Shown here in pieces: positions 1 through 64,000 of a stretch of DNA of 64,000 nucleotides. The stretch's first letter is position 1; each line of letters starts with the position of its first letter. Made by a program: the position numbers and the translations under genes. The DNA is from Carboxydocella thermautotrophica (lineage in GTDB: Bacteria > Bacillota > GCA-003054495 > Carboxydocellales > Carboxydocellaceae). The DNA lies in the NCBI GenBank assembly GCA_003054495.1, contig CP028514.1, positions 1,217,501 through 1,281,500 on the forward strand, read 5' to 3'. The notes under the pieces were generated by a model, which saw only the letters and a list, made by a program, of their open reading frames with translations, ran no database searches and had not been told where the DNA came from.

Positions 1-1568
<1,568 letters not shown>

Positions 1569-1620
1569 CAAAAGAACTCTGTGCGGTTTTGAGGGAGCAA
1601 TCCCTTGAATTGAATAATGT

Positions 1621-1695
1621 TCCCCGATAGCTCAATGGTAGAGCGCCCGGCTGTTAACCGGTAGGTTGCAGGTTCGAGTCCTGCTCGGGGAGCCA
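1621..1695 (+). tRNA. tRNA-Asn (anticodon GTT), CCA encoded
   Basis: The cloverleaf is complete. Acceptor arm TCCCCGA (1621-1627) pairs with TCGGGGA (1685-1691). The anticodon stem is CCCGG/CCGG-type around loop CTGTTAA, with GTT at 1653-1655, and the T arm GGTTCGAGTCC is canonical. The discriminator is G and the CCA tail is genomic (1693-1695). It lies between 23S and 5S, and its CCA touches the first base of 5S. Confidence 0.96.
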
Positions 1696-1813
1696 GTCCG
1701 GTGGCAATGGCGGTGGGGCAACACCCGTACCCATACCGAACACGGCAGTTAAGCCCACCAGCGCCGATGGTACTTGGACCGCAGGGTCCTGGGAGAGTAG
1801 GTCGCTGCCGGAC
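1696..1813 (+). rRNA. rrf: 5S ribosomal RNA
   Basis: About 118 nt. Terminal strands GTCCGGTGGC (from 1696) and GCTGCCGGAC (to 1813) are complementary, and the internal conserved segments (CCGAACACGGCAGTTAAG, CGCCGATGGTACT, GGGAGAGTAGG) are those of bacterial 5S. It is the last gene of the rRNA operon and is followed at once by a terminator. The exact mature 5' end cannot be set from sequence alone. Confidence 0.95.
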
Positions 1814-1816
1814 GAT

Positions 1817-1850
1817 TCACCCCTGAACGATATGTTCAGGGGTGATTTTT
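1817..1850 (+). terminator. rRNA operon terminator
   Basis: A 12-bp stem, TCACCCCTGAAC (1817-1828) with GTTCAGGGGTGA (1834-1845), has a 5-nt loop and is followed by TTTTT. It sits 3 bases after 5S and ends the rRNA transcript. Confidence 0.93.
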
Positions 1851-1869
1851 ATATTTTTTCGTAAGCATA

Positions 1870-1899
1870 TTGACTTAAAAACTTGTACGATGGTAATAT
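1870..1899 (+). promoter_or_regulatory. Probable sigma-A promoter of the trp operon
   Basis: TTGACT (1870-1875) and TAATAT (1894-1899) are separated by 18 bp. Transcription would start near 1906, about 14 nt before the GAG-repeat array. This leaves a leader of roughly 137 nt before trpE. Confidence 0.65.
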
Positions 1900-1919
1900 A
1901 TATACAACTAAATATCATT

Positions 1920-1972
1920 GAGCATGGATGAGTTGAGGAGAGATGAGGAGAGCCGAGAAGGGAAAGGGTTAG
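1920..1972 (+). promoter_or_regulatory. Putative TRAP-binding site in the trpE leader
   Basis: Triplets lie in exact 5-nt register. GAG occurs at 1920, 1930, 1935, 1940, 1945, 1950 and 1955, and TAG at 1970. The intermediate register positions 1925, 1960 and 1965 are TGG, GGG and AGG. This makes 11 register positions, eight of them perfect (G/T)AG with 2-nt spacers. TRAP, an 11-subunit ring, is known to bind 11 (G/U)AG repeats separated by 2-3 nt in the Bacillus trp leader. The array lies between promoter and attenuator, where a TRAP site is expected. No mtrB gene lies in this window, so the regulator itself is inferred. Confidence 0.85.
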
Positions 1973-1977
1973 AAAGA

Positions 1978-2007
1978 AAGCCCAGCCTTTTTGGTATGGG
2001 CTTTTTT
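1978..2007 (+). terminator. Intrinsic terminator (attenuator) in the trp leader
   Basis: AAGCCCA (1978-1984) pairs with TGGGCTT (1997-2003), followed by TTTT. It lies between the GAG array and trpE, so transcription into the operon must read through it. GGAAAGG (1961-1967), inside the array, could pair with CCTTTTT (1986-1992) in the terminator loop, a possible antiterminator. That alternative fold is inference. Confidence 0.75.
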
Positions 2008-2017
2008 GGCTATCTTC

Positions 2018-2044
2018 ATCTCCTCGAAAGGAGGAGATTTTTTT
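2018..2044 (+). promoter_or_regulatory. Hairpin that hides the trpE Shine-Dalgarno
   Basis: ATCTCCTC (2018-2025) pairs with GAGGAGAT (2031-2038). The 3' arm is the trpE ribosome-binding site, and a T run leads into the TTG start at 2043. GAGGAGA within the upstream array (from 1935) can pair with TCTCCTC of the 5' arm, which would free the ribosome site. A TRAP-bound array could not do so. This matches the TRAP-dependent trpE SD-blocking hairpin known in Bacillus subtilis. Confidence 0.7.
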
Positions 2045-3425
2045 GTACCCAGTTCAGGAATCTCAGTGGGATTTGCCTGCTTACAGAATAATTGCGGCGC
2101 AAGATCACTGGTTACAGGACCCATCTCTCATTTTTGAACAATTAGTTGGTTCAGGAACTGGTTTTTTGCTGGAGAGTTCTGAAGGACCCCAGAAACTGGC
2201 ACGTTATACTATCATCGGCTGGGATGGTGAAGAGTATATCTTTGCAGATGATAGGGAAGAATTATCGAAATTATTAAAAAAGAATAAATTTCCCCTGTTA
2301 AAAGAACTTGAACCATTTTATAATGGATTTGTGGGCTGTATTTCCTTCGATATGGCCTATCGGGAAAAAGAGCACCGGCTGAACGAGTGTGGGCGGAAAA
2401 AGGACATTTTTCAATTTCCTGGCGCGATCTTGCTAAGACCCAGAAACGTGATTATTCTTGATAGACAGGAAAAACAATGCAAAGTAATTGTTAACAGCCC
2501 GGGTTTAAACCGCGAGGTTGAGGAAATCATCAAACAACTTAAACAGATTCAGGCAGTTGCTCTGTCTAAGGACAAGCAGAATCCCACAATCCAGCCAGCT
2601 AAAGCTTTATATGCAAAAGCGGATTTTCTAAATATGGTGGAAAAAGCTAAAGACTATATTAGCGCAGGAGATATCTTTCAAGTAGTTCTATCTCAGCCTT
2701 TTTACGGGTTAACTACTCGTCAGCCTTTAGATGTGTACAGAGATCTACGCAATTTTAATCCTTCCCCTTACCACTATTATTTACAAATGGGTGATTACCA
2801 GATTATAGGATCATCACCGGAAATGCTGGTAAGGGTAAAAGATGGATGGATTGAAACGCGCCCGATCGCCGGGACGCGACCTCGTGGACGGACTGATGTA
2901 GAAGACAGCAAGATTGCAGCAGAATTATTAGGGGATGAGAAGGAACGGGCAGAACATTTAATGCTGGTTGATCTGGGTCGAAATGATATCGGCAAAGTGG
3001 CCCGTTCCGGGACTGTAAGGTTGAAAGATTTTTATAAAATCGAAAAATATTCTCATGTCATGCACCTGGTTTCTTCTGTACATGGTGAACTGGGGGATGA
3101 GTATGATAGTGTGGATGCCTTCTGGTCCTGTTTTCCGGCAGGAACAGTAAGTGGTGCTCCAAAGGTAAGAGCCCTGGAAATAATTAATGAGCTGGAAGCC
3201 GATGGCAGGGGGCTTTATGCTGGAGCAATTGGCTATTTTAGTTCTGCCGGCGATATTGATACCTGTATTGCGATCAGAACTATTGTTATGCAGAAAAATC
3301 AGGCCCAGGTTCGTGTAGGAGCAGGGATTGTGGCTGATTCTGATCCCGAGCGTGAATACTGGGAAACAATTCATAAAGGCAATGCAATGTTTAAAGCACT
3401 TGGCTGGGAGGTAAAAATTGAATGA
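2043..3425 (+). CDS. trpE: Anthranilate synthase component I
   Basis: This 460-residue protein converts chorismate to anthranilate with ammonia delivered by TrpG. It carries the chorismate-binding domain signatures: the [12 protein letters not shown] segment, [23 protein letters not shown], and the C-terminal AGAIGYFS and [14 protein letters not shown] blocks. Length is normal for TrpE. The start is TTG at 2043, set by the GGAGGAG site at 2030-2036, which is itself buried in a hairpin. It overlaps trpG by 4 bases, so the two subunits are probably translationally coupled. It heads the trp operon behind a TRAP-type leader. Confidence 0.96.
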
Positions 3426-3991
3426 TTTTAATGATTGATAATTACGATTCTTTTACTTACAATCTGGTTCAATACCTGGGGGAACTGGGGGAGGAAATCA
3501 GGGTATTTCGCAATGATGCAATTACGGTTGAAGAAATAGAAGATCTCTCGCCGCAACATATTGTCATCAGTCCTGGACCATGTACTCCCAATGAAGCCGG
3601 AATTTCCCTGGATGTGATTAAATATTTTGCTGGTAAAATCCCCATCCTGGGAGTCTGTCTGGGACATCAGTCCATCGGCCAGGTTTTTGGAGGTAAGGTG
3701 GTCAGGGCAGAGCGACTGATGCATGGTAAGACTTCTGAAATATATCACGATGGCAAGGGGGTTTTTGCCGGATTGCCCAACCCGTTTATAGCCACCCGTT
3801 ATCATTCTCTGATTGTGGAAAAAGAGACTTTGCCTGATTGTCTGGAGATTACCGCAGAAACAGCCCAGGGAGAGATCATGGGGATTAGACATAAGGAGTT
3901 TTTAGTAGAAGGAGTACAGTTTCATCCTGAATCCATTCTCACCGAAGTAGGCAAGGACTTATTACGCAATTTTCTGAAGATGAGTTATTAG
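3422..3991 (+). CDS. trpG: Anthranilate synthase component II (glutamine amidotransferase)
   Basis: This 189-residue class I amidotransferase supplies ammonia from glutamine to TrpE. Catalytic Cys79 lies in GVCLGHQ, and the His-Glu pair is in HPES near residue 168; the N-terminal [10 protein letters not shown] is typical. It starts with ATG inside the trpE stop (ATGA). In Bacillus subtilis this subunit is encoded in the folate operon and shared with PABA synthesis. Here it is in the trp operon, and it may still serve both pathways, since no pabA is visible. A second GAG-repeat array begins over its last codons. Confidence 0.95.
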
Positions 3992-4025
3992 GATAAGGAG
4001 TTGAGGAGAGTTGAGTAGAGTCAAG
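3982..4025 (+). promoter_or_regulatory. Putative second TRAP site, over the trpD ribosome site and start
   Basis: GAG triplets lie at 3998, 4003, 4008, 4013 and 4018, each separated by exactly 2 nt, with AAG in register at 4023. Outlying GAG (3982) and TAG (3989) are off register. The core covers the trpD Shine-Dalgarno (AAGGAG, 3995-4000) and the TTG start at 4011. A protein bound here would block trpD translation directly, as TRAP does at trpG in Bacillus subtilis. It has fewer repeats than the other two arrays. Confidence 0.65.
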
Positions 4026-5033
4026 GATTTATTGGAGAAAATTTTACAGGGACAGATATTGACCGCACTGGAAGCTGAAGAGCTTATGAGCTTGATTCTT
4101 ACCGGGCAGGCTTTGCCGGCTCAAATTGCGGCTGTGCTGGCTGCGCTGCGTTTGCGCGGGGAACGGCCGGAGGAAGTGGCGGCTCTGGCTAGGGCCATGT
4201 TGCGTTTTGCTCGCCCGGTGAAACACAATTTACCCCTGGTCATTGATACCTGTGGCACTGGCGGGGATGGAGCCGGTACCTTTAATTTATCGACAGCAGC
4301 AGCGCTGGTGGCAGCGGCCCTGGGGATACCAGTAGCCAAACACGGTAACCGTTCCGTAAGTAGTCGCTGTGGCAGTGCCGATCTGGTAGAGGAACTGGGT
4401 TTGCCTTTGCCCAATCAACCGGAACGGGCAGCCAGGATTTTAGAAGAACAGGGATTTGTCTTTTTGTTCGCTCCCTTTTATCATCCAGCTCTGGCGACAG
4501 TGATGCCTGTGCGAAAGGAAATGGGGGTAAGAACAGTTTTTAACTTGCTGGGCCCTCTTTGTAACCCGGCACATCCTCAGGCTCAGGTGATTGGGGTTTT
4601 TGCAACCAGCTGGGTTAAACCCTTTGCTGAAGTAATGGTAGAGCTGGGAAGGAAGCGAGGAGTGGTTGTCCACGGAGCAGACGGATTGGATGAATTCTCA
4701 CCCACTGGGGAAAATTTGCTGGCTCTGGTCCAGGATGGACAAATAACCATTAAGTCCGTGATGCCGGAGGAAATAGGAATAGCTGGTTGTCAGTTGCAGG
4801 ATTTGAAGGGTGGGGACCAGCGGCAAAATGCCAGAATGTTACTGGACCTCTTTTTCCGACCCCAGGCAGGTCCGCTTCTGGAAGCTACAGTGGCCAATGC
4901 TGCGCTGGCCCTCTGGGTTGCTGGAACGATCAGTGACCTGAGAGAGGGTGTAAGGATAGCCCGTGAGGCGATATTACAAGGCAGAGTGGCTAACTATCTG
5001 GCTGAGATTGGGGTCAGGGAGGTGGCTATGTGA
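4011..5033 (+). CDS. trpD: Anthranilate phosphoribosyltransferase
   Basis: This 340-residue enzyme transfers the phosphoribosyl group of PRPP to anthranilate, the second committed step to tryptophan. It shows the glycine-rich PRPP loop DTCGTGGDGAGTFN near residue 78, KHGNRSVSSRCGSADL, and the conserved VFNLLGPLCNPA block. The start is TTG at 4011, with AAGGAG ending at 4000. Both elements lie inside a GAG-repeat array, so expression is probably set at translation as well as by the operon leader. It overlaps trpC by 4 bases. Confidence 0.95.
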   Translation: MSRVKDLLEKILQGQILTALEAEELMSLILTGQALPAQIAAVLAALRLRGERPEEVAALARAMLRFARPVKHNLPLVIDTCGTGGDGAGTFNLSTAAALVAAALGIPVAKHGNRSVSSRCGSADLVEELGLPLPNQPERAARILEEQGFVFLFAPFYHPALATVMPVRKEMGVRTVFNLLGPLCNPAHPQAQVIGVFATSWVKPFAEVMVELGRKRGVVVHGADGLDEFSPTGENLLALVQDGQITIKSVMPEEIGIAGCQLQDLKGGDQRQNARMLLDLFFRPQAGPLLEATVANAALALWVAGTISDLREGVRIAREAILQGRVANYLAEIGVREVAM

Positions 5034-5806
5034 AACAGGCGCCTTTTTTAAAAAAGATCCTAACCAATGTGAAAGCCAGATGGGGAAAAGCAAGCGCCAT
5101 TTATAGGCAAGAAGGTATAAGGGATTTGCCTGAATCACGCCCCTTCTCAGCAATTTTTGCTACAAAACCGGCTCTGCTGGCAGAAATTAAACTGGCATCC
5201 CCCAGTGCCGGCCCACTTGGTTTACGCCAGGAGGCAGTTGAACGGGCAAAGGCTTATGAACAAAACGGAGCAGCAGCGATCTCCGTTGTCACTGAACCGG
5301 AATTCTTTCAAGGAGACCTGGAGCTGTTAACTGAAATAAAAAAACATGTAAGGCTTCCGATTCTGGCCAAGGATTTTATCCTTTATCCGGCTCAGGTTTA
5401 TGCAGCCAGAAAGGCCGGAGCTGATGCACTGTTGCTGATAGTTCGTTTGCTGGATCTGAGTACCTTGCAAAGGCTGGTTGCCTGCTGTCGTCAAGTCGGA
5501 ATTGAGCCGGTCCTGGAAATTTTTGATGAAAGGGATTGGGGACTGGTTCAGCAGACCGATGGAGAAATTATTTTGATTAATAACCGGGATCTGTTTACTT
5601 TAGAGGTGGATCTCAAACGTAGCCTGCACTTGCTTCCTTTCTGCCAGGGTAGAAAAGTAATTGCCGCCAGTGGTATCAATACGGCCGAAGATGCTAAGGT
5701 ATTGCTGTCGGCTGGTGCAGATGGATTATTAATCGGAACCCGTTTAATGCGCAGTCAAGAACCAGGGGAAGTGATCAGAAAAATACTGGATTGCAGGAGG
5801 GAATGA
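5030..5806 (+). CDS. trpC: Indole-3-glycerol phosphate synthase
   Basis: This 258-residue TIM-barrel enzyme decarboxylates and cyclises carboxyphenylaminodeoxyribulose phosphate to indole-3-glycerol phosphate. Diagnostic segments are LLAEIKLASPSAG, VVTEPEFFQGDL, LAKDFILYPAQV, LINNRDLFT and ASGINTAEDA. It starts with GTG at 5030 inside the trpD stop. Its stop overlaps the ATG of the following transporter gene, so the operon continues without a break. Confidence 0.95.
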   Translation: MKQAPFLKKILTNVKARWGKASAIYRQEGIRDLPESRPFSAIFATKPALLAEIKLASPSAGPLGLRQEAVERAKAYEQNGAAAISVVTEPEFFQGDLELLTEIKKHVRLPILAKDFILYPAQVYAARKAGADALLLIVRLLDLSTLQRLVACCRQVGIEPVLEIFDERDWGLVQQTDGEIILINNRDLFTLEVDLKRSLHLLPFCQGRKVIAASGINTAEDAKVLLSAGADGLLIGTRLMRSQEPGEVIRKILDCRRE

Positions 5807-6720
5807 TTACGAATCAACATTTAAAAGGGGCTTTCATGGTAGTACTGGCTGCTGGTTTATGGGGCTTTTCAGGAACAGTTGCCAAGTATTTCTTTAATAA
5901 ACAGGTAGATCCCCTGATTTTGGTCCAGATTAGGTTGAATTTGTCGGCCTGGCTGTTATTGGCCTGGCTGGCAATCAAGCAGAGACAGTTGCTTAAAATT
6001 GAGAGACAGGATTATGGCAAAATCATTATTCTTGGGATTTTAGGGATGGCCGGTGTGCAGTTCACTTATCTCTATACAGTAAGCAGGGTTAATGTGGCCC
6101 TGGCCGTTTTCCTGCAATATCTTTCCCCTGTCCTGGTTTCTCTGTATGCCTGGGTTTGGCAGAAACAGTTACCGGATTTCCGGGGCCTTTTAGCTTTAAT
6201 CCTGGCGATTACCGGGAGCGCACTAATGATAATGGGCCCGGAACTAAGTTTAGAGGGCATTCCTCTGGATGGATTACTTACCGGTTTGGCATCTGCTGTA
6301 ACAGCAGCGTTCTATACCGTTTACGGCAAACAGGTTTTACAGAAATATACCCCCTGGACTACCCTGGGATGGGCTTTGCTGGCTGGGGGCTTACCCTGGT
6401 GGCTAATCAACAGTCCCAGGCGGCTGCTGGCCCAGGTAAACTCTGTAGAAACAGTGGCGTTTTTTATTTACATTGCCCTTTTCGCTACTATTATTCCTTT
6501 TGGCCTTTATTTTGCCGGCCTTAAACGTATTTCCGCAACAGAGACAGTGATAATTTCCATGTTGGAACCGGTGGTTGCCGCCTTGACCGCTTTCTGGTTT
6601 CTGGGAGAGCGGCTCAGCCTCTCTCAAATCGGTGGGGGGCTAGCTATCATGCTGGCAGTCGCTATTTTGAGTTCAGGAAGTATTAGCATAGCTCAGGAGA
6701 GCAGAGTTGAGGAGAGATGA
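5803..6720 (+). CDS. EamA-family (DMT) transporter inside the trp operon
   Basis: This protein of about 305 residues has ten predicted membrane segments and the two EamA repeats (GLWGFSGTVAKYFF in the first, SAVTAAFYTVYGK opening the second). ATG at 5803 is preferred, because GGAGG ends 3-4 bases earlier and the codon overlaps the trpC stop. An upstream TTG (5791) is less likely. DMT proteins often export amino acids or metabolites; the position between trpC and trpF suggests tryptophan or an intermediate, but the substrate is inferred. In Bacillus subtilis an EamA-type gene (ycbK) is also a TRAP target. Its 3' end contains the third GAG array. Confidence 0.85.
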   Translation: MITNQHLKGAFMVVLAAGLWGFSGTVAKYFFNKQVDPLILVQIRLNLSAWLLLAWLAIKQRQLLKIERQDYGKIIILGILGMAGVQFTYLYTVSRVNVALAVFLQYLSPVLVSLYAWVWQKQLPDFRGLLALILAITGSALMIMGPELSLEGIPLDGLLTGLASAVTAAFYTVYGKQVLQKYTPWTTLGWALLAGGLPWWLINSPRRLLAQVNSVETVAFFIYIALFATIIPFGLYFAGLKRISATETVIISMLEPVVAALTAFWFLGERLSLSQIGGGLAIMLAVAILSSGSISIAQESRVEER

Positions 6721-6721
6721 G
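6669..6721 (+). promoter_or_regulatory. Putative third TRAP site, upstream of trpF
   Basis: Eleven positions lie in exact 5-nt register: GAG 6669, CAG 6674, AGT 6679, TAG 6684, TAG 6689, CAG 6694, and GAG at 6699, 6704, 6709, 6714 and 6719. Seven are perfect (G/T)AG, two are CAG, and the rest of the register holds with 2-nt spacers. The array covers the last codons of the transporter gene and ends just before a hairpin containing the trpF ribosome site. That such a pattern survives inside a coding end argues for selection. TRAP itself is not encoded in this window. Confidence 0.8.
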
Positions 6722-6741
6722 GGAACTAAATCAGTCTTTCA

Positions 6742-6773
6742 CCCTCTCTTTCCTTTGGGGAGGGATTTTTTTG
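6742..6773 (+). promoter_or_regulatory. Hairpin that hides the trpF Shine-Dalgarno, with T run
   Basis: CCCTC (6742-6746) can pair with GAGGG (6760-6764), which is the trpF ribosome site, followed by a 7-T run and the TTG start. GAGGG at 6719-6723, at the end of the GAG array, can pair with the same CCCTC and would free the site. The arrangement repeats the trpE design. It could also act as a weak terminator. Confidence 0.6.
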
Positions 6774-7385
6774 TTGAAATTCAAAGTTTGTGGTCTTACC
6801 AGGGTAGAAGACGCAGAAAAGGCAGTTTACCTCGGTGCTAACGCCATCGGAGTCATCATTGGAGCTGAAAGCAAAAGAAGGGTTAGCCTGGAACAAGCCC
6901 GGGCCATTCTGGAAAAAGTCCCTTCTTCTTGCTGGAAAGTGGGGGTAGTGGCTGATGTGCCTGTTACGGAGGCCTACAATCTGGCTCGGGATTTGAATCT
7001 GGATTTGTTGCAGCTTCACGGGCGGGAGAGCCCGGCCTATTGCTCTGCCTTAAAGTGGCCAGCAGTCAAGGCCTGGTCTGTGGTTTATCGCGATGGCAGT
7101 CAACTGCGAAAGGAACTGGAACCTTTTCTACAGGTAGTGGAAGCTATACTGCTGGACAATAACCGGGGAGGATCAGGCCAGAATTTTGACTGGACGGTTT
7201 TACAAAACCTGCGGTTGCCCAAACCAGTTTGGATTGCTGGAGGCTTAAATGCAGAAAACATCCCTAAATTATTAGAAATCTTTCAACCCGATTTGGTGGA
7301 TGTAAATTCCGGGGTGGAAAGCCAGCCTGGAATCAAAGATGCTGAAAAAATGGCTAGGGTAGCCGCAATCATAAGGAGGTTTTAG
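6774..7385 (+). CDS. trpF: Phosphoribosylanthranilate isomerase
   Basis: About 203 residues. It isomerises phosphoribosylanthranilate to the deoxyribulose phosphate used by TrpC. The N-terminus KFKVCGLTR, the LLQLHG segment, and the [13 protein letters not shown] and GGLNAENI blocks are those of TrpF. TTG at 6774 (or 6771) is chosen, because GGGGAGGG at 6757-6764 is well spaced and the protein then begins like its family. A frame open from ATG 6717 would add an unusual 19-residue leader. It lies downstream of the third GAG array and its SD hairpin. Confidence 0.93.
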
Positions 7386-7387
7386 CT

Positions 7388-8578
7388 ATGGTAATGGCAA
7401 GAGCAGGGTATTTCGGAAATTTTGGCGGCAGGTTTGTGGCTGAAACGGCAATTCCTGCTTTACAGGAACTAGAACAGGCTTTCTTTGCGATCAAAGAGGA
7501 TAAGGCTTTTTGGGAAGAGTTAAATTATTTGTTAAGGGATTATGTTGGGCGACCGTCTCCCCTGTATTATGCTGCTAACTTGACGAAGCTGGCTGGTGGG
7601 GCTAAAATTTATCTTAAACGCGAAGATTTGAACCACACAGGCAGTCATAAAATCAATAATACCCTGGGTCAGGCGTTGCTGGCCAGAAAACTGGGGAAAA
7701 AAGAGGTTATAGCCGAGACAGGGGCAGGCCAGCACGGAGTAGCGACAGCTACTGCGGCGGCCCTGTTGAATCTAAAATGTACAGTTTATATGGGGGCAAA
7801 AGATGTAGAAAGACAGCAGCTGAATGTTTTACGGATGCAGCTCTTAGGGGCTGAAGTGGTGCCTGTGCAAAGTGGCAGCTGCACTCTTAAAGATGCCACC
7901 AATGAGGCTTTGCGGCAATGGGTTACCCGAATTGAACACTGTCACTATATCATCGGTTCGGTGGTAGGCCCTCATCCATATCCAACCCTGGTTCGGGAAT
8001 TTCAAAAAATTATCGGGGAGGAGACAAAAAGACAAATACTGGACAAAGAAGGGCGGTTGCCTGACGCTATTGTGGCCTGTGTCGGTGGGGGCAGTAATGC
8101 TATGGGCATATTTTATCCTTTTCTACAGGACACTCAGGTAGCCTTATATGGAGTGGAAGCTGCAGGCAAAGGTTTGGCTACGGGGCAACATGCGGCAACA
8201 CTAAATTGTGGTCGTCCCGGAGTTTTGCATGGAGCCAGGACCTTTTTATTACAGGATGCTCATGGTCAAATTCTGGAAGCACATTCTGTATCAGCGGGAT
8301 TGGATTACCCGGGGGTAGGTCCAGAACATGCTTTTCTGCATAAAACCGGGCGGGCCCGCTACCTGGCAGTCACCGATCAGGAAGCATTACAGGCTGCGGA
8401 ATTGCTATGTCGGACGGAAGGAATCTTACCCGCACTGGAAAGTGCTCATGCTATTGCAGGTGCACTGCCGTTGGCCCGGGAACTTGGACCTGATAGAATT
8501 ATGGTTATTTGTCTTTCCGGTCGAGGCGATAAAGATGTCCATACACTCCAGCAACTAGGAGGTGAGGTAGATGCTTAG
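7388..8578 (+). CDS. trpB: Tryptophan synthase beta chain
   Basis: This 396-residue PLP enzyme condenses indole with serine. The PLP lysine lies in HTGSHKINN, the phosphate-binding glycine loop is [10 protein letters not shown], and [10 protein letters not shown] is the typical TrpB1 block. The ribosome site AAGGAGG (7374-7380) overlaps the trpF stop. The gene overlaps trpA by 8 bases, consistent with 1:1 synthesis of the two subunits, which channel indole between them. Confidence 0.96.
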
Positions 8579-9344
8579 AGCTAAGAAAAATTTAATCATC
8601 TATCTCACGGCTGGTTATCCCCGCATGGAGCTCTTTCCTGAAATTCTGGCAGCTGTACTGGAAGGTGGCGCTGATTTGATCGAAGTGGGGCTGCCTTTTT
8701 CCGATCCCAGTGCTGATGGGCCGGTTATTCAGGAAGCAGCCAAACTGTCATTACAGGCTGGAACAACTGCGGAAAAAGTACTGGATTGTTTAAAAAACTT
8801 ACCAGTGGAGCTAAGAACAGTGCCGTTCTTGCTTATGACTTACGCCAATCCACTTTTACAGTTAGACCAGGCGGGAGAAAGGCTGGTAGAAGCAGGGATT
8901 GGTGGTGTGATTGTGCCAGATATTCCTCTGGAAGAACGCCACTGGTTGGAACCCATACTCAAGCCCTACGGCCTAGCCCAGATTCCTATGGCAGCACCCA
9001 CAACGCCGGTGGCCAGGATGCAGGAGATGCGGAAACTGAAAGAACCCTTTCTTTACTGCATTTCTGTAACCGGCACTACAGGAATTCGAACGCATTTGTC
9101 GAATAGATTAACGGACTTTCTTGTGGCCGCCAAGGAAAATTCTGGCCTGCCTGTAGTTGTAGGTTTTGGTTTTAATAAACCTGAACAGATAAAAAAAATT
9201 CAGCCCTATTGTGATGGGGTTGTTATTGGTAGTGCTGTGATGAAAAAGTTAATAGAAGATGGAACATCTCCCCGGGCCCTCAGGGAATTGACAGCTTATA
9301 TTGGTGAGTTAAAGGCTGCCCTGGGAGATGAGGAGGGAAGTTGA
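8571..9344 (+). CDS. trpA: Tryptophan synthase alpha chain
   Basis: This 257-residue TIM barrel cleaves indole-3-glycerol phosphate to indole and glyceraldehyde 3-phosphate. The catalytic Glu and Asp lie in [19 protein letters not shown], and the SVTGTTGIR and [10 protein letters not shown] segments bind phosphate. It starts with ATG inside the 3' end of trpB. It is the last tryptophan-specific gene, and a DAHP synthase follows one base after its stop codon. Confidence 0.95.
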
Positions 9345-9345
9345 A

Positions 9346-10173
9346 ATGACTCCATTAAAATTGGTGGCAAGACAGCATTTGGACCAGGCCACCGTTGTAA
9401 CCATAAATGAGGAACTGAAAGTCGGGGATAGGGAAATAATAGTGATGGCTGGGCCCTGTGCCGTGGAAAGCAAGGAACAGCTGCTGGCTGCTGCTTATGC
9501 CGTTAAAGAAGGCGGGGCCAGGGTTTTAAGGGGCGGTGCCTTTAAACCAAGAACATCTCCCTATGCTTTTCAGGGCTTGATGGAAGAAGGCCTGAAGTTG
9601 CTGGCTGAAACCAGAAGGGAGACCGGTTTGCCTGTAGTGACCGAGGTCATGGACACCCGGGATCTGGAGTTGGTAGCTGAATATGCGGATATTTTGCAAA
9701 TTGGCAGCCGGAATATGCAAAATTTCGCCCTTTTAAAAGAAGCTGGTAGAATTGGGAAGCCGATCTTATTGAAACGAGGCCTGGCAGCTACTATTGAAGA
9801 ATGGTTACTGGCTGCCGAGTATATTATGAGCCAGGGGAATGACCAGATCATCCTCTGTGAACGGGGAATCCGCACTTTTGAGACAGCAACCCGCAATACG
9901 CTGGATCTAAGTGCAGTTGCGGTAGTAAAAGAAGTTTCCCATTTACCCGTAATTGTAGATCCCAGCCATGCTACCGGCCGCTGGCAGCTGGTAGCGGCTA
10001 TGGCTAAAGGAGCGATTGCAGCGGGAGCAGATGGTTTGCTGATTGAGGTTCACCCCAATCCAGCAGAAGCTCTCTGTGATGGTCCTCAGTCTCTCACTCC
10101 GGCTAACTTTCATAAACTGATGCAGGATTTGCAGAAGATTGCGCAGGCTATTGGACGGGAAATAGCAATTTAG
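9346..10173 (+). CDS. aroF: DAHP synthase, AroA-beta type without regulatory domain
   Basis: This protein of about 275 residues condenses phosphoenolpyruvate and erythrose 4-phosphate, the first step of the shikimate pathway. The core is complete: [51 protein letters not shown]. Unlike the paralogue at 11507 it lacks an N-terminal ferredoxin-like domain; only about 30 residues precede the barrel. ATG at 9346 is preferred, with GAGGAGGGAAG upstream. As the last gene of the trp operon it would respond to tryptophan through the operon leader and may be insensitive to feedback. The symbol is family-level. Confidence 0.92.
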
Positions 10174-10175
10174 TC

Positions 10176-10205
10176 TTTACAAAATTTATGGGATTATGGT
10201 AAGAT
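10176..10205 (+). promoter_or_regulatory. Probable sigma-A promoter of the hisC-aroF-tyrA-aroA operon
   Basis: TTTACA (10176-10181) and TAAGAT (10200-10205) lie 18 bp apart, directly after the stop of the upstream DAHP synthase. Transcription would start near 10212 and give a leader of about 175 nt before hisC. That leader holds GG repeats and a terminator. Confidence 0.65.
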
Positions 10206-10235
10206 GAAGCAAAGTAAGTTTCAATGTAGTTGCTG

Positions 10236-10292
10236 GGTAGGATGGTAGACTGTAAAGATTTTACTAGAACTGGTAGGAAGGCAGGTAGGAGG
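10236..10292 (+). repeat. GGNN 4-nt periodic repeats in the hisC leader
   Basis: GG dinucleotides recur every 4 nt: 10236, 10240 and 10244 in a first block, then 10272, 10276, 10280, 10284 and 10288 in a second. A last GG is at 10291. The two blocks share one register (28 nt apart) and are separated by a small inverted repeat, GTAAAGATTTTAC (10252-10264). GGTAGGAG (10284-10291) can pair with CTCCTATC (10336-10343) in the downstream terminator. Similar runs precede the second DAHP synthase and pheA. The binding factor is unknown. Confidence 0.7.
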
Positions 10293-10330
10293 AAAACAAT
10301 AACGCAGATGGGGACATTCCGTCCATCAGC

Positions 10331-10358
10331 GGGCACTCCTATCAGGGGTGCCCTTTTT
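10331..10358 (+). terminator. Strong intrinsic terminator in the hisC leader (attenuator)
   Basis: GGGCACTCCT (10331-10340) and AGGGGTGCCC (10344-10353) form a 10-bp stem with a 3-nt loop, followed by TTTTT. It lies about 30 nt before the hisC start and after the promoter, so it must be bypassed for expression. That makes it an attenuator rather than an end-of-operon terminator. No T-box sequence or obvious leader peptide is visible. Confidence 0.85.
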
Positions 10359-10388
10359 GCCAAATTTCTACAGAGGGGGGAAGAGAGT

Positions 10389-11471
10389 GTGGTGCAGGCA
10401 AGGAAATCTCTAGAAAAAATTAAAGTCTATGTGCCGGGAAAACCAATTGAAGAAGTTCAGCGGGAGCTAGGACTTACCCGGGTCGCCAAACTGGCTTCCA
10501 ACGAAAATCCGGTCGGGCCTTCACCAAAGGCTATTGCAGCCATGGTGGATCAAGCCGGCAAAACCAATTTATATCCGGATGGAAATGGTTATTATCTGAA
10601 GGAGGCCCTGGCTAAACACTGGCAGGTATCCATTGAACAGATCGCTTTAGGCAATGGTTCCGATGAACTGATTCAGCTGCTGGCTCTGGCTTATGTGGAA
10701 GCAGGGGATGAAGTGATTATGGCCAAACCGTCATTTCCCCGCTATGAGCCTGTGGTCAGGATGATGGAGGGAGTGCCGGTTGAAATACCTTTGACGGCTG
10801 ATTGGCGACATGACCTACCCGCTATGGCTCAGGCGATTACTGAAAAAACCAGGATGATTTTTCTCTGCAATCCCAATAATCCCACCGGAACTATGGTGAC
10901 CAGAGAGGAAGTAGCTGCCTTTATGGCCAGGGTTCCGGCAGGAGTGCTGGTAGTTTTCGATGAAGCTTATTATGAATATGTCAATAATGAAGAGTATCCC
11001 GATGGCCTGGACTATTTGCGCCAGGGCAGGGATGTGATTGTTTTGCGCACCTTCTCCAAAATCTATGGACTGGCAGGATTGCGGGTGGGTTATGCTTTAA
11101 CCAAACCGGAAATCGTGCAAAACCTGGAACGGGTTAGGCCGCCTTTTAATGTGAATGCTCTGGCCCAGGCGGCTGCCCGGGCAGCTCTGGCAGATCAGGT
11201 CCACCTGGAAAGGGTACGGGAGTTAAATGCCCAGGGATTACAGTTTTTCTACACGGCCCTGGAGAAGCTGGGATTGGAATACGTACCTTCCTATACCAAT
11301 TTTGTTCTGATTAATGTAGAGCGTCCGGCTGCTGAAGTATTTCAGCAGCTCTTGCGCAAAGGCTATATAGTGCGGGATGTAGGGCTGGGAACCTGGTTGC
11401 GGGTCACAGTAGGATTGCCGGAGGAAAATCAAGGCTTTATCCAGGCTTTAAGGGAAGTAATTAATAGCTAA
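10389..11471 (+). CDS. hisC: Histidinol-phosphate / aromatic aminotransferase
   Basis: About 360 residues; PLP class I/II aminotransferase of the HisC group. The motifs NPNNPTGT, FDEAYYEY and the PLP lysine in TFSKIYGLAGLRVGY are present. GTG at 10389 (or 10392) follows GGGGGG; the reading frame stays open further upstream, but that part is the regulatory leader. Its place ahead of DAHP synthase, tyrA and aroA suggests it makes phenylalanine and tyrosine from their keto acids. HisC enzymes often do both reactions, so a role in histidine synthesis cannot be excluded. No other his gene is present. Confidence 0.88.
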   Translation: MVQARKSLEKIKVYVPGKPIEEVQRELGLTRVAKLASNENPVGPSPKAIAAMVDQAGKTNLYPDGNGYYLKEALAKHWQVSIEQIALGNGSDELIQLLALAYVEAGDEVIMAKPSFPRYEPVVRMMEGVPVEIPLTADWRHDLPAMAQAITEKTRMIFLCNPNNPTGTMVTREEVAAFMARVPAGVLVVFDEAYYEYVNNEEYPDGLDYLRQGRDVIVLRTFSKIYGLAGLRVGYALTKPEIVQNLERVRPPFNVNALAQAAARAALADQVHLERVRELNAQGLQFFYTALEKLGLEYVPSYTNFVLINVERPAAEVFQQLLRKGYIVRDVGLGTWLRVTVGLPEENQGFIQALREVINS

Positions 11472-11487
11472 TTGTTACTAAATAGCA

Positions 11488-11504
11488 GGATGGGAGGATG
11501 GTAG
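11488..11504 (+). repeat. GGNN repeats over the ribosome site of the second DAHP synthase
   Basis: GG lies at 11488, 11492, 11496 and 11500, an exact 4-nt period, with a further G in register at 11504. The run includes the Shine-Dalgarno GGGAGG for the ATG at 11507. It resembles the hisC-leader and pheA runs. A short purine-rich stretch at a ribosome site could arise by chance, so this copy alone is weak evidence. Confidence 0.5.
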
Positions 11505-11506
11505 TG

Positions 11507-12523
11507 ATGATCGTTGTGTTAACTGCCCAGGCAGGAGAGCAGGAAAAAAATCAGGTTATTGAAATGATCGAACGAGCAGGACTAAGGGTGCATCTGTCCC
11601 AGGGGATTGAACGAACCATCCTGGGCATCATCGGGGACCGGGAACTGGCAGCCAGTCTGGCTCTGGAGGCTTTACCCCAGGTAGAACGAGTTGTACCAAT
11701 TTTACGGCCTTATAAACTGGCCAGCCGGGATTTTCATCCCCAGGATACGGTAGTAACGGTAGGGGATGTCCAGATTGGCGGAGGAAAAGTGCAGATTATT
11801 GCCGGCCCCTGTGCGGTGGAAGGGGAGGAGCAGATTTTAACGGCAGCTCGACTGGCCAAAGCCGCCGGAGCCAGTATTTTGCGCGGGGGAGCTTATAAAC
11901 CTCGTACTAGCCCCTACTCCTTCCAGGGCATGGAAGAAGAGGGATTAAAATTACTGGCCCGAGCGCGAGCGGAAACCGGCCTGCCGGTGGCTACGGAAGT
12001 GGTGGATCCTCGCTCTCTGGAGCTGGTGGCCGAATATGCCGATATTCTGCAGATCGGAGCCCGCAATATGCAAAACTTCCTGCTTCTGAAGGAGGTAGCC
12101 AGGGCTGGTAAGCCGGTTATATTAAAACGGGGGATGAGTGCTACCGTTGAAGAATGGCTGCTGGCAGCGGAATATATTTTATCTGCCGGCAACTTCCAGG
12201 TTATTCTCTGTGAACGCGGTATCCGTACCTTTGAGACTTCTACCCGTAATACCCTGGATTTGAATGCGGTAGCTCTTGCTCGTCAACTTTCCCATTTGCC
12301 CATTCTGGTGGATCCCAGCCATGGTACAGGTAAATGGAAACTGGTAACACCAATGGCGCTGGCAGGACTGGCAGCAGGTGCTGATGGGTTAATGATTGAA
12401 ATGCATCCTAATCCGAGTGAGGCTGTCTCCGACGGACCCCAGTCCCTGACTCCGGAAAATTTTGCCCATCTGGTAGAACAAGTAAGAAAACTGGCTATAG
12501 CACTGGGAAAAGAGCTGGGGTGA
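11507..12523 (+). CDS. aroF: DAHP synthase with N-terminal ferredoxin-like regulatory domain
   Basis: About 338 residues; same reaction as the paralogue at 9346. The C-terminal barrel shows [42 protein letters not shown] and DPSHGTGK. The first 70 or so residues (MIVVLTAQAGEQ to ERVVPILRPYK) form an added domain like the ferredoxin-like domain of the Thermotoga maritima enzyme, where it mediates tyrosine/phenylalanine inhibition. ATG at 11507 is preferred, 9 nt after GGGAGG. It sits between hisC and tyrA, so control by Phe/Tyr is the natural inference. The two copies are clearly related along the barrel. Confidence 0.92.
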   Translation: MIVVLTAQAGEQEKNQVIEMIERAGLRVHLSQGIERTILGIIGDRELAASLALEALPQVERVVPILRPYKLASRDFHPQDTVVTVGDVQIGGGKVQIIAGPCAVEGEEQILTAARLAKAAGASILRGGAYKPRTSPYSFQGMEEEGLKLLARARAETGLPVATEVVDPRSLELVAEYADILQIGARNMQNFLLLKEVARAGKPVILKRGMSATVEEWLLAAEYILSAGNFQVILCERGIRTFETSTRNTLDLNAVALARQLSHLPILVDPSHGTGKWKLVTPMALAGLAAGADGLMIEMHPNPSEAVSDGPQSLTPENFAHLVEQVRKLAIALGKELG

Positions 12524-12528
12524 AGGCG

Positions 12529-13380
12529 ATGACAGTAGAACGCAAGATAGCCATTATTGGACTGGGCCTAATGGGCGGCTCATTGGCCAGTGCTTTAAGT
12601 CAAAATACCAGCTGGCAGCTCAGGGGTTGGGATATTGACCCGGAAGTAAGAAAAAAAGCTGCCCGGTTAATACCTGGGATTGAGATTAGGGAGGAACTGG
12701 CTGAAGTTGTAGCTGTTGCTGATCTGGTGGTCTTGGCAGTGCCAGTCAGAACAGCTATGCAACTGGTGGAATCGGTGGCAGCCAGCCTGGCCCGGGGCGC
12801 GGTGTTAACCGACCTTTGTTCTACTAAAGGGGAACTGGAACGGAAGATTGCAGCTTGCTTACCCCGGGGAACAGCATGGATTGGCGGTCATCCCATGGCC
12901 GGTTCAGAAAAACAGGGAATAGCAGCAGCTTCTGCCAGACTTTTTCAGGGGGCAACCTGGTTTCTCTGTCCAGGAGAGAACTGTGGTCCGGAACACCTGG
13001 AGCTGGTCAGGGAGATGGTACAGGCCGTTGGCGCTAAAGAGCGCCTGATTACCGCCAGGGACCATGATCGCATCACAGCCCGCCTAAGCCACTTACCCCA
13101 TTTGGTAGCAGGGGGATTATTGTACAATGTAGTATGTGCTCTGGGGCAGGAGGCATTACGATGGGCCGGGCCAGGATTACGGGATACGACCAGAATTGCT
13201 GGTAGTCCGGTGCCAATGTGGCTGGATATATTTTTGACCAATAGAGAAGAAATTCTGGCAGCTATTGATGATTTACAGGTTTTTTTAACAACAGTTAAAG
13301 ATGCCTTGAGTAATACCGACGAGACACGGTTGAGTATGCTTCTGGAACAAGCCAGGGTTTACCGGCAAAATATGGGATAA
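12529..13380 (+). CDS. tyrA: Prephenate dehydrogenase
   Basis: About 283 residues. It oxidises prephenate to 4-hydroxyphenylpyruvate for tyrosine. The N-terminal Rossmann motif is IGLGLMGGSLA, and the GGHPMAGSEKQG and SHLPHLVA segments are characteristic of the TyrA dehydrogenase fold. The length shows no C-terminal ACT domain and no fused chorismate mutase, which is separate (54462). ATG at 12529 follows GGGGTGAAGG; GTG at 12520 is a less likely start. It begins 5 bases after the DAHP synthase. Confidence 0.92.
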   Translation: MTVERKIAIIGLGLMGGSLASALSQNTSWQLRGWDIDPEVRKKAARLIPGIEIREELAEVVAVADLVVLAVPVRTAMQLVESVAASLARGAVLTDLCSTKGELERKIAACLPRGTAWIGGHPMAGSEKQGIAAASARLFQGATWFLCPGENCGPEHLELVREMVQAVGAKERLITARDHDRITARLSHLPHLVAGGLLYNVVCALGQEALRWAGPGLRDTTRIAGSPVPMWLDIFLTNREEILAAIDDLQVFLTTVKDALSNTDETRLSMLLEQARVYRQNMG

Positions 13381-13382
13381 GG

Positions 13383-14696
13383 ATGAAGGATATGGTAGAG
13401 CAAATTCGAGTTCAAGGACCCAGTGCAGGGATCAAAGGCGAGTTGATGATTCCGGGAGATAAGTCCATTTCCCATCGGGCAGTGTTGCTGGGAGCATTAA
13501 CAGAAGGCACTGTTGAAATCAGCGGCTTTTTGCCCGGGGCTGACTGTCTCAGCTCAGTGTCCTGTTTGCGCCAGATGGGAGTTGAGATCGAGGAAACTGG
13601 ACCAGGTGCCCTGAAGGTTCATGGGCGTGGCTGGCAGGGATTAAAAGAGCCGTCTGATGTACTGGATGTGGGCAATAGCGGTACTACCATGCGGCTACTG
13701 CTGGGCATTCTGGCCGGCACGGATTTCTTCAGCGTCCTGACAGGAGACGCTTCGATTCGGCGGCGACCTATGGGCCGGGTAACTGAGCCATTACAAAAGA
13801 TGGGAGCCAGGATTCAGGGCCGAAGTCAGGGTAAGCTGGCTCCCCTGGCCATCCAGGGCGGTAAACTGGTTGGCTGTCAGCACCTTTCCGCTGTGGCCAG
13901 TGCGCAGGTGAAATCTGCTCTGTTGCTGGCTGGGCTGCGGGCTGAAGGGAAAACAGAGGTACAGGAGCCTGCTGTCAGCCGGGATCACACGGAAAGAATG
14001 TTACGCACTTTTGGTGTTGAAATAGGGCAGGAAGGAAACCGGCTCTGGGTTGAGGGCGGACAGAAATTGCAGGCTGTTCCAGTACAGGTACCGGGTGACA
14101 TCTCTTCCGCAGCCTTCTGGCTGGTAGCTGCCAGTATCATTCCCAATAGCAGCCTTTATTTAAAACAGGTGGGTGTCAATCCTACTCGTACCGGTATTCT
14201 TGATGTTTTACAGGCAATGGGGGCCAGAATTCAACTGATGAATTATCGCCGATTTGGCGATGAACCGGTGGCAGACCTGCTGGTAGAATCGGCGGAGTTA
14301 CAGGGTGTAGAAATAGGAGGGGAGCTTATTCCCAGATTGATTGATGAAATTCCTGTACTGGCTCTGGCGGCAGCAGTGGCCCGTGGTCGGACCATAATCC
14401 GGGATGCCGCAGAGCTCAGGGTCAAGGAATCGGACCGTCTGGCTGCTATAAGCCGGGAACTGAGCAAACTGGGAGCTACCATCGAAGAAATGCCCGATGG
14501 CTTGATAATTGAAGGTGGGGCTAAACTAGTGGGAGCCCGGGTAGAAAGCTACCATGATCATAGAATGGCAATGACTTTGCTAATTGCTGGTCTGGTAGCG
14601 CATGGGACTACTACTGTTTCGGGTTGTGAAGCAATTCCAGTTTCCTATCCTGACTTTGTTTCCAGTTTGCAAAGATTAGGAGCCAATCTTGACTGA
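13383..14696 (+). CDS. aroA: 3-phosphoshikimate 1-carboxyvinyltransferase (EPSP synthase)
   Basis: About 437 residues. It joins shikimate 3-phosphate and phosphoenolpyruvate, the step before chorismate synthase. Signatures are PGDKSISHRAVLLGAL, DVGNSGTTMRLL, GDASIRRRPM, RVKESDRLAA and YHDHRMAM. The start is ATG 13383 or 13392, two bases after tyrA. It ends the second aromatic operon. The -35 box of the next promoter overlaps its last codons. Other shikimate genes (aroB, C, E, K) are not in the window. Confidence 0.95.
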   Translation: MKDMVEQIRVQGPSAGIKGELMIPGDKSISHRAVLLGALTEGTVEISGFLPGADCLSSVSCLRQMGVEIEETGPGALKVHGRGWQGLKEPSDVLDVGNSGTTMRLLLGILAGTDFFSVLTGDASIRRRPMGRVTEPLQKMGARIQGRSQGKLAPLAIQGGKLVGCQHLSAVASAQVKSALLLAGLRAEGKTEVQEPAVSRDHTERMLRTFGVEIGQEGNRLWVEGGQKLQAVPVQVPGDISSAAFWLVAASIIPNSSLYLKQVGVNPTRTGILDVLQAMGARIQLMNYRRFGDEPVADLLVESAELQGVEIGGELIPRLIDEIPVLALAAAVARGRTIIRDAAELRVKESDRLAAISRELSKLGATIEEMPDGLIIEGGAKLVGARVESYHDHRMAMTLLIAGLVAHGTTTVSGCEAIPVSYPDFVSSLQRLGANLD

Positions 14697-14717
14697 GAGA
14701 AGAAAAATCAATATAAT
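14689..14717 (+). promoter_or_regulatory. Sigma-A promoter for the riboswitch-lemA-TPM transcript
   Basis: TTGACT (14689-14694) and TATAAT (14712-14717) lie 17 bp apart, a near-consensus promoter that begins inside the aroA stop region. The first transcribed base would be near 14724, exactly where the riboswitch aptamer starts. Confidence 0.85.
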
Positions 14718-14724
14718 ATAATTA

Positions 14725-14841
14725 GCAAATGGGGAGTAGCGCCCTGACTACAGGGAGCCAGAATCGTCAACTCGGGTTAGACCCCGGTTTTGGCCTTAGC
14801 AGCAAGACCTTTGCTCCACAAGGGGTAAAGGTCTCTTTATT
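14725..14841 (+). promoter_or_regulatory. yybP-ykoY (Mn2+) riboswitch with terminator platform
   Basis: The aptamer opens with GCAAA (14725-14729), then GGGGAGTAGC (14731-14740), and closes with AGCAAGACC and TTTGC (14801-14814). These are the two conserved blocks of the yybP-ykoY family, known manganese sensors. GCAAA pairs with TTTGC as P1. AGACCTTT (14805-14812) can instead pair with AAAGGTCT (14827-14834), followed by a T-rich stretch, as a terminator. Ligand binding should therefore favour read-through into lemA. The ligand is inferred from the family. Confidence 0.85.
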
Positions 14842-14865
14842 TTACTTTAAAAAGGGGGATTGTTT

Positions 14866-15444
14866 ATGAAAAAGGCGTGGATTCCTGTTCTGGTAATACT
14901 GGGGATTGTACTGGTTCTGGGTATGAGTCTGAGCAGTACTTATAATAACCTGGTAACGATGGAACAGCAAGTGGAAAGCAGCTGGGCTCAAGTGCAAAAC
15001 CAGCTGCAGCGGCGGGCAGATCTGATTCCCAATCTGGTAGAAACAGTTAAAGGTTATGCTGCTCATGAAAAAGAGGTACTGGGCAATATTGCTGAGGCCA
15101 GATCCCGCCTGGCCGGGGCCAGAACACCGGCGGAAGCAGCAACAGCTAATGCTCAGCTGGATAGCGCATTAAGCCGTTTGCTGGTGGTAGTTGAGAATTA
15201 TCCTAACCTTAAGGCAGATGCTAACTTCCGGCAATTAATGGATGAGCTGGCAGGTACCGAAAATCGTATCGCCGTGGCCCGCCAGGATTATAATAAAGCT
15301 GTCCAGGCCTACAATACCTATCTGAAAAGTTTTCCAACCAATTTGGTAGCAGGAGTATTTGGCTTTAATGCCAAAGAATTTTTCCAGGCTCAGCCAGGAG
15401 CTGAGCAGGCACCTAAAGTGGATTTTGGCTCTGGTAAAAGTTAA
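14866..15444 (+). CDS. lemA: LemA family protein
   Basis: About 192 residues. An N-terminal hydrophobic segment (residues about 4-22, VLVILGIVLVLGMSL) anchors the protein, followed by the helical LemA domain with QLQRRADLIPNLVETVKGYA, LLVVVENYPNLKAD and ENRIAVARQDYNKAVQAYN. Family members are membrane-attached helical bundles of uncertain function, commonly encoded next to TPM-domain proteins as here. ATG at 14866 is 9 nt after AGGGGGA. It is the first gene under the manganese-type riboswitch. Confidence 0.9.
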   Translation: MKKAWIPVLVILGIVLVLGMSLSSTYNNLVTMEQQVESSWAQVQNQLQRRADLIPNLVETVKGYAAHEKEVLGNIAEARSRLAGARTPAEAATANAQLDSALSRLLVVVENYPNLKADANFRQLMDELAGTENRIAVARQDYNKAVQAYNTYLKSFPTNLVAGVFGFNAKEFFQAQPGAEQAPKVDFGSGKS

Positions 15445-15458
15445 AGGGGGCAAATGGC

Positions 15459-16187
15459 ATGCGGATAAGCTGGCGCCGTGTACTCCCCGTTTGGATATTA
15501 CTCTTTTCTTTTCTAATCGCAATATTTAACACTGCCTGGTCGGCGGACATTTATGTTCAGGATCGGGCTGAGATTCTATCTCCAGAGGTGGCCCGGCGCA
15601 TCAATCAACTAGGAGCTGCTTTAGAACAGGCCACTCCTGGGGCTCAAGTAGTTGTGATGACTCTGCCATCTCTGGAAGGTAAACCTATCAGCCAGATAGC
15701 AGTCGAAGAATTCAGAAGACTGGGGATTGGCAGTAAGGAACACAATAATGGCGTGCTGTTCCTCATCGCTCCCAATGAAAGGGAAGTCAGAATCGAAGTT
15801 GGTTATGGGCTGGAGGGGGCCATCCCCGACGGGAAAGCGGGACGCATTTTAGATGAATCAGTTTTGCCATACTTCCGGCAGGGCGATTATAATCGGGGTA
15901 TTGAAAATGGCTACCGTCGTCTGGTAGAGGAAGTTGCTCGTGAATATCAGGTAAAAAACCTGGTACAGCCTGTTGAACCGGAGCAAAAGGAGAGTAGGAA
16001 GAACATTACTATCGCTTATATTATCGCTGGCTTGTTGTTACTGGATGTACTGTTCAACCGCGCCCGGATTACCCGCTTGTTGATGGATTTGTTTTTCTAT
16101 GCGGCTATTTTTGGCGGAGGTCGCCGGGGCGGAGGAGGATTTGGCGGCGGCTCATCGGGCGGTGGTGGAGCAGAAAGGCGCTGGTAG
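15459..16187 (+). CDS. TPM domain membrane protein (YgcG type)
   Basis: This 242-residue protein has a signal segment (WILLFSFLIAIFNTAWSA) and an extracytoplasmic TPM domain of about 120 residues. Typical blocks are QDRAEILSPE, NNGVLFLIAPNEREVRIEVGYGLEGAIPD and YFRQGDYNRGI. A second membrane segment follows near residue 188 and then a Gly-rich tail (GGGGFGGGSSGGGG) ending in RRW. TPM domains have been linked to phosphatase activity and to photosystem assembly in other organisms; the role here is unknown. It follows lemA by 14 bases and shares its riboswitch. Confidence 0.88.
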   Translation: MRISWRRVLPVWILLFSFLIAIFNTAWSADIYVQDRAEILSPEVARRINQLGAALEQATPGAQVVVMTLPSLEGKPISQIAVEEFRRLGIGSKEHNNGVLFLIAPNEREVRIEVGYGLEGAIPDGKAGRILDESVLPYFRQGDYNRGIENGYRRLVEEVAREYQVKNLVQPVEPEQKESRKNITIAYIIAGLLLLDVLFNRARITRLLMDLFFYAAIFGGGRRGGGGFGGGSSGGGGAERRW

Positions 16188-16207
16188 GGGCAAAATGCCC
16201 CTTTTTT
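16186..16207 (+). terminator. Terminator after the TPM gene
   Basis: AGGGGC (16186-16191) pairs with GCCCCT (16197-16202) around loop AAAAT, followed by a run of Ts. It overlaps the stop codon of the TPM gene. Confidence 0.85.
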
Positions 16208-16229
16208 CTTTTCTTTGACTGCAGGTTTT

Positions 16230-16238
16230 TGTTATAAT
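16230..16238 (+). promoter_or_regulatory. Extended -10 promoter element before cmk
   Basis: TGTTATAAT (16230-16238) is a TG-extended -10 box. Only a T-rich, weak -35 can be seen 16-17 bp upstream. It lies 30 bp before the cmk start and after the preceding terminator. Confidence 0.5.
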
Positions 16239-16267
16239 AGCTGAGAGAAGAAAGAGGGGTTTGAGTG

Positions 16268-16939
16268 ATGAGCAAACTACAACAAATTGCCATTGATGGA
16301 CCTGCTGGTGCCGGCAAGAGCACCATTGCCCGTTTGCTGGCCCGGCAACTGGGTTATCTATATGTAGATACAGGGGCAATGTACCGGGCAGTTACCCTGA
16401 AGGTTTTAAAACAGGGGTTGGATCCGGGAGATGAAAAGGAAATCGCTGATATGCTAACAGAAACAGAGGTGGACCTGATCCCAGCAACTGAAGGATTGCG
16501 GGTGATTTTAGATGGGGAGGATGTCAGTGACGCCATCCGAACGCCTCAGGTAAGTCAGGCGGTATCTCAGGTTGCTCGTATTCCGGCTGTGCGGGAAAAG
16601 CTAACGATTTGGCAACGGGCACTGGGAGAAAAGTGGCCGGTAGTAATGGATGGTCGGGATATCGGCACGGTGGTATTGCCTGAGGCAGAGCACAAGTTCT
16701 TTCTGACTGCCTCTCTGGAAGAGCGGGCCCGCCGCCGCTATTTGGAGTTAAAAAGCAAAGGTTATACCCAGAGCTTTGAGAGTCTCTTAGAGGAAATGGC
16801 TTTAAGGGACAAAATGGATAGCGGACGGGAGATTGCTCCCCTTAAACCGGCAGAAGATGCCCAGATTATTGATACTACCGGAATGACCATCGAAGAAGTG
16901 GTTAATGAATTGTTAAAACGTTTGGGAGGGAATACATAA
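16268..16939 (+). CDS. cmk: Cytidylate kinase
   Basis: About 223 residues. It phosphorylates CMP and dCMP with ATP. The P-loop is GPAGAGKSTIARLLA near residue 10, followed by YVDTGAMYRA, VMDGRDIGTVVLP and the lid ARRRYLELKSKG. ATG at 16268 is preferred, one codon after a GTG. The following order cmk, plsC, ispH-rpsA is conserved in many Clostridia. Confidence 0.95.
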   Translation: MSKLQQIAIDGPAGAGKSTIARLLARQLGYLYVDTGAMYRAVTLKVLKQGLDPGDEKEIADMLTETEVDLIPATEGLRVILDGEDVSDAIRTPQVSQAVSQVARIPAVREKLTIWQRALGEKWPVVMDGRDIGTVVLPEAEHKFFLTASLEERARRRYLELKSKGYTQSFESLLEEMALRDKMDSGREIAPLKPAEDAQIIDTTGMTIEEVVNELLKRLGGNT

Positions 16940-16940
16940 G

Positions 16941-17525
16941 GTGGATTTTTATCAATTTGCCCGAATGCTTTGTCGGTCTTATTTACGGTTTGTTAGGTGC
17001 TGGAAAGTGGAAGGGGAAAAGAATCTACCGGTAGAGGGACCAGTAATTATTGCTGCTAACCATGTCAGCAATCTGGATCCGGTCGTAGTAGGCTGTGCCT
17101 TTGATCGGAAGGTAAGCTATTTGGCCAAGGAAGAATTGTTTCAGGTCCCGGTACTTAGCTGGATTATTCGGCATCTGGGCGCTTTTCCTGTAAAGAGAGG
17201 TACAGGTGACCGGGGAGCGATCAGAGCGGCTCTGGATGTCCTGGAGAAGGGGGACTGTTTTGGCATTTTTCCGGAAGGTACGCGCAGTAAAGATGGCAAT
17301 TTACAACAGCCCAAACTGGGAGTGGCTATGTTGGCTGCTAAGACAGGGGCTCCTGTATTGCCAGTGGCCTTAATCAACACCCAGCGTTTACTGGCTCCCA
17401 TTACTGTTCGCGTGGGTCAGGTGATTAAACCGCCCTGGCCAGCAGGCAGCAAGGTAAGCAAAGAGGAACTGGAGGCATTTGCCCAGCAGATAATGGCTGA
17501 AATTAAGAGGTTAAGGGAAAAATAA
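16941..17525 (+). CDS. plsC: 1-acyl-sn-glycerol-3-phosphate acyltransferase
   Basis: This 194-residue protein acylates lysophosphatidic acid to phosphatidic acid at the membrane. The catalytic HX4D motif is in NHVSNLDPV near residue 35, and the acceptor-binding FPEGTRS is near residue 113. It starts with GTG at 16941, one base after cmk. PlsY, for the preceding acylation, and GpsA are encoded at 30.4-32.0 kb. Confidence 0.92.
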   Translation: MDFYQFARMLCRSYLRFVRCWKVEGEKNLPVEGPVIIAANHVSNLDPVVVGCAFDRKVSYLAKEELFQVPVLSWIIRHLGAFPVKRGTGDRGAIRAALDVLEKGDCFGIFPEGTRSKDGNLQQPKLGVAMLAAKTGAPVLPVALINTQRLLAPITVRVGQVIKPPWPAGSKVSKEELEAFAQQIMAEIKRLREK

Positions 17526-17622
17526 CATTTTTTTTAAGCAAATGCAGGACTTTTCTGACGAAAATAGAATAATTTGAGGTAATGGACAAACAATTATACT
17601 TACAGAACCAGGGGTGAACAGG

Positions 17623-19551
17623 TTGGAAATTATCTTAGCCCGCGCTGCCGGTTACTGTTTCGGAGTGAAACGAGCCATCCAGGTGGCTGAAGCAGCAGCC
17701 CGGGAAACTGGCAGTCAAATATACACTTATGGACCGTTAATTCATAACCGGCAGGCTGTTGCCAAACTGGAAGAACAGGGAATAAAAGTTATCGAAAATT
17801 TGGATTCTGCTGCTGGTGAAGTGGTGATTATCCGTTCCCATGGAGTGGGCCCGGAGATTCTAAATAAGGCTGAAGAGTTGAAGATAAAGCTAGTTGATGC
17901 TACCTGCCCTTTTGTCAAAAAGGCCCAGGAAATTGCTCGTTCTTTACAAGCAGATGGATATACTGTTATCGTGGTAGGAGAAGCCGAACATCCGGAAGTT
18001 AAGGGCATCATCGGTTGGACCGAAGGCAAAGGGATTGTAGTTCAGCAACCGGAAGATCTTCAACTGATTAAGCCAGGGAAAAAAATTGGCGTTCTGGCTC
18101 AAACCACACAGCCTTTAGCCAGATTGCAGGCGGTAGTTAAAGAATTGCTGACTTTTGGCCGGGAAGTAAGGGTTTTTAACACCATCTGCCACGCTACGGA
18201 AGAAAGACAACAGGCGGCACGGGAATTAGCAAGCCAGGTGGAAGTTATGCTGGTTGTAGGTGGTGCTCATAGTGCCAATACTCAAAAACTAGCAGCCATC
18301 TGCCGGGAATCAGGCGCCACCACCTATGCGATTGAAACTGCTGCTGAGATTCAAACCGACTGGTTTAAAGGTGTAGATAAGGTCGGTATAACTGCAGGTG
18401 CTTCTACACCTGACTGGATCATAGAGGAGGTTGTCAAGAAAATGACCGATATACGTCAGAACGAACAGACAGAACAAAATCCCCAGGATATGGAGCAGCT
18501 GCTCAATGAGGCTCTGGAATTCCAAAGGGTTAGCCGGGGGCAAAAGTTAAAAGGCACTGTGGTGTCTGTAAGTGACGATGAAGTCCTGGTGGATATAGGA
18601 GCCAAATCAGAAGCTGTCGTTCCCTTAAGGGAACTGACCTGTTGTCCGGTGGAATCCGCCAGAGAATATGTAAAACCTGGGGATGAAATTGAGGTAGTAG
18701 TACTAAAGGTTGAGGATATGGAAGGGCGGATCGTCTGTTCTAAACAAAAAGCTGATGCCATGAAGGCTATGAATACCCTGGAAGAAGCCTACAAAACCGG
18801 ACAAAAAGTAACCGGTCGGGTGGCTGAAGTAATTAAAGGCGGGTTACTGGTAGATCTGGGAGTAAGAGCATTTTTGCCGGCCTCTCATGTTGATGTTCGT
18901 TATGTGGAAAATCTAGAAAAATATGTTGGTCAGGAAGTTGCTGTCAAAATAATTGAATTTAACCGGCAGAAAGCCAGAGTAGTGGTCAGCCGGAAAGCAG
19001 TGATTGAGGAAGAACAGCTGCAGAAGAAGACGAATGCACTGGCTACTCTTGCTCCTGGACAAATCGTGAAAGGAAAGGTACGCCGTATTACTTCTTTTGG
19101 AGCTTTCGTAGATCTGGGAGGAATAGATGGTTTACTGCATATTTCTGAATTAGCCTGGCATCATGTAGATCACCCTGCTGAAGTGATCAGAGAAGGGGAA
19201 GAAATTGAGGTAAAAATACTGGATATAGATCAGGCCAATGAAAAGATATCTTTAAGTCGGCGTCAGGTTTTACCCAGTCCCTGGGAAACAGTAGAGAAAA
19301 AATACCCCGTTGGCTCCATTGTAAAAGGGAAAGTGGTGCGGTTAGTTCCTTTTGGGGCCTTTGTAGAGTTAGAACCGGGAGTAGATGGTTTGATTCACCT
19401 TTCTCAGCTGGCGGATAGGAGGGTGGCCAAAGCTGACGAAGTGGTACAGCCAGGTCAGGAAGTCTTAGTAAAGGTTATTGACGTAAAATCTGATGAGAAG
19501 CGTATCAGTTTATCCTTAAAAGAGGCTCAGGGAGTTGTTCCTGAGGCATAA
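17623..19551 (+). CDS. ispH: IspH (HMBPP reductase) fused to ribosomal protein S1 domains
   Basis: About 642 residues. Residues 1-280 are IspH, the iron-sulfur enzyme that makes IPP and DMAPP in the last MEP-pathway step. It has GYCFGVKRAI with the first cluster Cys, DATCPFVKK and FNTICHAT. The rest contains four S1 RNA-binding domains, beginning at GQKLKGTVVSV, GQKVTGRVAEV, GQIVKGKVRRI and GSIVKGKVVRL. This fusion is common in Clostridia. TTG at 17623 is preferred, 7 nt after AGGGGTG; GTG at 17614 would place the SD on the start. Type 2 IPP isomerase at 23.7 kb belongs to the same pathway. Confidence 0.95.
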   Translation: MEIILARAAGYCFGVKRAIQVAEAAARETGSQIYTYGPLIHNRQAVAKLEEQGIKVIENLDSAAGEVVIIRSHGVGPEILNKAEELKIKLVDATCPFVKKAQEIARSLQADGYTVIVVGEAEHPEVKGIIGWTEGKGIVVQQPEDLQLIKPGKKIGVLAQTTQPLARLQAVVKELLTFGREVRVFNTICHATEERQQAARELASQVEVMLVVGGAHSANTQKLAAICRESGATTYAIETAAEIQTDWFKGVDKVGITAGASTPDWIIEEVVKKMTDIRQNEQTEQNPQDMEQLLNEALEFQRVSRGQKLKGTVVSVSDDEVLVDIGAKSEAVVPLRELTCCPVESAREYVKPGDEIEVVVLKVEDMEGRIVCSKQKADAMKAMNTLEEAYKTGQKVTGRVAEVIKGGLLVDLGVRAFLPASHVDVRYVENLEKYVGQEVAVKIIEFNRQKARVVVSRKAVIEEEQLQKKTNALATLAPGQIVKGKVRRITSFGAFVDLGGIDGLLHISELAWHHVDHPAEVIREGEEIEVKILDIDQANEKISLSRRQVLPSPWETVEKKYPVGSIVKGKVVRLVPFGAFVELEPGVDGLIHLSQLADRRVAKADEVVQPGQEVLVKVIDVKSDEKRISLSLKEAQGVVPEA

Positions 19552-19563
19552 TTTGATTGATGC

Positions 19564-19597
19564 AAGCATTGCCTTATATAAAAGGCAATGCTTTTTT
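19564..19597 (+). terminator. Terminator after ispH-rpsA
   Basis: AAGCATTGCCTT (19564-19575) pairs with AAGGCAATGCTT (19582-19593), then TTTT. It lies 13 bases after the stop codon. Confidence 0.92.
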
Positions 19598-19606
19598 AGT
19601 GACCTC

Positions 19607-19635
19607 TTGACAATTTAGTACAAATGAACTATCAT
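19607..19635 (+). promoter_or_regulatory. Promoter of the feo operon
   Basis: TTGACA (19607-19612) and TATCAT (19630-19635) lie 17 bp apart. A Fur-like box starts 15 bp further on. Confidence 0.75.
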
Positions 19636-19649
19636 AATTATAGAGTAAA

Positions 19650-19664
19650 TGAATATCATTCTCA
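19650..19664 (+). promoter_or_regulatory. Fur-like box before feoAB
   Basis: TGAATATCATTCTCA matches the 7-1-7 Fur inverted repeat TGATAATNATTATCA at 11 of 14 defined positions. It lies just after the predicted transcription start, so a bound repressor would block feoAB when iron is sufficient. The regulator is inferred. Confidence 0.65.
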
Positions 19665-19673
19665 ACGAGGTGA

Positions 19674-19910
19674 ATGGAGGTGGCCCATTTGGCACCACTG
19701 GATATGGTGAAAAAAGGACAGAAGGTAAGAATACATAGTATTAATAATCCGGTAGTTCGGGCCCAGGCTTTACGCTTTGGGATTAGTGAAGGGGAAATAG
19801 TGTCAGTTGAAGAAATTATTCCGGCTGGACCGATTATTCTCGGCCGCAAAAAACAGGAGATAGCTGTAGGCAGGCAACTGGCGCAAAAAATTCTGGTTGA
19901 GATTCTTTAA
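19674..19910 (+). CDS. feoA: Ferrous iron transport protein A
   Basis: 78 residues; a small SH3-like cytosolic partner of FeoB. KKGQKVRIHSINNP and the C-terminal FGISEGEIVSVEEIIPAGPIILGR region follow the FeoA pattern. ATG at 19674 has GAGG 6 bases upstream; TTG at 19689 with GGAGGTGG is an alternative that would give a shorter N-terminus. It precedes feoB by 17 bases under a Fur-like box. Confidence 0.88.
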   Translation: MEVAHLAPLDMVKKGQKVRIHSINNPVVRAQALRFGISEGEIVSVEEIIPAGPIILGRKKQEIAVGRQLAQKILVEIL

Positions 19911-19927
19911 GGAAAGAGGGAATTTCT

Positions 19928-21865
19928 ATGCATTGCCATCATTGTAACCTGGCACTGGATATCCCGCCTGGAGCCAGGAAAATAGTTCTGGCGGGAAATC
20001 CTAATGTAGGTAAATCGGTTTTTTTCAATGCTTTTACTGGAATGTATGTGGATGTTTCTAATTACCCGGGGACAACCCTGGAAATTAGCCATGGTCGGTA
20101 TGGTCAAGATGTGGTAATTGATACTCCTGGTGTTTATGGTATTTCCTCCTTTAATGATGAGGAAAGGATAGCGCGGGACATTATTTTAGATGCAGATCTG
20201 GTGATTAATGTTGTAGATGCTGTTCACCTGGAAAGAGACCTGTTTTTAACCCAGCAAATCATAGATACCGGTGTACCGGTGATTGTGGCTTTGAATATGG
20301 TTGATGAAGCCCGAAAAAATGGTATGGAAATTGATATCGATCTATTATCCAGAGAGCTGGGCGTCCCGGTATTTCCTACAGTAGCTGTTGAGAAAAAAGG
20401 CTTCAAAGAATTGCAGGAAGGACTAAATCAGGCTAGACCTGGATATATAGACCCCTGGCTGCAGGATAAACTGGAATGGATGACAGCCAAAGTGGGGCAC
20501 CAGGGAGAAGCTCTTTTAATTCTGGAAGGAGACCCAATTGTAGCGGAGAGAAATGGCCTGCCACCGGGAGATTTGCAGGAGGAAATATACCGGAGAAGAA
20601 GAGAACGGGTTAACCGGCTGGTGGAAAAAGTACAGCGGGAAACAAGCCAGGGTATTAGCTGGTCAACCAGATTGGGACGATGGAGTATCCGCCCGCTGAC
20701 AGGGATTCCCATTTTGCTATTGGCCCTCTGGGGAATGTATGAAATTATCGGTGTAATTATTGCGCAGGATGTTGTAGGGGTTACAGAGGAAACCATTATG
20801 CAGGGTTTCTATGAACCCTGGATTAGACAGGTAATTGGTAGTATTATCCCTGAACACTCAGCTCTGGGTACCATCTTAATCGGTGAATTTGGTATTTTGA
20901 CCATGACAGTCACTTATATTTTTGGGTTGCTTTTGCCACTGGTGGTGGGCTTTTATCTGGTCTTATCCATCTTTGAAGACAGTGGCTATCTACCGCGGAT
21001 CGCCACTTTGCTCGACCGGGTTATGACCAGCATTGGTCTGAATGGACGGGCGGTTATCCCGATGATTCTGGGGTTTGGCTGTGTCACCATGGCCACTATC
21101 GTCACCAGAGTGCTTGGTTCTGATCGGGAGAGACGAATTGCGACTTTCCTCCTTGCTATGGCTATTCCCTGTTCTGCCCAGATGGGGGTTATCGTAGCAC
21201 TGCTTTCAGGATTAGGTGCAAAATTTGTAATATTATATGTGCTGGCTATCTTTTCCCTTCTGGCTCTGGTAGGTACTTTATTGAATAAGCTATTACCGGG
21301 TAGATCTACTGATCTGTTAATCGACTCACCTCCCATGCGCTTACCGCGGCTGAGTAATGTAGTAAAGAAGACAGCAACCAAGTCCAGTCACTTTCTGAAA
21401 GAAGCTACCCCTTTGTTTGCAATTGGCGCCTTTATTATTAGCATTATGCAAATTACCGGGGCACTGGAAATGTTGCAGGATTGGTTGCGTCCCTTAACGG
21501 TTGGCTGGTTAAGTTTGCCTAAGGAAGCGGCAACAGCATTTATCATGGGCTTTGTTCGTCGAGATTTTGGTGCTGCCGGTTTTGCTTCCATGGAATTAAC
21601 CGCACTACAGAAGTTAGCTGGTTTAATTACGATTACAATTTTTGTTCCCTGTATTGCTTCTGCACTGGTTATTTTTAAGGAAAGGGGCAAACAGGAAGGC
21701 TTGATTATCTGGCCGGCTGTTCTAGTTATTGCCTTTTTGATTGGAGGTCTTACGGCGCAGCTGTTTAATCTAATGGGCCTGGCCGGAGGGTACCTGCTCT
21801 TCGGCAGTATGCTGGTTTTAGCCATTCTGTTAGGAAAGTTTCTCCCGCAGAGAGAGGAGGCGTAA
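19928..21865 (+). CDS. feoB: Ferrous iron transporter FeoB
   Basis: This 645-residue membrane GTPase imports Fe2+. The N-terminal G domain has G1 GNPNVGKS, the switch region YPGTTLE, G3 DTPGVYG and G4 NMVD. The remaining 400 residues hold the gate segments with DSGYLPRIATLLDR, GFGCVTMA and IPCSAQMGVI. It begins MHCHHCNLALDI, a short Cys/His cluster before the G domain that is not needed for GTP binding and may bind metal. A small Cys-rich gene follows 3 bases later. Confidence 0.95.
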   Translation: MHCHHCNLALDIPPGARKIVLAGNPNVGKSVFFNAFTGMYVDVSNYPGTTLEISHGRYGQDVVIDTPGVYGISSFNDEERIARDIILDADLVINVVDAVHLERDLFLTQQIIDTGVPVIVALNMVDEARKNGMEIDIDLLSRELGVPVFPTVAVEKKGFKELQEGLNQARPGYIDPWLQDKLEWMTAKVGHQGEALLILEGDPIVAERNGLPPGDLQEEIYRRRRERVNRLVEKVQRETSQGISWSTRLGRWSIRPLTGIPILLLALWGMYEIIGVIIAQDVVGVTEETIMQGFYEPWIRQVIGSIIPEHSALGTILIGEFGILTMTVTYIFGLLLPLVVGFYLVLSIFEDSGYLPRIATLLDRVMTSIGLNGRAVIPMILGFGCVTMATIVTRVLGSDRERRIATFLLAMAIPCSAQMGVIVALLSGLGAKFVILYVLAIFSLLALVGTLLNKLLPGRSTDLLIDSPPMRLPRLSNVVKKTATKSSHFLKEATPLFAIGAFIISIMQITGALEMLQDWLRPLTVGWLSLPKEAATAFIMGFVRRDFGAAGFASMELTALQKLAGLITITIFVPCIASALVIFKERGKQEGLIIWPAVLVIAFLIGGLTAQLFNLMGLAGGYLLFGSMLVLAILLGKFLPQREEA

Positions 21866-21868
21866 TTT

Positions 21869-22027
21869 ATGGCTCATGAATGTAATATTATCTCTAACAC
21901 CTGTCCACAGTGTGGTTTTAAACTAAAGGGTAATGAAATGAAGTGTCCCCGTTGTGCCAAAGTATTAATCCAGATTGGTAGCTGCAGTGGAGCCTGCGGC
22001 AGTTGCAATCAAAGGTCCGGCCAGTAA
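21869..22027 (+). CDS. Small Cys-rich zinc-ribbon-like protein downstream of feoB
   Basis: 52 residues starting at ATG 21869, 8 nt after GAGAGGAGG in the feoB tail. It contains eight cysteines: C5; a pair of CXXC knuckles, CPQCG (12-15) and CPRC (26-29); then CSGACGSC (39-46). The first two knuckles look like a rubredoxin/zinc-ribbon fold. The third cluster is extra. It has no membrane segment, unlike the known FeoB-associated Cys-rich membrane proteins, and is not an obvious FeoC. Position and cysteines suggest a metal-linked role in Fe2+ uptake; the function is unknown. Confidence 0.75.
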   Translation: MAHECNIISNTCPQCGFKLKGNEMKCPRCAKVLIQIGSCSGACGSCNQRSGQ

Positions 22028-22039
22028 GCCGGACCTTTT
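22011..22039 (+). terminator. Terminator of the feo operon
   Basis: AAAGGTCCGGC (22011-22021) pairs with GCCGGACCTTT (22028-22038), then a short T-rich tail. The stem overlaps the last codons and stop of the small Cys-rich gene. Confidence 0.8.
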
Positions 22040-22087
22040 GACTTTGGGAAAAGATAATAATACAATAACTTCAGGGAGGGGATAGAG

Positions 22088-22516
22088 ATGTTGTCGAAAA
22101 TATTAGTAGGTTTGGATGGTTCGAGCCATAGTTTTAAGGCTCTGGAATTTGCCCTGGAATTAGCAGTGCTAAAGCCAGAAATAAAACTAACTGCCGTTTG
22201 TGTTGTAGGATTTAGTCGGGATCTGGCTTTGTTTGCTGGCCTTTCCCCTGAACAATATAATGCTTTTTTAAAAGAGAAAGCCAGCAAAACCCTGGCCCAG
22301 GCAGAAAACATGGCTAACCAAAAGGGGATTAAAATTTCCACCTGTGTCCTGGAAGGGGATGCGGCAGAAATGCTGAGCAAATATGCTCGAACTGAGGGAT
22401 TTGATCATATCGTAGTTGGTGGCCGGGGATTGAGCAATATAAAAGGCATGGTCCTGGGGAGTGTCAGTCATCGCTTGCTTTATCAGGCACCATGTCCAGT
22501 TAGCGTTATTCGCTAG
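22088..22516 (+). CDS. Universal stress protein (UspA family)
   Basis: 142 residues with the Usp fold: N-terminal KILVGLDGSSHSFKALEFAL and C-terminal ATP-binding block VVGGRGLSNIKGMVLGSVSHRLLYQAPCPV, the G-2X-G-9X-G(S) signature. It therefore probably binds ATP. The gene precedes two fluoride-channel genes in the same direction with a 12-base gap, suggesting a joint transcript. Its specific role cannot be read from sequence. Confidence 0.92.
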   Translation: MLSKILVGLDGSSHSFKALEFALELAVLKPEIKLTAVCVVGFSRDLALFAGLSPEQYNAFLKEKASKTLAQAENMANQKGIKISTCVLEGDAAEMLSKYARTEGFDHIVVGGRGLSNIKGMVLGSVSHRLLYQAPCPVSVIR

Positions 22517-22528
22517 GAGGTGGCAATT

Positions 22529-22930
22529 GTGAAAGACCTACTGGCGATAGCTTTGGGAGGGCTACTAGGTGCTGTTGCTCGCTATGGTGTTAACCAGCTG
22601 GCACAGGGCTTTTCTATCATCGGTATACCCACAGCGACTTTAATTGTAAATCTGCTGGGTTCCTTTGGCCTGGCGTTCTTCTTGCAAAAATCTTTAACTA
22701 GCTGGGGGTTAGCTGCTCACTGGCGTCTTGGGATTGCAACTGGTTTTTTTGGTGCTTTCACTACTTTTTCCACTTTTATGCTGGAAAATGTTGCTTTACT
22801 TTTAAAGCACAATTACTTAACAGCATTTTCTTATCTTTTGATGACTGCTTTTCTGGCAGCAGCTGCTGGCTTTCTGGGCTGGTTTATAGCAGAAACTACT
22901 ACGGGCCAGACCTTAAGGGAGAAGGAGTAA
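22529..22930 (+). CDS. crcB: Fluoride ion channel subunit 1
   Basis: About 133 residues with four membrane segments. Family motifs are GGLLGAVARYGVNQ, TLIVNLLGSF and GFFGAFTTFSTF, with the Phe residues of the fluoride pore. GTG at 22529 is chosen, 8 nt after AGGAGG; GTG at 22520 overlaps the ribosome site. A second, different crcB follows directly, so the channel may be a heterodimer, as in Bacillus species with paired genes. Confidence 0.92.
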   Translation: MKDLLAIALGGLLGAVARYGVNQLAQGFSIIGIPTATLIVNLLGSFGLAFFLQKSLTSWGLAAHWRLGIATGFFGAFTTFSTFMLENVALLLKHNYLTAFSYLLMTAFLAAAAGFLGWFIAETTTGQTLREKE

Positions 22931-22934
22931 AGGA

Positions 22935-23300
22935 ATGAAAATGTGGCTGTTAGTAGCAATTGGCGGGGCCTTAGGGGCGCTTTCCCGTTACTGGCTGGGC
23001 AAGTGGGTTAATCGCTGGTGGCAGGGAGACTTGCCCCTGGGCACGATGGTTATTAACCTCTCAGGTTCTTTTGCCCTGGGGCTTGTTCTGGGTTATAAAA
23101 ATTATTTGCCATTAACTGTGGTGCTTGCTTTTGGTACTGGTTTTTTAGGCAGTTTTACTACTTATTCCACTCTTAATTATGAATTTATTTCTTTATTAAA
23201 ACAAGGTAAATATTCGATTGCCTTTTTATATATTTTCCTTTCTTTTAGCTTTGGACTGATTTGTGGATTTGCTGGTCTTTATCTTGCCATGAACTTATAA
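22935..23300 (+). CDS. crcB: Fluoride ion channel subunit 2
   Basis: 121 residues with four membrane segments; motifs GGALGALSRYWLGKW, TMVINLSGSFALG and GFLGSFTTYSTL. It differs clearly from the neighbouring copy, sharing only the family motifs. This fits paired fluoride channel subunits rather than a recent duplication. It starts 4 bases after crcB 1. No fluoride riboswitch is visible upstream of the block. Confidence 0.92.
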   Translation: MKMWLLVAIGGALGALSRYWLGKWVNRWWQGDLPLGTMVINLSGSFALGLVLGYKNYLPLTVVLAFGTGFLGSFTTYSTLNYEFISLLKQGKYSIAFLYIFLSFSFGLICGFAGLYLAMNL

Positions 23301-23313
23301 GGAGGTACGGGGG

Positions 23314-23757
23314 TTGGAGAGAATAGTGGTAACGGCAGCGGCTATCTGGCGGGAAGGCGAACTTCTGCTGGCCCAGAGACGGCCAGGCAGCCACCTGGCT
23401 GGAATGTGGGAATTTCCCGGCGGTAAACTGGAAATTGATGAGGCGCCGGAGGAAGGGTTAAAAAGAGAGATTAAAGAAGAGCTGAATATTGATATTCACA
23501 TATTAGGTCTGGCTACGGTAGTCTGGCACCGTTATGAAGATAGGGTTGTTTTACTACTGGTCTATCATTGCCAGTTGCAGGCAGGAGAGCCACAAGGCAT
23601 GGAAGGACAGGCTATTGGTTGGTTTAGTCCTAAAGCTGCGCTTGATTTGGAACTTGCTCCTGCCGATCGTACCATTCTGGAAAATATAATCAATGGAGGT
23701 CCGGGATTTGAACAACCAGCGTTCACAGCGCAAACAGGAACATATCCAGTTGTTTAA
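23314..23757 (+). CDS. mutT: Nudix hydrolase, MutT-like (8-oxo-dGTP diphosphatase)
   Basis: 147 residues. The Nudix box GGKLEIDEAPEEGLKREIKE-E lies near residues 37-57 with the catalytic REXXEE, and GMWEFPGGKLE is typical of MutT enzymes that clear oxidised nucleotides. TTG at 23314 follows AAGGAGGTACGGGGG. Its 3' end overlaps the IPP isomerase gene by about 50 bases in another frame. The substrate is inferred from similarity. Confidence 0.88.
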   Translation: MERIVVTAAAIWREGELLLAQRRPGSHLAGMWEFPGGKLEIDEAPEEGLKREIKEELNIDIHILGLATVVWHRYEDRVVLLLVYHCQLQAGEPQGMEGQAIGWFSPKAALDLELAPADRTILENIINGGPGFEQPAFTAQTGTYPVV

Positions 23758-24778
23758 GGAAGAATATAACCCGCATTATACCGGTTTTGAAGATGTTCAT
23801 CTGATTCATCAGGCTCTACCGGTTAATGACTGGGATGAAATTGATACTACCTGGTGTTTTCTTGATAAAATTTGCAAGGCTCCATTGTTTATAACTGCTA
23901 TTACTGGCGGTCATCCGGCTAGTGAAAAAATAAATAGAGATTTAGCACTGGTTGCTGCTGAAACAGGTATCGGCCTGGCAGTGGGCAGTCAGCATGCCGC
24001 TCTATATAATGAGGAACTGGTCAAAACCTATCAGGTAATCAGAACCGAAAACCCAGAGGGACTGGTTTTTGCCAATGTGGGGGCTGGTGTATCCTGGGAT
24101 TTAGCCCTTAAGGCTATTGAGATGATTGGAGCCCAGGGTGTGCAAGTCCATCTGAATGCTGCTCAGGAATTGATGATGCCAGAAGGGGACAGGAAGTTTA
24201 CCCAATGGCTAAACAATATCGAGCAGCTGGTAAAAAAATCATGGGTGCCTGTGATCGTCAAAGAGACAGGCTGTGGGCTGAGTCGGGAAACGGTTTTAAG
24301 ACTGAAGGAAGTTGGAGTGGAGTATTTTGATGTTGGCGGCAGCGGAGGAACGGACTTCCTTGCTATTGAAGCCAGACGGGCCCAATTGCCTGTTCGGTTA
24401 CAGCTGAGCTGGGGGCTGCCTACAGCATGGGCGCTGCTGGAGTGTTTGGCGGTTTGTGGGAACCAGGGTCACCTTTGGGCCAGTGGAGGTATCCTAACCC
24501 CCCTGGACTGGGCCAAAGCCCTGGCTCTTGGAGCAGAAGCGGTTGGAGTAGCCGGGCATTTTTTGAAAACATATCTGGATAATGGTCTTGAAGGTTTAGC
24601 AAATGAAATCAAGGAATGGCAGCGGCAGCTTAAAATAATCTGTTTGCTAACTGGCGTTTCCAGCCCAGCCCATTTAAAAGCTGCCGCCAAAGTGATTACA
24701 GGAAAAACCGCTGAGTGGCAGAAGTTAAGAGCTGGTGATGTGTATGGATGCAAAGCAATTTCTTCGTTCCATGCCTAA
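23708..24778 (+). CDS. fni: Isopentenyl-diphosphate delta-isomerase, type 2 (FMN)
   Basis: About 356 residues. It interconverts IPP and DMAPP using reduced FMN. Segments RKQEHIQLF at the start, FITAITGGHPASEKIN, VGSQHAAL, VHLNAAQELMMPEGDR, VKETGCGLS and DVGGSGGTDFLAIE define type 2 enzymes. TTG at 23708 is preferred, 7 nt after GGAGGT; ATG at 23693 lies before that site. It overlaps mutT and is followed by an overlapping rhodanese gene. It complements IspH encoded at 17.6 kb. Confidence 0.92.
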   Translation: MNNQRSQRKQEHIQLFKEEYNPHYTGFEDVHLIHQALPVNDWDEIDTTWCFLDKICKAPLFITAITGGHPASEKINRDLALVAAETGIGLAVGSQHAALYNEELVKTYQVIRTENPEGLVFANVGAGVSWDLALKAIEMIGAQGVQVHLNAAQELMMPEGDRKFTQWLNNIEQLVKKSWVPVIVKETGCGLSRETVLRLKEVGVEYFDVGGSGGTDFLAIEARRAQLPVRLQLSWGLPTAWALLECLAVCGNQGHLWASGGILTPLDWAKALALGAEAVGVAGHFLKTYLDNGLEGLANEIKEWQRQLKIICLLTGVSSPAHLKAAAKVITGKTAEWQKLRAGDVYGCKAISSFHA

Positions 24779-25091
24779 GGATTTTTATTTAATCAAAGCT
24801 GATGTACTGGCGGATAAAATAAAAAACCAGGAATGGCTGAAACAAGCCTACTTTCTGGATTTACGACAACCAGAAGAACATGCCCAAAACGGTTTACCGG
24901 GCTCTAAACAATGCTTGTTAAAGGATTTACCAGATCGGTTTCAGGAATTGTTTCCGGATAGAGAGCGGCCACTGGTGGTGTATTGTAATGGCGGGGTTCA
25001 GTCGATATATGCAGTGATGTTTCTGGTGATGCAGGGCTATAAGGAAGCCAGGAGTCTGGCTGGTGGATATAAAAAGTTTTTAGGTGGGTAA
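24738..25091 (+). CDS. Rhodanese-like domain protein
   Basis: About 118 residues; a single rhodanese domain. LDLRQPEEHAQNGLPGSKQCLL and the active-site loop VVYCNGGVQS, with the catalytic Cys, are visible, so sulfur transfer or persulfide handling is likely. It overlaps the end of the IPP isomerase gene by about 40 bases. The start is uncertain among GTG 24735 and ATG 24738 or 24744. Confidence 0.85.
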   Translation: MCMDAKQFLRSMPKDFYLIKADVLADKIKNQEWLKQAYFLDLRQPEEHAQNGLPGSKQCLLKDLPDRFQELFPDRERPLVVYCNGGVQSIYAVMFLVMQGYKEARSLAGGYKKFLGG

Positions 25092-25108
25092 TAGTACCCA
25101 CTTTTTTT
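25084..25108 (+). terminator. Terminator after the rhodanese gene
   Basis: GTGGGTA (25084-25090) pairs with TACCCAC (25095-25101), followed by seven Ts. It overlaps the stop codon and ends the accessory block. Confidence 0.9.
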
Positions 25109-25178
25109 ATTGCTGTATAACTGAGGCTGAATAAGGGCAAATTATGTTATGGTACGAGTAAGGAAAGGAGATGATATT

Positions 25179-25913
25179 GTGGCTAGATTGCCGATTGGTA
25201 CCCTGGTTCTAGTAATTGTTTCTTTGTTAATTTATTTTGGTCTGGCGCACCGGATTCTGGACAGAATGCGGCTCACTGACCGACAGGCACTGGTGGTCAT
25301 CGGCTTAATGATCATTGGTAGTTTTATTACAATTCCGGTAGCAAGAGGACTAGTAGGAGTAGATGTGAATGTAGGTGGAGCGCTGGTACCACTGGGGTTG
25401 TCAATTTATGTACTGGGAAAAGCGGGTACAGGCAAGGAAATCTTTAGAGCCTTAATAGCAGCTGTGGCAGTTGCCATTGCAATCAGTTTCTCTACGGTAT
25501 TTTTAGGGGGTACAGAGCCGGAGACAATGTTTATGGATCCTATTTACTTTTATCCCCTGGTAGCGGGTGTATTAGCCTATGTTGTAGGACGCTCCCGGCG
25601 TTCAGCTTTTATCTCTGCCATACTGGGGTTAATGCTGGCAGATGTTTTCCAGCTGGTCTGGTATTATGCTAAGGGTAGAAGCGGATTTGTCAGTTTTGGT
25701 GGGGCAGGTGCTTTTGATACGTATATACTGGCCGGCGTACTGGCCGCTTTGCTGGCAGAATTGATAGGTGAAACCAGGGAACGGCTGCAAGGAGGACCGG
25801 CCCGGGAAAACCGAGATCCTGAGTTGATAGCAGGACTTAAGACCCCGGAAATGGCCAGTATGCTGGGGGCTGACCAGAAGAAAGGGGGAGAAAAAGATGA
25901 GCAACAAAAATAA
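25179..25913 (+). CDS. DUF1614 family membrane protein
   Basis: About 244 residues with at least seven hydrophobic segments. GGALVPLGLSIYVLGK, FYPLVAGVLAYVVGR and SFGGAGAFDTYILAGVLAALLAEL resemble the DUF1614 family of spore-formers; its function is unknown. GTG at 25179 is chosen, 8 nt after AAAGGAG; ATG at 25149 lacks a ribosome site. It overlaps spoIIP by 17 bases, suggesting a shared sporulation transcript. Confidence 0.82.
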   Translation: MARLPIGTLVLVIVSLLIYFGLAHRILDRMRLTDRQALVVIGLMIIGSFITIPVARGLVGVDVNVGGALVPLGLSIYVLGKAGTGKEIFRALIAAVAVAIAISFSTVFLGGTEPETMFMDPIYFYPLVAGVLAYVVGRSRRSAFISAILGLMLADVFQLVWYYAKGRSGFVSFGGAGAFDTYILAGVLAALLAELIGETRERLQGGPARENRDPELIAGLKTPEMASMLGADQKKGGEKDEQQK

Positions 25914-27135
25914 TAGGCTGCTGGCAATTGGTGGTTTGGTATCCCTTCTTCTGACTTTAGGTTTGATTTATGCCCGGGACAATGGGACTTTAGGACAATG
26001 GCTAGCTATGAACAGCAAAGTTCCAGTCTTTCAACCATTAAATTTATTGAGTGGCAGTGATGAGACAGAGCGGGAATCAGGATATTACATCTTTAAAGAT
26101 GAGCAGGGGAAAACCATTCATATGACTGCCCTGCCAGTTTTTGTCGGAGATGAATACATTGCGGATGACAATAAGCATTACAGAGTAGAGAAGATCGAGG
26201 GTGATGTTGTTAAATTAAAATACATTGGGCAGGAAAAGCTGGCTTATAATCCAGCCTGGGATGAACCGATGAGCTTGCCAGCTCAAGCGGGTGGTGGTAA
26301 AAAACCGTTGATAGCTATTTATCACAGTCATAGTGATGAATCGTATGTACCAACCGATGGTCGGTCCAGTATATATGGCAATGGCGGGATTTACAAAGTC
26401 GGGAAAGCCTATGCAGCTGCAATGAAACAAATTGGCCTTAATGTAGTTCAAAGTCTGCGCAAACATGATCCCCATGATGCTAATGCCTATCATCGCTCGC
26501 GCAGAACTGCTACAGAATTGTTAAAGCTAAACCCTGTCGCACTGGTGGATGTGCATCGGGATGCTGTTCCGCCCGATGTTTATCAGGCTAAAATAAACGG
26601 CAAAAACGTTACGCAGATCAAGCTAGTCGTGGGACGCAGAAATCCTCGCAAAGGGGAAAACCTGACCTTTGCCAAAAATATTAAAGCATATCTCGATAAA
26701 CACCGTCCCGGTCTAGTAGAAGGCATTTTTATTGCCAAAGGAAACTACAACCAGGACCTATCGCCACGGGCAATCTTGATCGAAGTTGGATCTCATACTA
26801 ATAGCCGAATTCAGGCTCAGGAAGGCGTAAAATTGTTTGCTGATGCTGTACCCCGGGTCGTTGGGGTAAGTACTACTACCGGTCCAGGAGCAGCGCCTCC
26901 GGGTGCAGCTGCCCCTGATAAATCTCTAAGCTTGAGTGATGAAAACCGCGGCTCCTGGACGGGGGCTTTTCTGGCGATTGTACTGGTGATTGCAGCTGGT
27001 ATCGGTTTTCTGCTGTTAGCGACCGGCTCTGGGGCAGCTACCTGGGATAGATTGCGGAACTTCGCTTCCCGGGAACTGGCCAGTGCCCTGGGGTTAAAAA
27101 AGAAAGAGAATAAGGGTGGGGAAAAAAGAGAGTGA
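25897..27135 (+). CDS. spoIIP: Stage II sporulation protein P (peptidoglycan amidase/endopeptidase)
   Basis: 412 residues. SpoIIP degrades septal peptidoglycan during engulfment with SpoIID and SpoIIM. There is an N-terminal membrane segment (LAIGGLVSLLLTLGLIYA). The catalytic domain has IYHSHSDESYVPTDG, VDVHRDAVPP and AILIEVGSHTNSR. Unusually, a second hydrophobic segment (AFLAIVLVIAAGIGFLLLATG) lies near the C-terminus, after a Pro/Ala linker. The protein would thus be anchored at both ends with the enzyme outside. It starts inside the DUF1614 gene and its stop overlaps the DUF3189 start. Confidence 0.93.
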   Translation: MSNKNNRLLAIGGLVSLLLTLGLIYARDNGTLGQWLAMNSKVPVFQPLNLLSGSDETERESGYYIFKDEQGKTIHMTALPVFVGDEYIADDNKHYRVEKIEGDVVKLKYIGQEKLAYNPAWDEPMSLPAQAGGGKKPLIAIYHSHSDESYVPTDGRSSIYGNGGIYKVGKAYAAAMKQIGLNVVQSLRKHDPHDANAYHRSRRTATELLKLNPVALVDVHRDAVPPDVYQAKINGKNVTQIKLVVGRRNPRKGENLTFAKNIKAYLDKHRPGLVEGIFIAKGNYNQDLSPRAILIEVGSHTNSRIQAQEGVKLFADAVPRVVGVSTTTGPGAAPPGAAAPDKSLSLSDENRGSWTGAFLAIVLVIAAGIGFLLLATGSGAATWDRLRNFASRELASALGLKKKENKGGEKRE

Positions 27136-27737
27136 AGATAATCTATAACTGTTATGGTGGCGCCCATTCATCAGTTGTAGCAGCTGCCCTGCATCTGGGG
27201 CTGCTGGACAACACCAGGGTCCCCGGAGAAAAGGAGTTGCTGGAACTGCCTTTATTTGATGGGACCTGGGAACATGACCACGGGCGCCTTTTTTTCTTTG
27301 GGATTGATGATAAACAAAGGGAAATATATGTTTTGGGCAAACGCAATCTTGGCCACCAATTGAATGACTTAATCCATCTGGCTGCTCAGGCAGCAGGCAT
27401 AACCAGGGAGGAATATTTACTGGTGGATGCCTTACCATATGTCAACTGGTTAATGGTAGTAGGTGGTTATACTTCCCGGAGATTGCACTGGGAAAGATTG
27501 GGTAGACCAATAGTTATAAGAGGGATACAAACTTTTTACTGGCAAATTGTCAACAAGGTTGAGCAGGTAAAAAAGCTGGTACCGATTACAGAAACAAAAA
27601 AATGGGTTCTAAAAAACGGAGCAAATATTACTGTTGACCGGGTTTTAGCTTGCCGCGTAGTAAGAAGTTTCTGGCTGGCCTGGGGCATAACTGGCATTTC
27701 CCTTGACTTCCTGGCTGCGATGGTTAATAATGAATAG
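27132..27737 (+). CDS. DUF3189 family protein
   Basis: 201 residues, GTG start overlapping the spoIIP stop. The N-terminus KIIYNCYGGAHSSVVAAALHLG and the segments FFFGIDDKQREIYVLGK and DALPYVNWLMVVGGYTSR fit DUF3189, a family found mainly in spore-forming Firmicutes and of unknown function. Tight coupling to spoIIP suggests, but does not prove, a sporulation role. Confidence 0.82.
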   Translation: MKIIYNCYGGAHSSVVAAALHLGLLDNTRVPGEKELLELPLFDGTWEHDHGRLFFFGIDDKQREIYVLGKRNLGHQLNDLIHLAAQAAGITREEYLLVDALPYVNWLMVVGGYTSRRLHWERLGRPIVIRGIQTFYWQIVNKVEQVKKLVPITETKKWVLKNGANITVDRVLACRVVRSFWLAWGITGISLDFLAAMVNNE

Positions 27738-27763
27738 AGTGATTTATAGTGTTGAGGTGGAAT

Positions 27764-29083
27764 ATGACACAAGCAGCTGTTATTGCCAGTGTCCAGACTG
27801 AAAGTTTTGGAGAACGGATAGGGCTTAAACCAGGCGATCGGATCTTAGCAGTTAATGGTGAGGCGGTCAGGGATTTAATCGATATGCAATTCGCTCTGGC
27901 CGAGGAAAAGTTGAGCTTAACTATTGAACGAAGTGGGGCAATTTTTACTCTTTCTGTACAAAAACAATGGAATGAAGACCTGGGTATAGAGCTGGAAAGC
28001 GCAGTTTTCGATGGGATTAGACGTTGCGCCAATCGTTGTAAATTTTGTTTTGTGGAGCAAATGCCGCCAGGGATGCGGGAAAGTTTATATGTTAAAGATG
28101 ATGATTACCGTCTTTCGGTATTGCATGGGAATTTTATTACCTTAACCAATTTAAGAGAAGAAGATTTACAACGCATTGAAAAACTACATTTAAGTCCGCT
28201 TTATGTTTCAGTACACACGACTAACCCGGAATTGCGACAGGAATTGATGGGTAACAGGAAAGCGGGGCAGGTATTACAACAATTGCAGCGATTAGCAGCT
28301 GCCGGAATCGAGCTTCATACCCAGATTGTTTGTGTACCTGATTACAATGACAGGGAAGAGCTGGACAAGACTGTTGCTGATCTGGTAAGTTTATATCCCC
28401 AGGTTCAGTCTATTGCGGTTGTTCCTGTCGGGCTGACAGCCCATCGCAATGGATTAGCAAAATTAAGAACCTTTACCTCTCAAGAGGCCGCAAACTTAAT
28501 TGACCAGGTAGAGCGCTGGCAGGAAAAGAACCGGCAGGAGTTTGATTGCTATCTAGTATATGCAGCCGATGAGTTTTATTTAATGGCAGGGCGATCCATT
28601 CCTGAGAATGAACGTTATGAGGATTTTCCCCAGTTGGAAAACGGGGTTGGCCTGGTCAGGACATTTCTTGATAACTGGGAGGACTCAAAAGAGGAACTGC
28701 CCAAAAAACAGGGTAAGAGCAGGAAAGCTTTGTGGATCACGGGGGTTTCTTTTGCAAGGGTACTGCAGCAGGTTGCCGCAGAGGCGGAGGCAATTACCGG
28801 GGCAAAATTTGAGGTTCTGGCTGTCCCGAACCGTTTTTTTGGCCCAACAGTGACGGTTACCGGATTGTTAACCGGGGAAGATATATTAGCAGCTTTATCT
28901 GAATCGCAAAATGTGGATGTGGTTTTTCTGCCTGATATTATCTTTCGACGTGGAGAGATGGTTACCCTGGATGGAATGACTGTAGATGAAATTGCAGATA
29001 AAGCTGGAGTGAAGGTTGAAGTTATCAGTAGTAACGGGGAAGATTTAGTAGTTATGATAAAGAGGTGGTTGACAGGTGAGTAA
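27764..29083 (+). CDS. DUF512 radical SAM protein with PDZ domain
   Basis: About 439 residues. A PDZ-like domain opens the protein ([19 protein letters not shown]). The radical SAM cluster motif CANRCKFC lies near residue 89, and a DUF512 C-terminal domain follows with [10 protein letters not shown] and [16 protein letters not shown]. The family neighbours der in many Firmicutes; its function is unknown. ATG at 27764 is preferred, with GAGGTGG upstream. It overlaps der by 8 bases. Confidence 0.9.
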
Positions 29084-30404
29084 ACCAATTGTAGCCATAG
29101 TGGGGAGGCCAAATGTAGGCAAATCCACATTGTTCAACCGGCTGGTGGGTGGCCGGTTGGCTATTGTTGAAGATATACCTGGAGTTACGCGAGACAGGAT
29201 TTATGGGGATGCGGTTTGGTTAGACCATGCTTTTACTGTAATTGATACTGGTGGTATTGAATTTTCCGGGATCGAAAATGAAATTGCCAATCAGATGAAA
29301 CACCAGGCCCAGCTGGCCATGGAGGAGGCAGACGTTATTTTATTTGTAGTTGATGGAAAGGAAGGTCTGACCATCAATGACGAAGAAGTAGCCAATATGC
29401 TGCGCCGGGCCAATAAACCAGTGGTACTGGTAGTGAACAAGGTGGACAATTTTGATCACACTGAACAGTACAATGAGTTTTATGCCCTTGGTTTAGGGGA
29501 ACCTATTCTGATCTCGGCAGCCCACGGCTATAATATTGGGGATTTACTGGATGAAGTGGTGAAACACTTTCCACCGACAGAAGGGGAGGAAGAAGATGAT
29601 GATGTAATAAAAATAGCTGTCATAGGCCGACCCAATGTGGGCAAATCTTCTCTGGTTAATGCTTTGCTGGGGACAGAACGGGTTATAGTTTCCGATGTGC
29701 CTGGGACTACTCGCGATGCTATTGATACTGCCCTGGAACGGGATGGCCAAAAATACATTATCATCGATACTGCCGGTATGAGACGCAAAGGCAAAATCGC
29801 AGATGTAGTGGAACGCTATTCTGTAATTCGATCCTTGCGGGCAGTGGATCGAAGTGATATAGTCCTGATGGTAATAGATGCGGTAGAGGGATTGACAGAG
29901 CAGGACAAGAAAATTGCCGGTTATGCCCATGAAAGTGGCAAAGGTTGCATCCTGGTGGTAAACAAATGGGACCTGGTGGAAAAAGATGATAAAACGGCTT
30001 TGCGTTATACGGAGAAATTGAGAGAAGGTCTTGGTTTTATGCAATATGCTCCGGTCATCTATGTTTCTGCCAGAACCAAGAAAAGAGTGGCCAAGATTTT
30101 GGAACTGGTAAAATTTGTAGCAGATCAACAAAATATGCGAATTGCTACCAGTATTTTGAATAACCTGATCAGAGAAGCCACTTATCTGAATCCACCGCCT
30201 TCAGACCGGGGTAGAAGGTTGAAAATCCTTTATGCTACCCAGGTAGCTGTTAAACCGCCTACATTTGTGTTATTTGTAAATGACAGTGAATTATTGCATT
30301 TCTCCTATCAGAGATATATTGAGAATCAGTTACGTCAGACTTTCGGCTTTGAGGGTACTCCCATACGGATTATTCCCCGTAACCGGCAGGAGGAAAAAGA
30401 ATGA
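29076..30404 (+). CDS. der: GTPase Der (EngA), 50S ribosome assembly
   Basis: 442 residues with two G domains and a KH-like C-terminal domain. G1 motifs are GRPNVGKST near residue 9 and GRPNVGKSS near 185; G3 DTGG and DTAG; G4 NKVD and NKWD. Der acts in late assembly of the large ribosomal subunit. GTG at 29076 is inside the DUF512 gene. The order der-plsY-gpsA-spoIVA is common among Firmicutes. Confidence 0.96.
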
Positions 30405-31009
30405 ACTGGTGGTTAGGAATTATCCTGGTTATCGCTTCATATGTTCTAGGGTCTGTTGCTTTTGGCTATGTGGTGGCCAGAGCTGTGGCCGGAATCGATA
30501 TCCGCAACTATGGCAGTGGGAATGTCGGAGCTACCAATACCTGGCGAACACTGGGCTGGAAAGCCGGGCTTATAGCTTTTGCAGGTGATTTTGCCAAGGG
30601 GGCAGTAGCTGCCTGGCTGGGCAAACTCTGGGGAGGACCGGCCTGGGGAGTAGCACTGGGGATTGCAGCAGTTCTGGGCCATACCTATCCGGTGTTTTTA
30701 CAGTTCAAAGGAGGTAAAGCTGTAGCCACAGGTGGTGGGGTACTTTTTGCCCTTAATCCGTCTATTACCTTGCTGGCTTTAGGGATCTGGGGTGCTATTC
30801 TTTACATAAGTGGCTATGTTTCACTGGCCTCATTAATAGCAGCAGCCTGTACCCCGTTCCTGCTCTTGATGTTTGAGCCATCCTGGGCAGTTCGCATCTT
30901 TGGTATAATTGGCGCCAGTATTGTTATCTGGCGGCATAGGAGCAATATCCAGCGTTTGCGTACAGGGACAGAAAACCGGATTGGTCGCAGTGGAAAGAGG
31001 AGGGATTAG
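30401..31009 (+). CDS. plsY: Glycerol-3-phosphate acyltransferase PlsY
   Basis: 202 residues, membrane protein with about five segments. It transfers acyl from acyl-phosphate to glycerol 3-phosphate, the first step of phospholipid synthesis. Motifs are [27 protein letters not shown] and [21 protein letters not shown]. It overlaps der by 4 bases and precedes gpsA, which makes its substrate. Confidence 0.95.
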
Positions 31010-31013
31010 CACC

Positions 31014-32045
31014 ATGAGGGTAGCGGTTATTGGGGCCGGCAGCTGGGCTACAGCCCTGGCGGTTCTATTAAGCCGGAATGGGAAAGAGGTAACTATGTGG
31101 GCCCGTCGTCAGCAGCAAATAGAGGAGATGCTGGAATATCGGGAGAATCGCAGCTATCTGCCCGGTGTTAGTTTGCCACCTCAATTGCGGTTGACGGCGG
31201 ACTTAGAACTGGCCCTGGCTGATGCGGAAGCGGTTGTCCTGGGCGTGCCCAGTCATGCGGTCAGGGAAACTATTAAAAGGGTCGCCGGTTTTTTAAAACC
31301 ACAACAACATAGATTAATAGTCAATACCGCCAAAGGTCTAGAAGAAGGCTCTTTCTTGCGTTTAAGTCAGGTAATTGCTTCTGAATTGCCGGATGTGTTT
31401 CGGGATAAAATTGTGGTTTTATCAGGGCCCAGTCATGCCGAAGAGGTAGGGCGGGAAATACCCACAGCAGTGGTGGCAGCGGCAGCCAAACGGGAAACAG
31501 CTGAAGCTGCGCAGGATTTGTTCATGTCTCCTGCTTTTCGCGTTTATACCAATCCCGATGTTGTCGGCGTGGAGCTGGGGGGGGCCTTGAAAAACATCAT
31601 TGCCCTCTGTACAGGTATTTCGGATGGACTGGGTTTTGGGGACAACACCAAGGCTGCACTGATGACAAGGGGTCTGGCGGAGATAGCTCGTCTGGGCAGT
31701 TCTTTAGGTGCTCAACCTTTAACCTTTGCTGGTCTGGCAGGGGTTGGTGATTTGATTGTCACCTGTACCAGTTTACATAGCCGCAATAGAAGAGCCGGAA
31801 TATTGATTGGGCAGGGCAAGAAACTGGAGGAAGCTCTGGCTGAAATCAAAATGGTAGTTGAAGGGGTGCGCACCTGTAAAGTAGCTAGAAGTCTGGCTCA
31901 GAACCTTGGGGTTTCTATGCCTATCACGGAACAGGCCTATCAGGTGCTGTTTGCTGGAGCAGACCCCCGGGAAGGAGTAGCCAGACTGATGCAAAGGGGT
32001 AAAACCCATGAGATGGAAGAGGTGGTTTTAAACCAGCACTGGTAA
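31014..32045 (+). CDS. gpsA: Glycerol-3-phosphate dehydrogenase [NAD(P)+]
   Basis: About 343 residues. It reduces dihydroxyacetone phosphate to glycerol 3-phosphate. The Rossmann motif [44 protein letters not shown] and [14 protein letters not shown] are present. ATG at 31014 is chosen; an upstream frame would run through the plsY 3' end. It begins 4 bases after plsY. Confidence 0.95.
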
Positions 32046-32056
32046 AAGTAGAGCTT

Positions 32057-32081
32057 AAGAGGCTTAAATGCCTCTTTTTTT
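32057..32081 (+). terminator. Terminator after gpsA
   Basis: AAGAGGC (32057-32063) pairs with GCCTCTT (32070-32076), followed by Ts. Confidence 0.88.
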
Positions 32082-32085
32082 GTTC

Positions 32086-32115
32086 TTGACAGAGAGACAA
32101 ATAGTGTTGTAGAAT
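32086..32115 (+). promoter_or_regulatory. Promoter of the amino-acid-binding protein gene
   Basis: TTGACA (32086-32091) and TAGAAT (32110-32115) lie 18 bp apart, starting directly after the gpsA terminator. Confidence 0.75.
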
Positions 32116-32170
32116 AATAGCGAATTGCAAATCATAATCTACAACAGCAGTACGGAAGGAGAGATCAGGA

Positions 32171-33376
32171 ATGAAGGTACGCAAAACAATGGCTGCTGCT
32201 CTGGCGGCTCTGCTGGGGGTAGGGCTTTTAGCAGGTTGTGGCAGCGGCAGTAGCAACCAGCCGACCGCCAAAAGCCAGGATAACAGTGCTGCGGGCGGAG
32301 ATGTAATTAAGGTAGGAGCTAACTATGAGCTGACCGGAGGCATTGCCACTTTCGGGAATTCCAGTGTAAACGGGATTAAGCTGGCACTGGAAGAATTTAA
32401 CCAGGCAGGGGGTGTGAATGGCAAAAAGATTGAACTGGTCACAGCAGATAACAAGAGCGATGCTGCTGAAGCCACTAATGCCATGACCAAACTTGTGACC
32501 CAGGACAAAGTAGTGGCAGTGTTGGGCCCGGTTGCCAGTTCCAATGTGCTGGCAGCAGAACCGGTAGCAACTCAGAACCAGATTCCGCTGGTTACCTCCT
32601 CGGCGACTAACCCCAAGGTAACTGTGGACCCTGCAACCAACAAAACCAGAGACTGGATTTTCAGGACCTGCTTTATTGACCCATTCCAGGGTGATGTAGC
32701 AGCCCGCTTCTCTTTCAATGACCTGAAGGCGAAAAAAGCAGCTATCTATGTCGACCAATCCAGTGACTATTCCAAGGGGCTGGCAGAAGCATTTAAGAGT
32801 GGATTTACCAAACTGGGTGGTGAAATTGTTTCCGAAGAGGCTTTTGTCGCCAAGGATACCGATTTTAAAGCTACCCTGACCAAAATTAAGGCTAAGAATC
32901 CTGATGTAATCTATGTCCCTGCTTATTATGAGGAAGTAGGTAAGATTATCCGTCAGGCCCGGGAACTGGGGCTTACCCAACCTATCGTTGGCGGAGATGG
33001 TTTTGATTCCCCCAAGCTGTTAGAAATCGCTGGCAAAAGCGCACTGACCAATGTCTTCTTTACCAACCACTATACCACTATGGATACTTCTCCGGTGGTA
33101 CAGGAGTTTGTCAAGAAATACAAGGACAAGTATGGTCAGGAACCGGATGCTCTGGCTGCTCTGGCCTATGATGCTGCCAAAGTGTTGTTTGAAGCTATCA
33201 AAACTGCTGGGACTCCTGACCCTGTCAAAATCAAGGATGCCCTGGCTGCTACCAAAGACTTTAAAGGTGTAACCGGAACCATTACCTTAGATGCACAACA
33301 TAACCCGGTTAAGAGTGCGGTAATCATGGAATATAATAATGGTGCTCTCAAATTCCGCACCAGGGTGGAACCGTAA
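32171..33376 (+). CDS. Branched-chain-amino-acid-type ABC substrate-binding lipoprotein
   Basis: 401 residues with a lipoprotein signal ending LLAGC (Cys23). The mature part is a periplasmic-binding type I fold: VGANYELTGGIATFGNSSVNGIKLALEEFNQAGGVNGKK is the LivJ/LivK-like start, followed by VLGPVASSNVLA and PVIYV-type lobes. It should bind an amino acid or similar ligand outside the membrane. Promoter and terminator flank it alone, and no permease or ATPase gene is adjacent. It must use a transporter encoded elsewhere or act as a sensor. The ligand is unknown. Confidence 0.9.
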   Translation: MKVRKTMAAALAALLGVGLLAGCGSGSSNQPTAKSQDNSAAGGDVIKVGANYELTGGIATFGNSSVNGIKLALEEFNQAGGVNGKKIELVTADNKSDAAEATNAMTKLVTQDKVVAVLGPVASSNVLAAEPVATQNQIPLVTSSATNPKVTVDPATNKTRDWIFRTCFIDPFQGDVAARFSFNDLKAKKAAIYVDQSSDYSKGLAEAFKSGFTKLGGEIVSEEAFVAKDTDFKATLTKIKAKNPDVIYVPAYYEEVGKIIRQARELGLTQPIVGGDGFDSPKLLEIAGKSALTNVFFTNHYTTMDTSPVVQEFVKKYKDKYGQEPDALAALAYDAAKVLFEAIKTAGTPDPVKIKDALAATKDFKGVTGTITLDAQHNPVKSAVIMEYNNGALKFRTRVEP

Positions 33377-33381
33377 CTGAG

Positions 33382-33424
33382 GTAAAGACGCCTGCATATT
33401 ATAATGCAGGCGTTTACTTTTTTT
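33382..33424 (+). terminator. Terminator after the binding-protein gene
   Basis: ACGCCTGCAT (33388-33397) pairs with ATGCAGGCGT (33404-33413), with flanking GTAAA/TTTAC extending the stem, then a T-rich tail. Confidence 0.92.
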
Positions 33425-33535
33425 GCTTTTTGTCGAAAATTGTAGCGAAAAATCCCTTGCCAGCTGATACTGTTATATGATACCATCTATTAAGATAGAG
33501 AAAATATGCTCAAACAATAGGAGAGGTTGGTTGTG

Positions 33536-34138
33536 ATGGAATTAATAGGTTGGGTTGTCTGGCTGGTGCCGGCGTTATCAATCTGGGCAGCACTGGCCCA
33601 GTGGGCCTGGTGGCGGGAAAAAAACAAAAAAGAAGAGTTGTTAAGGTTAAATCGCGAATTGTATCATAAAGCCATTATAGATGATTTAACTGGTGTCTAT
33701 AATGTAAGATACTTACATTTGAAGTTGCGAGAATTCGTGCAGCGGGCTCGCCGCTATGGGCGTCCTTTCGTACTGGCCTGGATCGATCTTGATTGTTTCA
33801 AGCAATACAATGACACCTTTGGTCATCTGGCTGGTGACCAGGTCCTTAAGACTTTTGGTTCTGTTTGCCAGGAACAGCTTCGCATTGATGTGGATTTTGC
33901 TTTTCGCTATGGAGGTGATGAATTTGCCCTGCTGCTGGCAGAAGTAAGCAGAAAAGAAGGAGAGCAGATTATGGAGCGCTTGCAAAATGCTTTTAAGCAA
34001 GCAGTGGACTATAAAGTTGGACTGAGCTATGGACTGGTAGAATATCAAAATGATTTTACTCCTGAGGACATGCTGCGAACAGCTGATGAATTAATGTACC
34101 AGCAAAAAAAGCAACACAAGGCGATTCTGGGAAAATGA
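33536..34138 (+). CDS. Small membrane GGDEF diguanylate cyclase
   Basis: About 200 residues. One N-terminal membrane segment (LIGWVVWLVPALSIWAALAQWAWW) is followed directly by a GGDEF domain with DDLTGVYNVRYL, DLDCFKQYNDTFGHLAGD and the intact active site RYGGDEF. It should make cyclic di-GMP. The inhibitory RXXD site expected just before the active site is not in register (RIDVDFAFRYGGDEF), so product feedback may be lost. There is no sensor domain beyond the membrane helix. ATG at 33536 follows AGGAGAGG. Confidence 0.9.
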   Translation: MELIGWVVWLVPALSIWAALAQWAWWREKNKKEELLRLNRELYHKAIIDDLTGVYNVRYLHLKLREFVQRARRYGRPFVLAWIDLDCFKQYNDTFGHLAGDQVLKTFGSVCQEQLRIDVDFAFRYGGDEFALLLAEVSRKEGEQIMERLQNAFKQAVDYKVGLSYGLVEYQNDFTPEDMLRTADELMYQQKKQHKAILGK

Positions 34139-34170
34139 CGACTAAATCATTGTATGTCGTCATTTTTTTT
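34134..34170 (+). terminator. Terminator after the GGDEF gene
   Basis: AATGACGAC (34134-34142) pairs with GTCGTCATT (34156-34164), then six Ts. It includes the stop codon. Confidence 0.9.
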
Positions 34171-34254
34171 GTCCACATCAAATATATTTTTAGTGTTAAA
34201 ACCTGCCTGTCTAAACTGGCAGGAAAATTGTAACAGGAGGAGGGAGGCGTGGTT

Positions 34255-35733
34255 ATGGAGAGGATAGACATCTTTCACGATATCGCCGAAAGAACCAATG
34301 GCGATATTTACCTGGGGGTGGTGGGTCCTGTCCGTACGGGTAAATCCACTTTTATTAAAAGATTCATGGAACTTATGGTCATCCCCAATATCAAAAATGT
34401 CTATGACAAGGAAAGGGCCCGGGATGAGTTGCCTCAATCGGGGGCTGGACGGACAATTATGACCACTGAACCCAAATTTATTCCTGATGAAGCAATCGAA
34501 ATCAACATTGGCGGCAGTGTTAAGGTAAAAATGCGGGTTGTAGACTGTGTGGGCTACACGGTACCAGGAGCCCTGGGCTATGAGGAGGACGAAGGGCCCA
34601 GAATGGTGCATACTCCCTGGTCGGAAGAAGCGATTCCCTTTCAGGAAGCAGCTGAAATCGGTACTCGCAAAGTGATTACTGACCATTCCACCATCGGGAT
34701 AGTGGTAACGACTGATGGCACTATCACTGATTTGCCGCGCTATGCCTACGAGGAGGCAGAGGAAAGGGTTATTGCTGAACTGAAAGAACTGGGAAAACCA
34801 TTTGTCGTGCTATTAAATAGCACCAGGCCCCATGGGGCCGAGGCCCAGGATTTGGCCCGGGAACTTGCCAGTAAATTTGATGTTCCGGTTTTACCGGTAG
34901 ATTGTGCAGAGCTGAATCAGGAGCAGATTATCAATATCCTGCAGGAGTTACTGTTTGAGTTCCCGGTTAATGAAGTAAATATTAATTTACCCCGCTGGAT
35001 TGAGGAATTACCCCCCAATCACTGGTTAAGGGAAAAGTTTGAAAGCGCTGTTCGGGATGCAGTGCGTTATATAAAGCGCCTGCGAGACGTGGATCGGGCA
35101 GTGGAGGCACTGGGGGAACATGAATTTGTGGCTGGAGTAGCGCTGAGGGAAATGGATATGGGAACTGGTGCTGCTACAGTGGACATGGAAGCCCGGGAGG
35201 ACTTGTTCCTGCAAGTGTTAAAGGAAGTAACTGGATTTGAAATTGAGGGAGAGCATGATATTTTACGTTTAATGCAGGATCTAGCAGTGGCAAAACGGGA
35301 ATATGATAAAGTAGCGGAAGCTTTAGCAGAAGTAAGATCTACTGGTTATGGTGTGGTTACACCGCGTCTGGATGAAATGAATCTGCAGGAACCGGAATTG
35401 ATCAGGCAGGGCAATCGATTTGGCGTCAAGCTGAAAGCCAGCGCTCCTTCCTTGCATATTATCAGAGCGGATATTGCCACTGAAATAACCCCCATTATAG
35501 GAACCGAAAAACAATGTGAGGATCTGGTACAATCCATGATGAAAGAATATGAAACTGACCCCAGAAAAATCTGGCAATCAGAAATCTTTGGCAAGACATT
35601 GCATGATCTAGTCAGGGAGGGAATACAAAATAAGGTGCAAAGGATGCCGGAAAGTGCCCGAGTCAAACTCCAGGAAACTTTGCAGAGGGTGGTCAATGAT
35701 GGTAGTGGTGGCCTGATTTGTATTATTGTATAA
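34255..35733 (+). CDS. spoIVA: Stage IV sporulation protein A (coat-basement ATPase)
   Basis: About 492 residues. SpoIVA polymerises on the forespore outer membrane using ATP and anchors the coat. The Walker A motif GPVRTGKST lies near residue 24, NIGGSVKVKMRVVDCVGY follows, and the C-terminus ends GGLICIIV as in the family. ATG at 34255 is 7 nt after GGAGGGAGG; a GTG two codons earlier is less likely. A small hairpin (CCTGCC/GGCAGG, 34202-34223) precedes it. In the mother cell it is usually under sigma-E; I cannot place that promoter with confidence. Confidence 0.96.
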   Translation: MERIDIFHDIAERTNGDIYLGVVGPVRTGKSTFIKRFMELMVIPNIKNVYDKERARDELPQSGAGRTIMTTEPKFIPDEAIEINIGGSVKVKMRVVDCVGYTVPGALGYEEDEGPRMVHTPWSEEAIPFQEAAEIGTRKVITDHSTIGIVVTTDGTITDLPRYAYEEAEERVIAELKELGKPFVVLLNSTRPHGAEAQDLARELASKFDVPVLPVDCAELNQEQIINILQELLFEFPVNEVNINLPRWIEELPPNHWLREKFESAVRDAVRYIKRLRDVDRAVEALGEHEFVAGVALREMDMGTGAATVDMEAREDLFLQVLKEVTGFEIEGEHDILRLMQDLAVAKREYDKVAEALAEVRSTGYGVVTPRLDEMNLQEPELIRQGNRFGVKLKASAPSLHIIRADIATEITPIIGTEKQCEDLVQSMMKEYETDPRKIWQSEIFGKTLHDLVREGIQNKVQRMPESARVKLQETLQRVVNDGSGGLICIIV

Positions 35734-35769
35734 AAACAGGGTCGGCTTGCTGGGCCGACCCTGTTTTTT
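35732..35769. terminator. Bidirectional terminator between spoIVA and asnB
   Basis: AACAGGGTCGGC pairs with GCCGACCCTGTT around a 7-nt loop, flanked by As on the left and Ts on the right. It serves the two convergent genes and overlaps the end of asnB. Confidence 0.93.
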
Positions 35770-37613
35770 CATACTTCCAGCTGAATCCGGTAATGTTCCA
35801 GCCAGTAGTTAATTTGAATCAAATAGGCAAACAGCTGGGGCAAATTCATTAACTGACCGAACCAGGGGTAACTAAAACGCCCCGGATCCTGTTCCAGTAA
35901 AAAGGAGAGATAATCCAGATCAACAATTTCTCTGAGTGGACTTGTTTTCCTGGCCAGGATCTGAGAGAGATCTGTTCTGACCAGTTGATAGTATCCGGGA
36001 TTATGGGTTTTGGGGTAGGGACTTTTCTTTCTGTTTAAAATTGATTCAGGCAATAAATCTTTTAAAGCAAGACGGAGAATACCCTTGGCCTGACCGCCAT
36101 AATTTTTGAGCTCCCAGGGTATATTCCAGGCATACTGCACCAGACGATGATCACAAAAGGGCACCCGCACTTCCAAACTGGCAGCCATTGTCATTCGGTC
36201 TTTGCGGTCCAGTAAAGTGGGCATAAAGCGGGTCAGGCTCAAGTAAGCTATCTCGCGCAAACGTGCAGCCTCAGGGCTTTCACCTGCCAGACGCGGAACT
36301 TCAGCCAGGGCCGCTTGATAGCGCTCATTTACATACTGGTAGGGTTTTAGTTTGGGGAGCAGGCCAGGTTTTAGCAGTTTTGTTCTTAAATCCAGGTTCA
36401 ATGACCAGGGAAATGTATTAGCCTGGATAGCATCGGGGCGATGAAACCAGGGGTAGCCACCGAAAACTTCATCAGCGCATTCGCCTGAGAGACCAACAGT
36501 GGCTCGCTTTTTAATTTCCTGGGAAAACAGCAGTAATGATGAATCAATATCTGCCATGCCGGGGTAGTCTCGTGCTGTTAATGCTGGTATAAGAGCATTA
36601 TAGAGATCTTCTGAGTGCAGTAAAACCCGGTGGTGGCTGGTATTATAGTGTTCACTGGCAATTTTAATCCAGCGGTTATCATCATCGGGAACAAAGCTAG
36701 AAGGTTGAAAATACTGGTCATTACCACAATAATCAATTGAAAAAGTCTGCAATTCCTCCCCTTTCTGGGTGAGAGTACGGGCGGCAATGGCTGTGATAGC
36801 GGTAGAATCCAGGCCCCCGGATAAAAGCGTACATCTTGGTACATCAGAAATCAACTGTCTTTGTACTGCATCGATAAATAAAGAACGGACCCGTGCTGAA
36901 GTTTCCAGCAGATTGTCCTGATGGGGGAAGCTGGTTAGCTGCCAGTAAGGTTGAACTTCAAGACCTTGAGGGCTATAAACCAGATAATGTCCTGGTTTTA
37001 ATTCATACATACCTTTGAAAACACCATAACCCGGGGTACGGGCAGGGCCGATCAGAAAAATCTCCGCCAGTCCTTCTGCTGTAAGCACTGGTTTTACTGC
37101 CGGGTGAGCAAGGATACTTTTGGGTTCCGAAGCGAATAGCAATCCAGATGCGAGGGGGTAGTAGAATAAAGGTTTTACCCCCAGATGATCCCGGGCCAGA
37201 AAAAGAGTTCGCGTGGTTTCATTCCAGACTGCAAAGGCAAAAATACCATTGAGTTTGTCAAGGCAGGCAGCACCCCAGTGAATAAAAGCCAGCAAAAGAA
37301 CCTCGGTATCGGAATAGGAGAAAAAGCGATAACCAGCAGCAAGCAACTCTGAGCGAATTTCTTCAGTATTATACAATTCACCATTATAGACCAGCACAAA
37401 GTGTTGACCTTTTTCCAGGCGTTGCATGGGCTGTTTGCCACCTGTCGGGTCGATTACCACCAGGCGTTTGTGTACCAGTGCTGCAGAATAAGAGAAATAA
37501 TAGCCTTCTTCATCCGGACCACGGGCAGTCAGGGTATTACCCATACGCTGCAATATATTTGCTGATTGGGTTAAATCGGCCTCCCAGTCAATCCAGCCAG
37601 AGATTCCACACAT
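35769..37613 (-). CDS. asnB: Asparagine synthase (glutamine-hydrolysing)
   Basis: 614 residues. The N-terminal glutaminase has catalytic Cys2 (MCGISGW), RGPDEEGYY and YNGELYN. The C-terminal synthetase has the PP-loop SGGLDSTAI near residue 263 and SGECADEVFGGY. It makes asparagine from aspartate and glutamine, though spore-former AsnB paralogues can also act on cell-surface substrates. It is the only gene of this region on the minus strand apart from the phosphomannomutase. A terminator-like hairpin lies in its leader. Confidence 0.93.
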   Translation of the reverse strand: MCGISGWIDWEADLTQSANILQRMGNTLTARGPDEEGYYFSYSAALVHKRLVVIDPTGGKQPMQRLEKGQHFVLVYNGELYNTEEIRSELLAAGYRFFSYSDTEVLLLAFIHWGAACLDKLNGIFAFAVWNETTRTLFLARDHLGVKPLFYYPLASGLLFASEPKSILAHPAVKPVLTAEGLAEIFLIGPARTPGYGVFKGMYELKPGHYLVYSPQGLEVQPYWQLTSFPHQDNLLETSARVRSLFIDAVQRQLISDVPRCTLLSGGLDSTAITAIAARTLTQKGEELQTFSIDYCGNDQYFQPSSFVPDDDNRWIKIASEHYNTSHHRVLLHSEDLYNALIPALTARDYPGMADIDSSLLLFSQEIKKRATVGLSGECADEVFGGYPWFHRPDAIQANTFPWSLNLDLRTKLLKPGLLPKLKPYQYVNERYQAALAEVPRLAGESPEAARLREIAYLSLTRFMPTLLDRKDRMTMAASLEVRVPFCDHRLVQYAWNIPWELKNYGGQAKGILRLALKDLLPESILNRKKSPYPKTHNPGYYQLVRTDLSQILARKTSPLREIVDLDYLSFLLEQDPGRFSYPWFGQLMNLPQLFAYLIQINYWLEHYRIQLEV

Positions 37614-37636
37614 GCGACTCCCTCCTTGTCCCTAAA

Positions 37637-37668
37637 TAAAAAAGTCATCCGGTATCTTACCGAACGAC
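37637..37668 (-). terminator. Terminator-like hairpin in the asnB leader (possible attenuator)
   Basis: Read on the minus strand, GTCGTTCGGTA (37668-37658) pairs with TACCGGATGAC (37654-37644), 11 pairs including two G-T, then TTTTTTA. It lies about 25 nt before the asnB start. ACGAC further upstream on the same strand could pair with GTCGT of the 5' arm. No T-box or known riboswitch motif is recognisable. Confidence 0.6.
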
Positions 37669-37880
37669 CCCATTGCCGCGGTATTAATAATCTATGCCAG
37701 TCGTAAAAAAAGTTTTCCTGTATAAAAAACGGAGAAATAAGCTGAAAAACAGTATAGAGTAAAGATATTTCTCTATAACCATCACTCAATTAGTTGGCAT
37801 AATTTATATCTTTGTATATAATGTCTTTCATATAGGTTCATCATTCCGTGAGAGAAAGACAGAAAGGGAGGACGAGGAGA

Positions 37881-38324
37881 GTGGGTAGAGAGAAAAAGTT
37901 TTATCTAGTTCATGAGGACATTTTGCCGGAAGCGATTAGAAAAACTGCCCAGGCGAAAGCGATTCTGGCCCGGGGTGAGGCCAGTACTGTTCATGAAGCT
38001 GTAGAAAAGGTTGGCCTGAGCCGAAGTGCATTTTACAAGTATAAGGATGGGATTTTTCCATTCTATGAAGCCAGTCGCGGTAAAATTGTCACTCTGGCAT
38101 TATTGCTGGAACACAAAGCTGGTATTTTGTCGAATGTGTTAAACACTATTGCCAGCGTAAGAGGGAACATTTTGACCATAAACCAGAATCTACCACTACA
38201 GGGAATGGCCAATGTAACCATTAGTCTTGAGACGGCGGAAATGATGCAGGATGTAGATGGCCTGGTGCGCACTATTGAAAACATTGCAGGTGTCCGCAGT
38301 GTAGAAGTGGTAGGACAGAACTAA
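37881..38324 (+). CDS. pheB: ACT domain protein PheB (UPF0735)
   Basis: About 147 residues. An N-terminal helical part, with AKAILARGEASTVHEAVEKVGLSRSAFYKYKDGI, resembles a helix-turn-helix. A C-terminal ACT domain follows (LALLLEHKAGILSNVLNTIASVRGNILTINQ). The family was linked to phenylalanine synthesis in Bacillus by position only; in Clostridia it often precedes hom, as here. It may be an amino-acid-responsive regulator of the following genes. GTG at 37881 follows GAGGAGA. Confidence 0.85.
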   Translation: MGREKKFYLVHEDILPEAIRKTAQAKAILARGEASTVHEAVEKVGLSRSAFYKYKDGIFPFYEASRGKIVTLALLLEHKAGILSNVLNTIASVRGNILTINQNLPLQGMANVTISLETAEMMQDVDGLVRTIENIAGVRSVEVVGQN

Positions 38325-38338
38325 GGGGAGGGGTTATT

Positions 38339-39637
38339 TTGCAAAAAAGAGCAGTAAAAATCGGAATAATTGGCTTTGGCACTGTCGGTCGTGGAGTCTA
38401 CCGGATTTTAACAACCAACCAGGAAAAACTGATACAGCGGGTAGGAATTGGCCTGGAAATTGCCGGTATTGCCGTGCGTGATCTCAAGAAACCCAGACAA
38501 ATATCGGCGCCTCAGGATTTATTTACAGCTGATCCCTGGCAGCTGGTAAATGATCCTGGGATTGATATTATTGTTGAAGTCATGGGTGGTACTGAGCTAG
38601 CCAGAGAGCTGGTATTACAGGCATTGCGAAACGGCAAAAGTGTAATAACTGCCAATAAGGATTTAATTGCTCAGCATGGTCAGGAACTTTTTGCTGAAGC
38701 CGATGCTGCCAGGGTTGATTTGTTGTTTGAAGCCAGTGTTGGTGGTGGTATACCCATTATTAGACCACTAAAACAGTGCCTGGCTGCCAATAATATCAGT
38801 CAAGTTATGGGAATTATCAATGGTACTACCAACTATATGTTGACCAAGATGACCCAGGAAGGCTCAGATTATGAAGAAGTATTACGAGAAGCCCAGGCGA
38901 TGGGATATGCTGAGGCTGATCCCACTGCTGATGTAGGGGGATTTGATGCAGCCCGTAAATTGGCGATACTTGCTTCTATAGCCTTCCATACCAGAATTAC
39001 CTTTGACCAGGTATATGTCGAGGGTATTACCCGGATTTCTGCCAAGGATATTACCTACGCGCGGGAAATGGGGTATGTGATAAAATTGCTGGGTGTAGCC
39101 AAAGAGCATGAAGGTCGGGTAGAAGTAAGGGTACATCCGGCCCTGGTTCCCCAGTATCATCCTTTAGCTGCGGTTAATGATGCCTTTAACGCTATTTTCG
39201 TTCGTGGTGATGCAGTAGGCGATACCATGTTCTATGGCCGGGGAGCGGGAGAGTTGCCTACGGCCAGTGCGGTAGTTGCGGATATTATGGATGCAGCCCG
39301 CAATATCAATCTGGGCAACCGCGGCAGGATCTCCTGCACCTGTTATGAACAAAAGGAAATTATTCCGATCCAGGAGATGGAAGGGAAATATTACATTCGG
39401 CTGCGTGTCCTGGATAAACCAGGGGTACTAGCGGCTATCGCCAGTGTATTTGGCCAGGAAGAAGTAAGCTTGCGTACAGTCATTCAAAAAGAAACCATCG
39501 GTGATAAGGCTGAGCTGGTACTGGTAACCCATTATACCAAAGAGGGGAATGTGCGACAGGCTTTGCGGACTATAGGTGCCATGACTACAGTAGAAGAGAT
39601 TGCCAATGTTATCAGAGTGGAAGGAGAGGAAGTTTAG
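38339..39637 (+). CDS. hom: Homoserine dehydrogenase
   Basis: 432 residues. It reduces aspartate semialdehyde to homoserine. The NAD(P) motif is GIIGFGTVGRGVY, the catalytic region INGTTNYMLTKM and AQAMGYAEADPTADVGGFDAARKLAIL, and a C-terminal ACT domain (RLRVLDKPGVLAAIASVF) likely senses threonine. The start is TTG at 38339 after GGGGAGGGG. It overlaps thrB by one base. Confidence 0.95.
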   Translation: MQKRAVKIGIIGFGTVGRGVYRILTTNQEKLIQRVGIGLEIAGIAVRDLKKPRQISAPQDLFTADPWQLVNDPGIDIIVEVMGGTELARELVLQALRNGKSVITANKDLIAQHGQELFAEADAARVDLLFEASVGGGIPIIRPLKQCLAANNISQVMGIINGTTNYMLTKMTQEGSDYEEVLREAQAMGYAEADPTADVGGFDAARKLAILASIAFHTRITFDQVYVEGITRISAKDITYAREMGYVIKLLGVAKEHEGRVEVRVHPALVPQYHPLAAVNDAFNAIFVRGDAVGDTMFYGRGAGELPTASAVVADIMDAARNINLGNRGRISCTCYEQKEIIPIQEMEGKYYIRLRVLDKPGVLAAIASVFGQEEVSLRTVIQKETIGDKAELVLVTHYTKEGNVRQALRTIGAMTTVEEIANVIRVEGEEV

Positions 39638-40542
39638 TGTTCACAATCCGCGTGCCGGCTACGACTGCTAATCTGGGACCGGGTTTTGATTGCATTGGCC
39701 TGGCTTTGAATTTATACAATGAAATCAGGGTTGAATTAAATGCGAAAAATGAATTTAGACTGGAAATTGAAGGCTGGGGCGCGGAAGAATTAAAGAAACC
39801 GGAAAATAATCTGTTTTTGCAAGCCTGTCAGGAAATCTTCGTAAGATGCGAGCAGAAAATGCCAGGCTTGAACGTCTTTTTCTTGAACAAGATACCTGGT
39901 GGGGCAGGACTGGGAAGCAGTGCAGCAGCGCTAGTGGCTGGTCTGGTAGCGGGGAATTTGCTGTTAGGTGAACCTTTTACCAGGCAGGATTTGCTGGAAA
40001 TTGCAACGACTCTGGAGGGGCATCCGGATAATGTGGCACCGGCGTTACTGGGTGGTTGCGTAGTCGCCGTTAAAACTGAAAATAGAGTGGAATGGTTGAG
40101 ATGGGAAGTGCCTGCTGAGGAACTGGCAGCGATAGCAGTTGTCCCCAGATATTTGCTGGCGACTAAAGTGAGCAGACAGGTATTACCGCGGACGGTTTCA
40201 TTTGCGGATGCGGTATTTAATGTCAATCGGGTAGCATTGCTGGTGGGCGCTTTTGCTCAAAAAGCCTGGGATAAACTGGCGGTGGCTATGACCGACCGGT
40301 TGCATCAGCCCTACCGCATGCCATTAATCCCGGGGCTGAATGAAGCCCTGGCCGCTGCCCAGGAAGCTGGAGCTTATGGTACAGCCTTGAGTGGGGCAGG
40401 GCCCACAATTCTGGCCCTGGTTGCGCCGGAACGCAAGCAGCAAGTGGCAGAAGCGGTGAAGGAAGCATTAAAAAAGAAGGGGATTAGTTCAGATGCTTAT
40501 TTGTTAAGTCCTGCAAACAGAGGGGTATGGATTGAAACTTAG
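39637..40542 (+). CDS. thrB: Homoserine kinase
   Basis: 301 residues, GHMP kinase. PATTANLGPGFDCIGLALNLYN opens it, the ATP loop is PGGAGLGSSAAALVAG, and the C-terminal LSGAGPTILALV is typical. It phosphorylates homoserine for threonine synthesis. GTG at 39637 overlaps the hom stop. Threonine synthase (thrC), often in this operon, is absent from the window. Confidence 0.94.
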   Translation: MFTIRVPATTANLGPGFDCIGLALNLYNEIRVELNAKNEFRLEIEGWGAEELKKPENNLFLQACQEIFVRCEQKMPGLNVFFLNKIPGGAGLGSSAAALVAGLVAGNLLLGEPFTRQDLLEIATTLEGHPDNVAPALLGGCVVAVKTENRVEWLRWEVPAEELAAIAVVPRYLLATKVSRQVLPRTVSFADAVFNVNRVALLVGAFAQKAWDKLAVAMTDRLHQPYRMPLIPGLNEALAAAQEAGAYGTALSGAGPTILALVAPERKQQVAEAVKEALKKKGISSDAYLLSPANRGVWIET

Positions 40543-40568
40543 AAATTTAGATAGGAGAGGTGTTCGGG

Positions 40569-41786
40569 GTGGCGTTGGTCGTCCAGAAATTTGGCGGAAG
40601 TTCTGTAGCGAATGCAGAAAGAATTAAAAGAGTAGCCCGCCGGGCCGTGGAATGTTTCCGGGAAGGTAATCAGGTGGTTGTAGTTGTATCGGCGATGGGA
40701 GATACAACCGATGAATTATTGAACCTGATGAAACAAATTACCCTGGACCCAGATCCCAGGGAACAGGATATGCTGCTGAGCACCGGGGAACAAATCAGCA
40801 TTGCCCTGCTGGCCATGGCAATTCAGGCGGAAGGGGTAGCAGCTATCTCTTTAACTGGTCCCCAGGCAGGGATTAGAACTGATAATGTTTTTAATAAAGC
40901 CAGAATTAAAAAGGTTTTGACCCAGAGAATTCGGGAAGAACTGGCTAATAACAAAATTGTAGTGGTTGCTGGTTTTCAAGGGTTAAATGAGGATGGCGAG
41001 ATAACCACTCTTGGCCGGGGTGGTTCAGATACGACCGCGGTGGCTCTAGCGGCTGCTTTAAAAGCAGATGTCTGCGAAATTTTTACTGATGTTGACGGGG
41101 TTTATACTGCTGACCCCAGAGTTGTACCCCAGGCCAAAAAGCTGGCGGATATTTCCTACGATGAAATGCTGGAACTGGCCAGTTTGGGGGCGGTAGTATT
41201 GCAGCCTCGGGCAGTGGAGTTTGCTAAAAACTATGATGTGCCAATTCATGTCCGTTCCAGCTTTAATCATGAGCCCGGGACAATAGTCAGGAGGGAGAGT
41301 ACCATGGAAAAGGAAAGGGTTGTAAGCGGTATAGCCCATGATTTAAATGTAGCCAAAATAGCTATTTTTGATGTGCCAGACCGGCCGGGGGTTGCCAGAA
41401 CTCTATTTCAGTTACTGGCAGAACAAAATGTCAATGTAGATATGATCATCCAGAGTGCGACCAGGAATGACACCAATGACATTTCCTTTACCTGTGCCCA
41501 TGATGACTTGTCCCGGGCCCTGGCTGCAGTGGAGCAGGCCTGTTCCTTGCTAGGCGCTAAAGGCTACACTTACGATGAAGATGTAGCAAAAGTATCCATA
41601 GTCGGAGCAGGAATGGTTTCCAATCCCGGGGTGGCAGCCAAAATGTTTGAAGCACTGGCTGAGGAAGGCATTAATATAGAAATGATTGCCACTTCTGAGA
41701 TAAAAATTTCCTGCATTATTAGAGCCAGTGATGTCAAACTGGCGGTACTGGCCTTGCATAACAAATTTCAACTGGAAAAGCCTTGA
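40569..41786 (+). CDS. lysC: Aspartate kinase
   Basis: About 405 residues. It phosphorylates aspartate, the entry to lysine, threonine and methionine. VVQKFGGSSVA at the start, GFQGLNEDGEITTLGRGGSDTTAVALAA and FTDVDGVYTADPR are diagnostic. Two C-terminal ACT domains follow (VPDRPGVARTLFQLLAEQNVNVDMI; GMVSNPGVAAKMFEALAEEGINIEMI) and imply amino-acid feedback. GTG at 40569 is preferred, because GTG at 40560 falls on the ribosome site. Confidence 0.94.
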   Translation: MALVVQKFGGSSVANAERIKRVARRAVECFREGNQVVVVVSAMGDTTDELLNLMKQITLDPDPREQDMLLSTGEQISIALLAMAIQAEGVAAISLTGPQAGIRTDNVFNKARIKKVLTQRIREELANNKIVVVAGFQGLNEDGEITTLGRGGSDTTAVALAAALKADVCEIFTDVDGVYTADPRVVPQAKKLADISYDEMLELASLGAVVLQPRAVEFAKNYDVPIHVRSSFNHEPGTIVRRESTMEKERVVSGIAHDLNVAKIAIFDVPDRPGVARTLFQLLAEQNVNVDMIIQSATRNDTNDISFTCAHDDLSRALAAVEQACSLLGAKGYTYDEDVAKVSIVGAGMVSNPGVAAKMFEALAEEGINIEMIATSEIKISCIIRASDVKLAVLALHNKFQLEKP

Positions 41787-41813
41787 TTCTGCGGAATCAG
41801 GGCTATTTTTTTT
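41779..41813 (+). terminator. Terminator after lysC
   Basis: AGCCTTGATTC (41779-41789) pairs with GAATCAGGGCT (41794-41804), followed by ATTTTTTTT. The stem begins within the last codons of lysC. Confidence 0.92.
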
Positions 41814-41871
41814 GCCTTTGGCATAAACATGAGAAAAGGGACAGGTATGAGGGTAAAGGGAGGGACAGCCA

Positions 41872-42726
41872 GTGCTGGAAAAGGAATTGTCAGCAATCGG
41901 GAGCGATTATGATCTGGAAATAGTCGATTGGGAAAAGAGAGAAGCAGGTTATAAGTTGCTGACAGATAAGGGTAAAAAATATTTACTGGTTAACCAGTAT
42001 GACTTGCTCAAAATATTGGAGTCTACCGGTACCTTAAGGCCGAACTGGCTCATTAAGCCCTGGCAGGATCGTTTTGGCAGTTTTTGGGGAAAAAGTGAGA
42101 GTGGGGATATATTTTTTTTAACCGACTGGCAAGAAATTGTTCCGGCTGACTGGCAAAAAGCAGAGCAGCGCAGAAAAATGACGAAGACTCTGGCTGAGTG
42201 GCATGAAAAAGTTATGCATGCTGCCGAGGGGACTTGTCAGGAAAAGTTAAAAATACCTCAGCCCTGGTGGGAGAAAGCTAAAGGAGTTATAGCTCTGGCT
42301 GAAAAGGCAGCCAGGGCTGCGGAAATTGCTAACAGGCAGGAAATTAAAAATTACTGGCAAAAACTGCTGGCCCAAAATTGTCCTGGAATAGATGATTATC
42401 GTCAAATTTCCTGGAGTATTGGCGACAGAGGAGCTATATTTAACAACTATGCCGGGATATGTTGCTGTATCCCGCCACTGGAGATTGCCCGCTGGCTGGA
42501 ATTGAATGGCTGGATGTGGCAGTGGCAGGATGAAGTGCTGCTGGAGATCTGGTCTGACTACATAGAATGCAGAAATATACGAGATGAAGAGATTTCATTG
42601 TTGCAGGCAGCATTGATTATTCCAAGGAAAATAGCTCTGGGTTTTGCTCGCTATGAATCGCTGGCTCATTTTGAGGAAAAAAGAGAAATATTTATTGAAA
42701 AATTGGTTAATGGACTTTGGGGGTGA
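41872..42726 (+). CDS. CotS-like spore coat protein, degenerate kinase fold (copy 1)
   Basis: 284 residues resembling the CotS/CotI group of spore-coat kinase-like proteins: a Lys-rich start (VDWEKREAGYKLLTDKGKKYLLVN), WLIKPWQDRFGSFWG and a WQEI/LAEWHEKV helix. The catalytic loop equivalent reads SIGDRGAIFN and the metal-binding Asp motif is replaced by CCCIPPLE, so it is probably inactive. GTG at 41872 has GGGAGGG 8 nt upstream. It heads the coat cluster after the lysC terminator, and GGCATAAACAT upstream (41820-41830) loosely recalls a mother-cell promoter. Confidence 0.72.
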   Translation: MLEKELSAIGSDYDLEIVDWEKREAGYKLLTDKGKKYLLVNQYDLLKILESTGTLRPNWLIKPWQDRFGSFWGKSESGDIFFLTDWQEIVPADWQKAEQRRKMTKTLAEWHEKVMHAAEGTCQEKLKIPQPWWEKAKGVIALAEKAARAAEIANRQEIKNYWQKLLAQNCPGIDDYRQISWSIGDRGAIFNNYAGICCCIPPLEIARWLELNGWMWQWQDEVLLEIWSDYIECRNIRDEEISLLQAALIIPRKIALGFARYESLAHFEEKREIFIEKLVNGLWG

Positions 42727-42730
42727 TCGG

Positions 42731-43717
42731 ATGTACTGGGAGGAAAAGGATGAAGAACTGATTGTTCATGAAGTCTTACATGAATACAATTTGCGTCAGC
42801 TTAAGAAAATTAAAAAATCCGAAACAGGGTATAAGATAATGACCGAAAAAGGACCAAAACATTTAAAAAAATATAACGGGGAACTGGCGGGAATTAAGTT
42901 TGTGCGCAGGGCCACTGAACATCTGGCTAAACAGGGCTTTAGGCGAATAAATCGTTTTATTTTGACTAAATATGGAGAGCCCTATGTCCAGTGGGGAAAA
43001 GACTACTGGTATCTAACCGATTGGCGTGATGGCAGAGAGTGTGATTTTGACAAGCTACCTCAGCTGGATCTGGCAGTAAAAACCCTGGCCCAGTTTCACC
43101 AGGCAGCGTGTGGCTTAACTTGTACTGAAGATGAAGGCATTTTCTGGGGAGAATTTAAAGACCAGCTAGTTCAACGGGGGAAAAGACTTCAGGACTGGGG
43201 AGCAGTCCGTAATAGCGGGGAATTTCTCGGGGACTTGCAAGTTTGTTCTCAACTGTGGGAACAGATTAATCTGGAAAGTCTGAGGGATAATGCGCAAAAA
43301 GAGGGAGTTTTCGCCCATGGTGCTTATGGGGAAAGTGCCCTTTTACGCGTCAAGGAAACAGGCATGTTTATTGTCAAAGAGGAGCCCATCAAAAGAGAAT
43401 TGCAGGTTTTTGATTTAGCACGATTGTTAAGCCGTTATTTACCCAAATATAAATGGGATCTGTATGTTGGAAAATTGTTACTGGATATTTATGATGCCTA
43501 TCGTCCCTTACAAGGAGAGGAATGGAAAGTACTGGTAGCATATCTGGCTTTTCCCATGCGTAAGTACCGGCTTTTCCGGAAATATCAGACCGAAGTAGTG
43601 CTGGATGAAAGCAATTTTATGCTTAAGTTACAGGAAGAAGCTGAACTGGACCGGCTCAAGCGGGAGTTTTTACAGCAAATTATCAGGGAAAGGGAAATCG
43701 GTTTAGTTCTATCCTGA
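42731..43717 (+). CDS. CotS-like spore coat protein, degenerate kinase fold (copy 2)
   Basis: About 328 residues, related to copy 1: VHEVLHEYNLRQLKKIKKSETGYKIMTEKGPKHLKKYN, YGEPYVQWGKDYWYLTDWRDGRECDF and KTLAQFHQAA follow the CotS pattern. The catalytic loop reads FAHGAYGESAL instead of HGDXXXXN, and the DFD motif is absent, so phosphotransfer is unlikely. ATG at 42731 is 4 bases after copy 1, with GGGGGTGATCGG as the ribosome site. Confidence 0.75.
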   Translation: MYWEEKDEELIVHEVLHEYNLRQLKKIKKSETGYKIMTEKGPKHLKKYNGELAGIKFVRRATEHLAKQGFRRINRFILTKYGEPYVQWGKDYWYLTDWRDGRECDFDKLPQLDLAVKTLAQFHQAACGLTCTEDEGIFWGEFKDQLVQRGKRLQDWGAVRNSGEFLGDLQVCSQLWEQINLESLRDNAQKEGVFAHGAYGESALLRVKETGMFIVKEEPIKRELQVFDLARLLSRYLPKYKWDLYVGKLLLDIYDAYRPLQGEEWKVLVAYLAFPMRKYRLFRKYQTEVVLDESNFMLKLQEEAELDRLKREFLQQIIREREIGLVLS

Positions 43718-43791
43718 GTACCTGGGCTTTTGTCACTCCTGGCCCGAGGAAGGCATATAATGGAATACCTCGGCTAAGGAGGAGGAGAGAA

Positions 43792-44856
43792 ATGGATACT
43801 TATGCTGTGATAATGGCTGGCGGGACGGGTACAAGGTTTTGGCCCAAAAGCCGTTCGCGATTTCCTAAACAATTTTTGCCCCTGTTCGGCAATAACAGTC
43901 TATTGCAAACTACCTTTAATCGCGTCAACCGAATTCTTAATCGCAATCAGATTCTGGTAGTTACCAACAAACACTATGTACAAACAGTAATCAATCAATT
44001 GCCCCAGTGCCTGTTCAGCAATTTGCTGGTGGAACCAGTTCGGCGGGATACAGCATCCTGTATAGGCCTGGCGGTAAGTTATATTTACCGGGTGAATCCT
44101 GAGGCAGTAATGGTGGTGCTGCCATCTGATCACTTTGTAGCGGATGAGGAAAAGTTTCTTCAAACTGTCCAGGAAGGTATAGAGTGGGCTCGAAAAGGCG
44201 ACTGGATAATCACTATCGGCATAAAACCCAGTGAACCGAAAACTGCTTATGGCTATATAGAACTGGGGCAGGAACAGAGAGAGGGGGTCTGGCAGGTAAA
44301 GAGTTTTCGGGAAAAACCGGACTTAGATACTGCCATTAAATATCTGGAACAGGGAAATTTTTTCTGGAATGCTGGAATATTTATTTTTCGAGCAGAGGTT
44401 ATGTGGCGGTCCCTGGAACGCTACCTGCCTCAGGTACATCAAGCTCTCAATCAGGTAATTCCATATTGGGGTACTCCTCAGCAGACAGAGATTATTAAAA
44501 AAGTTTATCGACCTCTGCCTAAAGTATCAATTGATTACGGGGTGATGGAAAAAACTGATAACTTGCTGGTTTTAACCGCTGATTTTGGCTGGGATGACCT
44601 GGGGAGCTGGAGTGTTCTAGGCCGTGTTTTACCCGTTAGTGATGAAGGAAATGTGGTAATGGGGCAACACCTGGGTCTTGATACCAGTAACTGTATTCTA
44701 GTTACAGAAAACCAGCTGCTGGCCACTATCGGTATCAAAGACCTGATCGTGATTGCAACAAATGATGTGATTTTAATATGCCCCAAAGATAAAGACCAGG
44801 AAGTAAAAGAAATGGTAAAACTGGTTAGAAATTCGGAATACAGGCGTTATTTTTGA
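43792..44856 (+). CDS. manC: Mannose-1-phosphate guanylyltransferase
   Basis: 354 residues. It makes GDP-mannose from mannose 1-phosphate and GTP. The nucleotide-binding loop GGTGTRFWPKSR, LPSDHFVAD, FREKPDLDTA, FFWNAGIFIF, SIDYGVMEK and FGWDDLGSW are diagnostic; it lacks a fused isomerase domain. It sits inside the coat cluster with phosphomannomutase (47601) and a glycosyltransferase, which points to a mannose-containing spore polysaccharide or glycoprotein. A CCGAGG/CCTCGG hairpin (43744-43773) lies upstream. Confidence 0.92.
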   Translation: MDTYAVIMAGGTGTRFWPKSRSRFPKQFLPLFGNNSLLQTTFNRVNRILNRNQILVVTNKHYVQTVINQLPQCLFSNLLVEPVRRDTASCIGLAVSYIYRVNPEAVMVVLPSDHFVADEEKFLQTVQEGIEWARKGDWIITIGIKPSEPKTAYGYIELGQEQREGVWQVKSFREKPDLDTAIKYLEQGNFFWNAGIFIFRAEVMWRSLERYLPQVHQALNQVIPYWGTPQQTEIIKKVYRPLPKVSIDYGVMEKTDNLLVLTADFGWDDLGSWSVLGRVLPVSDEGNVVMGQHLGLDTSNCILVTENQLLATIGIKDLIVIATNDVILICPKDKDQEVKEMVKLVRNSEYRRYF

Positions 44857-44866
44857 GGTGGTCATT

Positions 44867-45211
44867 ATGTACTGGTCTGTAATCTTCTGGGGAAGAAAAT
44901 CAGAGAAACTCCAGCTAATTTTTTACCAGGACGGCTGGCAGGCGGAATGGCCCTCTACCTGGTCTGTTCAGGAACTAAAAATTAATACTGAAAGGGTTAA
45001 ACCACTGGCCTCTAATTATGCAGCAGGTACGACATCTCTTCAGCCCTTTTCAACTTTTCAAATCAGTTTGATTTTAAAGGATGGTACTAAGAAATTCAAT
45101 TTCTTTGGCAATTCTTATTATATCCCAGTATTACCAGCCCAGCCGGTCAAAATCCCGGCGGTGCATCAGAGGTGGTGGCTGTTAAATGGGGGGATTGCCA
45201 GTGATTCCTGA
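44867..45211 (+). CDS. Unknown Trp-rich small protein of the coat cluster
   Basis: About 115 residues; I do not recognise a family. It has seven tryptophans (YWSVIFWG, DGWQAEWPSTW, QRWW) and beta-prone segments (LQLIFYQDGW, FQISLILKDGTKKFNFFGNS). No signal peptide or membrane helix is evident. ATG at 44867 follows GAGGTGG. Its 3' end overlaps the next CotS-like gene by about 10 bases, so it is very likely translated with it. A coat or polysaccharide-related role is inferred from position only. Confidence 0.65.
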   Translation: MYWSVIFWGRKSEKLQLIFYQDGWQAEWPSTWSVQELKINTERVKPLASNYAAGTTSLQPFSTFQISLILKDGTKKFNFFGNSYYIPVLPAQPVKIPAVHQRWWLLNGGIASDS

Positions 45212-46199
45212 GTATGTAATTCAAGCCTATGGCTTCAAAGTTACCAGAGTAGAAAAAATACGGCGAATCTGGCGCTGTCATACCGAGCGTCATGGTATCT
45301 GGGGCATAAAATGGGTTGAATATCCACCAGAAGAGTTTAGCTTTATCTGGCAGGTCAGTGAACACTTGAGGAAAAAAGGATTTGAATATTTCCCCCCTAT
45401 TCAGCAGACCAACGAGGGAAAGGGCTGGGTACCTGACCACCAGCGTGGGATTTGGTTTGCAGTTCCCTGGTTAAATGGTAAAAAAGCAAGTTATGAAAAA
45501 TGGGAACATATTAAGGCCGCTGTCGATCTCTTGGTTGCATTGCGTTTGGCAGGACAGGGTTTTTACCCTCATAATCCTTATCCTGGCCGGATTCACTTGG
45601 GACGCTGGCCAGCTTATTTTAAAAATCGATTACATGATTTAAGGAACTTTCAGCAACAGTTACAAAAAAAAGACAGACTTAGTGAGTTTGACCGGTTGTA
45701 TAAGCATTATCTGGCATATTATATCGCTCAGGGGGAAGAGGCCATTTCCCGCCTGGAAGAAACGGACTACTATCTTTATTGTCAGAAGGAAAAAACAAAA
45801 GGAACTTTTTGCCATCATGATTTTGCTCATCATAATTTGCTCTTGTACCAGGGAAAAGCTCATATTATAGATTTTGACTATTGCCTGTATGATCTTCACT
45901 TACATGATTTTGGGAGTTTGGTTATCAGAGTAATGAAGAAAAATCACTGGAAAATCAGATCGGCTGAAAAAATTCTCAACTATTATGCTGAACTAAATGG
46001 CCTTACAGAAGCAGAACAAAAAATTCTGGTGGCTTTCTGGCAATATCCGCAGGATTTCTGGCAGCTAGGGTTTTCTTACTATATTGAGCAACTGCCCAGG
46101 ACGGAAAGAGAATTTATTAAAAGACTAAAAACGGTTTTGAAACAGGAAAAAGAGCGGCTTAATTTCCTGAAGGAAATGAAAAAAGCTGCACAAATTTGA
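45201..46199 (+). CDS. CotS-like spore coat kinase with intact catalytic motifs (copy 3)
   Basis: About 332 residues, CotS/APH-like kinase fold. The N-lobe shows WGIKWVEYP with the expected Lys. The catalytic loop FCHHDFAHHNLLL keeps the HXDXXXXN pattern, and HIIDFDY supplies the metal-binding DFD. Unlike copies 1 and 2 it could therefore phosphorylate a substrate, perhaps a sugar or coat component. GTG at 45201 is chosen, 7-8 nt after GGGGGGA; ATG at 45186 lies before that site. Confidence 0.82.
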   Translation: MIPEYVIQAYGFKVTRVEKIRRIWRCHTERHGIWGIKWVEYPPEEFSFIWQVSEHLRKKGFEYFPPIQQTNEGKGWVPDHQRGIWFAVPWLNGKKASYEKWEHIKAAVDLLVALRLAGQGFYPHNPYPGRIHLGRWPAYFKNRLHDLRNFQQQLQKKDRLSEFDRLYKHYLAYYIAQGEEAISRLEETDYYLYCQKEKTKGTFCHHDFAHHNLLLYQGKAHIIDFDYCLYDLHLHDFGSLVIRVMKKNHWKIRSAEKILNYYAELNGLTEAEQKILVAFWQYPQDFWQLGFSYYIEQLPRTEREFIKRLKTVLKQEKERLNFLKEMKKAAQI

Positions 46200-46210
46200 G
46201 GAGGGTTGAT

Positions 46211-46999
46211 ATGGAGAAGGTAGTTTGTCAGGGGATTTATCAATTATCGGAAGATGCTACTCCATTAGAACGGATTACGGCCATGGCGGTAAAACCGGAG
46301 ATAAAAGAGATTTTCCGGGATGAAGACAAATGGACAGTAGCCGGGATTGTCGAGGTTGTAATAGAAGGGGAATGCCCACGGGAAAAAAATGATGAAATCG
46401 ATGATACTGATGGCCTCATGTTTGACAAGGAGACAGAGGTAAAACCTTTTACTGTCAGTATACAAACAGCAGGCTCATGGCAAGTTCAGTTTGATTTGCC
46501 TGAAAATGAAAAAGAGCCGGATGTGGAAATGGAGTTAAAAAGCCATGAAGCCTGGTTGGCAGCTGAAGGAATCGAGTGGTCGGTTGAACTGGCACTGGAA
46601 TTAAAATGGCCGGAAGAACAGATTGCAGCCGAGGAATCCATAGAGACAGGGGTTGAGGAATTAACCGAAATGGCTCCCTGGCTAAAGGATTGGGTTGAAG
46701 TAAAACCGGTATGCAGTGAGCAAATAGGAACAGGGACGATTCCTATCTGGGAAGTTAAAGAAGAAGTTAAAGAAAACAAAGAGATAAGTGTCAACAAGAT
46801 TTATACTCCTAATAAGCAGGCACCTAAACCCATTGCGATGGCAAAAGGGAGAGCAAAAGTGACTATGTATTTTGTGAAAGAAGGAGACAGCTGGGAAACC
46901 ATTGCCCGCCATTACGGAGTAGGGGAGGAAATTCTGAAACAGCGCAACCCTGGTTGTCAGCTCTTGGCCGGGTCAGTTCTCTGGGTGCCGAGGGGATAG
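46211..46999 (+). CDS. LysM-domain spore coat/morphogenetic protein
   Basis: About 262 residues. The N-terminal 110 residues contain beta-rich segments; a long acidic, Glu-rich linker follows (residues about 100-200). A single C-terminal LysM domain (MYFVKEGDSWETIARHYGVGEEILKQRNPG) should bind peptidoglycan. This layout resembles SpoVID/SafA-type proteins that tie the coat to the spore cortex, though sequence similarity to them is not clear. ATG at 46211 has GAGGAGGG upstream and follows the third CotS-like gene. Confidence 0.8.
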   Translation: MEKVVCQGIYQLSEDATPLERITAMAVKPEIKEIFRDEDKWTVAGIVEVVIEGECPREKNDEIDDTDGLMFDKETEVKPFTVSIQTAGSWQVQFDLPENEKEPDVEMELKSHEAWLAAEGIEWSVELALELKWPEEQIAAEESIETGVEELTEMAPWLKDWVEVKPVCSEQIGTGTIPIWEVKEEVKENKEISVNKIYTPNKQAPKPIAMAKGRAKVTMYFVKEGDSWETIARHYGVGEEILKQRNPGCQLLAGSVLWVPRG

Positions 47000-47005
47000 A
47001 TAAAC

Positions 47006-47611
47006 ATGCAACAGTTTTTGCTTTATCACGAGGAAAATCAACAATGGGGTATGGCCTTGTGGTCGGAAATGGAAAACCAGTCCTGGTATCAAATACAGTT
47101 ATGGAGTCATCCTGCCCAGCAGGGAAACAACAAAAATAGCTACTGGGCCTGGGTGATCACAGATGAGGATAAGATAATCAGGCTAGAGCGCATGCAGGAG
47201 TGGGGCTGGAGTGGTTATTTTATTATCGGCAACCTTAATCTTGACCGGCCAGCCAGGATTAAGCAAATTATTATCAGTCAGGAGGACAGGAGCAGTAAAC
47301 CAAAACGACCAGGAAAAATCATTGCCTATAGCCGGAAAATGCCCAGTCCGCCGGTCTGGCTACCTTTGCCTGATCCTGCGGCTCATCCCCGGCAAATAAT
47401 TGGGGTAATCTGGGATGAACGGGGGGAAGTCAAATACCTGGCTCATGGTATCTGGGGCAAAAGAGAACAGCCCCCGTTAAGCCAAACGGGGGCATTTTCA
47501 CCTTATCGTACCTTTGAACCTGCTCTGGGGGAAGCTGGTAAAAATGGCTGGGGCTACTGGTTGATGTATTGGAATCCTAAGACTAACCAGATAGTATTTC
47601 TTAATCGTTAA
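47006..47611 (+). CDS. Unknown Trp-rich protein of the coat cluster
   Basis: 201 residues; family not recognised. It has about 14 tryptophans (7%), with blocks QLWSHP, YWAWVITD, QEWGWSGYF, IIGVIWDERGEV and GWGYWLMYWNP. No membrane segment or signal is visible. The repeated aromatic beta-strand look suggests a carbohydrate- or wall-binding surface, an inference only. It starts 6 bases after the LysM gene. Its 3' end overlaps the convergent phosphomannomutase by 11 bases. Confidence 0.7.
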   Translation: MQQFLLYHEENQQWGMALWSEMENQSWYQIQLWSHPAQQGNNKNSYWAWVITDEDKIIRLERMQEWGWSGYFIIGNLNLDRPARIKQIIISQEDRSSKPKRPGKIIAYSRKMPSPPVWLPLPDPAAHPRQIIGVIWDERGEVKYLAHGIWGKREQPPLSQTGAFSPYRTFEPALGEAGKNGWGYWLMYWNPKTNQIVFLNR

Positions 47612-48980
47612 GCCAATCCTGAGCTGCTGAAAGCAGATAATCGACTTCGGCAGGGTTTTCCCCTTCACAATAGAGGCGTAAAACTGGTTCAGTACCTGAG
47701 AAGCGAAAAAGCAGCCAGGCGCCGCTGGAAAAATGGACCTTAATGCCATCCATTTTTTCCTGGCGCTTAATTTTTTCCCCGATTTTAGCGGGGATAGTAT
47801 TGAGTTTATGATGCCAGCATTCCAGTTGTTCGGGACTGCAAACCAGATCAAGCCGCTGGTAGTGCCAGGGGCCAAGCTTTTGCTTTAACTGGTTTAGCAG
47901 ATTAGGTAAGCTTTCCCTGCTGATTAGTTGCAATTCCAGCAGGTTGAGACCGGAAAAAATTCCATCCCGTTCAGGTAAGAAATCGGGAAAACCAAAGCCG
48001 CCGCTTTCTTCGCCACCAATCACCACTTTTTCCTCTTGAATCAATAGAGGTGCAATGTGTTTAAAACCAATAGGTGTTACTATTAATTCCAGGTTATATA
48101 GCCGGGCCAGCAGGTCTACCTTGGCAGTAGTAGAAAAAGTTTTAATCACTTTGCCGCACTTTTGTTTATTTTCTACCAGATGATAGAGAAGCAGCAGAAA
48201 AATATCCTGAGCGGTTATTATTTCTCCGCTTTCGATGACAACACCGAGACGATCGCCATCTCCATCAAGAGCAAGGCCCACAGTTTGTTGCTGTAGCACA
48301 GCTTTTTGTAAGTCACGTAAGTTGGCGGCAATGGGTTCAGGATTCAAGCCACCGAAAGCAGGATTAATTTCAGCATGAATTTCTTTTACCTGCCAGCCAT
48401 AATTTGCCAGCAAACGGGGAAAATAGCCCTGGCCGGAACCATAAAGACAGTCCACAATCACTTTTTGTCCGGGCTGATTCATAAAAACTGCTCCGACCCT
48501 GTTGTGTATAGCCTGCAGATATACTTCATCAAAATCCTTTATTTGCCAGCAACCTTTGGCAAAAGGTTTGGTTTCCTTTCCGATCAATGTTTCAATCCAG
48601 GCTGTGTCGCTAGCTGGAGCTGAGGAGCCATACTCATTCTTGATTTTTATTCCCAGCCACTGGGGTGGATTATGGCTGGCGGTAAGCATAATCCCTCCTG
48701 CCGCCTGTAGATGGCGGATAGCATGGGAAAGGACAGGAGTAGTTATGGGCTTATTTGCTAATAAAACCCGATGGCCAAGCCAGGAGAGCTGTTCTGCACA
48801 ATAGCGTGCAAAACGCTGGGCCTGGAAGCGGGTATCATAACCGATTAGCAAGAGCACACCTTGCCGGTATTTTTGAAAAAAAAAGTTTCCGACAGCAATA
48901 ATGGCCTGGTGCACATTGGCAAGGATAAAATCTATTCCGATTTCACCGCGCCAACCATCTGTACCAAAGCGGATGGACAT
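47601..48980 (-). CDS. Phosphomannomutase / phosphoglucomutase
   Basis: 459 residues, alpha-D-phosphohexomutase. RFGTDGWRG opens it, the phosphoserine loop is TASHNPP near residue 100, the metal loop DGDGDR is near 235, GGEESGG binds sugar, and RFSGTEP binds phosphate. It interconverts hexose 6- and 1-phosphates and would feed mannose 1-phosphate to the guanylyltransferase at 43792. It is transcribed against the coat cluster. GGGGGAGG precedes its start on the minus strand. Confidence 0.9.
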   Translation of the reverse strand: MSIRFGTDGWRGEIGIDFILANVHQAIIAVGNFFFQKYRQGVLLLIGYDTRFQAQRFARYCAEQLSWLGHRVLLANKPITTPVLSHAIRHLQAAGGIMLTASHNPPQWLGIKIKNEYGSSAPASDTAWIETLIGKETKPFAKGCWQIKDFDEVYLQAIHNRVGAVFMNQPGQKVIVDCLYGSGQGYFPRLLANYGWQVKEIHAEINPAFGGLNPEPIAANLRDLQKAVLQQQTVGLALDGDGDRLGVVIESGEIITAQDIFLLLLYHLVENKQKCGKVIKTFSTTAKVDLLARLYNLELIVTPIGFKHIAPLLIQEEKVVIGGEESGGFGFPDFLPERDGIFSGLNLLELQLISRESLPNLLNQLKQKLGPWHYQRLDLVCSPEQLECWHHKLNTIPAKIGEKIKRQEKMDGIKVHFSSGAWLLFRFSGTEPVLRLYCEGENPAEVDYLLSAAQDWLND

Positions 48981-49088
48981 AACATCGCCTCCCCCTGCTG
49001 GTTACTATAAATTTATTCGCCAGAATTTCACCTTAACACCGCTGTTGTCATATATTACAACACCAGCATGTTGAGAGGAGGAAGGCCT

Positions 49089-49343
49089 ATGTGTCGCCAG
49101 GGTATGGCTGACGAATATAAATGCATGCCGATGATGCCGATGATGCCTATGATGCATCATCCAATGATGTACCATCCCATGATGTCCCATGCAATGATGC
49201 ATCCGATGATGCACGGTCATTCGATGTGCCCAATGATGTGTATGATGCAGATGATGTATATGTATATGATGATGCAGATGATGACCATGCATCATTGTCC
49301 ACTCCACTATGGCATGAAAAAACATAAACATCATAGCAGTTAA
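49089..49343 (+). CDS. Met- and His-rich low-complexity protein
   Basis: 84 residues, starting at ATG 49089, 7 nt after GAGAGGAGG. About 32 residues are Met (38%), 13 His and 5 Cys, in tandem MM units with Pro, His, Tyr, Gln or Ser (PMMPMMPMMHHPMM and similar), ending KKHKHHSS. The clean ribosome site and single open frame argue that it is real despite the ATG-rich repeats, which also open frames on the other strand. Such composition suggests Cu(I), Ag or other soft-metal binding, or an oxidant sink on the spore surface. Function is unknown. Confidence 0.72.
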   Translation: MCRQGMADEYKCMPMMPMMPMMHHPMMYHPMMSHAMMHPMMHGHSMCPMMCMMQMMYMYMMMQMMTMHHCPLHYGMKKHKHHSS

Positions 49344-49408
49344 CGGGCTGCCAGGGCAGCCCGTTATCCTCTCTAAATTTGTCTAAAACCAGGAGGTAGG
49401 TGACAGCC

Positions 49409-50539
49409 GTGAAGATCGGAATCGATGCCCGTGCGGCCATCTGGTACCGGGGAACGGGAATTGGTACTTATACTTACCAGCTCTTGCGCTCTCTATATTT
49501 AATAAATCGGCAGGAATTCAACTGGCGTTTTTTCTGGCCCGGGGACGAATATCGGGACCTGGACATAGCCAGTGATTCCATTTTTAACTCCATTGAAAAA
49601 AACAAGGATAAATTCTGGGAAGAAGTGCATATTCCGGCACGTATTACCGATGAAAAAATAGATTTATATCATGTGCCGCAGAATGGAATTGGATTGCCTA
49701 AAGGCAATAGTTGTCCCATGGTGGTAACCATCCATGACCTGATACCATACATTTATCCGGAAACGGTTGGCAAAGGCTATCTAAAAGTATTTTTGCAGGA
49801 AATGCCTGGGATTGTAGCCAGAGCTGCCCACATAATTACTGTTTCTGAGTGTTCAAAACAGGACTTGGTCAGGATCTTGAAGGTTCCAGCTGAAAAAATA
49901 ACAGTTACCTACGAGGCACCGGAGCCAATCTATCGGCCTGTATCGCAAAAAAAAGCGCGTGCCTTTGTCGGTGAGCACTACGGCATACAGGATCAGTACA
50001 TTCTTTATATCGGTGGGTTTAGCCCCCGGAAAAATGTTAAAGGGTTAATCAATGCTTTTAAAGAAATTCGAAAAGATGTAGGTTATCCAATCAAACTAGT
50101 ACTGGTCGGTAAACAGGTAAGGGAGTATGGGGATCTGGTAGTATTAATCGAGGCCCTTGGTCTGGAAGAGGATGTTATTTGGACAGGATTTGCTCCGGTA
50201 GAGGATTTGCCTTATCTTTATGCAGCGGCTAATCTGTTTGTCTATCCTTCATTCTATGAAGGTTTTGGTCTCCCACCCTTAGAAGCAATGGCCTGCGGAA
50301 CACCAACTATTGCTGCTAATACATCCTCAATTCCTGAAGTAGTGGGAGAAGGAGCATGGTTGTTTAATCCCTTTGATTCCATGGAACTGGCAGAAAAAAT
50401 GTATAAATTGTTAACAGATGCAGATCTTCGCCAGGAGCTGGGTAGGAAAGGATTAATGCGAGCAGGGGAATTCAGCTGGAATAAAACTGCGCTGGAAACC
50501 ATGGAAGTATACAGGAGAGTACTGGGAAAGCGGGGATAG
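49409..50539 (+). CDS. Glycosyltransferase, GT4 family
   Basis: About 376 residues. [25 protein letters not shown] is a typical mannosyltransferase-like start. [20 protein letters not shown] and the donor-binding [16 protein letters not shown] lie in the second Rossmann domain. It probably transfers a sugar, plausibly mannose from GDP-mannose given the nearby manC and phosphomannomutase. GTG at 49409 is preferred, 11 nt after AGGAGGT; GTG at 49400 is too close to it. The next gene starts 3 bases after its stop. Confidence 0.9.
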
Positions 50540-50542
50540 ACA

Positions 50543-51169
50543 ATGCAAGAGCAGGCTCCGCTGAAGGTATTAACAGTTCAGGAAGTGGCCCAGGTTTTAA
50601 AAACTGATCGGGAAAAGGTGGAAAAATTAATCGCCAGTGGCCGCTTGCCTGCAATGGTTTTGCCGGGGCAAGAAGTTAGAATCAGGGCGGAGGATCTGCT
50701 AACTTTTCTCAAAAACGAAACGGCTCAGTATACTGAATTAAAGCGAAAATATCACAGCTATCAACAGGAAAGGCTGGAGAAGCTGGAAAGGGCCTTACAA
50801 CAGCTAAAGATAATTCCCGAAAAACTCAATCATGGCCTCCAGGGTGAATTGAATCGGGCGGCAGGAGACTATAGCAGAGTACTAGAGCTAAAAGAGGTTT
50901 TTGAAGATATTTATAAATTAACCAGAAGAATTTTAAAGGCCCAGCAGCGAGTGGAGAGCAGAAAAAGCTCTGATCATGATGATTACTTTCAGCAACTGGA
51001 AATAGAATGGCAGGAGTGGGAAAGGGAAATCGAAAAATGGCAAGACCGTTTTTTGACCAGAGCCAAAAAAGCCGGTAAAAAATTAAATTTTGGCCTGGCT
51101 CAGGTATATCAAAATTTGGTACAAATTCTAATAAATGAGTGGGACAAAATAAGAAAAGAAAATTTTTAA
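50543..51169 (+). CDS. Helix-turn-helix / coiled-coil protein
   Basis: 208 residues. The first 55 ([48 protein letters not shown]) are an excisionase/MerR-like helix-turn-helix. The rest is charged helix with likely coiled coil (residues about 60-200) rich in Glu, Lys, Gln and Trp. It follows the glycosyltransferase by 3 bases and probably shares its transcript. It could be a DNA-binding regulator of the coat cluster; no target is visible. Confidence 0.75.
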
Positions 51170-51179
51170 AGAAATAAGA

Positions 51180-51208
51180 TTGACAGCGAATTATTCCTTG
51201 AGTAAAAT
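51180..51208 (+). promoter_or_regulatory. Promoter of tRNA-Pro
   Basis: TTGACA (51180-51185) and TAAAAT (51203-51208) lie 17 bp apart, 13 bp before the tRNA. Confidence 0.85.
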
Positions 51209-51221
51209 AGGGTTTGTCAGT

Positions 51222-51298
51222 CGGGGCGTAGCTCAGTTTGGTAGAGCGCCATCTTGGGGTGGTGGAGGTCGCTGGTTCAAGTCCAGTCGCTCCGACCA
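51222..51298 (+). tRNA. tRNA-Pro (anticodon GGG), CCA encoded
   Basis: Acceptor CGGGGCG (51222-51228) pairs with CGCTCCG (51288-51294). The anticodon stem CCATC/GGTGG encloses loop TTGGGGT with anticodon GGG, and the T arm contains GGTTCAAGTCC. The discriminator is A, and CCA is genomic. It is a single-gene transcript with its own promoter and terminator. Confidence 0.96.
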
Positions 51299-51314
51299 GT
51301 ACAGTGAAACCTAA

Positions 51315-51345
51315 CCCGGTAAATTGTTACCGGGCTTTATTTTTT
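51315..51345 (+). terminator. Terminator after tRNA-Pro
   Basis: CCCGGTAA (51315-51322) pairs with TTACCGGG (51327-51334), then CTTTATTTTTT. Confidence 0.9.
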
Positions 51346-51446
51346 GTCAGCATTAGAACTGGCCTGTAATTTATAGAAAATAATAGATTGAGCGAGATAT
51401 TTTAATATATTGAAAAACAAAAACGGATAATGAAAAATTTCCAATC

Positions 51447-51477
51447 TTGCATTATTTTTTTCCTGTAGTGCTATAAT
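51447..51477 (+). promoter_or_regulatory. Promoter of groESL
   Basis: TATAAT (51472-51477) with a -35-like TTGCAT (51447-51452) at a long 19-bp spacing. The CIRCE operator starts 11 bp after the -10 box. Confidence 0.65.
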
Positions 51478-51488
51478 ATAGCTGTGTG

Positions 51489-51515
51489 TTAGCACTCGAT
51501 GTTGATGAGTGCTAA
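51489..51515 (+). promoter_or_regulatory. CIRCE operator (HrcA site) of groESL
   Basis: TTAGCACTC, 9 nt, GAGTGCTAA: an exact match to the CIRCE inverted repeat bound by the HrcA heat-shock repressor. Confidence 0.97.
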
Positions 51516-51546
51516 CAAAAATAATACATAAGGAGGGGTAACATAT

Positions 51547-51828
51547 ATGCTGAAACCCTTAGGTGATCGGGTTGTTCTGAAACTGATTGAACAAGAACAA
51601 AGAACAGAAAGCGGGATTGTGTTGCCGGACACCGCTAAAGAGAAGCCGCAACAGGGAGAAGTGGTGGCTGTTGGCAGTGGTCGGATTTTGGATAACGGCC
51701 AGCGAGTAGAACTGGAGGTTAAAGTTGGGGACAAGGTAATCTTCTCCAAATACGCTGGTACTGAAGTCAAAGTTGATGGCGAAGAATACTTGATTGTCAA
51801 TGAAAGAGATATTCTGGCTATTCTCTAA
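51547..51828 (+). CDS. groES: Co-chaperonin GroES
   Basis: 93 residues. [43 protein letters not shown] is the family start, including the mobile loop, and [23 protein letters not shown] the end. It caps the GroEL folding chamber. Expression is under the CIRCE element directly upstream; AAGGAGGGG is the ribosome site. Confidence 0.97.
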
Positions 51829-53472
<1,644 letters not shown>

Positions 53473-53522
53473 TTAGCTTGACAGCTGAAAAAAACTGTTG
53501 ATAAAATATATACTAATTAAAT

Positions 53523-53556
53523 AGCTTCTCGCCACTTTTGGTGAGAAGCTTTTTCT
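53523..53556 (+). terminator. Terminator after groEL
   Basis: AGCTTCTC (53523-53530) pairs with GAGAAGCT (53543-53550), then TTTTTC. A promoter-like TTGACA (53478-53483) and TAAAAT (53502-53507), 18 bp apart, lie before it. Any transcript from there would meet this hairpin within about 10 nt, so it could instead be a leader terminator of pheA. Confidence 0.85.
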
Positions 53557-53575
53557 TATCATTATTCAGTCTGCA

Positions 53576-53601
53576 GGTTGGCAGGACGGTAGGTTAGGAG
53601 G
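53576..53601 (+). repeat. GGNN 4-nt periodic repeats before pheA
   Basis: GG lies at 53576, 53580, 53584, 53588 and 53592, five in exact 4-nt period, followed by GG at 53597 and 53600. The run ends in the pheA Shine-Dalgarno (AGGAGGA), 7 nt before the ATG. The same pattern stands in front of hisC and the second DAHP synthase, also genes toward Phe/Tyr. No other gene in the window was seen with five such units. Confidence 0.65.
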
Positions 53602-53608
53602 AGAAAAA

Positions 53609-54469
53609 ATGCGAGTAGGGGTTCTAGGTCCAGAAGGTACATTTTCACAAATGGCTGCCGAACAATACGCCAGGCGCCGGCATCTGAATTTTCAATTCTT
53701 TTATTTTCCAGACCTTGCCCGGGTAATGAAAGCTCTGGTACAGGATCAGGTGGAACTGGCGATTGTACCGGTGGAAAATTCCCAGGAAGGTTCTTTATCT
53801 ACTACCCTGGATTTTCTTTTATGGCAGGATGGAGTGCAAATCCAGGATGAAGAAGTTCTGGCTGTCCGGCACTGGCTCTGGGGTAAGCCTGGCACCAGAC
53901 TAGACCAAATTTCCGCTGTGCTTTCTCATCATCAGGCCCTGGCCCAATGTCAGGGCTGGCTTAATCGCCGCCTTCCCCAGGCGATTAAGGTGCTAACTAC
54001 CAGTACCAGTGAAGCCTGTGCGAAAGTGGCAAAATCAGAAGAAAGTCTGGCAGCTATTGCGGCGCCGGTAGCAGGGGCTGCCTATGGTCTGGAAGCACTG
54101 GCGGAAGATCTCCAGGATAATAAGAATAACGCTACCCGCTTCCTGGTGCTGGGAAAAGGAAGTCAGAGTTTAAGACCTCAGCCGGGGGAAAAGTGGAAAA
54201 CTTCCATAGCTTTCGGGACCCCGCATGAACCAGGGGCATTATATCGAGCTCTTGAGCCGTTGGCCAGGCAGGGTTTGAATTTGTGCAAAATTGAGTCCCG
54301 GCCGGCCAAGCGCAAACTGGGGGAATATATTTTTCTGGTGGATATTGAAGGCTGTAGTCTGGAACCAGGCCCGGTTTCCCAGGGGCTAATAGAATTAATG
54401 GGTCGAGCAGCCTGGGTGAAAATGCTTGGCTGCTATCCGGCTGCTCCAGGGGGTGGAGAAGATGAATGA
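53609..54469 (+). CDS. pheA: Prephenate dehydratase
   Basis: 286 residues. It converts prephenate to phenylpyruvate for phenylalanine. VLGPEGTFSQMAAEQY at the start, PVENSQEGSLSTTLDFL and the NNATRFLVLGKG block belong to the catalytic domain. A C-terminal ACT domain (TSIAFGTPHEPGALYRALEPLARQGLNLCKIESRP) carries the ESRP phenylalanine-binding motif, so feedback inhibition is likely. GGNN repeats overlap its ribosome site. It overlaps the chorismate mutase gene by 8 bases. Confidence 0.95.
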   Translation: MRVGVLGPEGTFSQMAAEQYARRRHLNFQFFYFPDLARVMKALVQDQVELAIVPVENSQEGSLSTTLDFLLWQDGVQIQDEEVLAVRHWLWGKPGTRLDQISAVLSHHQALAQCQGWLNRRLPQAIKVLTTSTSEACAKVAKSEESLAAIAAPVAGAAYGLEALAEDLQDNKNNATRFLVLGKGSQSLRPQPGEKWKTSIAFGTPHEPGALYRALEPLARQGLNLCKIESRPAKRKLGEYIFLVDIEGCSLEPGPVSQGLIELMGRAAWVKMLGCYPAAPGGGEDE

Positions 54470-54752
54470 GCGCCGTCTGGAGGAATTGCGCAGAGAAATT
54501 GATAAAGTGGATGAAGCTATCATTGAGTTGCTTGGGCGCAGATTGAAACTGGCCCGGGAGATTGGTCTGATAAAAGGGCACAATCGAAAAATTCGTGACT
54601 TGCGCCGGGAGCAGCGGGTGCTGGAACGGGTCAAGTTACAGGCCAGCTTACAGCAGTTTTCCCCGGAAGTGGCAGAAAAAATTTATCGCATACTGATGGA
54701 CTATTTTGTCAGTCAACAGGAAGAACTGCTGCGTCAGCAGCGACGGCCTTAG
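54462..54752 (+). CDS. aroQ: Chorismate mutase, AroQ type
   Basis: 96 residues, the usual length for a free-standing helical chorismate mutase. RREIDKVDEAIIELLGRRLKLAREIGLIKG carries the conserved Arg, Lys and Asp residues, followed by IRDLRREQRVLERV. It turns chorismate into prephenate, the substrate of PheA and TyrA. ATG at 54462 lies in the pheA tail with GGTGGAGAAG upstream. Confidence 0.92.
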   Translation: MNERRLEELRREIDKVDEAIIELLGRRLKLAREIGLIKGHNRKIRDLRREQRVLERVKLQASLQQFSPEVAEKIYRILMDYFVSQQEELLRQQRRP

Positions 54753-54762
54753 GAGGATTAAG

Positions 54763-56730
54763 ATGGCATGGTATCGTACTACCTGTCCGCTCAACTGTTT
54801 TGACAGTTGCGGGATACTGGTGGAGATAATTGATGGCAAAATCAATAATTTTAAAGGGGATCCGGCTCATCCTATTACCAGGGGATTTATCTGTAGCAAA
54901 GGGCAAAAGGCTATTAAAAGGCATTTTAGCCCGGACCGCCTTTTGTACCCATTAATAAAATCAAAAAAAGGTTTCGAGAAAATCGACTGGGAGTCCGCTC
55001 TTGCCCTCTGGGCAGAAAAAATCGAGCAGGCTCAATCCGATTATGGGCCTACTTCTTTGTTGCATATAAATGATTATGGCCACAATGGGCGCCTGAAAAA
55101 TCTGGAACACAGATTTTTTCGGGCCTTAGGAGGTTATACTGTACCCACTGGTAGTATGTGCTGGGGCAGTGGTTATCAGGCCCAGAAGGAGGATTTTGGA
55201 GCCCTTTATTCCCACCCCTGGCTGGATTGCTGCCAGAGTAGACATATTGTGCTCTGGGGTCGGGACCCGGCTTTTACCAACATTCACCTGATTCCGATTT
55301 TAAAAGAGGCTCAGCAAGGTGGAGCCAGGATTGTTGTTATTAATCCTGTCAAAACTTTAACTGCCGATCTGGCTGACCTATTACTTCAACCCAGGCCTGG
55401 AACCGATGGCGCTCTGGCATTAGGGGCACTCCATGTTTTACTGTCTGAAGGCTGGTATGATGCTGAATTTGTGGCTCAACGCGTTAATGGTTTTGAAGGA
55501 CTGGCAAAGGTAGCAGTCAACTGGACACCAGAGCGTACCCAGGAAGTAACAGGGGTACCGGCGGAGCTGGTGCGGGAACTGGCTCGTATTTATGGTAGAG
55601 GCCGACCGGTAGCCACTTTTTTTGGTTATGGTTTACAGCGTTATGCCAATGGCGGTCAGACGGTTCGCTATATTGATGCTCTCTGTGGTTTGTCTGGCAA
55701 TATCGGTATCAGTGGTGGAGGGGCTAATTATGCCCATCAGTACTGGCAGGGGTTGCTGAATGACATTAAAGGGGAAAATATCTTTGCAGAAGTGCGGGAG
55801 TTTTCCTTCCCTACCCTGGCCCAGGAGATATTATCTGCTCAGCCCCCTATTCAGGTTATATCAGTAGCCAGGACCAATCCGGTTTGCCAGCTGCCCAATA
55901 CCAGTGAAGTGCTGAGGGCCTGGCGGCAGGTTCCTTTTAAAGTAGTAATGGATTTGCAATTAACCGATACAGCAGAGCAAGCTGACCTGGTTTTACCGGT
56001 AGCCGGATTTCTAGAAACGCCTGATGTGATCGCCACTTCCTGGGGGGATTATATCGGCGCAGTGCCGGCTCTTATCTCACCTCCTGATACTGTAAAAGAT
56101 GAGGTGGAAATCTGGACAGAACTGGCCCGTCGGCTGAACAAACTCTCTGTTTTTGGTGAAAGAACAGCAATGGAGTGGATTCACTGGTTACTGGAGCCAC
56201 TCCGGCCTTATGGAATTACCTGGGATAAATTGATTTCCGAAGGTGCCTGTATATGTCCGGTTATGCCGCAGGTAGCCTGGGCGGAGCGGAAATTCGCTAC
56301 CGCAAATGGCAAGATGAATCTGATTAACGAAGAATGGCAATCTCCCCGGTATTATCAGGATCCGGAGGAATTTCCACTGGTCCTGCTTACTCCCCATCCC
56401 AAAGGGCAGTTACACTCCCAGTTCTTTCGGGAAAGAGAGGATGCTCAGGAGGCATCTCTGCCACTGGTAGAGATTAATCCTGCTGAAGCCCAAAAACGGT
56501 ATGTGCGCAATTACGATCAGGTTATTATTGAGACCGGTTATGGTCAACTGGTAGCCAGGGTTTCCCTGACGGAAAGGGTTCCGACCGGTATAGCCCTTTT
56601 GCCCGAAGGCTGGTGGCTCAAGGATGGGGGAGGAGTAAACTGGCTTACCCCCGCTTTCGCTCCTGATTTAGGGGGCGGGATTCCCTATTATGATGTAAAA
56701 TGTGAAATTCGCAAATGGCATATAGATTAG
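54763..56730 (+). CDS. Molybdopterin-dependent oxidoreductase
   Basis: About 655 residues, DMSO-reductase superfamily. An N-terminal [4Fe-4S] domain has CPLNCFDSCG and GFICSKGQ (C-x3-C-x3-C-x27-C). The GDP-cofactor segments follow, with SMCWGSGYQAQ near residue 140, where a Cys may ligand Mo/W, and GISGGGANYAHQYW. The C-terminal cofactor domain holds LLTPHPKGQLHSQF. There is no Tat signal, so it is cytoplasmic. No partner subunit lies beside it; the substrate is unknown. ATG at 54763 follows AGGAGGA. Confidence 0.88.
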   Translation: MAWYRTTCPLNCFDSCGILVEIIDGKINNFKGDPAHPITRGFICSKGQKAIKRHFSPDRLLYPLIKSKKGFEKIDWESALALWAEKIEQAQSDYGPTSLLHINDYGHNGRLKNLEHRFFRALGGYTVPTGSMCWGSGYQAQKEDFGALYSHPWLDCCQSRHIVLWGRDPAFTNIHLIPILKEAQQGGARIVVINPVKTLTADLADLLLQPRPGTDGALALGALHVLLSEGWYDAEFVAQRVNGFEGLAKVAVNWTPERTQEVTGVPAELVRELARIYGRGRPVATFFGYGLQRYANGGQTVRYIDALCGLSGNIGISGGGANYAHQYWQGLLNDIKGENIFAEVREFSFPTLAQEILSAQPPIQVISVARTNPVCQLPNTSEVLRAWRQVPFKVVMDLQLTDTAEQADLVLPVAGFLETPDVIATSWGDYIGAVPALISPPDTVKDEVEIWTELARRLNKLSVFGERTAMEWIHWLLEPLRPYGITWDKLISEGACICPVMPQVAWAERKFATANGKMNLINEEWQSPRYYQDPEEFPLVLLTPHPKGQLHSQFFREREDAQEASLPLVEINPAEAQKRYVRNYDQVIIETGYGQLVARVSLTERVPTGIALLPEGWWLKDGGGVNWLTPAFAPDLGGGIPYYDVKCEIRKWHID

Positions 56731-56742
56731 GAATTTATCACT

Positions 56743-56787
56743 CCCCTGTCTCATATAGCTGTTAACAGAGACAGGGGGGTATTTTTT
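56743..56787 (+). promoter_or_regulatory. Terminator-like hairpin containing the ribosome site of the next gene
   Basis: CCCCTGTCTC (56743-56752) pairs with GAGACAGGGG (56768-56777), a 10-bp stem followed by GGTATTTTTT and then the ATG at 56788. The only purine-rich ribosome site (GGGGGG, 56774-56779) is inside the 3' arm. It may end the oxidoreductase transcript, or gate translation or transcription of the aminotransferase, or both. Confidence 0.75.
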
Positions 56788-58026
56788 ATGTCCAGAGTTA
56801 TTGAGCTTTATGAAAAACATTTGAATCCATCCTTAACCCGCTTACAGCGCTTGCTAGGTTTGGATCTGGTAGAAAAGGCAGCCAGGGGCTGTTGGATTTT
56901 TACCGAGGATAACCGGGCCTTTCTGGATTTTCTCGGCGGATATGGAGTTTTTTCTCTTGGTCACTGTCATCCCAGGGTAATAGCAGCTGTTAAAGAACAG
57001 ATGGAGCGTTTGCCGCTGGGAAGCAAAATGTTCTGTCACGAACCAGCAGCTTTATTGGCAGAAAAAATCTGTGCCACTCTTCCGCCGGTCCTGAACAAAG
57101 TCTTCTTTTGTAATTCCGGGGCTGAAGCTATTGAGGGAGCTTTGAAAATAGCCCGGCTGGCAACAGGTAGAAAGAAGATTGTGGCGATGCAAAATGGATT
57201 TCATGGTAAGACCCTGGGGGCCTTAAGTGTAACCGGGCGGGATATCTACCGGGAGCCCTGTATGCCTTTACTGCCGGAAGTTTACCATATACCATTTAAT
57301 GACCTGGCCAGAGCCGTTGAGGTCATTGACAGAAAAACAGCGGCGGTAGTGCTGGAGATAGTCCAGGGCGAAGGGGGAATGAGGGTAGCAGACTTCTGGT
57401 ATTTGCGGGAACTGGCAAGTCACTGTCGGAGCCAGGGAGCCCTTTTAATCATAGATGAGGTACAGACTGGATTGGGAAGAACTGGAACCTTCTGGGCATT
57501 TGAGCAGGCTGGTGTCCTGCCGGATTTGATCACCAGTGCCAAAGCCCTGGGGGGTGGGGTATTACCAGCAGGAGCCATTCTGGCCCGGGAAGAAATCTGG
57601 CAGATATTTGAGGAAAATCCTTTAATTCATACTTCGACTTTCGGGGGGAATCCTCTGGCCTGTGTTGCAGGGATAGCCACTCTGCAGGTTATTGAAGAAG
57701 AAGGACTGGTAGAGAGCGCGGCAGTATTAGGTCAAAGGTTAAAAACAAACTTGTTACAGTTGACAGCAGGATTTGCACAGATCATTAAAGAGGTAAGGGG
57801 CTTGGGGCTAATGCTGGGACTGGAGCTGGTAGATGAAGGGTTTGGGGGGTATCTGATCCAGGCCCTGCTCAACAGGGGAGTACTGGTAGGTACTACTTTA
57901 AATAACACCAGGGTTATCAGGCTGGAACCGCCATTAATTATATCCAATGAAGAAATTAATCTCTTCTTGCAGATATTGGAGGAAAGCCTCAATGAGGTGG
58001 TAAAGGAGGTGGAAGAAGATGCCTAA
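56788..58026 (+). CDS. Class III aminotransferase (ornithine/putrescine type)
   Basis: 412 residues, PLP-dependent. FLDFLGGYGVFSLGHCHPRV, FCNSGAEAIEGALKIAR, FHGKTLGALSVTG, LIIDEVQTGLGRTG and SAKALGGGVLPAGAIL (PLP Lys) are class III signatures, closest in look to putrescine and acetylornithine aminotransferases. The exact substrate cannot be read off. Its ribosome site lies in a stable hairpin. It overlaps the SRPBCC gene by 8 bases. speH downstream in the window is a hint of polyamine metabolism, not proof. Confidence 0.85.
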   Translation: MSRVIELYEKHLNPSLTRLQRLLGLDLVEKAARGCWIFTEDNRAFLDFLGGYGVFSLGHCHPRVIAAVKEQMERLPLGSKMFCHEPAALLAEKICATLPPVLNKVFFCNSGAEAIEGALKIARLATGRKKIVAMQNGFHGKTLGALSVTGRDIYREPCMPLLPEVYHIPFNDLARAVEVIDRKTAAVVLEIVQGEGGMRVADFWYLRELASHCRSQGALLIIDEVQTGLGRTGTFWAFEQAGVLPDLITSAKALGGGVLPAGAILAREEIWQIFEENPLIHTSTFGGNPLACVAGIATLQVIEEEGLVESAAVLGQRLKTNLLQLTAGFAQIIKEVRGLGLMLGLELVDEGFGGYLIQALLNRGVLVGTTLNNTRVIRLEPPLIISNEEINLFLQILEESLNEVVKEVEEDA

Positions 58027-58456
58027 GATAAGAGTTTCCAAATGGGTGGCTGCTCCTAAAGCTGTTGTTTTTCCGTTAGCTGCGGCGATGGAGGATTATC
58101 CCAAGTTTATGCGCAATGTAAAAGAAGTTAGGATTATCAACCGGGAGCATAACTATGCCATTTCCGCCTGGAAAACAGAAGTAGATGGCAGAATGATTTG
58201 CTGGCTGGAAGAAGATCGTTTTTATCCGGAACAGGGGCAGATTGATTATAAGCTCATCAGTGGGGATTTAAAAAAGTTTGAAGGCAGCTGGGTTATTGAA
58301 GACAAAGATGGCGGCTCCCTGGTCAGTCTAACTGTGGATTTTGAACTGGGGGTTCCGGCACTGGCACCATTATTAAACCCTATATTAAGTAAAAAAACAA
58401 AAGAAAACTGCTTAGCTATGCTGGAGGGAATAGCCGGATATGTGAACCGGCTCTAG
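58019..58456 (+). CDS. SRPBCC (START-like) family protein
   Basis: 145 residues. ISKWVAAP-like start, VFPLAAAMEDYPKFMRNVKEVRI, and the beta-strands DYKLISGDLKKFEGSWVIEDKDGGSLVSLTVDFEL followed by a long C-terminal helix match the coenzyme-Q-binding/polyketide-cyclase branch of SRPBCC. Such proteins bind hydrophobic ligands. It begins in the aminotransferase tail, so the two are probably co-translated; the ligand is unknown. Confidence 0.82.
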   Translation: MPKIRVSKWVAAPKAVVFPLAAAMEDYPKFMRNVKEVRIINREHNYAISAWKTEVDGRMICWLEEDRFYPEQGQIDYKLISGDLKKFEGSWVIEDKDGGSLVSLTVDFELGVPALAPLLNPILSKKTKENCLAMLEGIAGYVNRL

Positions 58457-58525
58457 TCCCTCTTTTTTCTGCTTTCTTTTTGTGGTATGATTTAGGGCAA
58501 GAAAATGGAATGGAGTGTAATAGGA

Positions 58526-59650
58526 ATGAACAGGATTCTCTATGTGGTACGGCCGGTAGCAGGCGGGATGGCTGAACACATCCGCTCCCTAATTCAAGGG
58601 CTAGATACAAAATGGGAGATAGTCCTGGCGGGTCCACCACAGCTAAAAATAGAAGGAAAAACAATTACTTATTTGCCCCTGAAAATCTCCGCCAGCCTTA
58701 ATCCCTGGGCTGATTGGCCGGCGGTTTATCAACTGCGCCGGTATTTACAGGAGAAAAAATTTGATCTTATCCATGCTCATGGAGCTAAAGCCGGTCTGAT
58801 CAGTCGGCTGGCAGCGATGGGATCAAAAACACCGGTGCTGATCACGGCCCACAATCTGATACTGGCAGGCTCTGTGAAAGGCTGGAAAGGCATGGTTTAT
58901 AAAGTGCTGGAGCGTGTTCTGGCTGGCAGGACAACTGCGTATATTGCCGTTTCCCGGGCTATTGCCAGGGAATTAGAGCAGCTTGGCGCCAGGCGGGAGC
59001 AAATTCATATAATTTATAACGGTATAGATACCAGTTTTTTTTCCCGGTTTCCTTTCACTCCATCTCAAGCCCGAGCAGCACTGGGTATTTCTCAGGAGGC
59101 AAAAATAATTGGTTCGGTAGCGCGGTTTGCTCCTCAAAAAGGATTAAATTATTTTGTTGAAATGGCAGAACTTATGGCCAGAGAAAGGGAAGACTTGTTA
59201 TTTTTGCTGGTAGGGGACGGGCCATTAAAACCCCAGCTGGAGGAACAAGTAAAAATAAGCGGCTTGTCAAAAAGATTTGTGTTTACAGGACATGTTGAAG
59301 ATATCCGGCCCTATTTAAGGGCAATCGATGTTTTTGTCTTACCTTCGCTTTCGGAGGGGATGGGAATATCCCTGCTGGAGGCGGCAGCGGCTGGCTTACC
59401 GATGGTGGCAACTAACGCTGGCGGGATACCGGAAGTAATTACCGATGGCCGGGAGGGCTGGCTGGTACCGGTGGCAGATAGCAGGGCGCTGGCAGCAAAA
59501 GTAGGCTGGGTGCTGGATAATTTAAATCTGGCCCAGCAGATAGCATTAGCAGCTAAACAAAAGATTGAAACTCAGTTTTCACTAGCTGGAATGATAAAGG
59601 CAACAGAATCAGTTTATCAAAAAATTATAAGTGAGGGGAAAAGAAATTGA
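58526..59650 (+). CDS. Glycosyltransferase, GT4 family
   Basis: About 374 residues. ILYVVRPVAGGMAEHIRSLIQGL opens a GT-B fold, and LIHAHGAKAGLISRLAA, SVARFAPQKGLNYFVEMAEL and EGMGISLLEAAAAGLPMVATNAGGIPEVI complete it. It probably adds a sugar to a lipid or wall polymer at the inner membrane face. ATG at 58526 is preferred; ATG at 58505 is possible. It overlaps the next membrane-protein gene by 4 bases, suggesting a shared pathway. Confidence 0.88.
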   Translation: MNRILYVVRPVAGGMAEHIRSLIQGLDTKWEIVLAGPPQLKIEGKTITYLPLKISASLNPWADWPAVYQLRRYLQEKKFDLIHAHGAKAGLISRLAAMGSKTPVLITAHNLILAGSVKGWKGMVYKVLERVLAGRTTAYIAVSRAIARELEQLGARREQIHIIYNGIDTSFFSRFPFTPSQARAALGISQEAKIIGSVARFAPQKGLNYFVEMAELMAREREDLLFLLVGDGPLKPQLEEQVKISGLSKRFVFTGHVEDIRPYLRAIDVFVLPSLSEGMGISLLEAAAAGLPMVATNAGGIPEVITDGREGWLVPVADSRALAAKVGWVLDNLNLAQQIALAAKQKIETQFSLAGMIKATESVYQKIISEGKRN

Positions 59651-61836
59651 GCAAGCGGATTTGGCTTTTTCTTTTGCTTTGTTTGGGCCTGGTTCTAAAT
59701 CCGACATTGGCTGTATCTGCGGAGAGGCCCAAAGTGGTGGTATTGATTCTGGATCACCTGAGCCTGCAGGACTGGCAAAGCGAAAATTTGCCCAATCTGC
59801 AGAAGCTGATGGCGCAAGGAGCGCTGGGATTGATGAATACTCCGGTGGCCCAGGGTTATCCACGTTCAGCTAACAGCACCATGTTGACAATAGGGGCGGG
59901 AACCCGACTGGGTACGGATCTGACTACAGAGCTGGCCCTGGATAGTAATGAAACCTGGCTGAATGAGCGAGCTTTTGATTTGTACCGGCAACGAATGGGC
60001 TATCACCCTACGGGACAGATATCCGTATTATCAGTTCCCCAGTTACTGAATTTGGCTGCTAAATTACCTTATCTCAATCAACCGGGAGCCCTGGGAGAAA
60101 CTATACACCGTCAACAATTGCGGACAGCCTTAATCGGTGATCGGGATCGGGATTTGCCTTTTCGACCGGCGGCTTTATTTGCCATGGATGCAAAAGGGCA
60201 AATAGATTTTGGGGCTGTGGGGAGCCGGATTACTACCATTGATCCGGAACGGCCTTTTTCTAAAAAAATTGATGTTGCTAAAACTAAAAAAGTTTTAAAA
60301 CAAGTTTGGAATGTAGCGGATTTAATCATAATTGACTGGGGGGATTTAGGTCGGCTTGAAGCTGCCAGAAACATGATGCTGCCTGAATGGTGGCAGGCCC
60401 AGCGCAAACAAGTACTACAAGAAGCTGATAGCTTCCTTGGTCAATTATATCAGCTGTGTGCAGAAGAAAAAGCTTATTTGCTAATAATAAGTCCTACACC
60501 ATCAGCCAAGGCCCTGGAAGAAGACCGGACAGCTGCCCCTTTGCTGCTAGTTGGGCCGGGGATAAAGCAGGGCTGGCTTTTCAGCCCTACAACCAAGCGC
60601 GAGGGGCTGGTAGCCAATATAGATGTGGCTCCTGCTATTTTACAACTCTTGCATCTGGACAAGCCGGAAGTGATGCTGGGACAGGCTTTTAAAGCAACAG
60701 GCAATGGCAAGAAGCCGGAGGATTTAATCCGGCAGGAGGAAAGGATGGTTGCGGTGTTCCAGGCTCGGCCACCCCTGGCCCGTGGCTATGCCTTCTGGGA
60801 ACTGGTTGTTTTGTTGCTAGCACTGGTTTCGGTATTTTTGCATCGGCCACGTCCTAAAACGATGGGGCAAATTCTGCTGGCCTTTGCGGCGGTTCCGGCT
60901 GTTTTTCTCCTCTTACCTCTGTTACCGGTCCAGAGTCTTCCGGTTTTATTAGGTGTTACTATTCTGGCCACCTTTGTCTTAACTGTGGTTTTGTTGCCCC
61001 TGCGCAAAGTCCATATCTTGTTACCTTTTGCTATGCTTTTTCTATTTACCGTTTCTGTGATTGTAATCGATACTGTCATGGGTAATCCGCTGATGAAACA
61101 GAGTGTGCTGGGGTATGACTTTCTGGTAGGTGCCCGTTATTATGGGATTGGCAACGAGTATGAAGGTGTAATTTTGGGGGCAAGCATAGTTGGGGTTGCT
61201 ATTCTGGCCGAAATCTGGTCAAAACAGCAGCGACTACTGGGCTGGGTGATTGCAGTTGTTTTTGCTGGTATAACGTATTTACTGGCAGCTCCCGGCCTGG
61301 GTAGTGATGTGGGTGGAGCTATTGCAGCCGTAGGGGGCTTCATCTGGACCTGGTTACTCTTACAGGGCAAGCAGATAAGATGGCGGCAAATATTCGGTAT
61401 TGGTCTGGCTACCATCTTGCTTCTAGTCCTGTTCTTTTACTGGGACTGGCAGCGGCCCCCGGAATTGCAGACGCATATGGGGCGAACGATGGCTCTTGTT
61501 GTTGACCAGGGCTGGAAGGCCCTCTTTGATATATTCCAGCGCAAACTGGCCATGAATTATAAATTGATCGTTGGCGTCACAGTCTGGGCCCGGGTCTTTT
61601 TAGGGGCACTCCTGGTTCTGACCATTCTATTTTATCGGCCGGTTGGGGTGATGAAGAGAATCAGGCAGACATACCCTGTATTGTTCCGCGGTTTAAGCGG
61701 GGCGATGGTAGCGGTGCTGCTGGTACTGATAGTAAATGATTCCGGGATCGTTGCAGCCGCTACGGCCATGATTTATTTGTCATCACCCTTACTTTATCTA
61801 GTGCTAAATGAACTAAATGGGAGGCGGGGGTTATGA
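59647..61836 (+). CDS. Alkaline-phosphatase-like domain fused to a polytopic membrane domain
   Basis: 729 residues. A signal peptide (IWLFLLLCLGLVLNPTLAVSA) leads into an extracytoplasmic domain of about 350 residues with VVVLILDHLSLQDW, AQGALGLMNTP and NSTMLTIGAG, resembling the phosphodiesterase/alkaline phosphatase fold. Metal ligands are only partly recognisable, so activity is uncertain. About 350 residues follow with some nine membrane segments (AFWELVVLLLALVSVF onward). Coupling to the glycosyltransferase suggests work on a surface glycoconjugate. TTG at 59647 follows GAGGGGAAAAG. Confidence 0.75.
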   Translation: MSKRIWLFLLLCLGLVLNPTLAVSAERPKVVVLILDHLSLQDWQSENLPNLQKLMAQGALGLMNTPVAQGYPRSANSTMLTIGAGTRLGTDLTTELALDSNETWLNERAFDLYRQRMGYHPTGQISVLSVPQLLNLAAKLPYLNQPGALGETIHRQQLRTALIGDRDRDLPFRPAALFAMDAKGQIDFGAVGSRITTIDPERPFSKKIDVAKTKKVLKQVWNVADLIIIDWGDLGRLEAARNMMLPEWWQAQRKQVLQEADSFLGQLYQLCAEEKAYLLIISPTPSAKALEEDRTAAPLLLVGPGIKQGWLFSPTTKREGLVANIDVAPAILQLLHLDKPEVMLGQAFKATGNGKKPEDLIRQEERMVAVFQARPPLARGYAFWELVVLLLALVSVFLHRPRPKTMGQILLAFAAVPAVFLLLPLLPVQSLPVLLGVTILATFVLTVVLLPLRKVHILLPFAMLFLFTVSVIVIDTVMGNPLMKQSVLGYDFLVGARYYGIGNEYEGVILGASIVGVAILAEIWSKQQRLLGWVIAVVFAGITYLLAAPGLGSDVGGAIAAVGGFIWTWLLLQGKQIRWRQIFGIGLATILLLVLFFYWDWQRPPELQTHMGRTMALVVDQGWKALFDIFQRKLAMNYKLIVGVTVWARVFLGALLVLTILFYRPVGVMKRIRQTYPVLFRGLSGAMVAVLLVLIVNDSGIVAAATAMIYLSSPLLYLVLNELNGRRGL

Positions 61837-62597
61837 AAAAGTATGGAAAAATCAGGTTGACAAATGGTAAAGTGAGTTATGCTGTCTGGTTAAAGGATGG
61901 GCAGATCGGATTGTTGTCTGAACCGCCCTGGGTCAATGACAACAAGATAATCGAGGTAATACCGGATACAGGAGATATCCATTTGCTGGCTCCCTGTAAC
62001 CCGAGCAAAATCATTTGTGTTGGGCTTAATTATCGCCAGCATGCAGCTGAGCTGGATATGCAATTACCGCCGGAGCCTGTTATTTTCTTAAAACCGCCGT
62101 CAGCAGTGATTGGACCTGGTGATATTATACGATATCCTGAGCAAAGTCAACGGGTAGATTATGAGGGGGAACTGGCAGTAGTTATCGGGCATGAGTGTAA
62201 GAAAATCGATACTAAAGCCGCCTCCCGGTATATTTTTGGTTACACCTGTGCTAATGATGTTACCGCCAGAGATTTACAACAAAAAGACGGCCAGTGGACC
62301 CGGGCCAAGTCTTTCGACACATTTTTGCCCTTAGGACCGTATATTATAAAGGATATCGACTGGCGGGACCGTACCATCAGGACAACCCTGAATGGACAGA
62401 TTAAACAGGAAGCGAAAACGGATATGTTAATTCATAGCGTTGAAGCCCTGGTGTCATACGTATCACAGGTTATGACTCTTTATCCCGGGGATGTAATCCT
62501 GACCGGTACTCCTGAGGGGGTAGGGCCGATGCTGAGGGGGGATGAGGTTTCAGTAGAGATAGAAGGGCTTGGTATATTAATAAACAAAGTTGAATAA
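61833..62597 (+). CDS. Fumarylacetoacetate hydrolase family protein
   Basis: 254 residues. KIICVGLNYRQHAAEL, PVIFLKPPSAVIGPGD, VDYEGELAVVIGHE (metal-binding Glu residues), YTCANDVTARDLQ and LTGTPEGVGPM define the FAH fold. Members act as hydrolases, isomerases or oxaloacetate decarboxylases on beta-keto acids; which one applies is unclear. It overlaps the preceding gene by 4 bases. Confidence 0.9.
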   Translation: MKKYGKIRLTNGKVSYAVWLKDGQIGLLSEPPWVNDNKIIEVIPDTGDIHLLAPCNPSKIICVGLNYRQHAAELDMQLPPEPVIFLKPPSAVIGPGDIIRYPEQSQRVDYEGELAVVIGHECKKIDTKAASRYIFGYTCANDVTARDLQQKDGQWTRAKSFDTFLPLGPYIIKDIDWRDRTIRTTLNGQIKQEAKTDMLIHSVEALVSYVSQVMTLYPGDVILTGTPEGVGPMLRGDEVSVEIEGLGILINKVE

Positions 62598-62607
62598 AAA
62601 ATTTTTA

Positions 62608-62635
62608 TTGACATCCGGGGAAAATGTGCTATTAT
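62608..62635 (+). promoter_or_regulatory. Promoter of speH
   Basis: TTGACA (62608-62613) and TATTAT (62630-62635) lie 16 bp apart. The roughly 75-nt leader holds an imperfect inverted repeat, GGATTCCGA (62647-62655) against TCGGTTTCC (62675-62683), with GGAGGTGGG in the loop. Confidence 0.7.
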
Positions 62636-62715
62636 TTAATTTGATTGGATTCCGAAAAGCGCCTGGAGGTGGGATCGGTTTCCAAAAAAATGTTTAAAGG
62701 AGGATGAGATGTTAA

Positions 62716-63099
62716 ATGAACGCTTTGGGTCGTCACATCTTGGCTGAAATTTATGGATGCAAATTTGATATTCTGAACGATGTAAAGAAAGTTGAGCAAA
62801 TTATGGTTCAAGCTGCTCTTGAAGCAGGTGCCGAAGTACGGGAGTTTGTGTTCCATAAATTCAGCCCCCAGGGTGTTAGTGGAGTTGTTGTGATTTCTGA
62901 ATCCCATTTAGCCATTCATACCTGGCCTGAACTGGGGTATGCGGCAGTAGATGTCTTTACCTGCGGAGAAAAAGTTGATCCCTGGGATGCTTGCAATTAT
63001 CTGGCTGAGCAATTCGGCGCAGAGCAAGTGGAAGCCAAAGAAACCAAACGAGGGATCATCGATTCCATTCTTCCGCAGAAGGCCGCTGCCAATCTGTAG
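62716..63099 (+). CDS. speH: S-adenosylmethionine decarboxylase proenzyme
   Basis: 127 residues, the prokaryotic class. The self-cleavage site is [13 protein letters not shown] near residue 62, where Ser becomes the pyruvoyl group. [20 protein letters not shown] with the catalytic Cys follows. It provides aminopropyl donor for spermidine synthesis. No spermidine synthase is adjacent; promoter and terminator flank it alone. ATG at 62716 is supported by a family-like start, though AAAGGAGGA is about 12 nt away. Confidence 0.93.
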
Positions 63100-63146
63100 G
63101 AGGGATATTTATTAGTACTGACCGACGACGTCAAAAAGGTTAGTAT

Positions 63147-63187
63147 AAGCCTTGACAGCCTGGAAGAGGTTGCAAGGCTTATATTTT
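63147..63187 (+). terminator. Terminator after speH
   Basis: AAGCCTTG (63147-63154) pairs with CAAGGCTT (63173-63180), then ATATTTTTTT. The loop is long (18 nt). Confidence 0.8.
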
Positions 63188-63267
63188 TTTGCTTTTCTGT
63201 TTTCAAAAAAGAGGAATTATTCTGACAATGTAGAATTACTTTTTTGATAGAGATGGGAGGGGAGAAG

Positions 63268-63783
63268 ATGGATAAACTGATTCAGGTCGCAAGACAGTGT
63301 TATCAATGTGGAAAATGCAGTGCGGGCTGTCCGGTTCAATTTGCCATGGACATACCACCCAACCAGGTTATGCGTTTGTTGCAGAGAGGCCTGGTGGATG
63401 AAGTTCTCACTGCCAAATCCATCTGGGTTTGTGCCAGCTGTAATACCTGTACCACCCGTTGTTTGCGGGGCATTGATATCGCTGCCACCATGGATGAATT
63501 GAGGAGGCTATCATTAAAAAGAGGTATGGCAAATCGGTTTGGGCGCAATGCCAATATATTCCACGATGTCTTTCTGGGCTCAGTACGGCGTTTTGGCAGG
63601 TTGTATGAACTGGGGCTGGCCATCCAGCTAAATTTAAAAACAGGCAACCTGTTTAAGGATGCCCAATACGGCTGGCCTATGTTCAGTAAAGGAAAACTGA
63701 AACTTTTCCCTGAATCGATCAATGGTCTGAACCAGATCAATAAAATCTATCAGGCTGCACGCGAGATGGGAGATGATATCTAA
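63268..63783 (+). CDS. hdrC: Heterodisulfide reductase subunit C-like iron-sulfur protein
   Basis: About 171 residues. Two [4Fe-4S] motifs are visible, CYQCGKCSAGCPV near residue 11 and CASCNTCTTRCLRG near residue 52, the HdrC layout. The C-terminal half is helical. It should relay electrons to the HdrB-like subunit encoded next, whose ATG overlaps its stop codon. In non-methanogens such subunits occur in flavin-based or sulfur-related electron transfer. ATG at 63268 follows GGGAGGGG. Confidence 0.9.
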   Translation: MDKLIQVARQCYQCGKCSAGCPVQFAMDIPPNQVMRLLQRGLVDEVLTAKSIWVCASCNTCTTRCLRGIDIAATMDELRRLSLKRGMANRFGRNANIFHDVFLGSVRRFGRLYELGLAIQLNLKTGNLFKDAQYGWPMFSKGKLKLFPESINGLNQINKIYQAAREMGDDI

Positions 63784-64000
63784 TGGCCAATTATGCATAC
63801 TATCCTGGTTGCAGCTTACACGCGACTGCCAGGGATTTTGACCTTTCCACAAAAGCTGTGGCTCAAAAACTGAATATGAGGTTAATCGACATTCCCGACT
63901 GGAATTGCTGTGGAGCTTCATCTGCTCATAATAGAGGTCATTTTCTGGCAGCAGCTATTCCAGGCCGGAATCTTTTTCTAGCCCAAAAAGTGGCTGGGGA
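63783..64000 (+). CDS. hdrB: Heterodisulfide reductase subunit B-like protein, 5' part
   Basis: Only about 72 residues are in the window. ANYAYYPGCSLHATARDFDLSTKAV is the usual HdrB start, and DWNCCGASSAHN is the first half of a cysteine-rich CCG domain, which binds a noncubane iron-sulfur cluster. The ATG at 63783 overlaps the hdrC stop (TAATG). The gene runs past the right edge; an HdrA or other partner may follow outside. Confidence 0.9.
   Translation, partial: MANYAYYPGCSLHATARDFDLSTKAVAQKLNMRLIDIPDWNCCGASSAHNRGHFLAAAIPGRNLFLAQKVAG

Follow-up and report, generated by a model that had tools for sequence, protein, structure and literature searches.

Eight-nucleotide NAG repeats in the hisC leader of Carboxydocella thermautotrophica: candidate RNA sites of a HutP-family protein in aromatic amino acid biosynthesis

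What controls transcription into the hisC gene of Carboxydocella thermautotrophica, and what part do the regularly spaced GG dinucleotides of its leader play? The gene order at this locus is rRNA operon, then trpEGDCFBA-aroF1-hisC-aroF2-tyrA-aroA; all coordinates, unless a contig is named, refer to the window, the whole 64,000-nucleotide stretch of DNA analysed. A promoter with the sequence TTTACA-18-TAAGAT and an extended −10 element (TG before the −10) is predicted from its consensus match only at 10176..10205 (+). It is followed by GG dinucleotides at 10236, 10240, 10244, 10272, 10276, 10280, 10284 and 10288, all in a single 4-nt register, with GGTAGGA at both 10236 and 10272. An intrinsic terminator, GGGCACTCCTATCAGGGGTGCCC followed by TTTTT, occupies 10331..10358 (+) and contains a 10-bp hairpin (10331-10353; predicted −17.4 kcal/mol). 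The first gene past this attenuator encodes a hisC-type aminotransferase (10389..11471, +), which starts at GTG 10389 or 10392. The leader is also open in the hisC frame for 53 codons (10230-10388), with no evidence for translation. The first-pass annotation of this DNA had reported the GG runs, the promoter, the terminator and a complementarity between GGTAGGAG (10284-10291) and CTCCTATC (10336-10343), and direct reading finds all of them in place. Within 10206-10330, the best 4-nt register holds nine GG against a shuffle mean of 4.9, a value that 5000 dinucleotide shuffles never matched. The same stretch holds three copies of AGNNNGGNAG (p ~4e-4, shuffle test).

Our structure predictions support the proposal that this leader is an attenuator with an antiterminator derived from the repeats. 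The predicted fold of a transcript ending at 10343 (10212-10343) forms exactly the 8-bp helix 10284-10291:10336-10343, in which 10284..10291 (+) would be the 5′ strand of the antiterminator; once the 3′ arm of the terminator is added, the terminator replaces this helix. The pairing is by itself unexceptional, being equalled by 21 of 100 shuffles (z −0.72), since CTCCT will find a partner in any G-rich leader; the same kind of leader versus terminator-arm duplex test gives a weak mean over 36 leaders (z −0.9). T-box leaders of Firmicutes likewise control aromatic amino acid genes by alternative terminator and antiterminator structures. In contrast to them, the hisC leader matches neither the T-box nor any other Rfam family in a covariance-model search, lacks a specifier architecture and is ~140 nt long. 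A leader peptide is no better an explanation. The sole candidate, a Trp-rich reading frame at 10204-10248 (MKQSKFQCSCWVGW), was rejected because the predicted −10 and its ATG (10204) overlap and the ATG comes before the point where transcription is expected to start. The earlier statement that neither mechanism accounts for this leader thus holds.

The repeat unit itself has to be revised. The first-pass annotation described a 4-nt GGNN unit, whereas the conserved unit of the aligned leaders is GGYAGNAY, 8 nt long, so that one NAG triplet recurs per 8 nt; the 4-nt GG register is a by-product. In the C. thermautotrophica hisC leader, these triplets form two clusters 24 nt apart, each with two clear NAG at period 8. 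Cluster 1 (GGTAGGATGGTAG, 10236..10248, +) has UAG at 10238 and 10246; cluster 2 (GGTAGGAAGGCAGGTAGGAGG, 10272..10292, +) has UAG at 10274 and CAG at 10282, and its 3′ end is GGTAGGAG. We compared 30 hisC loci with upstream sequence from the genomes of relatives and from this genome, aligning the unit by eye. The leaders of G018, from a different family, and of G001, from the same order, have the layout seen here, with GG/NAG repeats ending in AGGAG and then a terminator that starts with a variant of GGCACTCCT. Three clusters are present in the hisC leader of the Bacillota MAG L073, where the terminator arm CGCCCTTATACC lies opposite GGTAGGG, and the hisC leader of the Syntrophomonas MAG L055 has the repeats with no obvious terminator. 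In the leaders of relatives, the GG periodicity is only partly kept as a 4-nt register, while the 8-nt repeat is kept.

A broader search, with the pattern GGNAGNAYGGNAGNAYGG in 399 Bacillota genomes, provided 60 matches that were examined with their flanks. The pattern is strict and misses the sites of C. thermautotrophica itself; its reversed-pattern control was not independent, since it also matches real sites. When the searched pattern itself is left aside, the upstream 75 nt contain 14 recurrences of GNAG at lag 8 (0.9 expected) and one at lag 4 (1.1 expected), and no lag other than 8 is comparable. Of 38 other leaders, 27 continue with a third unit after the pattern, and 12 contain a second cluster on the upstream side (1.1 expected). 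These data also bear on two-tier G-quadruplexes, raised at first pass as one way to restore termination, and on the reading that such RNA structures of (GGNN)n antagonise the terminator. The five GG of cluster 2 in the hisC leader, spaced by 4 nt, would suit such a structure. However, a G after NAG, which the second GG requires, is found in only 48 of 76 units (63%), the second GG is absent from the L224 leader (GGTAGAATGGTAGTATGG), and the recurrence is at 8 and not 4 nt; we thus regard G-quadruplexes as extremely improbable. In a scan of the genome, GGNNGGNNGGNNGGNNGG is present 12 times, and the GG pattern alone is therefore not diagnostic. What is diagnostic is the chain of NAG triplets with its 8-nt period, taken together with its conservation and the genes around it.

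Conservation extends to the relation between repeats and terminator. AGGAG closes the last unit, and its counterpart, CTCC, occurs in the terminator arm of 22 of 32 leaders versus 7 of 34 other hairpins (p 1.5e-4). The placement of cluster 2 relative to the terminator is the same in 32 leaders. Among the genes that follow, aromatic functions strongly predominate. The 51 first genes downstream of GGNAGNAYGGNAGNAYGG include 19 DAHP synthases, eight HutP proteins (with aroH as the next gene, where checked), six Na+ symporters, five AMP-binding ligases, two periplasmic binding proteins and one each of hisC-type aminotransferase, tyrA, aroK and aroE. With respect to aro and hutP genes, tested by tblastn, the motif is in sense orientation in 33 cases and in antisense in none. 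Repeats in direct orientation close to a promoter could also serve, in the leader region, as an operator for a DNA-binding protein. The sense-only orientation, the presence of sites within operons, at ribosome binding sites and with no obvious promoter, and the constant relation of the repeats to a terminator with a complementary arm all argue against a DNA operator, which we consider very unlikely.

Some of these contexts deserve mention in their own right. In family f30 (L190, L192, L193, L198 and L200), repeats precede an AMP-binding acyl-CoA ligase that is perhaps involved in aryl-acid activation. In L205, L208, L210, L227, L228, L231 and L246 they lie near or over the starts of SSF and SNF sodium symporters, which are candidate aromatic amino acid transporters. 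A long tandem array of 8-nt GG[AC]AGAAY units in G023 (C1:2057113-2057250; 25 pattern matches) is probably unrelated to this system; the genome has no HutP of the clade described below.

Additional sites in C. thermautotrophica lie shortly ahead of translation starts and cover, or extend into, the ribosome binding sites. In the hisC-aroF2 gap, GCAGGATGGGAGGATGGTAG (11485..11505, +) has NAG at 11486, 11494 and 11502, a period of exactly 8, and covers the Shine-Dalgarno region of aroF2 (ATG 11507). This gene (11507..12523, +; start inferred from relatives beginning with MIVV or MIIV) encodes a DAHP synthase with a ferredoxin-like domain. Far downstream, GCAGGTTGGCAGGACGGTAGGTTAGGAGG (53572..53602, +), with NAG at 53574, 53582 and 53590 and again a period of exactly 8, extends into the Shine-Dalgarno sequence of the prephenate dehydratase gene pheA (53609..54469, +; translation MRVGVLGPEGTFSQ...). 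The aroF2 and pheA sites, one cluster of three NAG each, are the only places in the 64-kb window where two AGNNNGGNAG matches lie 8 nt apart. The segment 53478-53550, directly after groEL, carries a strong promoter match (TTGACA-18-TAAAAT). A terminator hairpin of 12 bp follows within ~20 nt, with the pheA repeats next. Among 20 places examined from a one-mismatch search of the whole genome, the aroK-aroB junction alone was convincing, with GGCAGGATGGCAGG before the aroB start (G000:C1:228713-228740; L256); the others were in coding sequence, antisense or in unrelated contexts.

Which factor might read these repeats? The logic proposed in the first-pass annotation was that of TRAP, the regulator of the B. 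subtilis trp operon, and the likeness is real: repeats overlap an antiterminator, whose occupation by protein frees the terminator to form; translation is blocked as well, where the same protein covers a ribosome binding site; and the recognized elements are NAG triplets. The repeats could then simply be unusual TRAP sites with long spacers, placing hisC, aroF2 and pheA under control by Trp. TRAP binds UAG and GAG, its gene mtrB is present in this genome (G000:C1:683717), and TRAP occurs in 31 of 34 genomes with context-checked sites. However, TRAP requires ~11 G/UAG repeats with 2-3 nt spacers (PMC3913778). Nothing like its 9-11 repeats is seen here; the hisC leader has two or three NAG at period 8 with a conserved GG between them, the NAG are mostly 8-11 nt apart, and CAG is common (18 of 76 units). 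Clear TRAP-like sites of GAG/UAG repeats exist in the trpE leader (1919-1957) and at the trpD start (3998-4020); that the trp genes have such ordinary sites means that two motifs coexist in this genome. Finally, G041, G155 and G346, and likewise G005, have sites and HutP but no TRAP. A long-spacer TRAP site is thus unlikely, and we reject TRAP as the regulator because of the spacing and of the TRAP-less genomes carrying sites. What the sequences do support is TRAP-like logic with another protein, and the protein, its ring and its ligand would differ.

A candidate for this protein is provided by the HutP family, members of which bind clusters of three NAG repeats (PMC7430163). The earlier remark that no described regulator fits was thus correct for the spacing, which is new, but not for the binder. 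HutP (PF09021) was found in all 34 other genomes with context-checked sites in which it was searched. Across the 399 Bacillota genomes, a distinct clade of HutP is present in 228, over half. It occurs in 85 of 106 genomes with the pattern versus 143 of 293 without (p 1e-8), and in 49 of 55 genomes for a YAG-YAG pattern; as these 143 pattern-less genomes also have the clade protein, the phylum-wide association is moderate. No HutP was found in G018, which has the leader and whose genome is 82% complete. A search of the C. thermautotrophica assembly (G000) gave no match either, but the 5 kb upstream of the window are N (masked). The conspecific assembly G061 encodes a 144-aa HutP (PF09021, E 1.3e-77), and the stretch directly next to this gene has 100% identity with G000 at the border of the masked part. 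In G000, hutP is therefore expected to precede the rRNA operon and to lie at about C1:1212723-1213157, some 4.3 kb from the upstream edge of the window. Leaders of hutP-aroH carry the repeats, which suggests autoregulation; G001 and G004 are among the genomes in which the motif lies shortly before hutP. A few hundred bases separate hutP from the hisC gene downstream of it in several genomes (G040, G013 and G033; L284-L286), which fits a hutP-aroH-hisC gene order. We also observed HutP-like domains fused to two CBS domains in proteins of ~260 aa (L280, 177-959, +; L281, 581-1363, −), possibly nucleotide-sensing relatives of HutP.

The clade combines a predicted HutP fold with an altered His/metal site. 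Sequence searches from them did not reach HutP in the PDB, which was reached through a canonical relative by sequence and through the predicted fold: the AlphaFold model of G061 HutP (pLDDT 87.5) matches HutP 1vea (E 1.2e-9, TM 0.77). The canonical relatives L276-L278 retain the HALxHATMEA-type helix of 1wmq. In the clade, EGAVAGATREA replaces the SHALYHATMEA helix, and Gly takes the place of each histidine without exception in 11 sequences; His73 and His77 of known HutP align to the invariant Gly82 and Gly86. In B. subtilis HutP, these two histidines hold the metal and the L-histidine ligand. With both absent, the clade probably senses something other than histidine, and the membership of the regulon points to Phe and/or Tyr. 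To our knowledge, HutP is known from one catabolic operon, and our search of the open literature (subscription journals lay outside it) retrieved no paper linking HutP to aromatic amino acids or chorismate mutase.

Taken together, the repeats, their conservation and gene context, their sense-only orientation, the association with HutP and the HutP fold make it probable that the repeats are RNA sites of a HutP-family protein, of a clade distinct from histidine-responsive HutP, and mediate Phe/Tyr-dependent termination or translation block. When the ligand is scarce, HutP would leave the repeats free, and pairing of the last repeat with the terminator's 5′ arm would allow transcription of hisC-aroF2-tyrA-aroA. 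When it is plentiful, a HutP hexamer could occupy the NAG clusters and cover the antiterminator strand, so that the terminator would form and transcription end. At aroF2, pheA and aroB, with clusters over the ribosome binding site, binding would block translation.

RNA binding and the direction of control are thus what we infer, as is the ligand, and the direction would be opposite to known HutP action. HutP prevents terminator formation (PMC7430163), a family precedent for the alternative that HutP binds these repeats as an antiterminator; it would then activate expression, as it does at the hut operon of B. subtilis, and its ligand might for instance be a pathway intermediate. However, a protein on the repeats should hide the antiterminator strand, as the last repeat is that strand, and binding should favour termination. 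Sites over ribosome binding sites also fit repression, and the targets are biosynthetic and uptake genes; activation by HutP therefore seems improbable. Termination and translation block both fit end-product repression, as with TRAP.

The comparison with hut thus shows kinship and divergence. The two systems share a PF09021 protein with a fold match to 1vea and 1wmq, and clusters of NAG at a fixed period, often two of them, in a leader beside an intrinsic terminator. In the hut operon, which serves histidine degradation and is controlled by antitermination, the NAG spacer is 4 nt (period 7). Here, by contrast, the spacer is 5 nt, the period is 8 nt with a conserved GG, and Gly replaces the two histidines of the His/metal site. 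The genes belong to aromatic amino acid biosynthesis, hutP lies beside aroH, further sites cover ribosome binding sites, and control would be repressive.

These observations suggest a widespread and apparently undescribed system, found in dozens of related bacteria, that silences the aromatic pathway when its products are abundant. On balance, we lean towards a wider reading in which the HutP clade of these 228 genomes is a Phe/Tyr sensor that represses an aromatic regulon through 8-nt GGYAGNAY repeats, as a counterpart of TRAP built on a different protein. The regulon would comprise aroF, aroB, aroE/K, aroH, hisC, tyrA, pheA and transporters, with termination at attenuators and translation block elsewhere. 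Trp-specific genes on one side, and common and Phe/Tyr genes on the other, would then be controlled through two different repeat codes. If true, this would assign a function to a large and mostly unannotated protein family, explain the control of DAHP synthase in many Clostridia-type bacteria, and add a second multi-triplet RNA-binding attenuator, of different protein architecture, beside TRAP. The substrates of predicted targets such as the symporters, acyl-CoA ligases and ABC binding proteins could also be guessed from their membership of the regulon.
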